Shown piece after piece: positions 1-64,000 of a stretch of 64,000 nucleotides of DNA (within the stretch, counting starts at the first letter, position 1; the number at the start of each line of letters is the position of its first letter). The DNA comes from Onthophagus taurus. Taxonomy: Eukaryota; Arthropoda; Insecta; Coleoptera; Scarabaeidae. The notes under the pieces were generated by a model. The model worked only from the letters and a program-made list of their open reading frames with translations. It was not told where the DNA came from and ran no database searches. The translations under genes were made by a program, and so were the position numbers. Location of the stretch: assembly GCF_036711975.1 (NCBI RefSeq), contig NC_091971.1, positions 29,891,501 through 29,955,500 of the forward strand, given 5' to 3'.

Positions 1-56
1 ACCGTGCGATCTATCAAAAGTGACATGCAATTTCCATACGATTTTCACTCTCCCCG

Positions 57-320
57 TTAGTCACATGGATCGTAGACGTAGAGCACGACCACGGTTGTCG
101 GTATGCCATTGATTTTCCGGGAGGTAGCTGCGAATGAAAAAGGCTCCATCACGATAGTGTCACCTGTTTGTGAAATATGAGAATGCATAATACGAGAGAA
201 GCGCGAAATTTGCCCCATGCTGCCTAATGTTGTTGGAGCATTTGCCGTATGGTTCCATCTATCCTCTCTTAACCGCAACACGGTTATATTTTGTCCTTCA
301 TATGGCGGTCGTTCCGGCAT
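57..320 (-). CDS. Unrecognised 87-codon ORF
   Basis: An open frame starts at an ATG at 320 and ends at a TAA at 57. Its composition is protein-like, with a hydrophobic stretch (TTVVVLYVYD) near the end, but I match it to no family. No convincing splice donor follows and no repeat signature is nearby. It could be a host exon, a transposon scrap or chance. Confidence 0.2.
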   Translation of the reverse strand: MPERPPYEGQNITVLRLREDRWNHTANAPTTLGSMGQISRFSRIMHSHISQTGDTIVMEPFSFAATSRKINGIPTTVVVLYVYDPCD

Positions 321-1193
321 AATTTATAACAGATTTGTTATCCACTCTATTCCCCAATATAAACCGCGTACACACTAATCAATAAATCACGCAATCCAAT
401 TCGTGTATACAGCTGTTCGTGCTATTTTTACGTCTTTACCCACTTTGTAGCTATAAAAATGGAAAACAGATCTGATAACAACACAATTTTTTGATTAATA
501 CATTTTCCATTATGTAACGGTAGATTTTAACGAGCAAGTAAATTAAGACATGGATTATTTGGTTCGCGTGTTTTGGTTAGATTCCATTAAGAGTGACTTG
601 CATAAAGTATTCAGAAAATCGACCAGAAACGTCGTTTGTGATCAAATGGAAAGACTGAACACGCAATGTTGTCCGACACAATTTTTCCGAAAATAATTTA
701 ACGTTTACTTTTTTTATTAAAAAATAAGAAGAAAAAAGGCGATGTAATAAGATAATATGTGGTGAAGAAAAATTGCCTAACCCAGTGATTACATCACGTG
801 GTTTGCTGCATAAGACGGTAAGATTCGTTCCATAAATCATATGAGCGAAAGGCGCATTAAATCTCGTGCCGACCTCGTGCTCGCAATAATCAATGTTTCT
901 GCATGAAAAATGATGATATATATGCGAAGTATAAGTCTCGAAATGGTCTGCACTCGCATGGAATTTATAAATCAATTTTTAAAATTTCTAGTTATACGAA
1001 CTTTAAAATAATTTATTGTATTAAACTAACAAGAGATGTAAAGATAAATATTATTTGAAAAGATAATTTATATAACTTAACTTTCCTTATTGAAACTTAA
1101 AGACATTTAAGCTATTTGTAATAAAAAAGTTGGGCAGACGCGAAAACAAAGATTTGAGATGAATTTGCGTTGTTTCCAAACTCACGCTTATTT
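321..1193. other. Unassigned AT-rich stretch
   Basis: A 132-codon open frame lies on the minus strand (577-975), but it shows no motif I recognise and no supporting splice or promoter context. I see no terminal repeats or RT/transposase motifs. Confidence 0.3.
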
Positions 1194-1218
1194 ACTTCGG
1201 TCGCGATCGTACCGAAGT
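1194..1218. repeat. Short perfect inverted repeat
   Basis: ACTTCGGT (1194-1201) and ACCGAAGT (1211-1218) form 8-bp arms around a 9-base spacer that is itself nearly palindromic (CGCGATCG). It lies about 160 bases upstream of a TATA/Inr pair, so it could be a protein-binding site. That is inference only. Confidence 0.3.
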
Positions 1219-1350
1219 TGTGGGTGGCAAATACGGCTTGATTTATCGGTAAACTTCAAAGTTGTCGCCTCACAGTAGAGTGCCTCTACACGTAACTTCA
1301 GCCAATTTGCGCTACTAACTCAACAAATCGAAACGATTGAACCTTTCGTA

Positions 1351-1385
1351 TATAAAGTTCGAAAGCCGTGTGATGTAAACAGTGT
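1351..1385 (+). promoter_or_regulatory. Candidate core promoter (TATA + Inr)
   Basis: TATAAAG begins at 1351. A CAGT initiator-like element sits at 1380-1383, so its A at 1381 lies 30 bases downstream of the TATA start, the usual arthropod spacing. No ORF follows closely, so if real it would feed a spliced 5' exon or an element transcript. A chance match is possible. Confidence 0.35.
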
Positions 1386-2287
1386 AAAAGAGATTTTCCT
1401 TTCTTTTTTTTAATGTATCTTTTAAATAACACTTTTAACTAAAACTTTTTTATATATTTCTCATAAAACCAAAATTAATCAATGGTAATCGATTAAACTT
1501 TTGAAGTAAAAGTTGATTTGGGATAACAAGAAAGAGTAATTTAAAAGAATTTTTTACGTTGTATTGATAAAACCTTCTAGAAGGAAATTCAAAATAAGTG
1601 TTGGATAATTGCGGAGTGGTTGAAAGTTTACAGAAAAACGAAAAGTAAAAGTTTGGTAGTAAGTTTGGTAAATGCTTGGTTGGACCAACCCGAAGAGTTG
1701 TTAAAGTGGTACTTTAGTAAATCCATTTAATGTCAAATAAATTAAGACGAAAAGTTCGCGTGTTTTCCGGCTTAGAGCCGTTTTGCGGGGAAACCGATGG
1801 AGAGAAACTGCTTAGTAACTATGCCATGTTTTTAAAGCGCTAACAAACAGTACTTTGTCATTGATGGTGGCAGGTAATTTGAACACTCTTTACCTCGTAT
1901 CGCGTGGCAACACGTACCCTATTTGTGAAACTATTACTTCCGGGGCATTTAATGCATGTTTTTCGCACGATATCGTCAACGTTTATTACAATTTTTTTGC
2001 AAACTGACATGAATCCACCAGCAACCAAATATAGATATTAAACTTTCACTTGCAATCTCCACTTTTTTTAAATACTTAATAAACAATTAATTTTAAAAAA
2101 ATATTCAGATTTTGTTTATGAACTGATTCCAATTTCAAGTAACAAAGTTATGATAAACTTTTCTGTTTGTTACAAAACCCCATCGAATTTTTTTGTAGAA
2201 ATCTCTAAAAAGGCGATTCTACGTATTTGCTTGATAAATTCAGACTCTCCATTTGGTTGACTAAAAACCAATCTAAACTCCGCGAAT
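1386..2287. other. Unassigned sequence downstream of candidate promoter
   Basis: AT-rich with several purine-rich runs. A GGCAG/GTAATT string near 1870 could be a splice donor, but no coding frame leads into it. I recognise nothing else. Confidence 0.25.
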
Positions 2288-2437
2288 ATGAAAACCTTAA
2301 ACAACGAGATCATATTAACGGAAATACAGGAAACAAAGTGGGTAGGGAAGGAATTAAAGACACACATACTATTTCTTAGTGGCAAGGAAAGAGGATATAG
2401 AGAAGTTGGTGTAGCGTTCATAGCAGACTCTTTGTCT
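2288..2437 (+). pseudogene. LINE endonuclease (EEP) fragment
   Basis: An open frame from 2288 encodes an EIQETKWVG block followed by GVAFIADS. This resembles the N-terminal half of an APE-type LINE endonuclease, where the E of QETKW is a catalytic residue. Only about 50 codons remain. It abuts a LINE C-terminal piece in the opposite orientation. Confidence 0.55.
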
Positions 2438-2439
2438 CA

Positions 2440-2683
2440 TTCCTTGAATTCTTCTACCGATTAGTCGGTTAGGCAGTTTCTTGTCTCCCATTCTAATCAA
2501 TCTGGAAACCTTGGAGTCTGATGAACTCTGATAATGGCTATTCTGATACAAATCATGGTTGTATCTGGATCTCCACATATTATTTTGTTGCACTCGCCCT
2601 ATTATTCTCCTTAATATCTTCTTTTCAAAAATATTTGAATCGGTCGTTTCAAAAACAGCATCAGCAAAACCACTAAAACGCAA
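2440..2683 (-). pseudogene. LINE ORF2 C-terminal tail fragment
   Basis: The frame shows FEKKILRRIIGRVQQN, RSRYNHDLYQ and RLIRMGDKKLPNRLIG. This is the characteristic tail following the reverse transcriptase in a common insect LINE family (usually annotated as endonuclease-reverse transcriptase). RT motifs and stop context are missing. It points toward the EEP fragment at 2288-2437, so the two are rearranged or independent scraps. Confidence 0.65.
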
Positions 2684-3839
2684 TTTTATAAGAGAAACAA
2701 AAAACTAGATAATTAAATAAAATGGATAAATCAAGCACCCAAACTATTTTAAGTTGATGTGACAACATGGTTTTAATATAAATAATATACAAAATAGTTA
2801 TAACAATAATGTTTGTACACGTAATTATATTCATTATCATCTTCTATATCGTCTCCTGATATCTTCTCCGCATGATTTCTTGATAAAATGGCTTATATTC
2901 GCTATGGATACGCCTTTTCTGTCGGTGGTAATGCAATGACGTGATTTGATTTATTTCTTAATAAACTGATGTGCTATAACAACTCCACACCAAAGTCCTG
3001 GTCGTTTGGTAAAAAAGAACTGCAAAGTAATGCTTAATTTTACGAAAACGTTGGTTGTCTGTTAATGCCATTAAAAACCTTATGACACTATGGTTTTTGT
3101 TCTGTCCAGGGCAGTTATCGTAGAACAAAAATAATTCCTGTATATTTCCTGCCAAAAAATTGTCGATGTAGTGCAGCAACATTGAACAGATTTCATTATT
3201 TTTCTTGTTTGCTACATCTTCATGAAATACAGACTTATTCCTTTTCAAATTTTTTACACCGAAACAGTTACACCAAAGCTGCTGCAAATAAAATATTTCT
3301 TGAATTGGGATGTGTGGAATTTTCGTATTTCTGAAATCTTGTTGTGGAACTTCTTCGCTCTCCTTTTGTGTACAGTTAACTCGGCTTCAGCGACCCTTTT
3401 AGCATGGTCGCCTAATTGTGGACTTTTTATTTTGACAGTTAGCTCTTCACTTGTAATACAAATATCATCTTGAAGTCTACCAAACCCTAGCGAAAAATTG
3501 TCTTTGAAATATTGGGTATAAAATTGATATTTCACGTTTAGGTTTGGATATTTGGATTTAAATAGCAAAAACATTCTTTTTATATCTAATCTTGCATCAA
3601 GATATTGAATATTTCGCCCAGAATAATGCGTTTGCTTTCTTGGAAAAGATAAAATGTGGTCGTGGATTTTTTTAGCACTTTGGAAGGCGTCGTATTTGCC
3701 TTTGAATGCTTACCACGCATATCACGTAGTGTAAAACGGCCCATACACGATGACTCTTGCGGCGTCGTGCCGCACTTCTTTAACCGCTACCGACGGACCT
3801 ATACCAATGCCTATCTGGCCAGACAATAGCCAAGAAATT

Positions 3840-4340
3840 GGCTGCAGAATACCAATACTACTTGCAGAAGACTAAATACTTCCTATAGAGGACAAATACT
3901 ACCTATACAATACTAGAAACTGCTTAAAAAGATAGATATCGTCTATAGAAACCTAAGTACTGCTACCAATAGACTACAAATTGGTTGCAGAATACCAATA
4001 CTACTTGGAGAAGACTAAATACTGCCAGCAAAAGGCTAAAAACTCCTTGCGGAAGACAAATACTACCTATACAATACTAGAAACTGTTTGCAGAAGATAG
4101 ATATTGTTTATGGAAGACTAGGTACTGCTACCAATATCCAAGGAATTGGTTCCAGAATACTAATACTGCTTGCAGAAGACTAAATACTTCCTATAGACGA
4201 TCAAAAATTCCTTGCGGAAGATAGATATTGTTTATACAAGGCTAGGTACTGCTATCAATAGACTACAAATTGGTTCCAGAATACTAATACAGCTTGTAGA
4301 AAATTAAATATTGCTGGCAGAAAGCTACATACTGCCAGAC
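3840..4340. repeat. Minisatellite, 20-21 bp degenerate monomers
   Basis: About 24 monomers resembling AAATACTGCTTGCAGAAGAC run without interruption. A higher-order unit marked by AAATTGGTTGCAGAATACC recurs near 3831, 3963, 4137 and 4263, so groups of six to eight monomers were copied together. It lies wholly inside the Harbinger-like element. Confidence 0.75.
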
Positions 4341-4356
4341 AATTTTACAAGCTCAT

Positions 4357-4458
4357 TTATGGCGGTAGTTTTTCAGTTTTTGAGTCCCATAAACATGGGT
4401 ACATTCTATATAGGTTTATAAATTTTTTCCAAAAATCTTTTTCGGCGAACGATGCCAT
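4357..4458 (-). pseudogene. MADF-domain N-terminal fragment
   Basis: The 33 codons from the ATG at 4458 contain FWKKFINLY and YPCLWD, the classic opening of a MADF (Myb/SANT-like) DNA-binding domain. A TAA at 4357 ends it before the rest of the domain, consistent with an internally deleted Harbinger accessory gene. The longer open frame upstream runs through GC-rich repeat and is probably not coding. Confidence 0.55.
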
Positions 4459-5105
4459 TTCGATGGACGTTGGAAATAAACTAAAGCGATACTTTCGGTG
4501 TCGTATGCACGTCGCAATCCCATACACGTTGACTCTTGCAAGGCGCCAGAGCCTGCCACGGTCTTGAATCCGTCGCCGTCGCCGCTGCCGATGCCGTCGC
4601 ATGAGTCCTGGCGCTTCCCTACACACGATGCTTCATGCGGCTCGACTCTTGGCGTCGCTACATGCGACGCTGCAAGAGTCGTCGTGCATGGGCCGCTTAA
4701 GAGACAGTGATTGTAAGATACTTAGACGTCTCACCCGTCCTTGACGTATACCATAAATGGAAACAAATGCCTTTTTGCATACAATTTGTATTTTGCTGGG
4801 TATATCGATAAAGTACTTGAATGCGTACTCACGTGGAACTGACTCTTCCTTTCGAGGCCTATGTTTCTTTACTGGTGCTTTTTCCATCAACTGCTGGAGA
4901 TAAATGTCTTGCTCGTCTTTTGTACTAAAGCCGTTAATTTTTATTAAGCAAAAGTTCAAATTTTCTACAAATCATCTCGAAAGCATTGGTTTTTGCAACT
5001 AAAAAAATTTCTTACTCGGTGGAACAAATAATTTTTTTGAATGACTTACTTGCAATCCGGACCTGTTCTACGTGGTAATATTGTTTCTTTTCCAGTTAGA
5101 ATGTT

Positions 5106-6060
5106 GGTGTCCTTTCACTTTAGCAAATTTTATAATATTTAATATATATATATGTTTATTGATGATGCAACAAAGAATTTACAAGCCCACAAAAAAAATA
5201 CAAAAAATAATAAATAAAAGTAAATAAAATAATAAACACTCTGAAATTATCAACAAAACCGGACTTAATAACAGCGCATCATCAAAAAGAGCCGAGTCAA
5301 TGCAGACATAGCTTGTCTGCTATTGTTTTTCATCGGCCCTTTTATAATAGAAATAATAAATAAATTGGTTTCAAACAAGATAGCACTAACTATATATATA
5401 TATATAAAAAACTATATTAACAGAAGTAAGCACCTAAATTAGTTAGCAATAAAAGATAACAATAATAAGGAATAATAAAAAAAAATACAACAAAATTAAA
5501 GAACAAAAACATAGCAAAATGAAGAAAAGGTTGAACAAGCTGCCGCGAACAATCTCCCCCTGCCCTGTTAGGTCATACAATTCAGAAATGTAAAAAGTGA
5601 ATATTACCTCTTAATAAGAACTTAAATTTAAAATTTAAATTCTCTTATAAGTATCAAAATTTTGTTGTCTTCTTTCGGATTCTTCATTGTAAATTTTCAA
5701 TGCAAAACATACTCTATTGGCCAGTGGTATGCAAAAGGTATGGTGATTACCCCAAAGTATGCAAAAACTAGCACTGCTTCTATGTTGTGTCGGTATTGGT
5801 ACGCCCCGTGTCTGTACTAAAATTTTTGTTTCTTCCCTGTTGATTTTGAGTCAGATTATTTTAGTATTACTTTTCATTTTTTCATATGTCTTTCTTAATA
5901 GATCTGATCTCTCCTTTAATTTTATTTTCATTTTCCTTATAATATATTCCAGAGTCAGGTAAATAGGGTGGGTTGACTCATCTCCCTGTACAATTCCGTA
6001 TGAGATCTGAAAGAGATCTGTTCATTGGTGTTATATATGCACGCATGTATAAGTACATGT
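5106..6060. other. AT-rich stretch without recognised gene
   Basis: Contains a (TA)n run at 5390-5406 and A/T-rich low-complexity DNA. The small open frame at 5759-5962 is hydrophobic and unlike any family I know. No element termini recognised. Confidence 0.4.
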
Positions 6061-6525
6061 CAGGGTGCTGTATAAGCCGTATCAGTTTTGCTAGGATATT
6101 AAAGTACTTCAGAGTCTTGTAGAGTTGGTGTCTATTGACAGAATCATCAGGAATCTACAAATATATTGCAGACGTCGACGGTATATTCCCAAGCATTATT
6201 TATGATTTGTTTCATGGTAAATAGACATTTAGTCGATAGTTGATCTTCCTTTTCGAAAACTTGCCTTATATTCACCTATGAAAATCTCAGCAGAGTGTTA
6301 GTCTTTGGTTCATAATGTGTGAATACTTTATACCTCGTGTACAGAAGCGAAATGCCGCGGTAGTTTTGACATGAAAGTTTGTCTCCGTTTATTATGGCAT
6401 ATTACGGTGTTTTTCCATGCGTCAGGTGTATTTTCTTCTTCCCAAATCTTCTGTAGTAATGCGTAAATGTTCTTTGCTAGATCTTCGCTCGCAATTCTTT
6501 TACAATTCTTGATATGAGGTAATTC
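6060..6525 (-). pseudogene. LINE reverse transcriptase fragment
   Basis: Translation of the minus strand in shifting frames gives LLQKIWEEENTPDAWKN, then NGDKLSCQNYRGISLL, then FRKGRSTID. These are the pre-RT and RT1/RT2 landmarks (the KKGD, NYRGISLL and FR-GRSTID blocks) of a LINE. There are multiple frameshifts and no YxDD box. It may belong to the same family as the tail at 2440-2683. Confidence 0.6.
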
Positions 6526-8064
6526 TTTCTCTGTCAGTCATTGTTTATAGACGGTATCGCGATCAAGACAGTAGTTAAAGAAGTGGCCAAACCAACAATA
6601 ATAAACGAGCAGTTACTCTGTCTGCGTAACCTCTGGTTAAATCAGCTAGCCCTGATGTCATCAATGAAAACTCTCGTTTAGAAACTTTGCAGAATGGATT
6701 GTTTCGTACAAGAATGGTAGAGTGGATTATCGACAAGATTTAAGTTATAGGGGTACTTTATCACAATTACTACAATGATTGTGTGTTATCATTAATGTGT
6801 GTTATTAGTTGTAATAGGCGTACCTTCAAAGTTAGATTTTAGTTGGTAATACTTAAAGGTGCTGGCAGCTGGAGTTGAATCATTCACCCTATTTAGGAAA
6901 TCGCAATCAAATATATAATTATGAAACACAATTAAATGATCCTTCTCCTATTCCAAGTTTATCATCGATGTATACAACCGAACATGCTACTTCAAAGAAA
7001 AGTATGTTAGTAGCAGAAATACTTCAGACTTACTTGAATGAGAAAGGGAATAGTTAAAGCCACCGAGTACTTTAGACCGGACAAAAAAATTTGTTGATTG
7101 TATGGCTAAGCTGCCAATCGACGCGACGTCAATATATTTGGAATTTTAATTCTATGATTACAAGACTGGTTAATGAAATGCTCTTACTAATCAACTCGGT
7201 TATCAACATTATTAGTTCACTATTTCAACAAAAATTATATCCCTCACATTCCCCGCAAAGTGTAACGACGACAATGAAAACTACGATAAGTCTTTTTTCG
7301 AAGAGAAGTGTTTTCAAATGTTTACTCTGGTTTTAGAATATCCAGAGGAATATCAAATTTGTTAGATGACATCTTAAAGTATTGGCAAAATTTCGTCCCA
7401 TTCTCTTTTAGTTTATAAATAGGTGATGAAGTTTTTCAAGGTATAATAACGTTTTTTAATTTACGAAATGGATCCACATGTTGCTCTTTATTTTTTTTTT
7501 TAATTTTCTTTTTCCGCTAAAAAGACGACCAGTGGCACTCCTCTGTGAAAAAATAATTAAAACACTGCTATTCCACTATTGAAAAGGTGGCTGGAGCTCA
7601 GACCTTATCGGATACCGATAATGACCGAGGTATATCTCATTAAATTTATGGTACCCAATTTGGCAAATATGTAATAATAATAACCTTCGGAATAAGTACG
7701 ATGAAAAATTATGACAAATGGCAAATATTTGGCTGAAAAGCCATTGCTGTTGGGCCATTATTGTTGTTATTTTTTTTTGTCATTTTTAAACTTGAGAGCA
7801 AAAAATAAAAGCCAGGTGCTTAACAAAACCGTACATGATTTCAACTAATTTCGATATATCTTCGCTTTCTCGTAAGGAATTTCCACTGAAATTTTGTGAT
7901 ATTGTAAATTTTGTAATTTTGTGATAAATTTTCCGATATTACGAACATCTTATGCGGTAGGCACTCGTCAATATGTGCTATAATCTTGTAGAGAACCTCA
8001 GAGAGGGTGTTCAAATCGTCATCCTGAGAACGGTATATTGACAGAATGATTATATACTTTTATA
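6526..8064. other. Unassigned sequence with small open frames
   Basis: Open frames of 60 codons (6875-7057, ending KSMLVAEILQTYLNEKGNS) and 81 codons (7091-7336) lie on the plus strand. The first looks protein-like but I cannot place it. A poly-T run lies at about 7488-7504. No terminal repeats seen. Confidence 0.25.
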
Positions 8065-8417
8065 CAGGCCATATCCACAGGGGCTTCAATTTGGGGGCCC
8101 TGGACTATACCACTGAATGGGGTCCTATCCCCACCCCACCCCTCTATTTGAAAAGAAATTATAATAAGAAAGAAAAGCTATAGGTACCAATAACATAAAC
8201 AAAATAAATAATATAAAACAAAAAAATGTATTGGATTTTGAGTATTACATTCCTAAAATGCAACTAACTATTAACGAAGCAAAAAACAAAATCCTACATT
8301 CAAAACAAAGACAACAAAAAATAATACATATTGTTAGGAATAAGAAAATAAAACATATATAGGTATAATAACTATTACTCATACTGGAACATTTAAAGAT
8401 TAATTTTTCTGCACTTT

Positions 8418-8530
8418 TCTGCAGCAAAGTCGTTTATTTGATCGGCACATTTCAAATCTTTGGTCAAATCACTATTTAATGCCATAATTGTTAAATAATT
8501 TAGTCTTTGATTTGACATGGTTATTTTATA
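8418..8530 (-). pseudogene. hAT transposase C-terminus
   Basis: MSNQRLNYLTIMALNSDLTK followed by DFAAEKC matches the last block of ZMYM1-like hAT proteins (QERLN-LALLSIE type). It completes the transposase found at 11700-12930 and shows that the intervening PLE inserted just before the C-terminus. Confidence 0.6.
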
Positions 8531-8583
8531 TTTAAAATAAGGTAAAAATTAAAAGAGCTCTTTCTCAGTTTTTTAATAAATAT

Positions 8584-8627
8584 AGTTAGTACCGGTTTCG
8601 ATAATTACTTATCATCATCAGCTAAAT
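8584..8627 (-). ncRNA. Hammerhead ribozyme in PLE terminal repeat (left copy)
   Basis: The minus strand has CTGATGA, stem II GATAA-GTAA-TTATC, then GAAA, CCGGTA and CTAACT. Stem I pairs TTAG with CTAA. Helix III is only the self-complementary ACCGGT, so cleavage would need a dimer, as reported for PLE hammerheads. The predicted cut follows GUA. Confidence 0.75.
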
Positions 8628-9011
8628 CTACAAGCGAAATTATAATTAAAAGTATATAGAATTAAATAAAATAAATAAACTTACAGTCAAATAAATAATA
8701 AAAATCACAATATAAAATGATTTAAAAACTAAAACAACGAAAAATAAAGATGTAAAGTGGACGACACTGAACGACACTACAGGTTAAAATGGAGCAATCG
8801 CATAAGAATAAAACAAGTTTCACAGATATGTTAAAAACTACAATTTTAAATATGAGTATAACGGTTTATAAATGGAGCAAAGCTGACCGTTCATTAATTT
8901 TTGATATTTATGTTTGTGTTTATCTATCTAGAGTTGTTCTAATAAGTCTAATTTTTTACCCTTCTTACAGTTGTGTATGAGAGATACATTATTATAATCG
9001 ATGTTATGATG

Positions 9012-9313
9012 TGCACACCTAATCCTGTCTGAAAATTTAAAGCATAACACACATTACTCCAAAAATAAAAAACATAGATCCAAATAAATAAAAACGTTTA
9101 GAAAATAAGAAATTCAACATGCTAAGTACCACAAGAGACATTTTAAAATAAATTGACGAGATTCGATGGTTCCTGAAGATGGTTTTATAAAATAGACCGA
9201 AACCGGTAGAATTTTAAAAACAATAAAATCCATTTTTAATAAAAGTACAAAACAGAAAAAGTATTTTATTTTATTCGAGAATAAAATGCAAGGAAATAAT
9301 GACTACAACAATA
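9012..9313 (+). mobile_element. Small inserted PLE-type 3' fragment
   Basis: Compared with the right copy, the left PLE copy is colinear up to about 9011 and resumes at about 9314 (AGTATTTTTATGTTCC). The roughly 300 bases between replace about 25 bases of the original. They contain a second, different hammerhead on the plus strand, so this is the tail of another Penelope-like element or a rearrangement. Confidence 0.5.
9168..9213 (+). ncRNA. Hammerhead ribozyme motif, second PLE type
   Basis: CTGAAGA (9173-9179), stem II GGTTT..AGACC (9181-9198, with a G-U pair), GAAA (9199-9202), palindromic ACCGGT with GTA cleavage context (9202-9208), and stem I GGTTC pairing with GAATT. It fits the CUGANGA/GAAA core, with a longer, weaker stem II than the neighbouring motifs. 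Confidence 0.6.
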
Positions 9314-9826
9314 AGTATTTTTATGTTCCTTAATTCTTTTTGCGAGTTTTCTACCTGTTTGACCAATGTATAAAGCATCACATTCTTTACATTTGATATA
9401 ATATACACCACTTTTATTTAACATATGTTCTTTGCTTTTGAAGTTTGATAATATATCTATAAGTTTGTAGTTATTTTTAAAACCAATATTGATATTATTT
9501 TGTTTTAGAATACGTTTAATTTTATACTTTATGTCATTATAAGGTAAAGAACGATATGTGTGTACATTAGTATCCATAGTGAACAATGGGTCTGATTTTA
9601 TTATAACATTATATAGTATTTTGTTAATTATATTTGGGGGATAGTTATTTTCTATGGCAAGTTTATTTATGAAATTAAATTCGTTTTGTATAGAAGTTGT
9701 ATTAATAGAATATCGTAGCATTCTGTAGATGTACGATTGGAAAACGGAGAATTTATGATTGTTAGGACGGTAAGAGTCATATGGTATAATAGTGTGCGAA
9801 AATGTTGATTGTGTTATAATATACAA
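9266..9826 (-). pseudogene. PLE RT C-terminus plus GIY-YIG endonuclease
   Basis: The 186-codon frame starts in the RT thumb region (YDSYRPNNHKF) and ends in a GIY-YIG domain: GVYYIKCKECDALYIGQTGR holds the GVYY...YIG pair and the conserved arginine follows. In Penelope-like elements this endonuclease follows the RT and nicks target DNA. The frame is cut off by the insertion at 9012-9313. It duplicates, in reverse, the coding stretch at about 10730-11180. Confidence 0.75.
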
Positions 9827-9837
9827 AATTGATTATA

Positions 9838-10908
9838 TCACAAAAACGTTAGAATTTCTAAAAAACAACTTATACATATATTGAAATACTTAAAGACCTT
9901 TTAAATTCAATGCTTACTAAAACTAAAAATATAATCAAAGAACTCAAAGATACTCTAGTCAAACGTGGAATAAGCACTTATAATTTAGTTCCCATGTATT
10001 CATTTATCCCACAAGTATATTCCACGATAAAACTTTATAAGTCCGATTTACCTATAAGACCTATTACTGCTTGTTACGAATCACCTACATCAAAAATTAC
10101 TGATATTATTTACGATATTTTTACAAAATTAAATTTTAATCCTCAATTCACGGTAAATCATTCACTTGACTTTATTAATAAAATAAAACACATAAATCCT
10201 AACAACAATATTATGATCTCATTTGATGTAACTAATCTTTACACAAATGTTGATACTGATTTTACTATTGATATTATTTATAAATTATTTGAGGAACATT
10301 ATAAAGACACAAATATAGCTTCTGATATCACATCACTTGTCAAATTTATTATTCAAAAGGATTATTGCAAATTTAACGAAAAATTTTGTAAACTTGAAAA
10401 TGGTTTACTTATGGGTCTATCTATATCTGGATTTATCGCCGACATATATCTAGATCACATGGAGAATAATTATATTATAAACAAACATAATCCTTATTTT
10501 AACAACATCAAAAAATTGATTAGATATGTGGATGATGTTTTTTGTGTATGGGAAGTTACCAACGAAGACTTTATAGCAATGTTAAAATATATAAACAATA
10601 TTCATGAGAAGTTGAAATTCACTTTGGAAATTGAAAAAGATAAAAAAATCAATTTTCTTGACTTAACTATAAATAGAAATGACCTTGACCTAAATTTTGA
10701 CATATATAGGAAATCAACAAATTTGAACACTGTTATTCCATATGACTCTTACCATCCTAACAATCATAAATTCTTCGTTTTCCAATCGTACATCTACAGA
10801 ATGCTAAGGTATTCTATTAATACAACTTCTATACAAAACGAATTTAATTTCATAAATAAACTTGCCATAGAAAATAACTATCCCCCAAATATAATTAATA
10901 AAATATAA
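9838..10908 (+). pseudogene. Penelope-like reverse transcriptase
   Basis: A 332-codon frame (ATG at 9910; homologous residues continue upstream to about 9838) has the Penelope RT landmarks: PIRPITACYESPTSK, motif A SFDVTNLYTNV, GLLMGLSISGFIADIYL, and catalytic YVDD in RYVDDVF. A stop near 10906 interrupts it, and a shifted frame continues from 10940. The N-terminal part typical of the family is absent, so it is 5' truncated. It was presumably active before the head-to-head rearrangement. Confidence 0.8.
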
Positions 10909-10939
10909 TTTTATAATAAAATCAGACCCATCGTTCACT

Positions 10940-11327
10940 ATGGATACTAATGTACACACCACATATCGTTCTTTACCCTATAATGACATAAATTATAAAA
11001 TTAAACGTATTCTAAAACAAAATAATATCAATATTGGTTTTAAAAATAACTACAAACTTATAGATATATTATTAAACTTCAAAACGGTGTATATTTTATC
11101 AAATGTAAAGAATCTGATGATTTATTCATCGGTCAAACAGGTAGAAAACTCGCAAATAGAATTAAGGAACATAAAAATACTTCTTCATCAAATGTTTACC
11201 AGCATAGAATGGAATTTAATCATAACATCGATTATAATAATGTATCTCTCATACAAAACTGTAAGAAGGGTAAAAAATTAGACTTATTAGAACAACTCGA
11301 GATAGATAAACACAAACATAAAAATTA
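10940..11327 (+). pseudogene. PLE linker and GIY-YIG domain, frameshifted
   Basis: The first part (MDTNVHTTYRSLPYNDI...IGFKNNYKL) matches the left copy. A frameshift near 11080 moves the endonuclease to another frame, where FIGQTGRKLANRIKEHKNT and LDLLEQLEIDKHKHKN can be read to a stop at about 11327. All GIY-YIG landmarks remain, though the tyrosine of YIG is now F. Confidence 0.7.
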
Positions 11328-11603
11328 AAAATTAATGAACGATCAGCTCATTGCTCCATTTATAAATCTTTATACTCATATTTAAAATTCTAGTTTTTAA
11401 CATATCTGTGAAACTTGTTTTATTCTCATGTGATTGCCCCATTTTAACCTGTAGTGTCCTTCAGTGTCGTCTACTTTACAACTTTATTTTCCGTTGTTTT
11501 AGTTCTTAAATCATTTTATATTGTGACTTTTATTATTTATTTGACTGTAAGTTTATTTATTTTATTTAATTCTATATACTTTTAATTATAATTTCGCTTG
11601 TAG

Positions 11604-11647
11604 ATTTAGCTGATGATGATAAGTAATTATCGAAACCGGTACTAAGT
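11604..11647 (+). ncRNA. Hammerhead ribozyme in PLE terminal repeat (right copy)
   Basis: CTGATGA at 11610-11616, stem II GATAA-GTAA-TTATC (11618-11631), GAAA (11632-11635), CCGGTA (11636-11641) and CTAAGT (11642-11647). Stem I pairs ATTTAG with CTAAGT (six pairs including a U-G). All invariant core bases are present. Helix III is the palindrome ACCGGT, implying activity as a dimer. It matches the left copy in inverted orientation. Confidence 0.8.
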
Positions 11648-11699
11648 ATATTTTTAAAAAAACTGAGAAAGAGCTCTTTTAATATTTACCTTATTTTAA

Positions 11700-12930
11700 A
11701 TCATACACCTCAGTGATTATGGATTTATTAGAATATTCTATATTTATTTTCTGTATAAGACATTATTGTGAATGGCAACGTAAAAAGAATGTTTAAGATT
11801 GTGTAAGAATTAGGAAAAACATCGACCAGCTTCTTGTTAAAAATCAATTTGAATATATAATTGCAAGACTTATACAAGTCGGATTCATTGGTCTGCAAGT
11901 GCGACTTTAGTTGACTTAATTCATTTCAATATCATCGGAATAATACAGACATCTCGTGGTCATCTCACTTTCCAGGTCAATTTTTCCTATATTTTTCTTT
12001 TGCAAATCCATTAACAAATTGAATCTTTTACTAAATACTTTATAGGCGTTATATCTTTTATTTAACTCCACGTTCAACTTGTCTAAAGCTACAATTAGTG
12101 TCTCCCGATTAAATTTTTAAGCTCCACGCAATAAGATCTTTTCCGTCGATTTATCAGAAAATTTTTAATTAATCTTCTATATATCTATCACTGTAGTCTT
12201 TTTCTACATCTGTACCCAATGTTTTCACTGCCTATTCATACTCTCTTAATCTTTCATCTGGTTGCTCCCGAATGTGGCTAACAAATATTACTGATGAACC
12301 AATTAATTTCACACCTACACAAATGTCTAAGCCTGGGGTTAGCAACTTTTTGCCGATTGCATTAAATTTCTCTAAGATTTCCTCCCTTAAAATTGCGATT
12401 TTTAGTTTTTTTAAATTATTATATATATTTTGAGCTTTTTTTCGAAAATCGAGCTTTTCATTTGTATGCACCCTAAAAAACTTTTTAGTATTGCCATTAT
12501 ATTGCCATAACTATCTTTTAACGCGCTGACACCATCATAATGGCAAGACCATCTAGGTTGGCTAAAACTTTTTATTGAAAATTATTGTTTTCTTCACTAT
12601 TTAAGAGCTCCCATCTACGAGAAGAAGCAGAAAAGACGACATATATTTGTTGAACTATTCCAAAAAAATTAATGATCTGAGTTGAAGTCTTAACAGCTTC
12701 CTTACCAACAAGATTTAGGGAGTGAGAAGCACATGGCACATAATCAGCATATTTTTGTTTTGTTTGACATGTACTTGTAACCCATTATATTGACCGGACA
12801 TATTTGCAGCGTTGTCAAATGACTGCCCTCTGCAATAAACCAGCAGTCCATATTCTTGTAGAAATGGTTGTAGAGAATTAAACAAATATCATCCCGTGTC
12901 ACTGCTAATTTTGATAAAAGAGACACAGCT
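11700..12930 (-). pseudogene. hAT transposase relic, main part
   Basis: From 12930 downwards it reads SFDNAANMSGQYNGLQ, then VPCASHSLNLVGKEAV, then SASSRRWELL and PRWSCH. This is the order found in ZMYM1/TTF-type hAT transposases, where the SFDNA aspartate and the HSLNL block belong to the catalytic core. Near 12100-11950 it continues with a helical segment (LNVELNKRYNAY), and at about 11800 with LNILFTLPFTIMS, the start of the hAT dimerisation region. Several frameshifts and stops make it non-functional. Confidence 0.65.
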
Positions 12931-13379
12931 TTCGAACACTTTTCAATTTAATTATCAAATGTTTTATTATACATATTTAAAAAATGTATAGGGTGTCACA
13001 AAAATATAAAATATAACTAATAAGTTCGCCATTTGTGGTTTAAATGAAAAATGTTTGAAATAAAAGTTTTCTGGTTAATTGTGGGGCACACTTTGGCGAT
13101 ATTTGTTTATTTGTATTGTTTTTGGTTTCGTTGCTATGGTAACCAGCATTATTATCTCAAATAGAACGCATATTTTGATATTTCCTTATATCTGATGAAC
13201 ATATCATATCATAAGGTTGTATAAGAAAAAAACACGACAATTACTTTAGATCTGATTCTGAGGTTTATTTGGTTTTCAGATGGCAATTATATTGAATCTT
13301 TTGAATTCCATCCGTACAACCTGTCAGTAGTACGTCAGAATAGAGCTTAGCTAACCACTTCATTCAAGATAAATAACAA
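12931..13379. other. Unassigned stretch with a mariner-like end
   Basis: TATAGGGTGTCAC at about 12990 resembles the TACAGGGTGTCCCA termini of insect mariner elements, but I found no matching opposite end and no coding sequence. Confidence 0.25.
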
Positions 13380-13874
13380 ATTCAAAATGAATCCCATCAA
13401 AATCTGGAGCTTTTCCTAATTTAATATATTGCACAGCCTCTTTTAACTCATCTATAGTAAAATCTTTTGAAAACTGCGAGCTGGTTGGTGCATTTTGCTA
13501 TAAGGTTTTAACTTTTTTTTTAATTCCCTTCGTACGTTGTGGGTCGCGAGGAGCTCTGGATAGTGATATTTAAAAATTTTGCGATTGAGTCATCTTATCG
13601 GCTATTATTGAGGCCTCAGAGTCCATGTAGGCTTGATATAGCTGTACACATTCATTACTTCATTCGGGAAAGTACTTTTTAGGGTATTTTTTGGCATTTT
13701 CTTCTTGTCTGTTGTTATAACTACTTTCAAGAACCTGTAGTTGTAGTTCGCGCTCACAGACGGTGTCCATATTACTATCTTGTCAGAGAAATACCGCCAA
13801 TTCGCCTTCTTGAAGTTACATCTAGGTAGTGGATGAACCGTAATTATTGGCAATTGGACTCTGACCAGGAACAT
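13380..13874 (-). pseudogene. LINE EEP-end and RT-start fragments
   Basis: At 13874-13605 the minus strand gives VQLPIITVHPLPRCN and FKKANWRYF, which is the linker after a Jockey/R1-type endonuclease. At about 13500-13390 a second frame gives FTIDELKEAVQYIKLGKAPD followed by FDGIHFEF, the start of a LINE RT (ELKEAI-KLGKAPG-DGI). Frames are broken between them. It is the remains of one LINE. Confidence 0.6.
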
Positions 13875-13889
13875 GGATTAACTAAAGAG

Positions 13890-14810
13890 AATAAAATTAA
13901 AGGGAAGATGTCGAGACACTACGGCTAGAATTGTCTCTAGTTAGAAAAATAAACGGGAAAGCCAATGGAAGTATTATCACAGGAACAGCTGAAGATAGGA
14001 CTGAACCAATATTGCAAGAGTGTAAACTGTAGAGTAGTTAATGTAATTGTAGTGCATAATAAAAGGATATTTAAGATGAAACGACGAATAAACGAAATTC
14101 TGAGAGGTCTGAAGCTATTAATGTGGACAGATAAACAGAAATGAGAGACACTCATTATTAGGTAGGAGAATCTACCTACATTGAAATAAGAAGGAAATAA
14201 CAGTAAGGAAAATGATGATGTTTAAATTATTACAAATTATGCATAAAATTGAAACGAGAAATTCTCTCAGAATTATAGCGGATTATCATAGGTTATTTCT
14301 TCATCTGTTAATTTATTATTAAGTGAAGATTATTGATAATATGTATCGCTGTATTTATAAAGAGAAAAATAAGAATGTTATTATTTAATATGCATTGCGA
14401 AGTATGATGGGGTGCTCTCTTGAATGCGATCGTCGTGAAAATCCATAGTAAAAGAAGACGCGAGCAAAATATTAAGCTCGTCCAAGGACTAAACGCTTAC
14501 ACGGGGCATTGTGCATGCAAGGCTTGTCACAGCTTTTGTTAGAAGAGATGTGAACTCGCCAAATATGGTGAAATGGTGATACTATGAGACCCCGATTTTT
14601 ATCTTATAATAACATCTTTCAAAACTAATTTAGCCCTATCAACTGATTACCTTAATCAAGGCAAATTTTTACAAATAACTATTTTTTAAACTGTTTGTGT
14701 CTTCCGATTAATCTAAGAATGAAACATTTTTCAGTAAATATTTTTCTATATTTAAAAATTATTTTCTTTAACTTTAGATTTAAGGTCCACAAAAAAAGGA
14801 CTAAATTTTT
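13890..14810. other. No recognised gene
   Basis: AT-rich, with only short open frames (for example 13937-14155 minus). No RT, transposase, tRNA or terminal-repeat signature recognised. Confidence 0.35.
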
Positions 14811-14814
14811 AAAA

Positions 14815-14855
14815 CATCAATATTTCGAAACTTTTATTGTTTCTTCTTCAGGATG
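14815..14855 (-). ncRNA. Orphan hammerhead ribozyme motif
   Basis: The minus strand reads CATC (stem I), CTGAAGA, stem II GAAAC-loop-GTTTC, GAAA, ATATT, GATG (stem I). Stem I pairs perfectly over 4 bp and stem II over 5 bp. Helix III is the palindrome AATATT and the cut would follow AUU. This is the PLE-type minimal hammerhead, but I recognise no RT or GIY-YIG frame next to it. Confidence 0.6.
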
Positions 14856-15230
14856 ATTCGGTTTTAGTTTCTGATCCAAATTGATTAATACGTTTACTAT
14901 AAGCTGATCGGCCATGCAAACAACTATACATTGTACAAAGTGTTCAGCTTTTACACATACCACATAAAACTGTGATAGCGACTTGACATGCGGAAAATGT
15001 AAGGGCAATCACCACACAACGAAATGAAATTCGCAACTACAATAAACATGCCTAGTATGTGATAAAGACCGATGTCATGGTTGTTAATGATGGTCTTTCA
15101 AATGCAAAAAAAACTTCTCAAACCATTACCGAATTTATTGAAGACACAATCACAAGGAATTCCATAATACACAAATCTATTTCAACTCACGATTATTGAA
15201 TAGATACGTATATGCACGAAATTAATAAAT

Positions 15231-15790
15231 CTAAAACCTCGACAGGCAAGAGTTAATTGAAAGACTAAAAATAAGATATAGGGTACAATTTAACATAGAT
15301 ACTTTTGTTCGCTTGATATCTTCTTGGTACTTGACGCACTCTGTGGAGTTGGCCGTGTGGTTACTTCCGCAGTTGGTGCAGGATATCGGTTTGCCGTTTT
15401 TGCGTGTTATTTCGCAATCGGCGGTTTTATGGCTCCCTGTGCACTTAACACATTTGGGGGCCGCGAAACAGTTTGCAGTGGCATGGCCCCATAGTTGGCA
15501 ATTTTTGCATTGGATTATTGCTTTCTTGTTACGGATGTTTTTCCAGAATACCCTCGTATTGAAGAGGTACCTGGCTTCTTGTTGGAGCTTTGTGATGTTT
15601 ATGATGTTGGTGATTGTCACCAGATACTTTGGTTGTGTCGATCCTTTCATTCTGAAGGATTTTGTGGCTTTAATCTGGTAAAGGTCTTGTAGTTCTTTGA
15701 CGATGTCTTCCATGTAAATTTGATTGGGAAGGTCGCTGAGGACGAAATGCTCATTCAGCTTTTGGAGTGTAGGTGTGGGACGCGGTTTTT
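15231..15790 (-). pseudogene. Jockey-type LINE ORF1 (zinc-knuckle Gag-like)
   Basis: The open frame (ATG at 15713; homologous residues extend upstream through LNEHFVLSDLPNQIY to about 15770) ends in three cysteine clusters: CKNCQLWGHATANC, CVKCTGSHKTADC and CTNCGSNHTANSTEC. This triple CCHC arrangement is typical of Jockey-clade ORF1, an RNA-binding protein of the retrotransposition particle. The frame runs into unrelated residues after about residue 140, and no ORF2 follows, so this is a 3'-deleted copy. The long plus-strand frames opposite it are shadows. Confidence 0.7.
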
Positions 15791-16166
15791 TCGCGTCTTA
15801 AGGAATTTATAAGAGTATGTCTCTTTCGGGGTTTGTATCATCGATGTGGATGAGTACGGCCGGAAACGTGCGTTTTTTGGTGGGGTTTGCGGGGTTACGG
15901 GTATTGGGGTTTGCTGTTATTGTTTTTTGTTGGAGATAGAAACAGGTAGTGTCTTTATCACTGGGAGGAAGACTCGGCCGGGTCTTTGTTCGCGCACGTG
16001 TTCCTTTCGGGCACTATTGTTCTTTGTTTGGAGTGATTTTTACGCGTTCTAAATGTCACGTAGGCACTTTGGGTACATGCAAGCTTCCTCTGGAGTTCTG
16101 AGAATTCTGCTCAGACCGGAGCGGTTTTTGGTACCATGCGAACACTTCAGGGATTCGGGGTGGAAT

Positions 16167-16190
16167 CCGCGTGGCAGGAACCACCGATGC
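16167..16190 (-). pseudogene. tRNA-Gly scrap with internal deletion
   Basis: CCGCGTGGCAG joins directly to GAACCACCGATGC. Compared with the array consensus, 17 bases spanning the anticodon stem and D-arm are missing. The 5' side of this scrap runs into the LINE-like DNA at about 16160. The normal 83-base spacer follows, so it is the broken first unit of the array. Confidence 0.55.
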
Positions 16191-16273
16191 TGATGATTCA
16201 TGCCTTTCTAGGTAGCTAGATCGAGCATAATGATAACTTAGTTAATAACAAAAATATCAAAAGAAAAATGGAA

Positions 16274-16339
16274 TGCATCGGCCGGGAATCGAACCCGGAT
16301 CGCCCGCGTGGCAGGCGAGCATTCTACCATTGAACCACC
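16274..16339 (-). pseudogene. tRNA-Gly(GCC) copy A, interrupted by LINE
   Basis: It carries the discriminator through tRNA position 6, including anticodon GCC, but the first five bases are separated by the LINE insert at 16340-17437. The remaining 5' end (positions 1-16, with the 11-bp duplication) lies at 17438-17453. Confidence 0.85.
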
Positions 16340-17437
16340 TATTAGCATTGTTAGAACCCCTATTAGCGACTACCAACATGTACTGAAAAAATATAAAGTA
16401 ACGGATATCGAGGCGACCGACGAAGCTGATAGAAGAAAAGCTCCTCAAACAATAATAAAGGCGATCTATGAGCAGAGTGACAGTGATAGAAAGGAAATAT
16501 GGGCAAAATCAATGTTTTACCCTAAACTAGTAATGAAATATCATAATAAAATTTCCTTCCCGGCCAGTCAATATAAACAGCTAGATTCGTCAAAGCTGAG
16601 TCTACTCAACGCCGCAGCAGAAGAACAATGGTTCGCAATGAGGGGAATTTCGAAACAAAATGGAGGCATTTACAGGAGATGTCATAACCACGAAGAAACA
16701 GCTTACCATGTAGTAACGGCCTGCAAACATAACTACTCCGAGCGACATGATTTCGTGGCATACTGGCTAATAAGAACCATCATCGAAGCAACGAAGGCGC
16801 CAGTACTTATCAAAAATCAACTCAAATTTGGAAGAGCTAATTTGAACTGTGAATATACGACTCAGGACAAAAAAATATATATAACGTGTGGCATTCCGGT
16901 TCTGACTCTACAACCCATCCATCACAAAAAGCCGGATATATTGGTGAGGGTCGAAAAAGAAGACAAAACAACCATCTACGTCTTCGAAGTGGTGATACCT
17001 CATCTCCTGAACTACGAAACTCAGGAAGCCGTGAAAATCACAAGGTATGCAAAAAATTCCGTAACTCATCTCGACCATTTAAATTACAGCACTGTGGGTC
17101 GGGATGCACACCTGCTAGATGAGCTACGTCAGATGAACCGTTGTCCAGTAAAGTTTGGGGTTATGGCGATGGGGGTTTTTGGCGAGGTGCTGTCAACTGA
17201 CACACAAAAGAAGCCGTAGTCATTGTTGGCCGAAATAGGTGCAACAGAAATGCAAATAAGGTCCCTGTTGGAAAAAGCTGCCTACAGCGCATTGACTGGA
17301 ACAGCCAGGATCTTAATGAAACACGTTGGAAAGCAGGAAGAAGAACAATGAGAAGTACCATCATCGTGTCAATATCTGTGATATGTATAAATTATTATTA
17401 TATTATGTCGTAGTAGTTGTATATAGCGAATAAATGT
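16340..17437 (+). mobile_element. RLE-type (R2-like) LINE, 5'-truncated, in tRNA-Gly
   Basis: The 1098-bp insert is bounded by the 11-bp direct repeat ATTGAACCACC (16329-16339 and 17438-17448), which corresponds to tRNA-Gly positions 6-16 (A-box region). The plus strand encodes the C-terminal half of an RLE LINE. There is no poly(A) tail; the 3' UTR ends in a TATTATTATATTATG-rich stretch and GCGAATAAATGT. The 5' start is internal to the ORF, as expected from truncated target-primed reverse transcription. Its tRNA host is on the opposite strand. Confidence 0.8.
16350..17219 (+). pseudogene. RLE LINE C-terminus: CCHC + restriction-like endonuclease
   Basis: The open frame runs through the 5' junction and ends at TAG 17219. 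Central CRRCHNHEETAYHVV..C..RHD-type residues (C-x2-C-x8-H-x4-C) match the zinc motif after the RT in R2-group LINEs. About 75 residues later, KPDILVRVEKEDKTTIYVFE fits the PD-x-(D/E) core of the restriction-like endonuclease, followed by VIPHLLN. No RT motifs remain. The frame itself is uninterrupted over about 290 codons, which points to a fairly recent insertion. Confidence 0.7.
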
Positions 17438-17536
17438 ATTGAACCACCAATGCTGATGATTCATGCTTTTCTACGTAGCTAGATCGAGCATAATGATAAC
17501 CTAGTTAATAACAAAGAAATCAAAAGAAAAATGGAA

Positions 17537-17607
17537 TGCATCGGCCGGGAATCGAACCCGGATCGCCCGCGTGGCAGGCGAGCATTCTACCATTGATCCA
17601 CCAATGC
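17537..17607 (-). tRNA. tRNA-Gly(GCC), copy B, variant 5' end
   Basis: Anticodon GCC and T-arm are consensus. The D-arm reads GGATCAATGG rather than GGTTCAATGG, and the acceptor starts GCATTGG, leaving one G-U pair. A TTTTT terminator lies 5 bases after the 3' end on the minus strand. It may function, but the A-box change is a concern. It borders the LINE insert unit. Confidence 0.65.
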
Positions 17608-17690
17608 TGATGATTCATGTCTTTCTAGGTAGCTAGATCGAGCATAATAATAACCTAGTTAATAACAAAAAAATCAAAAGAAAAATGGAA

Positions 17691-17761
17691 TGCATCGGCC
17701 GGGAATCGAACCCGGATCGCCCGCGTGGCAGGCGAGCATTCTACCATTGAACCACCGATGC
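17691..17761 (-). tRNA. tRNA-Gly(GCC), copy C, intact
   Basis: The acceptor GCATCGG pairs with CCGATGC. The anticodon loop is CTGCCAC (anticodon GCC), the T-arm CCGGG-TTCGATT-CCCGG is perfect, and the discriminator is A. No intron. A TTTTT Pol III terminator follows within six bases (TTCCATTTTTC). It matches the array consensus exactly. Confidence 0.9.
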
Positions 17762-17843
17762 TGATGATTCATGCCTTTCTAGGTAGCTAGATCGGGCATA
17801 ATGATAAGCTAGTTAATACAAAGAAATCAAAAGAAAAATGGAA

Positions 17844-17914
17844 TGCATCGGCCGGGAATCGAAACCGGATCGCCCGCGGGGCAGGCGAGCATTCTACCAT
17901 TGAACCACCGATGC
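17844..17914 (-). pseudogene. tRNA-Gly copy D, probably inactive
   Basis: Anticodon GCC is kept, but position 37 is C instead of A (loop CTGCCCC), and the T-stem has a mismatch (CCGGT against CCCGG). The 5' half and terminator are consensus. Confidence 0.7.
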
Positions 17915-17997
17915 TGATGATTCATGCCTTTCTAGGTAGCTAGGTCGGGCATAATGATAACCTAGTTAATAACAAAGAAATCAAAAGAAAAATGGAA

Positions 17998-18068
17998 TGC
18001 ATCGGCCGGGAATCGAACCCGGATCGCCCGCGTGGCAGGCGAGCATTCTACCATTGAACCACCGATGC
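17998..18068 (-). tRNA. tRNA-Gly(GCC), copy E, intact
   Basis: Identical to copy C across all 71 bases: paired acceptor, GCC anticodon, perfect T-arm, A discriminator, nearby TTTTT terminator. Confidence 0.9.
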
Positions 18069-18151
18069 TGATGATTCATGCCTTTCTAGGTAGCTAGATC
18101 GGGCATAATGATAACCTAGTTAATAACAAAGAAATCAAAAGAAAAATGGAA

Positions 18152-18222
18152 TGCATCGGCGGGGAATCGAACCCGGATCGCCCGCGTGGCGGGCGAGCAT
18201 TCTACCATTGAACCACCGATGC
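18152..18222 (-). pseudogene. tRNA-Gly copy F, probably inactive
   Basis: The universally conserved U33 is C here (loop CCGCCAC), and the T-stem 3' strand carries a C change (CCCCGCC instead of CCCGGCC). Both would impair folding and decoding. Confidence 0.7.
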
Positions 18223-18304
18223 TGATGATTCATGCCTTTCTAGGTAGCTAGATCGGGCATAATGATAACCTAGTTAATACAAAGAAATCAAAAGAAAAAT
18301 GGAA

Positions 18305-18375
18305 TGCATTGGCCGGGAATTGTACCCGGATCGCCCGCGTGGCAGCCGAGCATTCTACCATTGAACCACCGATGC
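18305..18375 (-). pseudogene. tRNA-Gly copy G, probably inactive
   Basis: Three changes: an acceptor 3' strand mismatch (CCAATGC), a T-loop changed to GGTACAATT, and an anticodon-stem mismatch (TCGGCTGCC). The spacer is normal. Confidence 0.7.
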
Positions 18376-18457
18376 TGATGATTCATGCCTTTCTAGGTAG
18401 CTAGATCGAGTATAATGATAACCTAGTTAATAACAAAGAAATCAAAAGAAAATGGAT

Positions 18458-18523
18458 TGCATCGGCCGGGAATCGAACTCGGATCGCCCGCGTGGCAGGC
18501 GAGCATTCTACCATTGAACCACC
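18458..18523 (-). pseudogene. tRNA-Gly(GCC) copy H, interrupted by LINE 5' end
   Basis: Consensus except for one T-stem change, down to ...ATTGAACCACC at 18513-18523. Foreign DNA then starts (TACGGTTAAG), at the same tRNA position as the insertion in copy A. The missing 5' end of the tRNA is not found downstream in this window. Confidence 0.8.
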
Positions 18524-19513
18524 TACGGTTAAGACACGCTTTTTGGTCGCTCGTGAAATTTTCGCGATTTGTGCTGAACTCGTGTCCTTTGGAAGAAACT
18601 ACGTTATTAAAGTTTTTTAAAAAAAAAATATTAAAATAGAAAATAAACGTACTCATAGTTCCCTACGTGCTCAGAAGAGTGTAAATTAAGTGAGTGTGCC
18701 CGCAAAAATGGCGACGTGGAAGAAAGCCGAACTGCAAATAGTTGAAAATTATTTGGAAACATTCCCGGCAGAAGCAGTTGAAGCCACCACTAAAGAAAAT
18801 ATATCCAGGTTAATGCCACAGCTAACTGGAAGATCCGCCGCAGCTATAAAAAAGAAGGTAACTCAATTAAAATTAAAACAACCTGCAACGGAAAATGCCG
18901 CCCCCCCCGAAACACCACGCGAAGACCCACCCGCGCAGAAACCGGGTTCAGTAAAATGGACAGAGGAAGAGACGGAGCGGCTTATACAGTCCTTCAGTGC
19001 GCAGGACCCAAAAATCCGATGGAAAACCGGCTAAGGAAGGAATGCCCTCTTGTTTACAACGCAACAGCTGGAAACATCGAAGAAAGACGTAAAGCGTTGG
19101 AAAAACAACGCGAACAACATCAACCCCCGAGAATAGAACCACATCAACCACAACCGAAGCCGGAAGTGACACCGGAATTATTAAATTCGCAGTCCGAAGC
19201 GCCGGAACCACCTGTGTTGTTAAATCCACAACCAGAACCGGTGGAACTCTCGGAACCACTGGATCCGGAACTACAAAAACAATTCGAAAAGGTGCTTGCT
19301 CTGGTATGTACTATAAACCGCCCTAAAAAATTATATAAGTTCAATTCCTCATATCAAAACATGTGGATACCAAAGATTAACGCAACATTACACCAAATAA
19401 TACTAAATTTTAATACATGTATTAAAGGCCCTGTTAATAGGCACAATAATATAAAAAAAGCTATTTTGGCAGCTGGTTTCGTTACAGCATCCAATGCTGT
19501 AATGAGATTTTAG
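18524..19513 (+). mobile_element. 5' part of an R2-like LINE at the tRNA-Gly site
   Basis: This begins exactly after ATTGAACCACC of tRNA copy H, in the same orientation as the LINE in copy A. A 184-base leader precedes an ORF with two Myb/SANT-like segments, the N-terminal plan of R2-group LINEs. No RT is recognisable downstream, so the copy is deleted or rearranged after about 19513. That it is the same family as the insert at 16340 is inference from the shared site and complementary halves. Confidence 0.6.
18708..19513 (+). pseudogene. LINE N-terminus with two Myb-like domains
   Basis: It starts at the ATG at 18708 (MATWKKAEL). Residues about 1-60 (AELQIVENYLE...LTGRSAAAIKKKVTQLK) form a SANT/Myb-like helix set. 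A proline-rich linker follows, then VKWTEEETERLIQSF, a canonical Myb start. A frameshift near 19005 moves the rest to another frame (RLRKECPLVYNATAGNIEER, completing the Myb), followed by a long P/E/Q-rich linker to a TAG at 19511-19513. In R2, Myb domains read the target DNA. Confidence 0.65.
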
Positions 19514-20225
19514 TAACATTTTATGGAACCAGCTCAAGTTGGTGACATTGGGTCATTAAGTTTTCTAGTTGTCAATGTGACAATGTTTGTCTATGGATGT
19601 TTAAACACGTTCTTAGCATCGAATACAAAGTCCACAATGATGAGGACATGGAACTCTGAGCAATTTCTCTTATTTTGGGAGGTGTACATGAAACATTTTT
19701 GTCAGGTGAATACATTTTATGTTTTGACAGTTTCTAATTGTCAACTCAATTTTCTATTTTCAAGTGTTACGGTGTTATCAACTGCTACATATGTACCTAT
19801 TTCCCTACATTGTCAAAATGTATTTTATTTTTGAGAATAAAAAAAGGATAAAAACGCGAATTACAAAAAATAGCATAAAAAACACGTTTCATACGATTCA
19901 TTAAAAACATGACATCTTTATTGGGTTTGTCCTGCTATTGCTCCCCGATATCAATAAATAAATAAATTTGCTATTGGTTTCACCACTGCAACTGTTTGTC
20001 CAAATAGATTCCAAAGAATATAAGAGGAGATCAAAAAAAAAATCTCTCTCTCTGTCTCTAGATCGTTAAGTCTTTTCACTAACACTAAGATTTGCCTCTG
20101 AAATATTTCCTGAGCAATTTTTTGCCATCTGTCTCTCCATTTCTTTGGTGGTTTAGTGCAGGACTTGCTATTTGTAAGCATAATTTTCGATAGTCTCTTA
20201 GCCGGCATTATACGGACGTGATTGT
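19514..20225. other. Unassigned stretch after the LINE 5' fragment
   Basis: Short open frames (19523-19834 plus; 19951-20208 minus, containing PPKKWRDRWQKIAQEIFQRQ) without recognisable domains. The latter could be LINE-derived. No downstream tRNA flank is seen. Confidence 0.25.
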
Positions 20226-20229
20226 ATTA

Positions 20230-20480
20230 AAATTCCATTGGTTACTGATATCGCAATTCTCGGTCCCATCTAATTGTAAGTCTTCCTGAGATAGTCTTCA
20301 GGTGCTTCATGTCTGCTACTCATTATCTTCTATTTTTGTTCTCTCAGTTTTATTTGTGGCTCACATATTTCTATGCCGTAAGTCTTTATTGGAGGAACGC
20401 AGGTCTTGCACTTTACTATCCATTCGCATGTTATAAATCCAACCTAAAATTGCGTACGCTTTGCTGATCTGACTTCTTAA
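20230..20480 (-). pseudogene. LINE tail fragment
   Basis: The minus strand reads VPPIKTYGIEICEP and then MKHLKTISGRLTIRWDREL in shifting frames. This corresponds to the post-RT P-TYG-E-W / LRRI-G region of the LINE family also seen at 2440-2683. It is heavily decayed. Confidence 0.45.
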
Positions 20481-20586
20481 GTCCTTTGTCGTTACTGTTT
20501 GAGATGTGCACATCCAAGTAGGAAATTCTACGACTTGTTCGAAGCGACTGTTGTTAACTACCAGACATGTTCAAAACTTCGCTTGC

Positions 20587-21370
20587 TTAATAGAATCTGT
20601 GTAGTTGTTCTTGCAGGTCATTCTCTGAGTTGGCGATTATTGCAGCTTCGTCAGCATAATAGGCAGATTTTCTTCTGACATAGAATTCAGCTGTAAAGGA
20701 ACTGATATTGCCTGGGTGCAGTTTCGGACCCTTATTCAAAGCTACTTGACGCAATGCCCCCTCCACTTTAATGACACCAAAGTCATGATTGAATACCCGC
20801 GAAGAATCAACCGTCTCCACCGCATCATAATGGGGAGCAGACGGTGCTGTGAAAACTGCACTAAAATAATTCGCAAATAACGAACAGATGACATCGCCGT
20901 CCGATGCCTCAACCCCATCCAGAATTACAGTTGATGGGATACCCCTACCGCCTCTTCTGCGTTTGAGATATGCCTATAACTGCTTTGTGTCCAATCCAAC
21001 ACCATCCTACACACGTTTAATATACGCCTTATAATCCTGATCAATCAGGTATTTAGAGCGTCCGCGCAGAAGACGAAACATTAAATAGATTTCCACAACG
21101 CTTCCACTTTTTATGCGCTTTATACTTTTCCTTTATTACTCTTATTGTGCTCTTAGAAAACCAAATCGGGTAACCGTTCACAGGATGGCATTTGTGTGGT
21201 ACAAATTTTTTAGTGGCTAAAGACAAATGATTATAGAAAATGTTCGTGTTCAGTGTTGAGATTTACATCTGCAAATACGGTTTCCCAATTAATATCATAA
21301 AGGTAATCACTGATATCATTAAAAGCAGCACGTTTAAAGTTTTAAGTAGTGGGAAGTCGTTCAGTGAGGT
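20587..21370 (-). pseudogene. LINE ORF2 fragments (linker and RT)
   Basis: From 21370: NGYPIWFSKSTIRVIKEKYK, KAHKKWKR, then ILDGVEASDGDVICSLFANY and FSAVF, which is the stretch between endonuclease and RT in Jockey/CR1-type LINEs. From 20820, a shorter piece includes SAYYADEAAIIANSENDLQE, an RT motif C in which the second catalytic aspartate of YADD is E. RT fingers are missing and stops are frequent. Confidence 0.65.
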
Positions 21371-21415
21371 TGTTTACAGGTGGAATATTGCATGCCAACT
21401 CAAGTGACGAATGAG

Positions 21416-22175
21416 TTACGTCTTAGCAATCCCTCTCATACAAGCAAACAAGGCATTATTAGCTGGCGTCAGATGGTCATTAACGAAACAGCACTCCCCC
21501 ACCAGTTCGATATGCAAACCCTGTCGAGAACCAGACACGGACTTCCTTTTGTTGATTGCCGCCGCCAAAAATGCATCGCGCTTTAGGCGGCTGCAAAATC
21601 GCATCATTATGGCATCAACGTCCGTCGATGTGAATTGGACTCCTAGATGTTTGGCAATCTTGTCTATAATAGACAACAGATTTTCATTGTCGCATTGGGG
21701 AACACCATGAATTTCAACATTACTCCTACGGGTGTACTGCTCAACCTCATCCAGCCTCGCAGCCAATCTCGTTACCTGCTCTCGTAAGCGGGTATTTTCA
21801 GTGGTTATCAACAATTTTCATCTTTTCATTGAACGATTCAAACAACTTTTCAAAATCACTAATCCAGTTGCTACAGAAATTTACAGAATCAATTAAGCTA
21901 TCGTGCTTACTCCGCATGTCGGTACGCATCTCCTTAACCATATCATATACGGATTCTAATGTGACGGTTACAGGGCGACGTTGGTGGCGCAATTAAGCTA
22001 CGGCGTTGCGGGTGTTGTTGTGGCGATCGACAGATGCTGACGACAGATTCATCTCCACGAAGCCCCCGGTACGGATAGCAACGCTTGCGATGCACTGTCC
22101 AAGTCCGTGCATTTCAAGTGATACCACGTATTACAAGTCTCATAATGAATGCCAGCATAATGGCCAATTTATCAC
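21416..22175 (-). pseudogene. LINE ORF1: PHD finger, coiled coil, RRM-like
   Basis: At about 22160-22090 one frame gives YETCNTWYHLKCTDLDSAS, the second half of a PHD finger. At 21992-21798, a helical segment (VYDMVKEMRTDMRSKHDSLI) looks like a coiled coil. At 21814-21416, LDEVEQYTRRSNVEIHGVPQ and FLAAAINKRK...FVNDHLTPANN match the RNA-binding region of L1/CR1-type ORF1 proteins. Together these make the ORF1 of the LINE whose ORF2 remnants follow at 21370-20587. Frames differ between the three parts. Confidence 0.65.
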
Positions 22176-22503
22176 ACCACAGGACGGACAAATTACCCAA
22201 AAATAAATTTCGATTTTACTCACGTTACTTACTTATTTATTAATATTGGTTGTATAAACTTAAAGGTTATTACTTAAGCTTAAAATGATTATTATTATTA
22301 TTAAACACACTATGGACCCGAAACATACAGAGAACTGAGATTGTTATACTCGGGAAAATTACCGAAACTTACAGAGCCTCAAAAACGCGTGTACACGAGC
22401 CAAGTACGAGTATATTGTTAAATTGGAGCACCACCATACATTGTTGTATTAAATAGATAATCATTTGAAGAAAAAGGGCTCCAAACGATATTTGAATAAA
22501 TAT

Positions 22504-22726
22504 TGTATAATATCACTTATGATAGCATTAAGAGGTGACGTTAATATAAAAAAATAAAATGTCATGGAAACAAAAAAAAAAAAAAAGAAATGATAGTAGT
22601 AAATAAACATAAAAAAGTGTTAAGTCGAATTTTTGAATTAAAGAATTTCTGGTTGAACCTGCTCCCGAAATATTCTATGATATATTTAAAAATTGTGTTT
22701 TGATAATAAAATACACGTTCATCACA
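22504..22726 (+). repeat. 5' LTR
   Basis: Begins TGTATAATATCAC and ends CATCACA (TG..CA). Differs from the 3' LTR by an A-run length change (22569-22587) and a few substitutions, so the insertion is not brand new. Confidence 0.85.
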
Positions 22727-22730
22727 ATTT

Positions 22731-22748
22731 TGGCGCCCAACGTGGGGC
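22731..22748 (+). promoter_or_regulatory. Primer-binding site for tRNA-Lys
   Basis: TGGCGCCCAACGTGGGGC lies 4 bases after the 5' LTR. It is complementary to the 3' end of tRNA-Lys(CUU) (…CCCCACGTTGGGCGCCA, from general knowledge). Confidence 0.8.
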
Positions 22749-22762
22749 TCAAAATCAAGAAA

Positions 22763-24276
22763 ATGGCTGAAAGACAAATAAAAACTAGAGCGTCATCGAC
22801 GGGTAGAAAAGATGATACCGACGAAACGAATCAAACTTCGAGTAAAGCTAATACGAGTAGTGGCGATAAGAAAGAGACAGCAGAGAAAAGTCAAATAAAT
22901 ATGAATGATATAATGGAAATGATGCGAAAAATAAATGAAGATAACAAAATAAGAGATGAAAATAATAGAGTAATAAATGAAGGAAATCTAAGAAAATTAA
23001 ATGAAGAAATAACAACTAAAATAATAGATGAAAACAAAAGAATGAGAGACGAAAATAAGAAACTAAATGAAGAAAATAGAACATTAATAGTAGAAAACTT
23101 CGAAATAATTATGAAAAATAATCTTGAAAAATTGGAACAACAATTAAATAATCAAATAGAAGGTATAACTAAAGCACTAGATGGAAAGATAACGTATCAA
23201 ATTAACGAAAAGGTTGAAACAATTAGACAAAAAAACACAATTCAAATTATTACGACAATAGATCAACAAATAAATGAGTATTCCGATAAAATTAAAGAAA
23301 ATAAAGATAATATTATAAATTTAAAAGAAGAAACACATCAAAATTTAAATAGTTTACAAGAAGAACAAGATAAATTAAAGAAAGATATCATAATTAACCA
23401 AGATCTAAATAAACAAAATTTCGATAATTTAAAAACAAAAGAATGTGAAAATTACGACAATGTAATTAAAATAATCGAAAATATAAAGAAAACTAGAAGT
23501 AATATGATAAATTTAGATTCTACATCGACATTATTATATTTAAAATCGGAAATGTGGCCCAAATTTAGGGGTATCAAGGACAAGATACACCCGATGACAT
23601 ACTTACATAACTTGATAAGACTAACCACCGATATTGACGATCCTAAATTAATTTTGAATTTGATTCAACTAACTTTAGAAGAGCAAGCTTTAGAATGGTA
23701 CGAAATGGTAGCGAACAAATGCCACAACTAGGATGATTTTAAGAATGAATTTGTGAAACAGTTTTGGAATAGTAACCAACAACACCGACAAAAATTAAAA
23801 CTATTAAATGGAAAATATAACGAAAATTGGAAAGTAACCAGGGAAATTTATGCGTGTGATGTATACAACCGTAGCAAATATATACAGGGTCTGGAAGAAA
23901 AGGAAATAGCAGAAATTTTAATCAAACATTTTGTCAATGCAGATAACGTAGCACTTGTTTATTAAAATATTTCCAGCATGAATGAATTAATAGAGATTTT
24001 AAGAATGATTTTACGGAAAACCAAAGAAAAGAAAGGAATTTAAATTATCAAAATATAAACTACGGGCATACAAAACTAAACTATAACAACAACTACGATA
24101 AAAAACCAGAGCAAAATCAAAGAAACTACAATTACAATAACAATAACTATACGAACTGTGATAATAATGATAAAACCTACGGTAGAAATAATAGATATGA
24201 TAATAATTACTCTCGAAATAGAAATGGAAATGGACACGATAATTATGGATATAGAAATTCTCAATCAAGATTCTAA
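22763..24276 (+). pseudogene. Gag-like protein with long coiled coil
   Basis: ATG at 22763. The first ~250 residues are charged and helical with repeated NEEN/DENK heptad-like runs, a strong coiled coil. A capsid-like region follows (SEMWPKFRGI...LEEQALEWYEMVA). A single in-frame TAG (23729-23731) interrupts it, and the same frame continues DDFKNEFVKQFWNS to 23963. After a frameshift, an Asn/Arg-rich tail (NNRYDNNYSRNRNGNG) replaces a zinc knuckle. Capsid plus RGG-like tail suggests RNA packaging. A 3-base mutation set would account for all breaks. Confidence 0.7.
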
Positions 24277-24575
24277 AATAATGACTATCAAAACAGAGGA
24301 CCACCACGTAGATTTAATTTTGTATCACAGAATCGAGGAAATCCCCCAGAACGAGAAAATGTATATATGAATCACGTGACTTATAAGATAAGGATTATTC
24401 CGAAGATAGAACTAACAATGAGACGGGAAATTCAAGCAGGAATGAGAATCGACAGTATAACCAAAATGTGGATGATAAAAAAAAAAAAAAACGCTGACTG
24501 TACCAACAGAAGAAGAATGGAACGTTGAATTGTAAAATTTCCGTCATCTACGTCTGTAAATTTTCCAATTTTGAA

Positions 24576-24586
24576 TATGGGGAAAT
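24576..24586 (+). promoter_or_regulatory. Polypurine tract
   Basis: ATATGGGGAAA stands directly upstream of the 3' LTR, the position where plus-strand DNA synthesis starts in LTR elements. Confidence 0.6.
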
Positions 24587-24802
24587 TGTAATAATATCAC
24601 TTATGATAGCATTAAGAGGTGGCGTTAATATAAAAAAATAAAAAGTCCTGGAAACAAAAAAAAAGAAATGATAGTAGTAAATAAACATAAAATTGTTAAG
24701 TCGAATTTTTGAATTAAAGAATTTCTGTTTGAACCTGCTCCCGAAATATTCTATGATATATTTAAAAATTGTGTTTTGATAATAAAATACACGTTCATCA
24801 CA
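24587..24802 (+). repeat. 3' LTR
   Basis: Begins TGTAATAATATCAC and ends CATCACA, followed by the ATAT duplication. Contains AATAAA strings that could serve for polyadenylation. Confidence 0.85.
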
Positions 24803-24806
24803 ATAT

Positions 24807-25515
24807 CTTACTGGAATACGGTTTTAAATTTGGAATCATGAACTCGTCAATTGAACGTACTTGTGGATATAGTAACGTTCTTTTTGTTTTGTACATGTCG
24901 TGTGCACAGCATGCTACAGTACTTTTACAAAATTATCATTTTAAGTTTATTATTCTTGCCAATAAACGTTCGTTTTGATGGATTCATAAAGATCTTAGAA
25001 GAAAATGCTTTAAAATTTAAACGTTAAAATCTGGTTGATTTAACCAGAACAAATATCAATCAGAAACATAAGGAACCGTTCAGTAAAGGAATACTCAAAA
25101 ATACTTTTCATTTCATATGGCTTTAATCCAAGATGATGTTATGTTGCGTACGTTGCTAAAATAAACAATAATATTGATGAGTTCATCATTGAATAATTCA
25201 GCAAACAGTTTTTGAGGAAGTTTTACACCTGAAAGCACTTAGAATTTTCTATAATTATACTACAAACTTAGTTAATTCAAACATAAAGAAACACTTAAAC
25301 GTTCTTCAACAGTGTTGACTAACACTATTACATAAAAAAACGGGATGTGATATAATTTGATGAATTGAGTATAGATTAAAATGTTTTAATAACGTCCTTG
25401 TAAGTGCTTTCAAGTTCAACGGTATCAGTTATATCAGTATAGTAAATCTACCTCAAAATCCATACTATCTAAGTTACATCATTTTAATGCAAATGTAATA
25501 GTTACCAAAAAAAAT
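24807..25515. other. No recognised gene
   Basis: AT-rich sequence with short open frames only. I see no element ends, RT or transposase motifs. Confidence 0.35.
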
Positions 25516-25878
25516 ATACTGGGTGTCCCACGTAAGCGACAAAGTACATGAATGGCATTAAGGAGCCAAAGTTGTAGGAAATTTATCATACAATAAACGG
25601 AAAATATTTTTATACATACAAGTGTTTCATAACGACGTACTGAAATAAACATATGTTATTTTAAATGGAATGATATAGTTTTTATTGCATATTCTGATTC
25701 TACATACAAAACTAAGTTGACTTTGATAAGACATGTTGATACCTAGTACTTTTGTTTTTGCGTTATTTTAATTAGAAGCGTTTTTTAGCAATTAACAATA
25801 TGCGCTTCAAATCTAAATTTCTTGGCGACTGATAGAGCTAGAAAGTAAAAATTTGTAACAGTTGCTGCTTAAATATCC
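25516..25878 (+). repeat. Solo terminal repeat of a mariner-like element
   Basis: Starts TACTGGGTGTCCCACGTAAG, a mariner-type end. The whole stretch matches, in inverted orientation, the DNA at 44549-44717 plus 46353-46545, including CATTAAGGAGCCAAAGTTGT and GGCGACTGATAGAGCTAG. It is an isolated end with no transposase. The unlabelled 25879-26105 that follows may be its inner side. Confidence 0.7.
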
Positions 25879-26229
25879 TTAAATAGAGCGCCATTGGCTA
25901 CATCGGTCTATCTTACACACGATATTCAAAAATGTAACTACTGCTTTACCATATTCAATTGCAAAAGAAGTCGAAAAATTTAAATGGAACACCCCATATT
26001 TGACTAGCTTATCAGATAGAGAATTTAATTCTCTACAAATCTTCAGTACATGTCCTATCTGTTGCAGTTGTTGAGATAGAGCGGAATGAATCAAAATCAT
26101 GCAAAGAAAGAAATAAAACTATTATTATTTCTTTACTCATTCAATAAACATTACATGAAACATCGTTACAGTTACTTTACAGTTTCAATTATATCTTCAC
26201 AAACAGATGGAGTACAAATAACAAATAAG

Positions 26230-26520
26230 TTAACAAATAAAATAGTCAGTGTCCTGAAAATATTCCTCACAGAAGTAATAGAATTTTTTTATTAGCAAAT
26301 TACGTACATTCTTAAATCGCGTGTTGGACAACATCTTAACGTCAGGTGGTAATTTATTATAATGTTTGACGCCGTGATAATCGACACCTTGTCTGGTAAA
26401 ACGTAAGCGGTGCAACGGAACTTCTAACAAATGTTTATTACGAGTATTATATTCGTGTTTAAAGTTATTTTTTTTAAAATGTTCGCACTTGCTGTGTACA
26501 TAATATAAACAGGTAAGTAT
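26230..26520 (-). pseudogene. LINE C-terminal tail
   Basis: HEYNTRNKHLLEVPLHRLRF, then GVKHYNKLPPDVKML and FYYFCEEYF to a stop at 26230. Parallel residues (HEYNTRQKEELAIPMHRL) end the LINE at 63149, so both belong to one family or close relatives. Confidence 0.7.
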
Positions 26521-27095
26521 ACAGGGCTTCCCAAAACTCCCAGGACGGAGCTATAAGTCATAAAAACTACATTCTTAGATAGTTTAGAACTTCCATACAA
26601 TGTGGAGTTTTTTTAGGTGATGACCACCCCTACATTTTTAAATAGCAACCCCTGTCGTTTTTGCACGTTTATTACGATTTTTATAACAAATGTTCAAATT
26701 GTCGACCTTCTTCGGTCTCCCAATGACCCAAACGCTCATAAATGGAATTTTGAACCATCAGAATGTATGCGATTTTCCAATTCATTCATGGATTCTGGTT
26801 TTGTTGCATACATTCTACTTTTCAGAAACCCCCAAAAGAAAAAATCGAGTGGTGTTAGATCAGGAGATCGTGGTGGCCACTCAATTTCACCTCTTCTACC
26901 TATCCAACGATTTAGAAACGTGCGGCTTAAAAAGTCTCGGTCTGCGCGACTAAAATGTGGAGGAACACCATCTTGTTGGAACCACTTATTGTCAATACCA
27001 TTAGGGAATACGGCACGTACACTTGGAACCACTTTATTTTCTAACAGTTGCAGATATCTGTCTCCGTCCAAATTTCCATGAATAAAAAATTGACT
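26521..27095 (-). mobile_element. Mariner-like 3' fragment inside LINE
   Basis: Terminal sequence ACAGGGCTTCCCAAAACTCC starts after the TA at 26519-26520. On the minus strand the 111-codon frame (27071-26736) contains KWFQQDGVPPH (second D) and IEWPPRSPDLTPLDFFFWG (third D) of a mariner/Tc1-superfamily transposase. The 5' half is absent, so the element is truncated. It interrupts the LINE between its ILTLP and CLYYVHSK blocks. Confidence 0.75.
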
Positions 27096-27099
27096 AATT

Positions 27100-28330
27100 A
27101 CATTCTCTACGTACGGTAATGTAAGTATATTTAATTTTTTAAATGACGATGTACATGATTGTTTTGTTTGTAGGTTTTCCAGAGCACGTATACAACGCTT
27201 CTACAGTAGAAACAGCCTTCTCACAGCTGACGAAAAGCCCCAGATGGTGGTCCCATAGGTCGCGATGGCATGTAAAGTCAAAAAGTAAGCTGCTCTAGCA
27301 ACGTTCTGATCAGCACAATTTATATAAACGTATACACAGCGCAGCGCGTTCACGTGATTGTGCCAATTCAACTTAGCATCAAATGTCAGCCCGAGAAATT
27401 TAATTTAACGCAAGTTTGTGTTTTAAAGTCATTTATGTGAAGTTTGGTTGCACGCATCCACTTAGTTGTAGCATCAACGGCATCATTCGTTTTTCTCTCG
27501 ATCTCCGCCGATGTTGTACCTTTTACCACGAACGATGTGTCATCTGCATATAAATATGTTGTAACATTTTTTACATTGTTGGAAGGTCGTTCATGTAGAT
27601 GATAAATAATATCGGACCTAATATTGACCCCTGGGGTACCCCACGTTATATGGTCTCATTTCTGATCTTTCACCACGCCAACTCACAGTTTGGCTTCTAT
27701 TGTTAAGGTGCGATTTCATTAGTTCAAGTGGAATTCTTCGTATTCCATAAGCTGACATCTTAGTTAACAATATTTCGTGGTTAACAGTGTCGAATGCACG
27801 ACTTAGGTCACAGCAGCTTACACTAGCCTTTCCATGATGATCGAGGGCTCTTGTGATCTCTTCTATAACTTTTACAATGGCTGTGATTGTAGATCATCCC
27901 TCCCTGTACCCATGCTGTGCATCATTTAAAATTTTATATTCCTTCAGATAGCTGATTAACCGTTTCTTTATAGCTCTTCGAGTATTTTGGACATGACAGG
28001 GAGTATTGAGATAGGCTGATAGTTTTCACAACCATTGTCGTCACCCTTTTTATATATTGGTGTTATTTTTGCGACGTTCAATTTGTCGGGAAATATGCCT
28101 TCGTCCAGACACCAATACATTTGCGGCTATAGTTTTGATTAATGCTGTGTTCATACCTGAAATTGTGAGCCTGTATTTCGCTACCCAGATTTTTTTGTTT
28201 TGATTTCTGACGCTCATTATTAACAATACTCCACATGACTTTTAGTTTGTTATCTGCGGTTTCAATAGCTTTGATGTTGTTGGCTTTCCGTACAGATTCT
28301 AAGCCACGATGATAATCTAGTTTGTACTAT
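27100..28330 (-). pseudogene. LINE reverse transcriptase relic
   Basis: Recognisable from 28330 as a linker (DNKLKVMWSIVNNERQK). Then near 27640-27560 it gives GSILGPILFIIYMNDLP and YLYADDTSFVVKG, the RT motif C with both aspartates. Further on, ATYGTTIWG and SSFKKLNILTLP are the post-RT thumb. Many stops break it. Confidence 0.7.
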
Positions 28331-28535
28331 TTATATCGCTCATATGCTTCTTCGCTTTATTCCACAGATGCAATCATTCCTAGTAAGTTTAAGTTATTTT
28401 TCATTTTCTTTATATGTTCCGGTAATTTATTAAAACAGTTTTGTCGTTGGCTTTGAAATTTAATTTTGCTTTTTACAGGAAAACAGGTGTTGTTTAGGCG
28501 GTGGAATTCATTATGGAAAGCATTATAGGACTCAT

Positions 28536-29380
28536 TCACATCTTTCCATTGACTGTATCCATCTTTTCTTTAAAGAGCTTTTTATTAGACCCATCATATA
28601 TACGATATGATATTTTTGCCGTTTTATCTACACTGTTCCCTTCTCTATACACCTGCATGAACTGGCAGTAGTGATTTGACAAATGCAGCTGCAAAGTGGT
28701 TTCTTTGCGACATCGAACGGGAATGTTTGTAAACATATTATCTACGCATTTTGTTGATGCTGGCCTCGACACCGTGGTGAAGCAATTGATTAGGTTGTAA
28801 GACGTAGTTAAGTCGATTAATTCTATTTTCTGAGTTGAATCTTTGATTACATCTATGTTAAAGTCTCCCGTAACCAGTAATTCATACTCTGAATATTTTA
28901 ATTGTATGTACAAGAGAGCTTCTTTAAGTTGCTCCGGAAAGATACTTTGTACCGCCTTCGGCGGTCTGTATATTGACATTATCACAATCTTTTCCTTGAT
29001 TATCACAATCTCTGCATGTTGCTCGATACTAAGCGTTTTCACCTCAGTAATCTCCTAGTATTTGTAGCAATCTCTGACTAGAATGATCACACCACCACCC
29101 CTTATTTGGCTTCTGCAGAAGATGGAGCCCGTGTTAAATGCTTTTGCTACAGTTATTTGTTCAGCTTGTAGCCAATGCTCCGTGATACATGCTACATCAA
29201 TACCATACTCATCCAGGATAGAGTCAAGTGCGTCAATTTTTCTACTCAGAGACTGGATATTAATATTTAAAATCGTTATGTAGCGATTATACATTTGTTC
29301 GGATGACACTCCTTGTGGTCCGAAAAAACGATATAGCCTGACGATAATATTTTTTGTCCAAAAATCCTCCTTGTTAATAT
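28536..29380 (-). pseudogene. LINE endonuclease domain (EEP)
   Basis: Reads ILNINIQSLSRKIDALDSIL, CITEHWL (catalytic E), then after a frameshift MSIYRPP, LVTGDFNIDVI (D and N), and LSNHYCQFMQV, where the usual SDH is SNH. It cuts target DNA in APE-type LINEs. The D-to-N change and frame breaks suggest it is dead. Confidence 0.7.
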
Positions 29381-30223
29381 CATGTAATATGGCGTGCTTA
29401 AAACACACCTTAAAAGATTTACTAATACTTTTATTTTCGGGTCTTTTTTTATGTCCTCTGAATTAATCTTAGATTTGAGATACTCCCAGAACTTCTTGTC
29501 CAGTATCTTTCGATAGTCTCCCAATATAGAGCCAAGCCGTTCTTTCTGCAGCTCTCAGCAACGAATTCGAATCAGCTGTACCTGTAATTTGTTCCGATAC
29601 GCGTTTTCTTTGTTTTCGTGTTTTTCCGTACTCTTCTTGACGTTAGTTATGGGCTTTACTAACTCTTTATTTTTAGTTTTGTTTTTATTTTTATTGTCGA
29701 AAATACTCATACTATTTTCTTTCGTTTTTGTCATTTTCGGATCATACTTGTCCGCATATGTTGGGACCGGCTTTGGGCCAGCTGACATCTGTTGTTGCCG
29801 CGCGTCGGTCAAGCGCCTATTGACCGGTTCCTCGTTGTCAACACTTATTTTTAAAGTTTCACGTTATTTAATTTCACAAGCGCATTTAATAACGTTATTT
29901 GTTGTTTGAGCGATTTTATATATTCACGCAGATCATTGACTGTACCGTCTTTATGTAATAAAAGCTGTTTAAGGTACGTAACTTCCTTGTTTGTTTTGCA
30001 CTCCTCAACCGTAGCTCCGTATGGCTCCAACTCGTCCTCGTTTTCAATTTTGTTCGTTTCACAATAGTTTACCGTTGTTTCATTAATAATTTTAACCGAT
30101 TTTAGTAATTTAATGCAGCTACGGTATGATGTAGTTCCGCATTTTTTACACAAGCGCGATTCTATTGCACTTTTTGCAAGTTTTAACTCGTGCCTCGTTT
30201 AGTGCCGAATTCGCTGACGCCAT
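29276..30223 (-). pseudogene. LINE ORF1 relic
   Basis: ATG at 30223 (MASANSALNEARVKTCKKCN). After a frameshift it continues CKKCGTTSYRSCIKLLKS, giving paired CxxC motifs like the degenerate zinc/PHD finger of CR1-type ORF1. A helical segment follows (VTYLKQLLLHKDGTVNDLRE), then a lysine/asparagine-rich linker. Three frames are needed to read it. Confidence 0.55.
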
Positions 30224-30557
30224 GACACTTTTTTCATATGTATGCATTCGACAGCTTTCAAGTGATGCCGCCATAATTCTTTGTAATTTCACAAGTGGTA
30301 AGCGTTGACTTGATTCAAACTAAAAAGAACAAGTTAACGATGATAAATTAAACGAATATTTAAATGTCATATTTTTATAAATAGTCTAGTTAGTTTAGTA
30401 TTGCTAGCACAACTCTCAGGGGAGCGCAGATTGTTAAGCCCCAGCGATCACCCAGTAACATACACTTACCACTGCCTGTGTCGCTGGACTCCAAGTACTA
30501 CCCCTCCTTGAAGGAAACCAACGTGACTAACAATGAAAGTTAATAAAACTCTGGGTT

Positions 30558-30595
30558 AACATGTTTCGGAATTATCTTATTCCTTCATCGGGCAC
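30558..30595 (-). ncRNA. Decayed hammerhead motif in PLE tail
   Basis: The minus strand has CCGATGA, perfect stem II GGAAT-AAGATA-ATTCC, GAAA, and palindromic ACATGT as helix III. The second base of the invariant CUGAUGA is C, and stem I hardly pairs, so activity is unlikely. The layout matches the intact motifs at 8584 and 11604. Confidence 0.5.
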
Positions 30596-30655
30596 GACTG
30601 GAAGAATCGATAGGTTGTTAGTTACAGATTTTATAGTTAAAAAATACCAATTATA

Positions 30656-30670
30656 TTATTATTATTATTG
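30656..30670 (-). repeat. (TAA)n tail of I-clade LINE
   Basis: TTATTATTATTATTG on the plus strand reads as TAA repeats on the minus strand, directly after the target duplication. Confidence 0.8.
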
Positions 30671-30801
30671 ATATTAGAAGCGCGTCGATAGCGAAGATCT
30701 TTAGCGCTCACCGTATTTATAATTGATGGAACAAATCAATACACTTAAAAAATTCAATCAAATTAACAGGATTTGCGTATGCATCATCCAGACATGAGAT
30801 A

Positions 30802-32748
30802 TTATGTAATTGTTTTGTTGATATACATTACCGTGAGATGAACTTCGCAGCCCAAACATACAGGTCTTGGTTCTCGTTTTAACAAATAACCGGAAGTTAG
30901 TTGTGAATGTCCTATATGTAATCTCGCTAGTTTCACCTGTTCTAATCTATTGAAGATAATGGGCTGATTCCAAGGTTTTATTAAGGGTTTGATACGACGT
31001 AGAAAACTTTCATTGTGTTGCCAGTCATTCTGCCACTTGTTATATACCAGAGATTTAAGATGCCTTATGACATCCTTATGACGACATACACTGACGTCAA
31101 CACTGTTACCGTCAACCCCGTGTCCTGCTGCTTTATCTGCCCTTTCATTTCCCTCAATGCCGATATGACCGGGTACCCATATAAATACGATCTGTTTTCC
31201 AGAAAGCAAGATAACATGTAACAATTCTCCAACCATCCGTACCATCGGTTCATTTGTACATATTGCTTGTAATGATTTAAGAGCACTCAACGAGTCTGTA
31301 ACTATGACAAAGTTATTTCCATTATGACTCATACGGATGAATAACAGAGCCTGGAAGATGGTATACGACTCCGCAAAGAAGATAGACGCAAAACTCTGTA
31401 AGCTCCATGAATAATCACTATTCCCAACCACAAACGCGCAACCAACCCCACTCTCCTTTTTGGAACCATCAGTATAAATAAAAACAGCATCATCATAGAC
31501 ATTGATTATATTTCTAAATTCAGCTCTAAGTAATTCCCGTGGTGTACTCTCTTTAGCATAACATGTAAGATTTAATTTGAAAACAGGTTTATTTAACTGC
31601 CAAGAAGTAAATTCGATATTGCATAAAGAAAGTGAGGGGGGCATCGTAAAATCTAAAGTTCCCAGCAGTTCTTTGGCTCTTACTATTGCCGGTCTTGTGG
31701 CTGTTAATCTGTACACAGGTGGCTGTTGGGAAAACAATATAGATATTGGGTGCTCAGGTTGTATGCGTTTTTTTACAAAATAATTAAGAATTTGCCAATT
31801 ACACCGATGGTGAAGAGGGGCAATACCAGACTCACAATACAAACTATGAACCGGACTAGTGGGAAAAGCCCCAAGTATGTACCGTATTGCAAGATTGTGT
31901 ATTACATTAAGTTTTTTGAGTACGGTTATTCTTGCAGAGGAATACACCACACTACCATAATCAATAACAGGTAATATCACACTTTTATACAACATCTTCA
32001 GCACTGTAGTATCAGCCCCCCACCTTGTACCAGATAAAACGCGCAGTAGATTTAATGATTTCTCAGATGGAGTTCTAACGGACATCTGATATAACTTCCA
32101 ATTAGCTTTTTTAGTACACCATTTACGCTGAAAACATGTATCAGTATGTGGAAAGTCAGTAGTGAATAGTCTTATTGGAAAGTGATCACTGTTATGCAAA
32201 TCATTTATTACCTCCCACGTAAAAAGTGTAGCAATCTGGGGAGAGACAATTGACAAATATATAGCTGAGAAGGAACTAGACCGCGCGGAGAGGTGCGTCA
32301 TTGAACCAGTGTTCAAAATAACCAAATTGTCATCCTCAAGTAGTCTTTCTATAATAGCACCACGGGCGTCTGTACGATTAGATCCCCATAGGGGACTATG
32401 AGCATTAAAATCACCCACAATACAGAATGGAGGTGGCAGTAGTTGTATAACGTTACGTAAGTCATGCAATTGCCAATCAAATTCAGGCAAGTATACATTA
32501 CATATAGTAATGTTAAAAGGTACTACTAAACGAACTGCAACCGCTTGTATATTACTTGATAAATTGATAGAAACAGCCTTCATGGATTCGTTAACTAGGA
32601 TAGCAACACCACCACTAACTCTTAGAATTTTTGGAAAATCTTTCCTATAACTAGAGTATCCTTTGATGGAATAGGGCTGCCCAGGATGATGATGGGTTTC
32701 TTGCAAGCAAATGCATACAGGGGAATATCGATTTAGCAACAACTTCAA
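30802..32748 (-). CDS. I-element ORF2 with RT deleted in frame: EEP + RNase H
   Basis: A 648-codon frame. Residues 1-200 form the endonuclease: QETHH (E17), GDFNAHSPLWG (D113, N115) and NSDHF (D188, H189). The usual D of the IDL-SP motif is Y164. At residue ~221 the chain jumps to SEKSLNLLRVLSGTRWGAD, the post-RT thumb, so the whole RT palm is missing without a frameshift. RNase H follows with D427 (IYTDGSK), E460, D485 (VTDSLSAL) and D538 (NERAD). It would be a non-autonomous copy encoding an EEP-RNase H fusion. Confidence 0.8.
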   Translation of the reverse strand: MKLLLNRYSPVCICLQETHHHPGQPYSIKGYSSYRKDFPKILRVSGGVAILVNESMKAVSINLSSNIQAVAVRLVVPFNITICNVYLPEFDWQLHDLRNVIQLLPPPFCIVGDFNAHSPLWGSNRTDARGAIIERLLEDDNLVILNTGSMTHLSARSSSFSAIYLSIVSPQIATLFTWEVINDLHNSDHFPIRLFTTDFPHTDTCFQRKWCTKKANWKLYQMSVRTPSEKSLNLLRVLSGTRWGADTTVLKMLYKSVILPVIDYGSVVYSSARITVLKKLNVIHNLAIRYILGAFPTSPVHSLYCESGIAPLHHRCNWQILNYFVKKRIQPEHPISILFSQQPPVYRLTATRPAIVRAKELLGTLDFTMPPSLSLCNIEFTSWQLNKPVFKLNLTCYAKESTPRELLRAEFRNIINVYDDAVFIYTDGSKKESGVGCAFVVGNSDYSWSLQSFASIFFAESYTIFQALLFIRMSHNGNNFVIVTDSLSALKSLQAICTNEPMVRMVGELLHVILLSGKQIVFIWVPGHIGIEGNERADKAAGHGVDGNSVDVSVCRHKDVIRHLKSLVYNKWQNDWQHNESFLRRIKPLIKPWNQPIIFNRLEQVKLARLHIGHSQLTSGYLLKREPRPVCLGCEVHLTVMYINKTIT

Positions 32749-32852
32749 ATCACAGTAATGATGGATAAGGCCATTACAGTTCTATTGAATTATGTTTGCC
32801 ATTGATAATAAAATAAATAATTAGGTAATACAGGATAATAGAAAACGATTAG

Positions 32853-34211
32853 TTAGTAAGTTGAAGCTTCCGAAGAAGAACCCTCTTGTGAACAGTCTAA
32901 GAGGTCAATGTCAGGTGTTAAACCACATGCTCTAACCTTTTTGATCAAACGTTTCAAGCGACCTTTCAATACATTAGTTTTCACAGATCGGATAATCATA
33001 ATTAACAAATCATGTAGAGATGCCGGATCTTGACAGTAATGATTGACAATATTAGAAATATCCTGTCTACCCTTACAGTTCCTTATGAATTGACAAAAAT
33101 TATCATAGGAAATGAACATATCATCCCTAAATAAATCTTTGAATTCCAAAAACATCTCATTGTCATCAGTTAACTTGTCATTTATGATTGTCTTATGTTT
33201 TTTCGGAAGAGGTTTTAGAAATTCTATTTTTTTCTCCGGAGAAACTCTAGATACTTCACCCATAGATAAAACCGAACTAGTAGACGAAGATACTTTTCTT
33301 TTCTTGTCCTCTGCTGAGATTACTATATCCATTTTATGTACTACAACATTATCTTCAGTAGTACTATACGACTGTGGAATATTAGAGGATATGTTTTTTA
33401 TGGGTTCAACTAGTGTATTTTCAAGCTGTTCCATTGCATTATGAACATCAGCTGTAGTAATAATAGAATGTTGCTCATCCATTTTATTAGGACACTTATT
33501 GGCAATATGTCCCACTTTTTTACAAACAAAACATCTGATTTCATCAGTTGCTAAGAAAAGTCTAAAGGTATTTTCTTGATGTTCTATTAAAACTGAACTA
33601 GGTAGAGGAGTATCATTTTCTAAACCAATGTAACCTTGTCGGCGAAAACTCTGAATATGCCGATACTCAGGTCTGTTAATACCAGCACCAATAAAACTGA
33701 TTGGCGACACAAGTTGGAGACCAATAGATTTTAATTTCTCTTGAATAATATCATGAGGCAATGAGGGAGAAACATTTGATATTATAACCCGTTTTGCAGG
33801 AGAGACTAAACGTCTGGCAGAGAGAAATTTACTGTTGATGGTGATTCCTCCATGTGATGTCGTAAAACATTCAACGTCCTCTTTAGATGACAAATAGATG
33901 CAAATGCGATTGTTAGACACTCTAGAGGCGAAAGAGATTTTTTTTGGTCCAATGAGTTCAACTAAACCAATAATATAATCATTCTTAGTGATATCATCAA
34001 TAGCATCGAACAATACGGCTTGATCTCTAGATGGAAAGATATACCCTTTATCTTTAACTACATTGGCGAAGGACATCTTATTATTACTAGTAGTAACATT
34101 AACAGTAGAGATTGACTTATCTAAATTGTTTCTAGCAGGAGCCGAAGTATCTTTTACAACGAAAGTATTCGGAGAAATTGCTTCCGCAAGGTCCATAGCG
34201 TTACTCTTCAA
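32853..34211 (-). CDS. I-element ORF1, Gag-like zinc-knuckle protein
   Basis: An intact 452-codon frame from the ATG at 34211 to a stop at 32853. Around residues 225-240 lies a CCHC knuckle (CFVCKKVGHIANKCP), which binds nucleic acid. The preceding ~150 residues (RVIISNVSPSLPHDIIQEKL) look like an RRM-type fold, as in I/R1-type ORF1 proteins. The C-terminal half is charged with a KKHK basic patch. Start choice: first ATG in frame after a 321-base leader, with a second ATG five codons later. ORF2 begins about 100 bases downstream. Confidence 0.8.
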   Translation of the reverse strand: MKSNAMDLAEAISPNTFVVKDTSAPARNNLDKSISTVNVTTSNNKMSFANVVKDKGYIFPSRDQAVLFDAIDDITKNDYIIGLVELIGPKKISFASRVSNNRICIYLSSKEDVECFTTSHGGITINSKFLSARRLVSPAKRVIISNVSPSLPHDIIQEKLKSIGLQLVSPISFIGAGINRPEYRHIQSFRRQGYIGLENDTPLPSSVLIEHQENTFRLFLATDEIRCFVCKKVGHIANKCPNKMDEQHSIITTADVHNAMEQLENTLVEPIKNISSNIPQSYSTTEDNVVVHKMDIVISAEDKKRKVSSSTSSVLSMGEVSRVSPEKKIEFLKPLPKKHKTIINDKLTDDNEMFLEFKDLFRDDMFISYDNFCQFIRNCKGRQDISNIVNHYCQDPASLHDLLIMIIRSVKTNVLKGRLKRLIKKVRACGLTPDIDLLDCSQEGSSSEASTY

Positions 34212-34979
34212 TGAGCCACACTAACGCACGAGAAAGTAAGCACACTCTTAAGAGCGGGGGCGATAACCACACCCCCGGTTTGATCGAAGTCAGACCGGTC
34301 GGGATTTCAAGGACACCAATACGAAAATAATACAATAAACTAATAACGAGAAATCAAAATTCAATCCAAAACAAAAATCATACCAAAGAAAAAGTGAAAA
34401 ACAACCTCAAAGTTACTCAGGATACCCCTGATAATAAACGAACGAAAAGAAACGAACAAGTATAGCACCTAAGAGCAGAGCACCAACGAACACGTGTCAC
34501 GTGTTCACTCTCTGAAGGCACAAACCGAACTCATACCAATTATAATTACCGTCAATGTTGAGGAGTTAAAATTGTAAGTTGCTTCGTTAAATGGATTAAG
34601 GACATCAATAGAATAAGTTGTATAAAGTTTCAAGAAAACTTCCTTCAAAGAATTTCTCTTTCCAAAAATCTACCAATCTACAAGTTTATGAAATCTGATA
34701 CACGTGTTTTATCGTTAAAAATCTCTTTTCTTTTAAAATTAACATAACATACTATTATATTTTCAAAAAACTGCAAAAAGAGAGAGAATGGGTTAAAAAA
34801 AGAAAATGTGTGAAATGATTTCGAAACTTACAAAATTATTAAAATTAAACTTAAATAGAGTCCATGTGTTGAGCACAAGTGGAAAAATTGAACTAACGAG
34901 AATATGAAACGTGGTTGGGTAAGCGACAGCGCATGCGTTAAAATTAATTAAGAGATGTGGAAAATTAGAAATTATCTTA

Positions 34980-35468
34980 TAAATTTGATGAAATGTCTGA
35001 AGTTATTAAGATCTTCAACATCGTTCATAAGTTGATTGTTGCGATTATTAATATGAATGTAGTATTCTTCTAAAAGATCTAATTCTTTAGACTTATGGAA
35101 GTTCTTAACAAGTTTCAGATGTGTTTGTAAACCGCAGAATTTTCTTTCGTTAGGTATTCTTTCATTCTTGTAAGCATATTACGTCCAGTTTGACCAATGT
35201 ACAACATATCACATTCGGAACATTTTATTTTGTAAATGCCACTCAGTTCTTTCTCTGTAAATTTATGTTTATTGTTAAAAAGATGTTTATAAATTTTATT
35301 TTTTGAGTTAAAAAATGTGGTGAGGAAAAATTTTGAAAGGTTTTGATTAAGTGATTTTGTTAGGGAGGGTTCAAAAGGTATAGAAATAAACTTTTGAAAT
35401 TGTTTAAGGTGAGGATATATTAATTTATTGATATGTGGTTTGTGGACGTTTAGATAGATGTTTTGCAA
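34980..35468 (-). pseudogene. PLE GIY-YIG endonuclease region
   Basis: From 35468: a linker, then GIYKIKCSECDMLYIGQTGR with the GIY and YIG boxes and conserved R. A frameshift near 35120 leads to SKELDLLEEYYIHINNRNNQ and a stop at about 34985. It corresponds to the C-terminus of the PLE polyprotein and is more diverged than the copies at 9266 and 10940. Confidence 0.75.
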
Positions 35469-35503
35469 TTTGGTAATAGTGAAATTATTATTTAGTCCTA
35501 TTT

Positions 35504-37502
35504 TTATGATTTTCTGAATTTCCAGGATGGTGTCTTTTTCATTGAGGGGTATATTATATAATCTGTTAAAGAAAAATCTATAGCTTGCTGTTTTTTGTTG
35601 AAAGCATGTAAAAGAATTATTCGGAATGATGTTATCTGAAGTGGTAGGTTTTCGGAAAATATTATATTGTAAACAGTTGTTTTTAATATTTCTGGAAATC
35701 TGTAAGTCAAGAAAATTGAGAGTAAAATTATCTTCTGTTTCGATTGTGAATTTATAAATTATTTATATTGTTAATTATGTTGTATAACACAGACAGTTTT
35801 GCGGGGGTTTCGTTAAAAATAATAAAGATATCGTCCACGTCCCTGGCATAGAAAATTATATCTCTCGTGAACAAGACATATTTATTAGAGAAAAACTTAG
35901 TTTCGAAACTATTCACGAAAATGTCAGCCAATATCACTCATTTTAAAAAATTCATTGTTGAATGTAAAGAAATTTTGTTCACAGTTAGTCGGAGTAAATC
36001 CACAAAAGAGTCTTCTAGTTAGAGTTTTCTAACTAATTTTAGGGTTTGATCTATGGGTACATTCGAGTAAAGATTTTTGATATCAAATGATATCAGTTTG
36101 CTGTTATGATTGAGTTTTATGTTTTTTAATTTGTGGATTAATTCTGTTGAATTTTTAACAGAGTAAGTAAAATTATGTTGGAAATGTTTAAAACGAAATT
36201 TCTGGATGGTCTTGGAGACTTTACTAGTGGGATTATTAGAATTACTAATGATTGATTTGATGCTCTTTTTTTGTGCAATTTTATAAGACTTCTCAAGGTC
36301 GGGACCAGGGGATTCATATGTAAAGAATTAAAGGAACCGATGTTGAACTGTGCCGAGTTTTCTCTCAAGAATTTTCCAAGTTTATCATTGAAGACTTTGG
36401 TAGGATTGGTTTTAATTTTGACGATACTATTTTCTTTGAAGAAATCAAGAGTCTTAGAAACGTAAAGGGTTTTATCTAAGATGACAGCACCTTTGTCACC
36501 TAAAGTAACGATCAAATTATTATCTACAATTTTGGTTTTTAATGAATTAATGTTAATATATAAGTCTTTAAAGTTTTTGAAAGGAACTGGGTGGCTTACA
36601 TTAGTTGAAGATTTGTTAATATTCTCAATCACCTTATCATTTTCATAAAATATTTGTTTTGTATTGGGGTTATAATTAAGTTGAGCCTCTATTTTTATGG
36701 CTAATTCGTGAGGTTTAATTTTAGAAGGAATATTTATGTCCTAGATTGAGAACATTGACTTCATCTTCATTAAATTGAGTGTTACTAAGATTGGTGTATC
36801 GTGGTGCAAAAAATATATGGTCAAGATCAGTTATGTCAACAAGTAAGTTTGGGTTATTTTTATCTATTCTCTTAAATTTGAATTTAACTGGCAATTCAGT
36901 TGTCCTTGAAAAATTGTTTTTATTTATAATAGTTTTTTTGGTGTTAGCATTAAAATTTTTGAGTTTTAAATTTTGATCATTAACCTTATTTTTAATTAGT
37001 CTATCTAGCTTAAGATTTTTATTTTTGTTACTGTCTAATGACTTTTTTATTTTATTTTTCATTCGGGATGCAAACAGGGTTGACTCCCAACAAAGCATCC
37101 ACAACATATTCAAAACAAAATCAAAAGTAACACTCCAACAATAATAAACAAATCAAAAAACATAAAAAATTATCGTTACTTATATAAATAAAAATATAAT
37201 CTTCTTGAAGTATATTTCTGTGTTGAATTTATCGTATAGCTCTTCTATTTCCAGGTAGTGGTTTGCAGAATTCTATGTAGATATTTAAGGATTGTGTCCA
37301 GATCTGCAGTTTCTTGTATAGTTGTATCCTTTATTCGTTTCTTCTCCAGTTTCTGTTTCATTCCATTAAAATAACCTGGGATTTTCAACTTAAACGCGTT
37401 AGGTATGACTTCAACTTGAATAGCTTTATGCAAGAAATTGATATTATCGGTGGTTCTCTCCTTGAACAATGAAAGGGCTGAAAGTCGGTTCTTTCCTTTC
37501 AT
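35504..37502 (-). pseudogene. PLE reverse transcriptase relic (N- to C-terminal pieces)
   Basis: Pieces in order: 37502-37245 (DTILKYLHRILQ, N-terminal), 37113-36721 (FKFKRIDKNNPNLLVDITDL), 36632-36138 (LIVTLGDKGAVILDKTLYVS and NPLVPTLRSLIKLHKK, the typical pre-RT of Penelope), and 35937-35752 (YARDVDDIFIIFNETPAKLS, with a YVDD-like box reading ARDVDD). The last piece (35710-35504) is the thumb. Frameshifts separate all of them. Confidence 0.65.
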
Positions 37503-38989
37503 TTATTTTCCACAAAGTTACCCTAACGCCCACGAGCTCTGTTGATACATGTAAATCATTAATAATATACAATAATATTTTATTGTGAATACAAACAAAA
37601 AAAGGAATATGTACTAATAATACACAGGAAAAAATCGTGTCGTGTAAAAATTTTAGAGTAGTTGGTAAAAAGAATTAGAGTTAAAATTGTAATATCACAT
37701 GGTAAAAATAACTCTAATGTACACTATATTTAATATTAATATAGAGTTCATATATTATTCACTTAATAGAGTAGTTTTTACAGTTCTCTAAAGAAGAGTT
37801 CTTTTTTACTTATGTTAGTGAAGTTATGTAATATATAAAACATTAAATTTTACACTAGACGTGTACTTTTCCTTCGGGTACTTCGTAGGCACCGCACTAT
37901 TTTGCTCGGGATTACTCGTCGGTACCACGTGATCAACAGCTAAAATTTAACGGTCATCTACTAAACGAGTCGGAACTCGATAGCGTCTCGAGACCTGATT
38001 TACGCGATATAGAAAGAAAGAATGATTATTTTTATTTTAATTATGTTTGCCAAAATAAAACATTCATGATGTGAAATTAGTGGAACTTCCGGAAGATTTT
38101 ACATACAAGTTCCTTGTGAAGTTTGGTAAGTATGTGCAACTTGGTGCAACTATACATATAGGAAACTTATAGAAGACTCATTAGATGCAGTTTTGATGGT
38201 GACTCGGTGGAAGCTTTAAAATGAATTAAGTATTATATATGTTATATACAGTGCTAACGTAAAGTAACCCCCCCTGTTTAACTTCTGAACAGATTGAGAT
38301 ATCAATATGAGCAAAAAAACGTCAGTTTCCATATTTTATCAGCACAAATATTTTCTTATGGAAAATTTTGCTATCACTTTTAGTTTTTCCGGAAAATGGA
38401 TCAACTTTGTTTTTTTAAATGGAACACCCAGTATATTATGGTATCTTCCGAAAGGATAAAACAATTCGAATCCAACGATACCTCACAATCAAATATCGGT
38501 TTATTAGTTTTTTACATAAATATTAAACAAAATGCGAAATTTCGCTGGAAAAACCAACGTATCTTCCTTGACTACCTGTCGAGATACAATGGGCCAGATA
38601 AATGATGGACGGTCAGTTAAAGGTCGGTCTACGCTCGAGTTAAACAGGGTTAAAATCGGCAATTCTTTTAGAATGTTTTTAACAAACAATCAATGCAAAA
38701 AAAGGATAAAAAGAAAGTTCTTCTTAAAACTTCTAAGAAAAAATTGTCATAACAACAATTTTAAAGTTTGTAGGTACCTTGAAATTTTGTATTTAAGGCA
38801 GCATGCAAATATTGTCCTTCATTTCTATCTTGGAATTCTACCAGACCAAGTGACTTGTCTGGTTTCAATATCCCCTAAATCCATTTTTGGGCAAAAATGA
38901 GATATATACGCCATCTGTTAGAAAAAGTTGTTTTCTATAAAATACTCAATGATTTGTATTAAAAAACGCGCGAATCCCTTAAAAATTCA

Positions 38990-40173
38990 AATCAAATAGA
39001 CAGCCTTTAGATATTAAAGAGAGCTACTTTCGATTTATTTTTAATACTTCCTTCAACATCGGCTTTGGACCTCCTAGCACCGATGTTTGCTCTAAGTGTC
39101 TTGAACTCCGGGAAAAAATTAAAAATGAAAAGGTTGCATCTATTAAAACAGTGCTAACTACAGAATACCGAATACATAAGCTCAGGGCCAAAGCATTTTT
39201 TGAACAGCTAAAAGAGAAACGGGACGGCCTTCTGACAATTTCTTTTGATTGTCAGAAAAACTTGGTATTGCCCAAAATACCAGATCAAAGTACCTATTAT
39301 AGTACATTTACAACTTCACTACTGTAGTGGGGCACTCACATGCTCCGTTAACAAAAGATAATGTTAAAATTTTCACGTGGACTGAAGATGAACATGCCAA
39401 GGGCGCCAACGAAATCGCAATCTGCGTCTTTTACACTTTAAACAATAGTAACTTAGAGGGAATAGATACACTTCGATTGGTCGCCGACGGATGCGGCGGT
39501 CAAAATAAAAATACCATTATGATATGTTGTTCAAATGGCTAAGCAGTATAAGCAGTTCTATTAGAACAATCGAGCTGGTATTCCCAGTGGTTGGGCACTC
39601 CTACATTCCACCTGACAGGGTTTTTGCTACTATCGAAAAAGAAATAAGAAAGAAAGAAGAAATTGTAATGCCAGAAGAGTACATAAATATTTTTCAAGAA
39701 CATGCTACTGTTTTTAAACTTGGAAAAGATGTTCCCGATAGTGATTGGAAAGGTGCTGGTCAAAAAATCCTTAAGCCAGTGTCTCAGTGGCATTTTAAAT
39801 TTAACCAATGTAAGAGATATATTATACGACGTGGCAAAAAAACGCCATCACCATTCGAGGTGAGTTATCTTACCGTTCAGACACCGGAACATTCAAAGGA
39901 GTTTTTAGGAAAAACCAAACCGCCATGAATATCCAGCCAAAAGAAATTCCTACCGGAGTGAAACCAAAAGATCTGAAAATGAGAGATGTAAATAACTTGT
40001 TAAGCAAACATTATGGAAAGAACTGGAGAGCGGTAGAAAATTTGGCTTATTATAGAGATGTGTTGGGAAAATTTCAGAACAATAATATTCCTGGCGATTC
40101 TCGAGAAGACAGTGGGGACGAAGAGCCTAGTTTATGTGAATCAACCGAAAATATACCTGATGTTACAGTTTAA
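38990..40173 (+). pseudogene. DUF7869-type (DDE-like) gene relic, copy 2
   Basis: Reads SYFRFIFNTSFNIGFGPPST, then DVCSKCLEL (CxxC), AFFEQLKEKRDG and LLTISFDCQKNLVLPK (first acidic D). After a stop near 39325 it continues LRLVADGCGGQNKN (second D), and in another frame VVGHSYIPPDRVFATIEK (third D). The C-terminal part (39925-40173) is acidic. The N-terminal half present in the intact copy is missing. It is far diverged from copies 1 and 3. Confidence 0.7.
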
Positions 40174-40564
40174 GAGTTTTTTAAGTACAGTTTTTAAATA
40201 ACATATCTTTCAAAAAATAAAGTTTCCTGTTATTAGCTACAAAGAGATTTGATTCACTTTCAATTCATGCCTAATCCATTTTGTTCAGATTCAAATGAGC
40301 CTTAATCCACAGTTTGGAAGCAAACGCAACCAAACACCATTTTTAAATCCACTTTGTGATTTTTATATCTATTTCAAAAGACGTGGTTATAGAATTTTTG
40401 AAACTTCAGTAAGTCTTCTAATAACAAATAAATTATGTTTGAATTATTAACGCCAAAATCATCCCAAAATACTTTTTTGCCGTTTTCTCAAAATCGAAAA
40501 ATTTGGACTTAAGGGTATTTGAAACCAAACAACTCAAGTATAACCAAAGAAAGGCGAGATCAAA

Positions 40565-41473
40565 ATGGCTAGAAGGAGTTTAGAGCACAAAATCGGAGGA
40601 ATTTTAATATTCGCTCGTGCTGACAGAAATGTACATGAAACAGAGCGACAATTTAATGAACGATTTTCTGAACATCCAATTAGTCGAAAATATTTAAGAG
40701 AACTTGTAAATAAGTTTTTGGAAACTGGAAACGTCGAAGACCGCAAAAGAACTGGTCGTCGTTCGATTTCTCAAGACACACAAGTGCAGATGTTAACAGA
40801 AGTAGTAGTTAATGCGTGCATGATGTCGTCTGCTGCTATCGCATCAACGTGTGATGTGGGTCCAACAACGGCGGGGAAATATTTTTAGATTTGTTTCAGT
40901 GATGAATGTACTTTCTTTTTGGATGGAAAACTGCATCGGCAAAATGTACGTTACTAGAGTGATTTTAATCCACATGAATATCGTAAAGTTAACACTCAAT
41001 TTCCCAAGAAAATAAATGTTTGGACAGGCATATTGGGAAATCACATCGTGGGTCCAATATGCCTAACCGAAAATTACACTGGAATTGTATTTAAGATTAT
41101 TAGAAGATATTAATCCAAGTCTTTTGCAAATTGTACACCAAAATCCTGACGATTTTGAAATGGCTTCTCCACATTATGCGACAATGGTACGAAATTATCT
41201 TGATACAAATTTTAATGGACGGTGGATCGGCCGACGTGGGCCGATTGAATGGCCAGCAAGATCACCAGATCTGACACCTTTAGATTTCTTTTTATGGTGT
41301 TATTTAAAATCCAAGGTATATGAAATTTTGCTGGACACGATTGAGGATTTAAAACAAAAAATTATTGACGTCTGCCAAAATATTGATCATCACATGTTAA
41401 GCCGTGTGAGAGAGGAAACACTACAAAAATGTTTGTTCTTAATAAATAAAAAATTCTTTTATTATTCAATAAC
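40565..41473 (+). pseudogene. Mariner-like transposase relic
   Basis: ATG at 40565. Residues 1-100 hold a winged HTH (FARADRNVHETERQFNERF...RTGRRSISQD). A stop at 40886 and frameshifts follow, with CFSDECTFFLDG (first D) near 40895, then in the last frame HYATMVRNYLDTNFNGRWIG and IEWPARSPDLTPLDFFLW (third D). The second D block is lost in a short deletion near 41150. Same lineage as the transposase at 47302-48359. Confidence 0.7.
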
Positions 41474-42046
41474 AACACTAAGCCAATTTTTCAACCGATA
41501 CGGCAAAATCTTTAATAAAAAATTTTCATTTCTTATATTGACTTTGATTTTTTTCTTTATAAATATTTTTTGATAAAATATGATTAATTCATAAATTTAA
41601 TATACTTCAAAAATAAGTAAGGGATCAATTTTAAATCTGTCTTAGCTCGAGCGTATACCTACCGTTAACCTACCGTCCACCATTTAACTGGCCGATTGCA
41701 TTTCGACAGGTAGTCGACGAAGATACGTTGGTTTTTCCGGCGAAATTCCGCATTTTGTTTAATTTTTATGCGAAAAACTAATAAACCGATATTTGATTGT
41801 GAGGTACCGTAGGATTGGTATTGGTTTCATCTTTCGGAAGATACCTAATATACTGGGTGTTCCATTTAAAAAAACAAATTGGATCCATTTTCCGGAAAAA
41901 CTAAAAGTGATAGCAAAATTTTCCATAAGAAAATATTTGTGCTGATAAAATATGGAAACTGACGTTTTTTTGCTCATATTGATATCTCAATCTGTTCAGA
42001 AGTTAAACAGGGGGGGGGGGGTTACTTTACGCTATCACTGTATGTA

Positions 42047-42440
42047 TACAGCGTGTCCCGTATCTTCCGCATCAGAGCATTATACGGTTGTAGAATACAT
42101 CATTCTGAAGCGATCTTTCTAATAAAATTTTTTCGAAATGTTTATAATAACCGCACGGGAACTGTTTAACGACGACCAATAACGGACAACTTTGATTCAT
42201 CGAAAAAGTTTATTTCTCTTTCCATGACATTATCATCGGCGTAGCGGACCGGCCGAGGGTGACACCGATTACCTGAGTCTGATTTGCGATCTGCTGATTG
42301 GACGAAAAACAGTTCCTTTAAACAGTTCCCGTGCGGTTATTATAAACATTTCGGAAAAATTTTATTAGAAAGATCGCTTCAGAATAATGTATCCTACAAC
42401 CGTATAATGCTCTGATGTGGAAGATACGGGACACGCTGTA
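42047..42440. mobile_element. Mariner-type MITE, largely palindromic
   Basis: Arms of about 120 bp start TACAGCGTGTCCCGTATCTT (42047) and its inverse ends at 42440, each flanked by TA. The central ~150 bases are unique and contain no ORF. It is a short non-autonomous element. Confidence 0.8.
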
Positions 42441-42899
42441 TAAACAGAATTTAATTTTTTTAAATATAAGTATATACAATATATTACAAGTAAAAATAAA
42501 AACAAATATTTTATAATTTTGATTTTTATTACAAACGTAAAACTTCCCTAAAAATACTCCACTTCCTATTAAAAATTAACTCTAATAAGATACACACTAT
42601 TTAGTGATATTTTGTCAATTAATAGAGTAAAATTAGAGCGAATTTTTAATAATTTACACTGACTAGATTAGAAATGTATCTAATTAGAGTCACGACAACA
42701 TCTAGTTAGATTACATATAATACACTGTAATAGAGTAACGATTTTACACTATTTAATAAACACCATCTTCTCACTATTTAGTGTAAATTTTTAATCTATT
42801 CACCTACACTATATAGTGCAAAAAAATAACTCTAAATAAATTGGACCGATCTGAACCATGTTTTAGAGTTGATTTTTACTCTTTATTTTTTCCTGTGTA

Positions 42900-43859
42900 G
42901 ATGTCTCTTCCAAACCTCTCCGGATCTTCCACTCTCAATCTGCTGTCAACTCGAGGCACCACTGAAGAATCCCTGACACAGTCAATGGACTTGGTGTTCT
43001 TAATATTTTATTGCCAACGATAGTTGAATGAAGGGTGTGGGATATAAGATTAATACGGGAGTTCCCAAGAGTGAGTTCAAATTTATAATCTGAAAGAAGC
43101 CTGAAAGGACGATCACCAACATTAATAAACAATACACTTAACATGAAACAAATACGATTACCTCCTCTCTGGAAGCTTCAAATCAACTATAATGTATTAT
43201 AAGTAATCGGTGAAATAAATCCAAAAAATAAAAACTTGGTGAAGAAATACGGGTTTCTTTTAATTTACGAAGACTTTTTTTAATCTCGGAATGACCTGGA
43301 GTAGCGAATTTACTATTTATCCTCGGATCAATTTGCGAATCCTCGCTCTAAATCGCTCGGACTTCGTAACCACCACCTTGAGAGACGACGTGCACAGGTA
43401 AAAGAAGAAGAGGAAATTGAAGAAGACACTTTTATACGTTTACATACCAAGTCACGAATCTAAAAATTACCTAGATCTTTTATCGATGAATTAGTATGTA
43501 AACGATGTAAACATAAACATAACTTACAAAATTAGTGAAGGAGTAAAGATAAGGAAAAATAATAAATAGAATTATAAACAATCACAATAACAATAAACAA
43601 TTTCTTTTATTTTCTTAAAGAACCGAAATTAACAAACACAAAAGAAAACTGTAACAGCTTGATTATGCATTACACAAAAGCCGAATTTATGACAATGGTT
43701 TTTATTTTGAGACAATGTCAACGAAATACTCGTCTTACTCAAAGAGTACATTGTTAAAGATACCCAAATACCCGACTTCCGAGCAGGTGATGTTTCGATA
43801 ATGAACTGATATTGGAGACTGAAAACCCTCTTTTCATATCATCAATTCTATTTAGTGAT
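42900..43859. other. Unassigned stretch
   Basis: A 69-codon open frame on the minus strand (43144-42935) contains SDYKFELTLGNSRINLISHT and is protein-like. I cannot name it; it could be an exon or part of an element. The rest is AT-rich with no termini. Confidence 0.25.
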
Positions 43860-44394
43860 GACATAATAATAAGGCATGTTAAGCAACCGAAAATCCTCTC
43901 TGGCTAATGCGCGTAAATAATCAAAATGTATGGTCATTAAATGTTTGGGGCGGAATATTTAACCGTAAAATAATTAGGCATACTGGCTGGACAAATTTGC
44001 AAAACTTTTTTAGAAGAAGAGTTGCTAGAAGATGTAGATTTAGAAACTGGACAAAAAATGATATTTCAACACGACGGCGCACCTGCACGCTATTTCAGGG
44101 ATGTTTTTGAAAACTTTTTAAACATTGGATATGGAAGACATTCGATTGGTTGTGGAGGTCCAATACCGTGGCCAGCAAGATTACCTGATCTAACTCCCCG
44201 CGACTTCTTCCTTTGCGGATATGTCAAAACCCAAGTGGTACGCTAATATTCCAACGACGAAAGAAGATATGAAGAATAAGGGAAAGCTTTAGAAATACCT
44301 CTGCTGAAACACTAGATAATGTGCAAGCCGAATTCGTAAATCGGCTTCATCTATGCATAAAGCACAGATGGCAGATATTTGAACACTTATAAAT
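43860..44394 (+). pseudogene. Mariner-like transposase 3' relic
   Basis: In shifting frames: VNNQNVWSLNVWGGIFNRKI, then FQHDGAPARYF (second D), then IPWPARLPDLTPRDFFLCGY (third D), and AETLDNVQAEFVNRLHLCIK to a TAA at about 44391. The N-terminal half is absent. Its 3' terminal repeat is at 44549-44716 and 46355-46545, split by a pogo-like insertion. Confidence 0.65.
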
Positions 44395-44718
44395 AAACTT
44401 TGGTTGAAAATTATTTATCGTCTTATTTCATGGCTTACGAATGAAAAAAATAATCTGCCATACTTTGCATGATGTTAATTCCACAATGTCTCAAAAACTA
44501 CCAGTGGTAGGTACACGTGTACCGAAGCCGCATATCCAAGCAGCAACTGTCACAAATTTTAACTTTCTAGTTCGATCAGTCGCCAAGAAATTCAGATTTG
44601 AAGGACACAGTGTTAATTGCTAAAAAAGCTTCTAATCAAAATAACTCAAAAACTAAAAGCACTAGGTATCAACATGTCTTATCAAAGTCAGCTTAGTTTT
44701 GTGTGTAGAATCAGAATA

Positions 44719-46352
44719 GGGTAAAACGCCAGTAATTAACCGTTGGTCAGTGTCTGACCGTTTTTGTAAAAAAATGTAAAAAAGAAGAATCCAAGGAATA
44801 TCTAAAAAAATATAAATATATCCATAAATAGCCACCAGTCTCCTCTCCACTTCCTAGTACACAAAAAGTCCACGACCATACCGTTCTTGAGTTTTTATTG
44901 TTTAATTTCGCGCTAACTGCCGGCCTATTCGCATCGTGCTAAAAACCGTAATTTTTATGTTTAGAAATTCGATCAAACATGGTAGTATTATTCAGCCGTA
45001 CTTGCATGTATGATGTTTTTTTTTGTTTGCCAGTGATCTAATAATGTTTTCTATTGGTTATATTGAAAAAATACCGCTTTAATTAATTGTTTGTTGAAAT
45101 AAAGCCGGTCAATGACTGGTAGTTCTAAATTTAATTAAAAATTAGTGTTTGACCAAACGGTCAAATACTAGACGAATTGGTTGTTTTATAATCTCACAAG
45201 AATTTATATTTGATTAATAAAATGGAAAAATGTGTAATACCTGCTTTTAAAACTTATATCTTTAAGTTGTTTAGTATTTGACCAAAACTTTTATACTTTA
45301 AAAGTTAGATACAATCAGTTTAAATATGCGGTCAATTACTGGTTCCTCTTTTGGTCATTTATAGGACACAAACACTCAAAACCGAGTTTTTTTACCGATT
45401 TTAAATTTTATAAATATTTAAGCGTAATACAAATATAAGTGTAAATGTTTGATGCTTTTCTATTTTTTTAAACATTTTTTATAACAATAAAAGTAATTGA
45501 CCGCACTTAAGCAGTAATGAGTCTGTAAAATTAAAAGGATAAAAGGTTGGTCAAACGCTGACTCTTATAATGGTCAATTATCAAAAAATGGAAAATCTAT
45601 ATGGAAAATTTAGCAAATATGAATCAGGTCGACATTTCTTCAGTACCAATATGACAACGAAGCCTAAGATTAAAAATAGTGAAGAAGATTTTCAAAAGAC
45701 TCTCGATGTACGAAGTAGGGGTTTATCTTATGAAAAAGCAGCCAAGATGTTGAACGTTCCAAATCTTATTTATAAAGAAAAAGGAAAAACACCAGTGTAG
45801 AGGAAATTGGGCCCACCAGCATTTTTAAATTCTGATGAAGAAAAACTGTTGGTTGAATGGTTGTTTCATTTAGCAGATACGGGTTTTCCTGTTTCAAAAA
45901 CCAAGTTGGAAAACACAAAATTTGGGTGAAAAGTTAAGTCAAGAGCATTTTGCTCCTGGTTTAAAAGATGTTCTTAAAGAATCAAAAAATATAAACATTT
46001 TTTTGTGAACAAAATAGTATGAAAAAATAATGAAAATGAATATTATATTAAGAATCGGTCAAACATTTATGGTTTTAAGGTAGAAGACTAGATATTATTG
46101 GTCAAGTAATGTAATCAAAGTGGTCAAACACTAAATGCGAAATACTGGTTTCATTTTTAATTTTAAAAAAATATTACTTCATGATGTTATATTTTATATG
46201 TAGGGTAAGTAACTTTAAATGAATCAGATGTGTATTTGATCATATTTTGATCATTTTATGTAAAGGCAGAGGGATCTACAAGAAAAATAATATGGGTCGG
46301 TCAAACACGGACATTAAAAAATCCTTAACAGATCAAACACTGGCGTTTACCC
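44719..46352 (+). mobile_element. Pogo-like element with repeated GGTCAAACAC motif
   Basis: TIRs are GGGTAAAACGCCAGT (left) and GGGTAAACGCCAGT (from right), flanked by TA. Variants of GGTCAAACAC/GTGTTTGACC occur about a dozen times across both halves (for example 45149, 45273, 45329, 45550, 46121, 46288). The coding part has only a pipsqueak-type HTH. No DDE domain is seen, so it is non-autonomous. Confidence 0.75.
45570..45960 (+). pseudogene. Pogo-type transposase N-terminus (psq HTH)
   Basis: The frame includes FQKTLDVRSRGLSYEKAAKM and LNVPNLIYKEKGKTP, a pipsqueak/CENP-B N-terminal helix-turn-helix. A TAG follows (45798-45800), after which the same frame continues RKLGPPAFLNSDEEKLLVEW, the second HTH-type segment, and FHLADTGFPVSKTK. 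It ends in frameshifts with no catalytic core. It would bind the element's ends. Confidence 0.65.
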
Positions 46353-46710
46353 TATGTAATAAAAACTATATCATTCCATTTAAAATAACATATGTTTATT
46401 TCAGTACTTCGCTATGGAACAGCCTGTATGTATAAAAATATTTTCCGTTTATAGTGTGCTAAATTTCCTACAACTTTTGTCTAATGAAGAACTGCGTTTC
46501 TCGGCTCCTTAATGCCATTTATGTACTTTGTTGCTTACGTGGAACACCTGTATATTTGTTTTGCTTTCCATTTCTAAAAAAACATAACAATCAAGTCGTT
46601 TAATTGTGAATAACCAAGATATTGTATCGGTATTGACTCTTTCAGATATGGTGTTTTTATATGGTAATTTTGCTACAGATTCATTTATAGTTATCCGTAT
46701 GTACAAACTA

Positions 46711-48731
46711 TACAGATTGTTCCAACTCAGACGAGCGACCCTGTATATTTCTTATCCCATAGTGATTAGAAAAGTTTCCCGAAACCCGTCGAATGATTTT
46801 GTTTGGGGGACATCTTTTGACGTCATTTGAGGCTTGAAGCAGCAACCCCCTAAGAGGGGGTGCTTCAACCCCTCAAAATTGAATAGGGGAGAGGGGTTGA
46901 GTGATACTTCATTTGAAAGATCTTGGAAGCCTCTTTACAACGGTGTATGAAAAACGTAAATTTGATGAACCGTTTTCGCCAAAAATCAATTTTTTAGCTC
47001 AAATGAGTAACCTTGAATATTTTGGTTATAAATAAAAATATTGAATTGTTTTATCATGTTGTTTTATTTATCACAATCAAAAAATCAAATCTGCGTTTTT
47101 AAATCAAATGTTCAAATTGTCCTCCATTGACTTCCATACAATAATAAATTCTCTCAAACTAAAAAATAAAAAAAAATCAAAACATTTCCATATGTTGCCC
47201 TCATTGTTTGTTCTTAGAAGGTGTTTATCTGGTTATAATACGTTTAAATCAATCTGTTGAGTTACTACTTTGCTGATTTGTTTAAAATTTTAAAAATAAT
47301 TATGGTGTACACATTGCAAGAACGTGTTGAGCTGGTTAGCTTCTATTACCAAAATCAAAATTGTGCCCGAGCGACTGCAAGAATATTTAACCAAAACCAT
47401 CCTGAACGTAGTGTTCGCCATAAGTACGTAATGGAATTGATTTCAAAATTTGTTGAGACGGGTTCAGTAATGGATAAAAAAAGGGCACCCTTTGGAATTG
47501 TGAATGATGAAGGAGCAACGGTGGACAACTTATGCCAAACACGCAATCTGTACTACAACTGTCTGCAACTTCCGGTATTAGCCAATCTAACGTTTTCAGA
47601 ATTTTACATAAACACAAGTTCCATCCGTACAAAATTAAATTAATTCACGAATTAAATGATGATGATTTGGATCGAAGGCAAGAGTTTTGCGAAATTATGG
47701 CCGAGCATATCAACAATAACCCAAATTTCTTGTACAACGTTTGCTTTTCTGACGAATGCACTTTTTCACTTAATGGAGACGTTAACCGGCATAACTGTAG
47801 AATTTGGAGCGATACAAATCCTCATGTATTTCGAGAAGCTCACACTCAACATCCGGAAAAGCTAAACGTTTGGGTAGGAATTTTGGGAGATCACATAATT
47901 GGATCGCTGTTTATTCCTGGTAATTTAAATGGCGAAATTTATCTTGAAATGCTGGAAAATGTAATTGATCCGTTAATAACAGAAAAATTAGAAAACGATC
48001 CTCTACTACTTGAACAACAATTGCATTTCCAACAAGACGGAGCTCCTCCTCACTACGCCGCCCCAGTTCGCCAATACCTCAATTTGCAATACCCCGGTCG
48101 TTGGATTGGAAGAAGAGGTCCTATAGAGTGGCCTGCCCGTTCTCCTGACCTGAACCCTCTGGACTTCTTCTTGTGGGGACATCTTAAGTCCAAGATTTTT
48201 GTGACTCAGCCTGAAAATTTGGACGAACTACGCCAACGAATTGTAAATGAGTGTCGTCACATAACTCCAATTATGTTGAACCATGTTAGAGATGGTTTTC
48301 AGTCAAGATTGTATTATTGTATGGAAGTCAATGGAGGACAATTTGAACATTTCATTTAAAAACGCAGATTTGATATGATAAATAAAACAACATGATAAAA
48401 CAATTCAATTTTTTTATTTATAACCAAAATATTCAAGGTTGCTCATTTGAGCTAAAAAATTGATTTTAGGCGAAAACGGTTCATCAAATTTACGTTTTTC
48501 ATACACCGTTGTAAAGAGGCTTCCAAGACCTTTCAAATGAAGTATCACTCAACCCCTATTCAATTTTGAGGGGTTGAAGCACCCCCTCTTAGGGGGTTGC
48601 TCGTTCAAGCCTCAAATGACGTCAAAAGATGTCCCCCAAACAAAATCATTCGACGGGTTTCTGGAAACTTTTCTAATCACTATGGGATAAAAAATATACG
48701 GGGTGGCTCGTCTGAGATGGAACATCCTGTA
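46711..48731 (+). mobile_element. Long-TIR mariner-like element
   Basis: Inverted repeats of about 370-390 bp begin TACAGATTGTTCCAACTCAG (46711) and TACAGGATGTTCCATCTCAG (from 48731), each flanked by TA. The inner parts include a palindromic CAACCCCCTAAGAGGGGGTG. The transposase gene lies between them and is nearly intact, so this is one of the younger elements here. Confidence 0.85.
47302..48359 (+). pseudogene. Mariner/Tc1-superfamily transposase, one frameshift
   Basis: ATG at 47302; HTH region (FYYQNQNCARATARIFNQNH...KYVMELISKFVETGS). A single frameshift near 47500-47530 moves reading to the frame at 47532, which is open to TAA 48359. Catalytic D in CFSDECTFS, D in HFQQDGAPPH and D in ARSPDLNPLDFF; 36 residues lie between the last two by my count. 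About 350 residues in total, normal for the family. Only the one shift stops it being complete. Confidence 0.8.
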
Positions 48732-48733
48732 TA

Positions 48734-49471
48734 GTCACATACGGCCTTTTGCTTGGGAAGGAAATACATTCTTATAAAAAATTACTACGTACTTGCTAAT
48801 TTTTAATAAATATCCGAAAATGCAACTCTTATATCACAAAATCAATATATCAACACGACAAATCATCGTACCTCTTGTATAGAGAAGTAATTGTTGTAAC
48901 CATATTAACTTTGCAGCAAATATAACCGCTTTAAATGTCTCAAATTTCAACTGTGGTGTTTATTCTTAGGAGGGCAGTTCACGAGTACTTACTGAGAAAT
49001 TCTTCCTCTCGTCATGAGGACGATATCGGTCATCTAGATAAGAATTCATTTCATAATCCTGTTTTTACTTTTGTATATAACATAGGTATATCTCTGATTA
49101 GCGTAAAAACAGTAATAGCGTCATCATAACGAATTGATCTTATTATTCTGATACAACTCAACTGGCACGTTTCTGTTTATAATTTACACCCTATCACTGC
49201 CAATTACATCGTAATAATTAGGAAAACGTTCATTATTTGACACGTCCACTTTAATACGTTTCAGTAATAACACCTCAATGTATCTCAATAGAAGGAATAG
49301 TATCTCTCTATTTCTTGATGGTTATTTTAAAATTCAAGACATTAATGCTTTGTGAACAGAAGATTTTGTAAATAAGAAAACCTGATATAACAATATAAAT
49401 TTTGTGTTTTTTGTAGTCCATATCAAAATAAAACAACATTTATATCTTTTGATATTTTTTATTTGTTATAC
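48734..49471. other. No recognised gene
   Basis: AT-rich stretch between two DNA transposons. The open frames at 48935-49129 and 49404-49592 show no domain. No element ends recognised. Confidence 0.4.
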
Positions 49472-49475
49472 ATAT

Positions 49476-49508
49476 CGCTGGCTTAAAATTATAGGGTTCT
49501 ATGTTACA
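49476..49508 (+). repeat. Left TIR of DUF7869-type element
   Basis: CGCTGGCTTAAAATTATAGG continuing to ATGTTACA. It matches the inverse of 52607-52639 at 32 of 33 positions. Confidence 0.85.
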
Positions 49509-49805
49509 TTTTTGACACTATTGGACTTATTCACACCACAAAGTTGTATGTGTTACATAGAACCTTTTAATTCGAGCGGCTTGAGCATCTGAATTGTAAT
49601 AACGGTTCTATGGATGAAAATATAAAGTTCTACGTGCTGAAAATTTTTTACTGCTAACACTAAGTTGTATGTGTAACATAGAACTTATATCAAAATAATA
49701 TTCTTTATCAAATGAAATAATTGGTTCTATGTGCTACATAGGACTTTGTGTTTTCTCCTATAATATGAAACTATACTCAAACTTTAAAACCATAGAACCT
49801 TGCTG
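49496..49805. repeat. Left subterminal motif cluster
   Basis: GGTTCTATG or its inverse CATAGAACC, often followed by TGTTACAT, appears at about 49496, 49550, 49604, 49672 (inverse), 49721 and 49792 (inverse). Counterparts lie at 52370, 52420 and 52612. Such spaced subterminal repeats serve as transposase-binding sites in other TIR elements. Confidence 0.65.
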
Positions 49806-49908
49806 GCCGGCTTAGTATGTTAGTTGATGTTAGTAAACACGCCGTTTAAACGTCTACTCTTTGGTAATTTAACTTAAAGTCGAGCTTAAAGGCGAGTTTT
49901 ATAGCGAA

Positions 49909-52205
49909 ATGAGTGATTCTGAGGAAGATCAAGATCCGTTTGATGAATTCGGATATGATTCAGATAAAGATAAGGAGTATTATCCACCAATTGATAATGA
50001 TAGCAGGTATGTAAATAAAAGTGAGGTTATGAAATAATATTTCTTGTATAGTTAATAATTTTATTTTATTACGTATTTAATTTTTAGACATAATGAAAAT
50101 AGTTTTACTCAGAGAAATTGTCGTAAAAAGGCATTCAATTTTTTAAGAATTAAGGAAGGACAGGCGGAAACTGAACGTAGAGAAGAGACAAAAGTAGGAC
50201 CTGAACGACAAGCAGAAGTGGACGCTATTGAAAACGCAAACGTACAAGGTAAAAACAAATCTTAAATTATGGTGAATGAAAAATATACTACGATATAATT
50301 TTAGACCAAATTATCGACAAGAAAAAAGAAGCAAAGAAACTTACTCGAAAGAAACAAAGAAATCCAGCTACATGGCAAGCCAACATAAGAAAATCGAAGA
50401 GAGAACAAGGAGAAGAATATGTTTCTGCAAGAAAAAAAGTGGTGCCGGCCAAATCAATTAAAAATTTAAAAGATTGTTCCACTTGTCGATTTAAGTGTAG
50501 CACTAAAATATCTGAAGAAGAACGTGCAGATGTATTTAAAAGTTTTTATACCTTAAACAAGTTAGCTAAAAACACGTTTATTGTAGCTAATTGTGAACAA
50601 CATGAACCAGACAGACGAAGAAAGGGAAAAAACGACAAAAACTCACGTAAGGCAAAGACGTATCGTTTCTTTTTCACCGTAAACGAACGAAAAATACAAA
50701 TTTGCAAAAAATACTTTCTTGGAACTCTAGATTTGAGTCAAAAAACCATATACAATGCTATGAACAACAGAACCTCGTATTCTAATATGCCACAGCCTAT
50801 TAGGCAAGGATGCCATATTAAAAAGAAAATACCGACAGAAATAAAGTCTGCAGTAATGGATCACATAAAATCTTTTCCACGCGTAGAATCACATTATTGT
50901 CGGGCCGATACTAAGAGAGAGTATCTTGAATCAGATCTTTCAGTAGTAAAAATGTACGAATTATATATTGAAAAAATGCATGAAAAGAACTTACCTTGTG
51001 TTAAACTTTCTCAATACCGATACATATTTTGTAATAATTTTAATATTTATTTTCAAAAACCCAAAAAGGACCGGTGTGATGTTTGTGAGTTAAACAAGTT
51101 GGAAACAGCAGAAGGAAAAGAGGTAAACCAGAATGAAGAATATTTAAATCATATAAGATTAAAAAATGCAGCAAGAAAAGATAGAAACCTTGATAGAAAT
51201 GACAAAAATAAACCAGTTCTCACTTTTGACCTGCAGAATGTTCTAACGGTTCCCAAGGCAGAAGTGTCATCGTTTTACTATAAAAGTAAAATGTCTGTCT
51301 ATAATTTGACAGCCCATTTTTCTGTTACTGGTCGGGTCTATTGTTCTTTGTGGACGGAGGTTTTAATGGGCAGGAGAGGAAACGATATTGCCAGTGCTTT
51401 AATTCAGATTTTAAAAAGAGTTCTTGCTGATAATCCAGATGTAAAAGATTTAACTCTGTGGAGTGATAGTTGTGTGCCTCAAAATAGAAATTCACACATT
51501 TCCTTTGCACTAGCAAATTTTATATCAACACAAAACCAAATTTTAAAAATCACACTAAAATATTCTGCACCAGGACACTCTTGTGTACAAGAAATCGATT
51601 CAGTTCACAGTGTGATCGAAAAAGTTTTAAGTAGGGTAGAGTACTATTCTCCATTATCTCTTTTGCGAATTTTACTAAAGGTAAATAGAAAAAAACCTTA
51701 TGTTATTTACCAGATGAGACGCTGTGACTTTATGGACTACAAAACTGTATCCGGAATATATAATTATAGTGATGTGCCTTATACCAAAATATCAGTTCTG
51801 GAAATTGAAAAAAATGCCTTATTTGTTAAATATAAAACTTTACACGACGCCGAATTTATTACGGTTAACTTAAAACGAAAAACCAGGGGTACTGATAATT
51901 TAAATTTTCCAAATCCTAAACCTGTAAATTGCAAAATTGAGTTTCCTGCAGCTAAAAGAGACGCCATAAGCAGCATGCTACCATTTATGCCAAAATGTGA
52001 CAGAGATTATTTCTACGCGGCCATTCCAAACTTACCAAAAAAGAAAAATAAGAAACGAGTAGCTTCGAAAAAGAAGCTATTAAAAGAAAAAGAAAATAAG
52101 CAGACCACCTGCACAGCAAAAAAGTCCTGTAAAAGCCTAAGAACAAGCAGAGTTCAAAAAGAAATAAAACGTAATGTAAAGAGAACTACAGGAAAGCGAA
52201 AATAA
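49909..52205 (+). CDS. DUF7869-type protein, candidate DDE-like transposase
   Basis: Exons 49909-50006, 50088-50248 and 50305-52205; introns of 81 and 56 bases with GT..AG; 719 residues. I chose the ATG at 49909 because the splices join in frame from there. An acidic N-terminus (MSDSEEDQDPFDEFGYDSD) is followed by a basic stretch with RKKQRNPATWQANIRKSKRE, then a Cys cluster (C144, C147, C151, C183), an HTH-like block (KIQICKKYFLGTLDLSQKTI), and CDVCELNK. The proposed RNase H-like core has D395 (LTFDLQNVL), D474 (LWSDSCVPQNRN) and D518 (GHSCVQEIDSVHSVIEK). The lysine-rich tail looks like a nuclear signal. The family name and catalytic assignment are from memory and pattern. Confidence 0.75.
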
Positions 52206-52606
52206 AATTAAAAATATTTACGCTTACCTACCTACGCACCTACTTATTATAGCAATATATTTGGTTAGCTTTTTTTCTATTATTAGTATCAGTGACTAAT
52301 TAAAATATGATAAATAAACTTTTGGACCTCTTTTTCGCGTGGTTTATTTAGTTATTTTGCTTTATAATAAGTTCTATGTAACCTCTCAAAATTAATCGAA
52401 ATAAAAAGTACTATAACAAAGTCCTATGTTTTTTTTTCAAAATTAATAAAAAAAAATTTAAAGAGAGAAATTTTACTTTGTGCAGCTTTTATTTCTAATG
52501 ACCAGAGTTCAAACAATAACAGAACATCAGAAAGGCACTTAGTACATAACTGTATCAGCATTATACACCCAAAACTTTAAATACAATTTTCTCAAAAAAG
52601 TCCAAG

Positions 52607-52639
52607 TGTAACATAGAACCCTATAATTTTAAGTCAGCG
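52607..52639 (-). repeat. Right TIR of DUF7869-type element
   Basis: TGTAACATAGAACCCTATAA through CAGCG, the inverse of the left TIR with one mismatch, followed by ATAT. Confidence 0.85.
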
Positions 52640-52643
52640 ATAT

Positions 52644-53241
52644 ATCAAAATCTATTGAAAATCCTCAAAACAATCACTGACATAGTAACTACCTTGTACC
52701 GAGTAACACATTAAATAGATTTAATGGTAAAGATCTTATACGTGAACGTGAAGAGCACGATGTTTGAATTCCTGATGTCGAAGGCTAAATTAAAGAAATG
52801 TTTTATTGAAATAATTGTAGACCGCAGTTAAAAAACTTACATATATTATCGTTCTTCTGTGCAATGTGATGGAGATAGTTAAGTAGAAAAATTGTTTTGT
52901 TGATTGTTTAGTTTTTGAGCACAATACAACAATGCCTTTGACATGCTTCATCAATAAGTTATTGGTATTTCATAACCTAAAATAAAATAACGATTCTATT
53001 GAAGTCCTGCAAGTACTCCATAGAAAAGCTTGATGGTTAAGGATGAAGCCTGGTGGATATAGGAAAAATCAGTACTCAGGATATTCACGCATTGTCAAAG
53101 GGAGCACTCATCAAACCATCCCAACGGATATTAACCGTGGGGAAGCATTCTTAGAGTACTAATTCAATGGTTACAATGTTCAATGAGGATTTTTTTTCAA
53201 TAGATTTTATGTTGTTAAGAGTTTTGTTTGCGCTTGTTTAA
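52644..53241. other. No recognised gene
   Basis: AT-rich flank of the DUF7869-type element; no domain, repeat or RNA gene recognised. Confidence 0.4.
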
Positions 53242-53261
53242 TTGGGTTTTTGTTTATCGAT

Positions 53262-53570
53262 TCAGGGAGTAAGAGAGACCCCATTGAACACATGGAGTCG
53301 TTTTTTAGGCGACTCCACATGCACAACGAGGAAAATCCTCCCCTCTGAGGTGGTCACCCGTGCTTGCGCAAAAGGCTGGCACAAAGTCTCAACCAACAGG
53401 TGTTGTTCAACGGAAATTTTGGGTAATGTGGGATCGAAAAGGACAAAGGCTTGTGATGTTCTGAAAAATGAAAAATAAAAATTAATTTGCAAGATGGAAA
53501 TTATTAAATATTAATCTTACCGTTTGTACCGAAACACCAACTGATGCGAACAGCTACCAGAGTAAACTGT
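53262..53570 (-). CDS. Possible last two exons of an unknown gene
   Basis: On the minus strand, an exon with YSGSCSHQLVFRYKR (about 53568-53522) ends in a GTAAGAT donor. After a short intron, CATTTTTCAG leads in frame into TSQAFVLFDPTLPKISVEQH and continues to a stop at 53262. The frame and both splice signals agree. However, the plus strand of the same DNA is also open in two frames and has its own acceptor (CGATTCAG before GGAGTAAG, then HMESFFRRLHMHNEENPPL). I recognise neither product. Confidence 0.3.
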
Positions 53571-53579
53571 TAAAAAACA

Positions 53580-54642
53580 TCGCATATTCGTGCTATTTAT
53601 ACAAGCGCTTGTTATTCAGAAATATGAAAGTTTCACCATAATCGCTGAATATTTTTATAATGTTATCGTTGTTAGTCACGTACCAGCTCCATAACAATAC
53701 TTTCGTTTAGAGTATTCATTATAAAAAAAGTTTAAATAACGAATGTGTCATCGTTATAATGCGATGAATAAGCAAAGACGGATGAGTAATTGAGATATGA
53801 CTATTTTGCGATTCTTCTGTTTTCTGATGTTACTAAAGTAACCCGCGTTGGGTTTTTAAAAACAACACCTGGTATGTTATTTCATTATTGAAATTTAGCG
53901 CTTTTATTACGAGTTTATATACTTGAAATCTGATATAGTTAGCAATGCCTTAAATAAATAAATTAATTAAGTAGGTATTATATACTTTAGCAATTTAGTT
54001 GTTTAAACTAGTAACTTTAACTTTAGTTAAACTGTATTAAAAATTTAAGTTACTTATAATAAACTTTTCCTATTTCACTTATGACATATCTGGCTACATT
54101 AAATCTTATGTCTATTGCAATTGTGTGAATCATTGTCGAGTGGACTCGAATCTCAATAGACACAAAGTATTAATAGCGTACGATATCAATAAAGTTCGCT
54201 AAACGTGCTTAAAACTAATGAATTTATTATCAAAAATCGCCGAGTACGGAGGTTGGGAGGTTGAAAACCGAGAGGTTAAACAAACAGATAGTATTCTATG
54301 TTTGTTACCAAAGGTTAACCAAAAACTGGATAAACTTGAAGAAAAACTGTTTTAACTTGAAAACCATGGCTCTAAATCAGACAACTCAATACCATAACAA
54401 TGACCAATGGTTTACTATGGTTTACTACTACTGCCACGATATATTTTTCCTTTTACAACAAAAAGATTTAATGACCTAGTTTTTAAACTTATATCTTGGT
54501 AACGAAAGTTTGTTATTATGTAAAATATTTATTCCTTTCAACAACTTATGTTAAAAAGTTTGTAAATAAATAGTACACTAATTTTATTAAATAGTGATTT
54601 ATTTTGGGAGAATAAATAAAAACTATTAACTTCCCCACATAA
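53580..54642. other. No recognised gene
   Basis: AT-rich; short open frames at 54261-54479 (plus) and 54546-54920 (minus) look non-coding. It ends at the BEL element's 3' LTR. Confidence 0.4.
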
Positions 54643-54768
54643 AGTTTGATAAAGATTGTCGAGCAAAAGTCACAAACCACCCGAACTGTGTAATGTCGTC
54701 TCAGTGGGTCACCCCCGAAAGTGGTTTGCGTTTGCGCACCATCAAAAAGAAAATTCAAATTTTTAACA
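54643..54768 (-). repeat. 3' LTR of BEL element, internally deleted
   Basis: Shares TTTGATAAAGATT and GGTTTGCGTTTGCGCACC...TTTTTAACA with the 5' LTR but lacks about 210 bases between TTTGATAAAGATT and the AGTCRCAAACC part. An AGGGGCGGCGG-type polypurine stretch lies just upstream on the minus strand. Confidence 0.7.
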
Positions 54769-54989
54769 TAACCGCCGCCCCTGTGAATTAATATGAGCAA
54801 TAACAAAATAGAGCAATAATAAAGATAGAATGAAAAATTAAACAGTATTGAATCGCATGAGATTTTGAAATAAATTAGTAAACTAAAACTATTGAATAAA
54901 ATTACATTCTTAAACTTCAAACAATAGGAAGTAAACAGAATTTTGAGATACCATCAGCTCCCGCCTGATTGCAAAACTCGGGTCAGAGG

Positions 54990-56548
54990 CTATTTAGATG
55001 GAGGTGTTCTTACATCTTTGATTAGGACCAAAGAACCAACTTTAAGGGGATGTTTTGAATCAAACAATTTTGTTCTATTTTGAATGTATTGAAGATAATA
55101 TTTCGTCCACTGCTGTCGACCAAGTCTAGACGATTTTATATCGATTAGTGACATTTCCGGAACTGATGCGAGAATTCCACCTATCAAAAAATGAGAGGGC
55201 GTTAGTGACTGAATATCATTGAGATCATCGGATAAACGGCAAAGGGGTCGCGTGTAATGTTAGTTATATTTCGACCAATATTGTAGCGAATTCTTCATAA
55301 GTTAGAGAAGTATCTTCGATGATCCTCTTAAGATGAAATTTCGTAGCTTTTTTAGCACAGCTGCTTCTTAAAATTCCACAGTGTTCCATCATTCGATAGA
55401 TGATTAACTATTTCCTTCCATTCTGACGAAGCAACTGACAGCAAATTACGAAGTTCTTTATCAGCAACCACGAAATTTGTACCACGATCACTGGACAACG
55501 TTGCGCAAATTCCTCTGCGGCCAGTAAATCGTTTAAAAGCTGCTATAAATCCTGATGTAGTATAATCAGTAACCGCTTCTAGATGGACATACAAACGATT
55601 ACTACCAGCCCTTGTATGTCTTTGAACAACGTCCACGAAAAGTACGTAAGAAAAAGGGCCCAGCATAATCAACTCCTGAGTTGAGAAATGGTCGTCCTGG
55701 AGTTACTCATGTTGATGGCAGTTGACCCATAATTTCTTGACTTGTTGAAACTCTCTCTCGAGCGCAAGGAAGACATCGATGAATATACGCAACTGGGATC
55801 CTTCCATCAACGATCCAAAATTGACGACGAATAGAGGCCAAAGTTGATTGAGTTCCAGCATGTAGATTTATCTTATGATGATAATCAATGATCAACGTAG
55901 TCAAAAATGGTGCCTTCGATAAGATAAGAGGATGCTTCTCAGTCCAAACCAAATTCGCAAATTTCAAACCCCCAGATAATCGCAGAAAACCATTCCCAAC
56001 AACAAAAGGACACGACGTTTGTGATTTAGCAGTGTGTTGATTTCGTCGAAGAAATATTGAGTTTGAGTTTGACGAACCCATACCATAAGTGCGTTATGAA
56101 GCTCATGTGGTGACAAAAAATCTACAACAGAAAGCAATCTTTGTGTTTGACACTTATTTACAAACCGTAAACACCATGATGTAATGTGTAGCAATCTCGT
56201 TAAACCGGAATATCCTTCGATCAACTCCCACGCTGCCTTGGTCGGCCTAGCGACTAGAGCACAAAATGTATGATCTTCTTCAGGAATATTGGACAATGAT
56301 GTTGGAACTTCTGAAGACCACGACGAATTGGTATCGGACAACCAATCAGGACCGGACCACCATAACCTTTCATTAACCAGCTTAGATGGATTGATACCAC
56401 ATGACGCAAGGTTTTGTTTTCCAGAAATGTGATGCCACTGCACCAACGAAAAATCTTGGATCTGCGTAACTCTATTGCGAACATACTCCTTCCATCTGGA
56501 TGGATGACTCTGGATCCAGGCCAGAACAATTGATGAATCACTCCACAA
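54990..56548 (-). pseudogene. BEL/Pao RNase H end and integrase relic
   Basis: 56548-56100: VWSDSSIVLAWIQSHPSRWK, VRNRVTQIQDFSLVQWHHIS (RNase H tail typical of BEL). 56081-55707: IIDYHHKINLHAGTQSTLAS and CLPCARER, the HHCC zinc part of integrase. 55672-55352: SYVLFVDVVQRHT and ATLSSDRGTNFVVADKELRN (catalytic D of SDRGTNF). 55187-54990: SLIDIKSSRLGRQQWTKYYL and VGSLVLIKDVRTPPSK, the C-terminal domain. Confidence 0.75.
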
Positions 56549-56561
56549 ATGGACAGGAACA

Positions 56562-58600
56562 TGAGAAATGTCTAAAACTTTAACTATACGTTTAATTACT
56601 CATGTCAACAATACTGCCGCGCACAATTCTAGTCTCGGAATAGTAACGCGTTTAAGAGGAGCTACTTTTGTTTTTGATGTGACAAGTGTTACATATACTT
56701 TTTTATGGTTATAGCACACACGAGTATATACTACCGCACCAAAAGTCCGTTGACACGCGTCCGCGAACCCGTGCACTTCGATTTTAGACGCAGAAAATGT
56801 TCGATACCATCTAGGAATTGATATCTCAGAAATATATTTTAATTCATTAAGAAAATTCAGCCACTGAGAAGAAAGATCTTGAGGTAATGCACAATTCCAA
56901 TCAAGCTAACATGTCCACAATTCTTGAACGAATATCTTTGTGACAATCACAATAGGAGAAATCCAGCCGAGTGGATCAAAAATTTTTGATAGATAGTACA
57001 GTGCGTTTTGTAATAACTCCATTATAAGAGTGAAAAAATTCGGAATTAAACAGGAAATCAAATAATCGTTGGATTTATCCCAACGCAAATCTAACGTACA
57101 TGACGTAGTATCGAGCACCAGAGCAACATTTTTATCAAGTTGACCTTTTGACAATTGGTTTAACACTAAATTATTATTGGACATCCATTTTCTTGCTACA
57201 AAACCAGCTGATTTCAGAACATTGTCAAACTGGAGAAGCTTTTACTGTTTCTAAGTCATCAGCTCCTGATATAATATCACAACGAACATATCAATAAGAA
57301 ATTATATTGCTTGCTAGAGGTGAGTCATTGACAATTCTTTGAGACACCTGATCGCCAAGTAAGGGGCACAACCTAAGCCATATGTTACTGTAGCTAACTG
57401 GTATACTGATAATGGTTGATTTTCACAATCTCTCCACAAAATTTGCTGAAATTTACGATCATTTGGATGGACAATGACTTGACGGTACATTTTCTCTAAG
57501 TCTGCAGTGAATACAAGTTGATACCGTCTCCAACGCATCAAAATATCTGAAATATCGTTCTGGAGCTTTGGGCCTTTTTTGGGATCCATTGAAAACAACT
57601 CGTAGATTTGTTGTGGTGATTGTTTCTTTGATCACCTCATGATGAGGTAAAAAGAAGTGAGGAGTACAAAATGATTGATCGTGTGGTAGTTTTATCATGT
57701 GACCCAAATCATGATACTCTTTCATAAAAGACAAATATTTACTTTTTAAACTAGAATTTCGTTTAAAACGATTTTCCATTGCAAAAAGAACTTTAGATGC
57801 TGGAGTGTACGAATCACCCAAATCAATAAGAGTATTTTTAAATGGAAGTTACACGATAAATCGTCCTTCGGAATTTCGTTGATAAGTATTTTGAGAATAT
57901 TCTTCACAATCTGATTCTTCCTTACTGAGAGGTACAGTTGAGCTTCGGGTTGTTCTCGTAGCCAAAATCGTTGAATCAAATCTTTTAATTCAAATGGAGT
58001 ATTGTTAACAGGACTAGACAATATCCAACCAAGCTGAGTTTTTTTGAGCAATAGGTGCATTAACGTCACCTTTTCTGATTCCATTTTCAATGATTTGAGC
58101 GTATATGTCTGCTCGAAGAATGACCTCTATTGGTTCTTGAGAAAAGTAATCAGGATCAGCGAGCTATATTCTCGCGTATATTTTTAAGATGATCACAGTT
58201 GGAGGAGTACAAATGTTTAGGTGGTAGATACGACGTGAGTTTTTTTAAGAACAAGTGCTTTAGTACTAAATGTTTGATCGGGGTTTGAGTGCGATGAAAA
58301 ATTGAGGTTAATTACTTCTCTTGAGTGTCCAACTTTTTGAGCACCAATATCAACGATTGGAATATTAGCATTACTTCTTGAAATGTTTAAAAACTGAACC
58401 ATAGCTTCGGCAAAAAAGAAACCTCCGAACCTTGATCAATTAAAGCACGTGCCATGAAGCGTTCTCCCAGATCGGTTATAATCGATACCATAAGAGTAGC
58501 TAATAGTACAGATTTATTACAAACGACGTGTGTATATGCCATACAAGTTTGGGACGAAATTAATTCTGATGAGTTCGGCGAGATCGCTTCTTGTTGAGAT
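56562..58600 (-). pseudogene. BEL/Pao protease, RT and RNase H relic
   Basis: Protease active site at about 58440 (RALIDQGSEVSFL). RT from 57820: SKYLSFMKEYHDLGHM, NLRVVFNGSQK, then LVFTADLEKMYRQVIVHPND (motif A, first D) and SVYQLATVTYGLGCAPYLAI (motif B). Motif C reads YVRCDIISGADDLET, where the YVDD pair is damaged. After 57184 come SKIFDPLGWISPIVIVTKIF and RNase H remnants. Frameshifts throughout. Confidence 0.75.
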
Positions 58601-58608
58601 GATGATGA

Positions 58609-59793
58609 TTATTGACAACTTTTGATGAAATGTGGTTTGGTTATTGTGCAAGTTGTATGATGTTGTTTTTGACAGAGCTTGCATCGTTTTTGAGTTTCAC
58701 AATGTTTCAATAGATGGGGTCCTAGACAATTAAAACAAAGACATTTAGACATGACGAACTCTTTACGTTGAGCTACAGATTTATTAAGATATTGCTGACA
58801 AGATGTAATATAATGGTAACCTTTGCAGCATGAACAATTAAGTAATGATTGCGAAACATGAGTCTTAACTTGGTTTAAAATTCTAGAGGGCACCACATTA
58901 GATGAAGGTTTGCGATGACCAGATATTTGCTCGATAGCTTCTAAAGCATGAATTCGTCCAGTGATAAATGTTTCAAGCTGAGAAAATGTAGCAGATGTTG
59001 TTTTATCACCAATTGACTTTTCCCAATCTTTCAAAGACATAGTTGAGTCTTGACTCTACTATATCGAATTTATGAACGACCATAAAAACGAGAATATGGT
59101 CCAAATGTTTCACAGGGCAACCCAACGTCTTTAAAGTACCCATGGATTCTTTGAGCTGACCGATCAGCCGTTTCATTTCATTAGAAGTTTCTTGCTTAAT
59201 TGAGCGAGCGTTAAAAAGTGAAGATAGACGAGAATCGATTAAAATTGTTTGATTTTCATATCGAGATACAAGTATATCCCAAGCGCGCTTAAAATTGTTA
59301 CCACAAACTTCGTTTTTTTTTTAATAATTGAGCAGGTTCATCAGATAAACTCATTTTTAGGTAATGCAATTTTTCAACACTAGATAAATCGTTATTGGAT
59401 TCCATCATCGAAGAAAACATGTCATGAAAATTACTCCAATGTGTATAATTACCCGAAAACTTTGGTAACTCGATCTTAGGTAAATTATAATTACGATTGC
59501 TTGATAAAGATTGAGAAATTGATACATTTTCAGGATTATTCTTTTTTGTTCCTCACAATTGAAATAAAGATTAGATTTAAAATATTGATTATCTTCGTAA
59601 TCAGTTTTAACTTTCAACAACGACTGATGCTGCGATTGAAATTTGTTCCAGTTCGAATCCAAGGATCTAACTTACTACGAATTTTTCCTGTTGATATCTT
59701 TGCAGCAACCAATTTATTCAAATTATCAAATGCTCGTGCAATCAATCCAAAAAGTTCGCGCTGATGTTCAATAAGAGCATTTATGGATGTCAT
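58609..59793 (-). pseudogene. BEL/Pao Gag relic
   Basis: ATG at 59793 (MTSINALIEHQREL). A frameshifted central part reads LPKIELPKFSGNYTHWSNFH and SSVEKLHYLKMSLSDEPAQL, the capsid-like block of BEL Gag. At 58850-58620 are zinc knuckles (CSCCKGYHYITSC, CFNCLGPHLLKHC, CKLCQKQHHTTC) that bind RNA. Several frames are required. Confidence 0.75.
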
Positions 59794-59942
59794 GATTAAA
59801 AGAAAAACGGTGATAATTCACAATAGATTAATAGTGATTGATTTTTTTAAAAATTTTATTCGACAATTTCAGTAACACGTGCGCCACGTCAAATAAACCA
59901 GTTTACGATCCAAAATTAGATTACTCGAACCACGCGTGCAAT

Positions 59943-59958
59943 CCGGCTCGAAGGACCA
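59943..59958 (-). promoter_or_regulatory. Primer-binding site for tRNA-Tyr
   Basis: CCGGCTCGAAGGACCA on the plus strand equals the 3' end of insect tRNA-Tyr with its CCA. It lies six bases inside the 5' LTR. The tRNA identity is from memory. Confidence 0.65.
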
Positions 59959-59964
59959 AATTTA

Positions 59965-60299
59965 TGTTTGATAAAGATTTAAAAGAAAGTTTTTGTTAAA
60001 TAAACGTTTTGAATAAGTTTATTACTTCAATTAAATCACTTTGGGTTTAAAAATTATATAACAAAGTTTATTAAATTGAACCGTTTAAAATTAAATCCAA
60101 CAGTTTAAGTGATGCACATTAGACAATAAATTTAATTAATAACAAGTATAATTACTTAAAAAACCAAATTGATGTTTTAAGTGAAAAGATAGCGACCAAA
60201 AGTCGCAAACCACCCGAACTGTGTAGTTGTCTCAGTGAGTCACCCCCGAAAGTGGTTTGCGTTTGCGCACCATCAAAAAGAAAATTCAAACTTTTAACA
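59965..60299 (-). repeat. 5' LTR of BEL element
   Basis: 335 bases; on the minus strand TGTTAAAAGTTTGAATTTTC to ATCTTTATCAAACA (TG..CA ends). Confidence 0.75.
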
Positions 60300-60419
60300 C
60301 TCCCCCATCCAAAAAGAAATAAAGCTGACAATAAAATGTAAATTAACTAATCATAAATATTTTAATTTTGAAAACGTATTCTTAAAGATTTATTTAGAAC
60401 TGAATATTGATTACATACA

Positions 60420-60855
60420 ACAATTCTGCGGGGGAATAACCTAGATCTTTTTGAAGTGAAAATCTAAGGCCTAATAGTATAATTGGGAGGTCGTTGTTCC
60501 ACCTGTAGCCGTTTCCTCTGACAGCAATAGCAGTTTTAAGGGTTCTATGGAACCTTTATAATATGCCACTAATTTGGGGATGAAAGGCTGGAGTGTGGAT
60601 CTGATTAGATCTTAGTAATCTATTGAAATGGCGAAATAATCGGTATTCAAATTGCTTTCCTTGACCATGTGTGATAGTGTGTGGTAGGCCTATACCAAAT
60701 CTTGAGAAACGTTGGTTTAGTAGTGTTGCGGCTATAGTAGATGTCGTAGTGTCAGGTATTGGGTACGGTTCCACTACAATGATAACAATAACAGCTCGAT
60801 ATGAACAAGAAATAAATGTAAGATTAAGAAAAGAAATATAATTTGTTAATAGCAT
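60420..60855 (-). pseudogene. Ty3/Gypsy integrase fragment
   Basis: Reads AYPIPDTTTSTIAATLL-like residues, RFGIGLPHTITHGQGKQFE (the DQG catalytic D is G here), FRHFNRLLRSNQIHTPAFHP, then in another frame LKTAIAVRGNGYRWNNDLPI. This is the integrase catalytic core of Gypsy-type elements. No LTR or RT is attached. Confidence 0.65.
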
Positions 60856-60869
60856 AGATATAGATATAT

Positions 60870-61648
60870 ATTATTGAAACGGTTCGTGAAGTATGTGGGA
60901 CAATAAAACAGAGTAAATACAAGAAACAGGCAGCTTGGTGGACAGAAGAAATTAAACAAAAAGTTAAGAATAAAAAGGCTAGATGGTGGTACAAAAAACA
61001 AAGGTTAAATGCTAAAAAGTTGATCCAACGACTAAAACAAAAACATAGAAAGATTTCGGAAACAAGCTAGAGAGTGACAGGAAAAGTAACTAAAAGCTGT
61101 TCTACAAAGTTATAAACAAATTTTAGAGAAGGCAAAAAAGTCGAAGGCTTAACAATTACGCATGAAGCAGGGAAATACTGACAACAGAAGCAAAAAATTA
61201 TGGAACGCTGGAAACAATATTTCATGCCTACTCAATTAGAGTTTGAGAATAGAACAGCAAAGAGACGAAGATCGAGAAACACAGCAAAAAGAGCAAATAG
61301 AAATAAATGAAGGTCAAGAAATATCAAGAGAAGAACTAACAGATGCTATCAAACACCTAAAGACAAGTTAAAAACATGGGAGGAGAAGGAATATTACTAC
61401 TCTTAAAAATTTACAATAAAGTATGGAAAGAGGAGCAAAGGCTAAAAAAGCAGAAAATAAGTCTTATTCCACTACTTCACAAAAAAGGAGATAACAAAGA
61501 CTGTAGGAACTATAGACGTATAACTCTAGTAAATACAGTAGTAAAGATTGAAAAAATAATAGAAAAGGGATTAAGAAAACAAATCGAACCTTTGCTATCC
61601 GACACCAAAAGTGGATTTCATCTCCAAAGATTAAGTAGTATTTTGTAG
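60870..61648 (+). pseudogene. LINE pre-RT and RT fragment
   Basis: The early part in broken frames (QAAWWTEEIKQKVKNKKARW, YKKQRL) is the basic linker before a LINE RT. From 61376: NKVWKEEQRLKKQKISLIPL, LHKKGDNKDCRNYRRITLVN and TKSGFHLQRLSS correspond to the KKGD, NYR-I-L and SGFR-RS motifs. Truncated after that. Confidence 0.65.
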
Positions 61649-61659
61649 ATATTATTAAA

Positions 61660-61815
61660 TTTTTTTCATTGTCTAGAAGATAGGTTTATTCTTTAGGGTG
61701 ACTTTAATGCCAAATACAAACGGGGATCAAGGTAAGCTATACAAGAAGGATATCAGTTCCACTCAATAGGAAAACCCGCATACTGGACGGGTGCCGTGAA
61801 TAATAAACAAAAATG
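61660..61815 (+). pseudogene. LINE endonuclease scrap
   Basis: The plus strand near 61690 reads GDFNAKYKRGSR and GYQFHSIGKPAYWTGA, which is the GDFNAKH-WGSR / G-PTYWP block of a Jockey-type EEP domain, with one stop. It lies downstream of the RT fragment, so it comes from a different copy or is rearranged. Confidence 0.55.
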
Positions 61816-62204
61816 CTATTGAAATTTTTAAATTTATTATTTTTCATTGTATAATAGTTTGGATCCCCTTCAAATACGTGCCTATTGGACTTAGCTTACT
61901 CATTCGCCAATTCGCATCCCACACATCTTATTTAAATTACTATACGTAAATTTTCATTTGATTTCTACTCTATTTTAGTAGAATTTTATTATTTATTTTG
62001 ATTTATTTTCTTTTGTCTTTTCAATTTCCGCTGCTCTAAACCCGTACTTTTTCTTTGGCATCGGCGTTGTCGCGCGATCAAAAGTGGTCCTTCAAACAGG
62101 ATTGCACAGATATTTTACAATTTACATTTTATTACCTTCTCGCCATTTCATTGTAGGTTCAAATACGGGCTCATTCTTTGCGTTTTCTTTTTGTTTCTTC
62201 ACAC
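61816..62204. other. No recognised gene
   Basis: AT-rich; nothing recognised up to the hAT end at 62205. Confidence 0.4.
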
Positions 62205-63055
62205 CAGGGGTGAGCAACCTTTTTAATCAATTTAAATTTAACACTTATTAATAATTTACAAAACTTTATTTATAATAAACATTAGGATAAAAAAATATAA
62301 AATTAAAAAAAAGTAAAGATTTTATATATAAATTTTAATGCAAAATAAAAACAAACAAAAAATAGAAAAACGAATTTACTTGAAATTTTTAATGAAAAAT
62401 TTTGCAGTGTTTTTCGATACAAGCTGATCAATATCAGCCGGAATTGATGAGGTGGCTACACGAACGCAGCTTTCTAATCATGCATCACTCATTCTTGATC
62501 GATGGTCAATTTGATTAATTTCATGGTTGAAAATAATTGTTCGCAAACATACGTACTTCCGAACAGAGACATCATTTGGTTTGCATTTTTTGTCAAAAGC
62601 GGAAATTTCTCAGGGCTGACATAAGATTTATAAAAATTTTCGATGTTTACTGAAAAAAATACATTTTTTAAATCGGTATTATTCTGCATGTCAACCACTT
62701 CCATTCGACAGTCTTCGGGAACTGTATTTACATCGATATTAAATGCTTTGAACATTTGGAATCATAATTGAAATTCGTTGATTAAAATGTTTATATATTG
62801 TGCGTATTTTTGAGAAGTAGTAACGTTTTCTTTTTCTAAATGTGGAAAGTGAGACATATTATTCTGCAAAAGATGCTGTTTCCACAATTTTAATTTGCGC
62901 TCAAAGCCCTGAATTTTATCATACAAATTGTGAATAAACTGTCCTTTGCCATGAAATTCCACATTAAGATCATTGAGATGCTGAGTCATGTCGATAAGAA
63001 ACCCAAAATCGCACTGTTCATATCCAAGAACAATTGTATTTCGCTTTTTAAGTTG
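62205..63055 (-). pseudogene. hAT transposase relic (GTF2I-repeat/ZBED5-like)
   Basis: The element end CAGGGGTGAGCAACC starts at 62205. On the minus strand: IVLGYEQCDFGFLIDMTQHL, NDLNVEFHGKGQFIHNLYDK, KLKLWKQHLLQNNMSHFPHL, then STYVCEQLFSTMKLIKLTID, the hAT dimerisation signature, and a C-terminus SSIPADIDQLVSKN. It resembles hAT proteins annotated as GTF2I-repeat or ZBED5-like. A frameshift separates the two main pieces, and a LINE interrupts it at 63056. Confidence 0.7.
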
Positions 63056-64000
63056 TATAATAATAATAATAATCTTTATTACCGTAATAACATATTACAA
63101 AGTCAAATGTAACAACATAATAATATTTCAATTCAAAAATACTTCTATTTACAAAATTATTTCAAAAAAATCTTCAATGGAATATAATGGTGCTTCCATT
63201 AGTGCTTCTTTTATTACACACTGGAGCCGTTGTTGTGGTAGCATCCGTATGCGCTGGGGAAGGTGATTGAACAGTTTAATACCCCAGAAAATACTGTTGT
63301 CTTGCGTCTTTTTTAACCGATGCATCGGTATTGCAAGTTCTTCTTTTTGTCTAGTGTTGTATTCGTGCTTCTCATTATTGGCAATATGTTTATCAATATT
63401 TTGTCGCATATCTGTAATACAATTTAGTACATATACTGAATATATGGTAAGTATACGCTGCTCTTTAAAATATTGTTTGCAACTTTGAGTTGATTTAAGA
63501 TTGCATAGCGCCCTCAATGCCTTTTTTTGGAGAAGAAAGACTCTTTCTGCTGCAGACGATGCTCCCCAGAATAATATACCGAAAGTAGCAATGCTGTGGA
63601 AGTTGGCATAATAGGCAAGTCGCGCTGCAAAGATGGTGGCTACATTTCGTATTCTCCTTACGGTATAAATTGCAGTGTTCAATTTTTTAGAAATGTTCTC
63701 TACATGTACTTGCCAGTTAAGTTTGTTATCCAAATAAATTCCCAAAAATTTTAGGCTGTTATTCTCTGCCCCAACATTGTTTTGGAAATGCAGGTATTGA
63801 GTCTTCTCTTCATTTAATTTTAAACCATTGTTACCAAACCATTTTTTTGCTGCTACTAATGTTAGCTGAGTTTTAGTTTGCAGATCATCCATATTGTTCG
63901 CAGTGGATATAAAGGTGGTGTCATCCGCGTACAAGCACACATTGTCATTAGGTACAGAGTAAGGCATGTCATTTACATAAATTACAAACAAGAGAGGGCC
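63056..64000 (-). mobile_element. Jockey/CR1-type LINE, 3' part, leaves the window
   Basis: The 3' end is an (ATT)n tail (63057-63076) abutting the hAT relic. The coding frame opens to the window edge, so the 5' part lies beyond 64000. Confidence 0.8.
63149..64000 (-). CDS. LINE reverse transcriptase C-terminal part, open
   Basis: Uninterrupted frame entering from the edge: GPLLFVIYVNDMP, then VCLYADDTTFIST (motif C, both D present), KWFGNNGLKLNEEKTQYLHF, LKFLGIYLDNKLNWQVHVEN, FGILFWGASSAAERVFLLQK, and the tail HEYNTRQKEELAIPMHRL ending FFEIIL. These are RT palm, thumb and C-terminal regions of a Jockey/CR1-type LINE. No stops or shifts over 280 codons, so it is much younger than the related copy at 26112-30225. 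Any upstream defects are outside the window. Confidence 0.8.
   Translation of the reverse strand, partial: GPLLFVIYVNDMPYSVPNDNVCLYADDTTFISTANNMDDLQTKTQLTLVAAKKWFGNNGLKLNEEKTQYLHFQNNVGAENNSLKFLGIYLDNKLNWQVHVENISKKLNTAIYTVRRIRNVATIFAARLAYYANFHSIATFGILFWGASSAAERVFLLQKKALRALCNLKSTQSCKQYFKEQRILTIYSVYVLNCITDMRQNIDKHIANNEKHEYNTRQKEELAIPMHRLKKTQDNSIFWGIKLFNHLPQRIRMLPQQRLQCVIKEALMEAPLYSIEDFFEIIL

Follow-up and report, generated by a model that had tools for sequence, protein, structure and literature searches.

A rare LINE family very probably targets one exact nucleotide inside tRNA-Gly genes, presumably by target-primed reverse transcription. Two of its insertions lie in the window, the whole 64-kb stretch of DNA analyzed here. 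The family has a fixed 3' junction, target-site duplications, truncated copies, and a reverse transcriptase (RT) followed by a CCHC knuckle and a restriction-like endonuclease (RLE).

Two insertions in a tandem tRNA-Gly array

ARAGORN called eight tRNA-Gly(GCC) genes in the target array, every one of them on the minus strand. The call at 16275-16343 is the gene interrupted by the first insertion, insert A, and extends a few bases into it.

16178..18528, minus: tandem tRNA-Gly(GCC) array in 154-bp units, the insertion target
16274..16339, minus: tRNA-Gly gene cut by insert A, nt 6-71 left on this side
16329..16339, plus: upstream target-site duplication, ATTGAACCACC, 5' junction of insert A
16340..17437, plus: insert A, 5'-truncated LINE copy of 1098 bp (end of RT linker, CCHC, RLE, 3' UTR)
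16344..17219, plus: open frame of insert A, 291 aa, terminated by a premature TAG
16671..16724, plus: CCHC knuckle position of insert A, degenerate, YRRC-X8-H-X4-C
16929..17048, plus: RLE core of insert A, KPD...E...KITRY (residue roles after excerpts of PMC5678591)
17352..17437, plus: 3' UTR of insert A, terminus ...AATAAATGT, no poly(A) tail, frame end borrowed from copy L011
17438..17448, plus: downstream target-site duplication, ATTGAACCACC, 3' junction of insert A

Nucleotides 1-16 of the cut gene lie beyond insert A, at 17438-17453. The duplication is exact and 11 bp long, and the spacing of the array units across the insert is accounted for in full (1263 = 154 + 1098 + 11), as an earlier sequence-only reading had calculated. 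That reading was also right that insert A lacks poly(A) and encodes a PD-type RLE, while its post-RT CCHC motif stands as a position that has lost its first Cys to Tyr in this copy. The premature TAG at 17217-17219 is TGG at the same place in L011 and L012. On the opposite strand ATTGAACCACC reads as tRNA-Gly nt 6-16, so that the cut falls within the D-loop/A-box region, at what we take to be the A-box, and the element is antisense to the tRNA. An Rfam search of 15000-20500 returned only tRNA above the cut-off; the 15 matches with E <= 1 include no HDV-like ribozyme.

The second insertion, insert H, lies at the far end of the array.

18513..18523, plus: ATTGAACCACC at the 5' junction of insert H
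18524..19480, plus: insert H, 5' end of the same family as A, 3' side cut by another repeat
18708..19031, plus: N-terminal open frame of insert H, 108 aa, possible Myb-like segments
19040..19480, plus: coding region of insert H, continued in another frame, its end homologous to the L012 piece running into RT

The 5' junctions of A and H coincide at one nucleotide, directly after ATTGAACCACC in tRNA-Gly(GCC) genes, just as had been read from the letters. Insert H had been followed to 19513, within a range (16274-18720) that stops inside it; it ends at about 19480, beyond which another common repeat begins and the 3' side of H is lost. The window holds no further pieces of the family. The description of H as a 5' end holds, but the two Myb-like domains ascribed to it are weakly supported: Pfam gives a single Myb match (13 residues, E = 0.0088) that falls short of the curated cut-off. 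A single-sequence fold of the H N terminus had a pLDDT of 60, and a fold search with it gave 56 matches at E <= 10, none of them in the PDB at E <= 0.001.

Copies and junctions across the genome

The genome holds at least six copies or fragments of the family—A, H, L011, L012, an older fragment beside L012, and L013—and none of those found is intact. The search that had been proposed for copies joining H-type and A-type sequence with an RT between them yielded L012, which carries H nt 518-957, then RT, then A-type sequence, in that order, with one 416-aa open frame spanning the H part into RT. Inserts A and H are therefore the ends of one family, and not, as had been considered, pieces of unrelated ones.

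The 3' end is kept in three of the six copies (A, L011, and L012) and lost in the other three. All three readable 3' ends fall on one and the same tRNA-Gly nucleotide, which supports the proposal that the family targets the presumed A-box of tRNA-Gly and runs against the concern that most copies might lie outside such genes. The exact junction of GCGAATAAATGT with ATTGAACC occurs three times in 290.8 Mb, each time at tRNA-Gly. Near matches to this 3'-end pattern with up to three mismatches number 29, against 23 for the reversed pattern, and no tRNA is present at the one-mismatch place (L034) or the two-mismatch place (L035). L034, the one near match that was read, looks like an ordinary gene; 24 further places have three mismatches. 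The junction counts do not include four further relatives: L074, which has no RLE match, and L070 (family C), L076, and L077 (both family B), which have no usable 3' end.

The 5' ends vary more. Those of A, L011, and L012 are all different, and the 5' junction of L011 is with the flank of the same tRNA-Gly gene as its 3' end, leaving a duplication of about 30 bp as read by eye. Three of the six 5' ends do not abut tRNA-Gly: L012 is joined to the older fragment of the family, this fragment itself begins in other sequence, and L013, on contig C3, starts in other sequence near but outside an intact tRNA-Gly gene.

The protein and its placement

As read from its sequence, the protein combines an RT with a CCHC knuckle and an endonuclease whose PD-E-K core is that of RLE LINEs. 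The RT domain matches Pfam RVT_1 (E 5.8e-14) and has an R2 protein as its best PDB match, and an RT profile of nine sequences found R2 chains in the PDB at 4.9e-44 to 1.8e-26 and LINE-1 ORF2 chains at 2.2e-19 or weaker. PDB sequence searches returned nothing at E <= 1 for the N-terminal RT half of L012 and nothing at E <= 5 for the A frame; a fold prediction for the endonuclease part was discarded (pLDDT 33). The knuckle is intact in L011, L012, L013, and P0066, an outside homologue, reading CX2CX8HX4C after the RT in all four, with CRxC kept. Its agreement with CX2-3CX7-8HX4C, given for RLE LINEs in published excerpts, supports an RLE-LINE protein. The endonuclease core ends in KITRY in A and L012 (KPD...E...KITRY), in KRTKY in sister family B, and in KYVRY in P0066. 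The family's KPD...E...KxxRY matches the published LINE-RLE PD-(D/E)-K core, whose K is the first K of KX2KY, the second being less conserved (excerpts of PMC5678591). Among proteins, P0066 alone matched the A frame at E <= 0.001, with 58% identity over 99% of it (E 7.6e-104).

In an unrooted RT tree, the tRNA-Gly family, sister family B, and the public hit P0003 form one group (99/99), separate from the R2 rows (100/99) and also from 17 hits that we take from their motifs to be R4/Dong-like (100/99). The family is thus not R2 itself, since its RT falls outside the R2 rows and its target is not the 28S rRNA gene. Its initial description as an R2-group LINE is accurate in the wide sense of an RLE LINE with an RT related to that of R2, but its RT does not group with R2.

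For B and C, two sister families that share this genome, no tRNA gene was found at the 3' ends scanned, which makes change of target a testable question. The tRNA-Gly family, B, and P0003 (one tree group), together with C and P0066 (by similarity only), might represent an undescribed deep RLE LINE lineage, in which one family is strictly specific for the presumed A-box of tRNA-Gly and its sisters in the same genome lie elsewhere. We regard this reading as tentative and rather doubtful; if true, it would offer a natural comparison for tracing target choice to features of the protein. The 3' flank of family B in L072 holds TAGTATCTG, which we take to be a stretch of U2. None of the 10 listed U2 matches lies near copies of B or C; scoring covered 46 of 25,311 candidates, so that U2 fragments could be missed. 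U2-like junctions are described in excerpts of PMC4640811.

Relation to known systems

RLE LINEs in tRNA genes are already published: excerpts of PMC4640811 describe NeSL-1_TV in tRNA-Pro and the planarian families LIN15_SM in tRNA-Arg and LIN25_SM in tRNA-Glu, TV being taken as Trichomonas vaginalis. These are, like the present family, specific for tRNA genes, but they use other tRNA genes in other hosts, and the comparison is one of descriptions, not of sequences. Because RLE LINEs with other tRNA genes as targets are already known, the novelty is reduced to tRNA-Gly as a new target for a known kind of element. No LINE specific for tRNA-Gly was named in the titles and abstract openings of the literature searched, of which few full texts were covered. 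With apparently independent insertions recurring at one of its nucleotides, as befits the target of a tRNA-gene-specific LINE, tRNA-Gly becomes one more of the few tRNA genes to which LINEs are known to home precisely. RLE LINEs with such site specificity have practical appeal as a means of delivering DNA to a selected position.

The family resembles R2 in its related RT, in the CCHC and then RLE that follow the RT, and in its precise 3' junction and variable 5' end, but R2 targets the 28S rRNA gene, has its RT in a separate group, and carries FADD/YADD where the family has YMDD. With the presumed R4/Dong-like LINEs it shares MDD(I/L)K and YK(Y/H)LG(I/L), common to the hits read, and target duplications; their RTs group apart, however, and the family's target is neither rDNA nor a microsatellite. 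According to excerpts of PMC3636483, every known R4 element forms target duplications. Utopia, in the U2 snRNA gene, is likewise an RLE LINE in a small RNA gene with a precise 3' and a variable 5' boundary. It differs in having, in the descriptions excerpted, one to three N-terminal zinc fingers, whereas none were seen by eye in H, and the listed U2 matches are not near the tRNA-Gly family. Dada DNA transposons also occupy fixed sites in tRNA genes, some at the A-box and some in tRNA-Gly (excerpts of PMC3706591 and PMC8869645), but they are described there as DDE transposons with 6-7-bp duplications and without RT.

Proposed mechanism and alternatives

We infer that the protein would recognize the tRNA-Gly DNA and that its endonuclease would open the gene's RNA-like strand with a nick between nt 16 and 17 (GCATCGGTGGTTCAAT^GG). 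The freed 3' end would then serve as primer for reverse transcription of the element RNA, starting at its ...AAUAAAUGU terminus, and the second strand would be cut, in A and H, 11 nt away, between nt 5 and 6. Such a staggered cut would leave nt 6-16 duplicated in A, and an early stop of copying would give 5'-truncated inserts such as A. The search of 290.8 Mb turned up only 34 tRNA-Gly gene ends of the target type, so that the target available to the family is very small.

In an alternative modelled on the Dictyostelium TRE elements, the target would be chosen through bound Pol III factors and not by the DNA sequence of the tRNA-Gly gene, and the cut indeed falls in what we take to be the A-box, a transcription-factor site. 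We consider this improbable, because the position here is exact and intragenic, with all three 3' ends in tRNA-Gly, whereas host-factor-guided elements insert at a distance and not at one position inside the gene (excerpts of PMC3706591).

Every copy with a tRNA-Gly junction is on contig C6, where the arrays are built of related 154-bp units, as would fit one ancient insertion multiplied with the array by duplication and unequal exchange, the repeated site being inherited and not targeted. This origin is very improbable. Inserts A and H lie in different units of one array and have unrelated starts, A, L011, and L012 have different 5' ends, and A and L011 each carry a duplication of their own. 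In the comparisons among these three, moreover, the elements differ at 33/1085, 33/1020, and 29/1020 sites (~3%), whereas the flanking spacers differ at 10/84, 9/84, and 9/84 sites (11-12%; Fisher p = 0.0006, 0.003, and 0.0015), although spacers are not a clean clock because tandem arrays exchange sequence. Given the different 5' ends and this contrast in divergence, it is well supported, but not proven, that the three insertions were independent of one another.

Least probable of all is a loosely specific LINE for which tRNA-Gly arrays are merely an insertion hotspot, as hinted by an unrelated LINE-like repeat in the L011 tRNA-Gly gene (a few bases from the site, in opposite orientation) and by the position of L013 outside a tRNA gene, because the three readable 3' ends share one nucleotide despite so few such gene ends, and families B and C lack tRNA genes where scanned.

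In the family that we propose targets tRNA-Gly, A, L011, and L012 differ from one another at 11/9/15, 12/9/11, and 11/4/7 sites of codon positions 1/2/3, without the third-position excess that selection on the protein would give, and these copies thus seem to have been evolving by drift.

Inserts in the tRNA-Gly array

The window (G000:C6:29891501-29955500 of the 290.8-Mb genome searched) contains two inserts of a LINE family, A and H, and no further piece of that family:

16178-18528, minus strand: tandem tRNA-Gly(GCC) array of 154-bp units
16340-17437: insert A, 1098 bp, in the array's first unit, with ATTGAACCACC on either side
18524 onward: insert H, in the array's last unit, immediately after ATTGAACCACC
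19479-19620: common repeat cutting insert H

The 11-bp duplication ATTGAACCACC corresponds to nucleotides 6-16 in tRNA numbering, placing the fixed junction between nucleotides 16 and 17, and the array arithmetic that a sequence-only reading had given for A proved exact. The 3' side of H is cut at ~19480 by another repeat, whose first ~37 bases, with a palindromic start, recur at at least 39 other places, the homology extending past them in the eight loci compared. A begins with TATTAGCATTGTT (16340-16366), a start absent from another copy, L011, and TATTAGC is repeated ~20 nt beyond the start of A, as though the 5' end had been copied a second time.

We queried the genome with A, H, the RT region of another copy, and the RT and endonuclease proteins. 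The family has at least six copies or fragments, counts being lower bounds because the H search scored 40 of 557 candidates and the protein search 141 of 337. Besides A, H and an older fragment joined to the 5' side of L012, they are:

C6:19.64 Mb: L011, 2.2 kb, 5'-truncated within the RT
C6:28.33 Mb: L012
C3:2.62 Mb: L013, 5'-truncated, 3' end lost

L012 bears out the proposal, first made from the window, that both inserts belong to a single family, A being its 3' end and H its 5' end: this copy joins H nt 518-957, the RT and A in that order, a 416-aa open frame spanning the H part into the RT. The older fragment breaks off near A nt 755 and, at L012:6025, meets H nt 518 of the L012 copy, a join left by a template jump or else by a deletion that came later.

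Target site

Genome-wide, exact matches to the 3' junction GCGAATAAATGT|ATTGAACC number three, in A, L011 and L012, always at tRNA-Gly; the other three copies (H, the older fragment and L013) have lost their 3' ends. The proposed specificity thus holds for all three readable 3' junctions, which share one tRNA-Gly nucleotide, and only in part for the 5' junctions: those of A and H lie at one and the same tRNA-Gly nucleotide and that of L011, where a ~30-bp duplication was recognized by eye, in the flank of the same tRNA-Gly gene, but those of L012, the older fragment and L013 (three of six) lie elsewhere. An intact tRNA-Gly gene does occur near L013, ~1.5 kb from where the BLAST-supported part begins and ~250 bp from a short RT-like stretch recognized by eye, a proximity that proves nothing either way.

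A genome-wide census (41-base pattern, up to three mismatches) found 34 tRNA-Gly gene ends; in 31 of them an intact 5' end follows (up to one mismatch). The other three are those at A and H and a gene at L011 opened by an unrelated repeat:

L011:5870-6560 (C6:19.644 Mb), opposite orientation: unrelated 682-bp insert in another tRNA-Gly gene

This insert lies a few bases from the same site, with a (TTTGAA)n-like tail and ACCATTGAACCA at each end; none of its nine other genomic matches is at the tRNA-Gly genes listed.

If the elements had spread by array duplication, elements and flanks should have diverged equally. Instead, pairwise differences among A, L011 and L012 are 33/1085, 33/1020 and 29/1020 in the element and 10/84, 9/84 and 9/84 in the spacer (Fisher p 0.0006, 0.003 and 0.0015), which supports independent insertion but does not prove it, because spacers can gain extra differences when units of an array exchange sequence. 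Independence is argued more strongly by the 5' ends, which differ, and by the duplications, which are separate. The 3' end is fixed and lacks poly(A), the 5' end varies and the duplication is short, which suggests that the family likely inserts by target-primed reverse transcription. In A, the 11-bp duplication parts tRNA nucleotides 1-5 from the remaining gene; at L011, with its longer duplication, the upstream tRNA gene is whole and called by ARAGORN (L011:5390-5460).

Encoded protein

Pfam assigns the RT half of L012 to RVT_1 (5.8e-14), and its best PDB chains are R2 proteins. The RT is followed by CX2CX8HX4C and then KPD...E...KITRY, the same order as in the LINE restriction-like endonuclease layout published in PMC5678591, whose subject also fits a weak Prp8 match of the RT piece (0.0007, below the Pfam cut-off). 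The predicted CCHC and RLE motifs are present after the RT, except that in A the first cysteine of the CCHC is gone; the Myb-like N-terminus proposed for H is suggested by one weak Pfam match. A also stops prematurely, L012 has one break in the RT and another further along, L011 has frame breaks and L013 is truncated; no intact copy was found among the six seen.

Precedents and relatives

Published RLE LINEs include families specific for the genes of tRNA-Pro, tRNA-Arg and tRNA-Glu (PMC4640811), which differ from the present family in which tRNA gene is targeted. Dada elements insert in tRNA genes, tRNA-Gly among them (PMC3706591 and PMC8869645), but are DNA transposons rather than LINEs. Given these precedents, and since no title or abstract opening naming a tRNA-Gly-specific LINE was found in a search whose scope excluded Repbase and most subscription literature, the family would join the known tRNA-specific RLE LINEs.

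Two sister families in the same genome show 40-44% RT identity to it (141 of 337 candidates scored):

Family B: L069, L072, L075
Family C: L070, L071, L073

ARAGORN found no tRNA at L069-L074; L075 was inspected by reading only. The readable 3' flanks (three in B, two in C) vary between copies, save for ATCTGGGA, common to two of the three B flanks:

L072:787-798: ATCTGGGA at the junction
L069:488-495: ATCTGGGA at the junction

In L072 the flanking sequence is TAGTATCTG, a stretch also present in U2 snRNA, where Utopia LINEs have their target; among the U2 matches listed, none is near these two flanks. In an unrooted tree of 25 rows, which include 18 of 66 database proteins but neither family C nor P0066, and with a long row for P0001, the tRNA-Gly family, family B and the database protein P0003 form one group (99/99), separate from the three rows for R2 and the 17 remaining hits, the latter presumably R4-like judging by their motifs. 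P0066, from an ENA contig of 1859 bp, matches 99% of the A frame at 58% identity, which shows that this family, or one close to it, occurs elsewhere.
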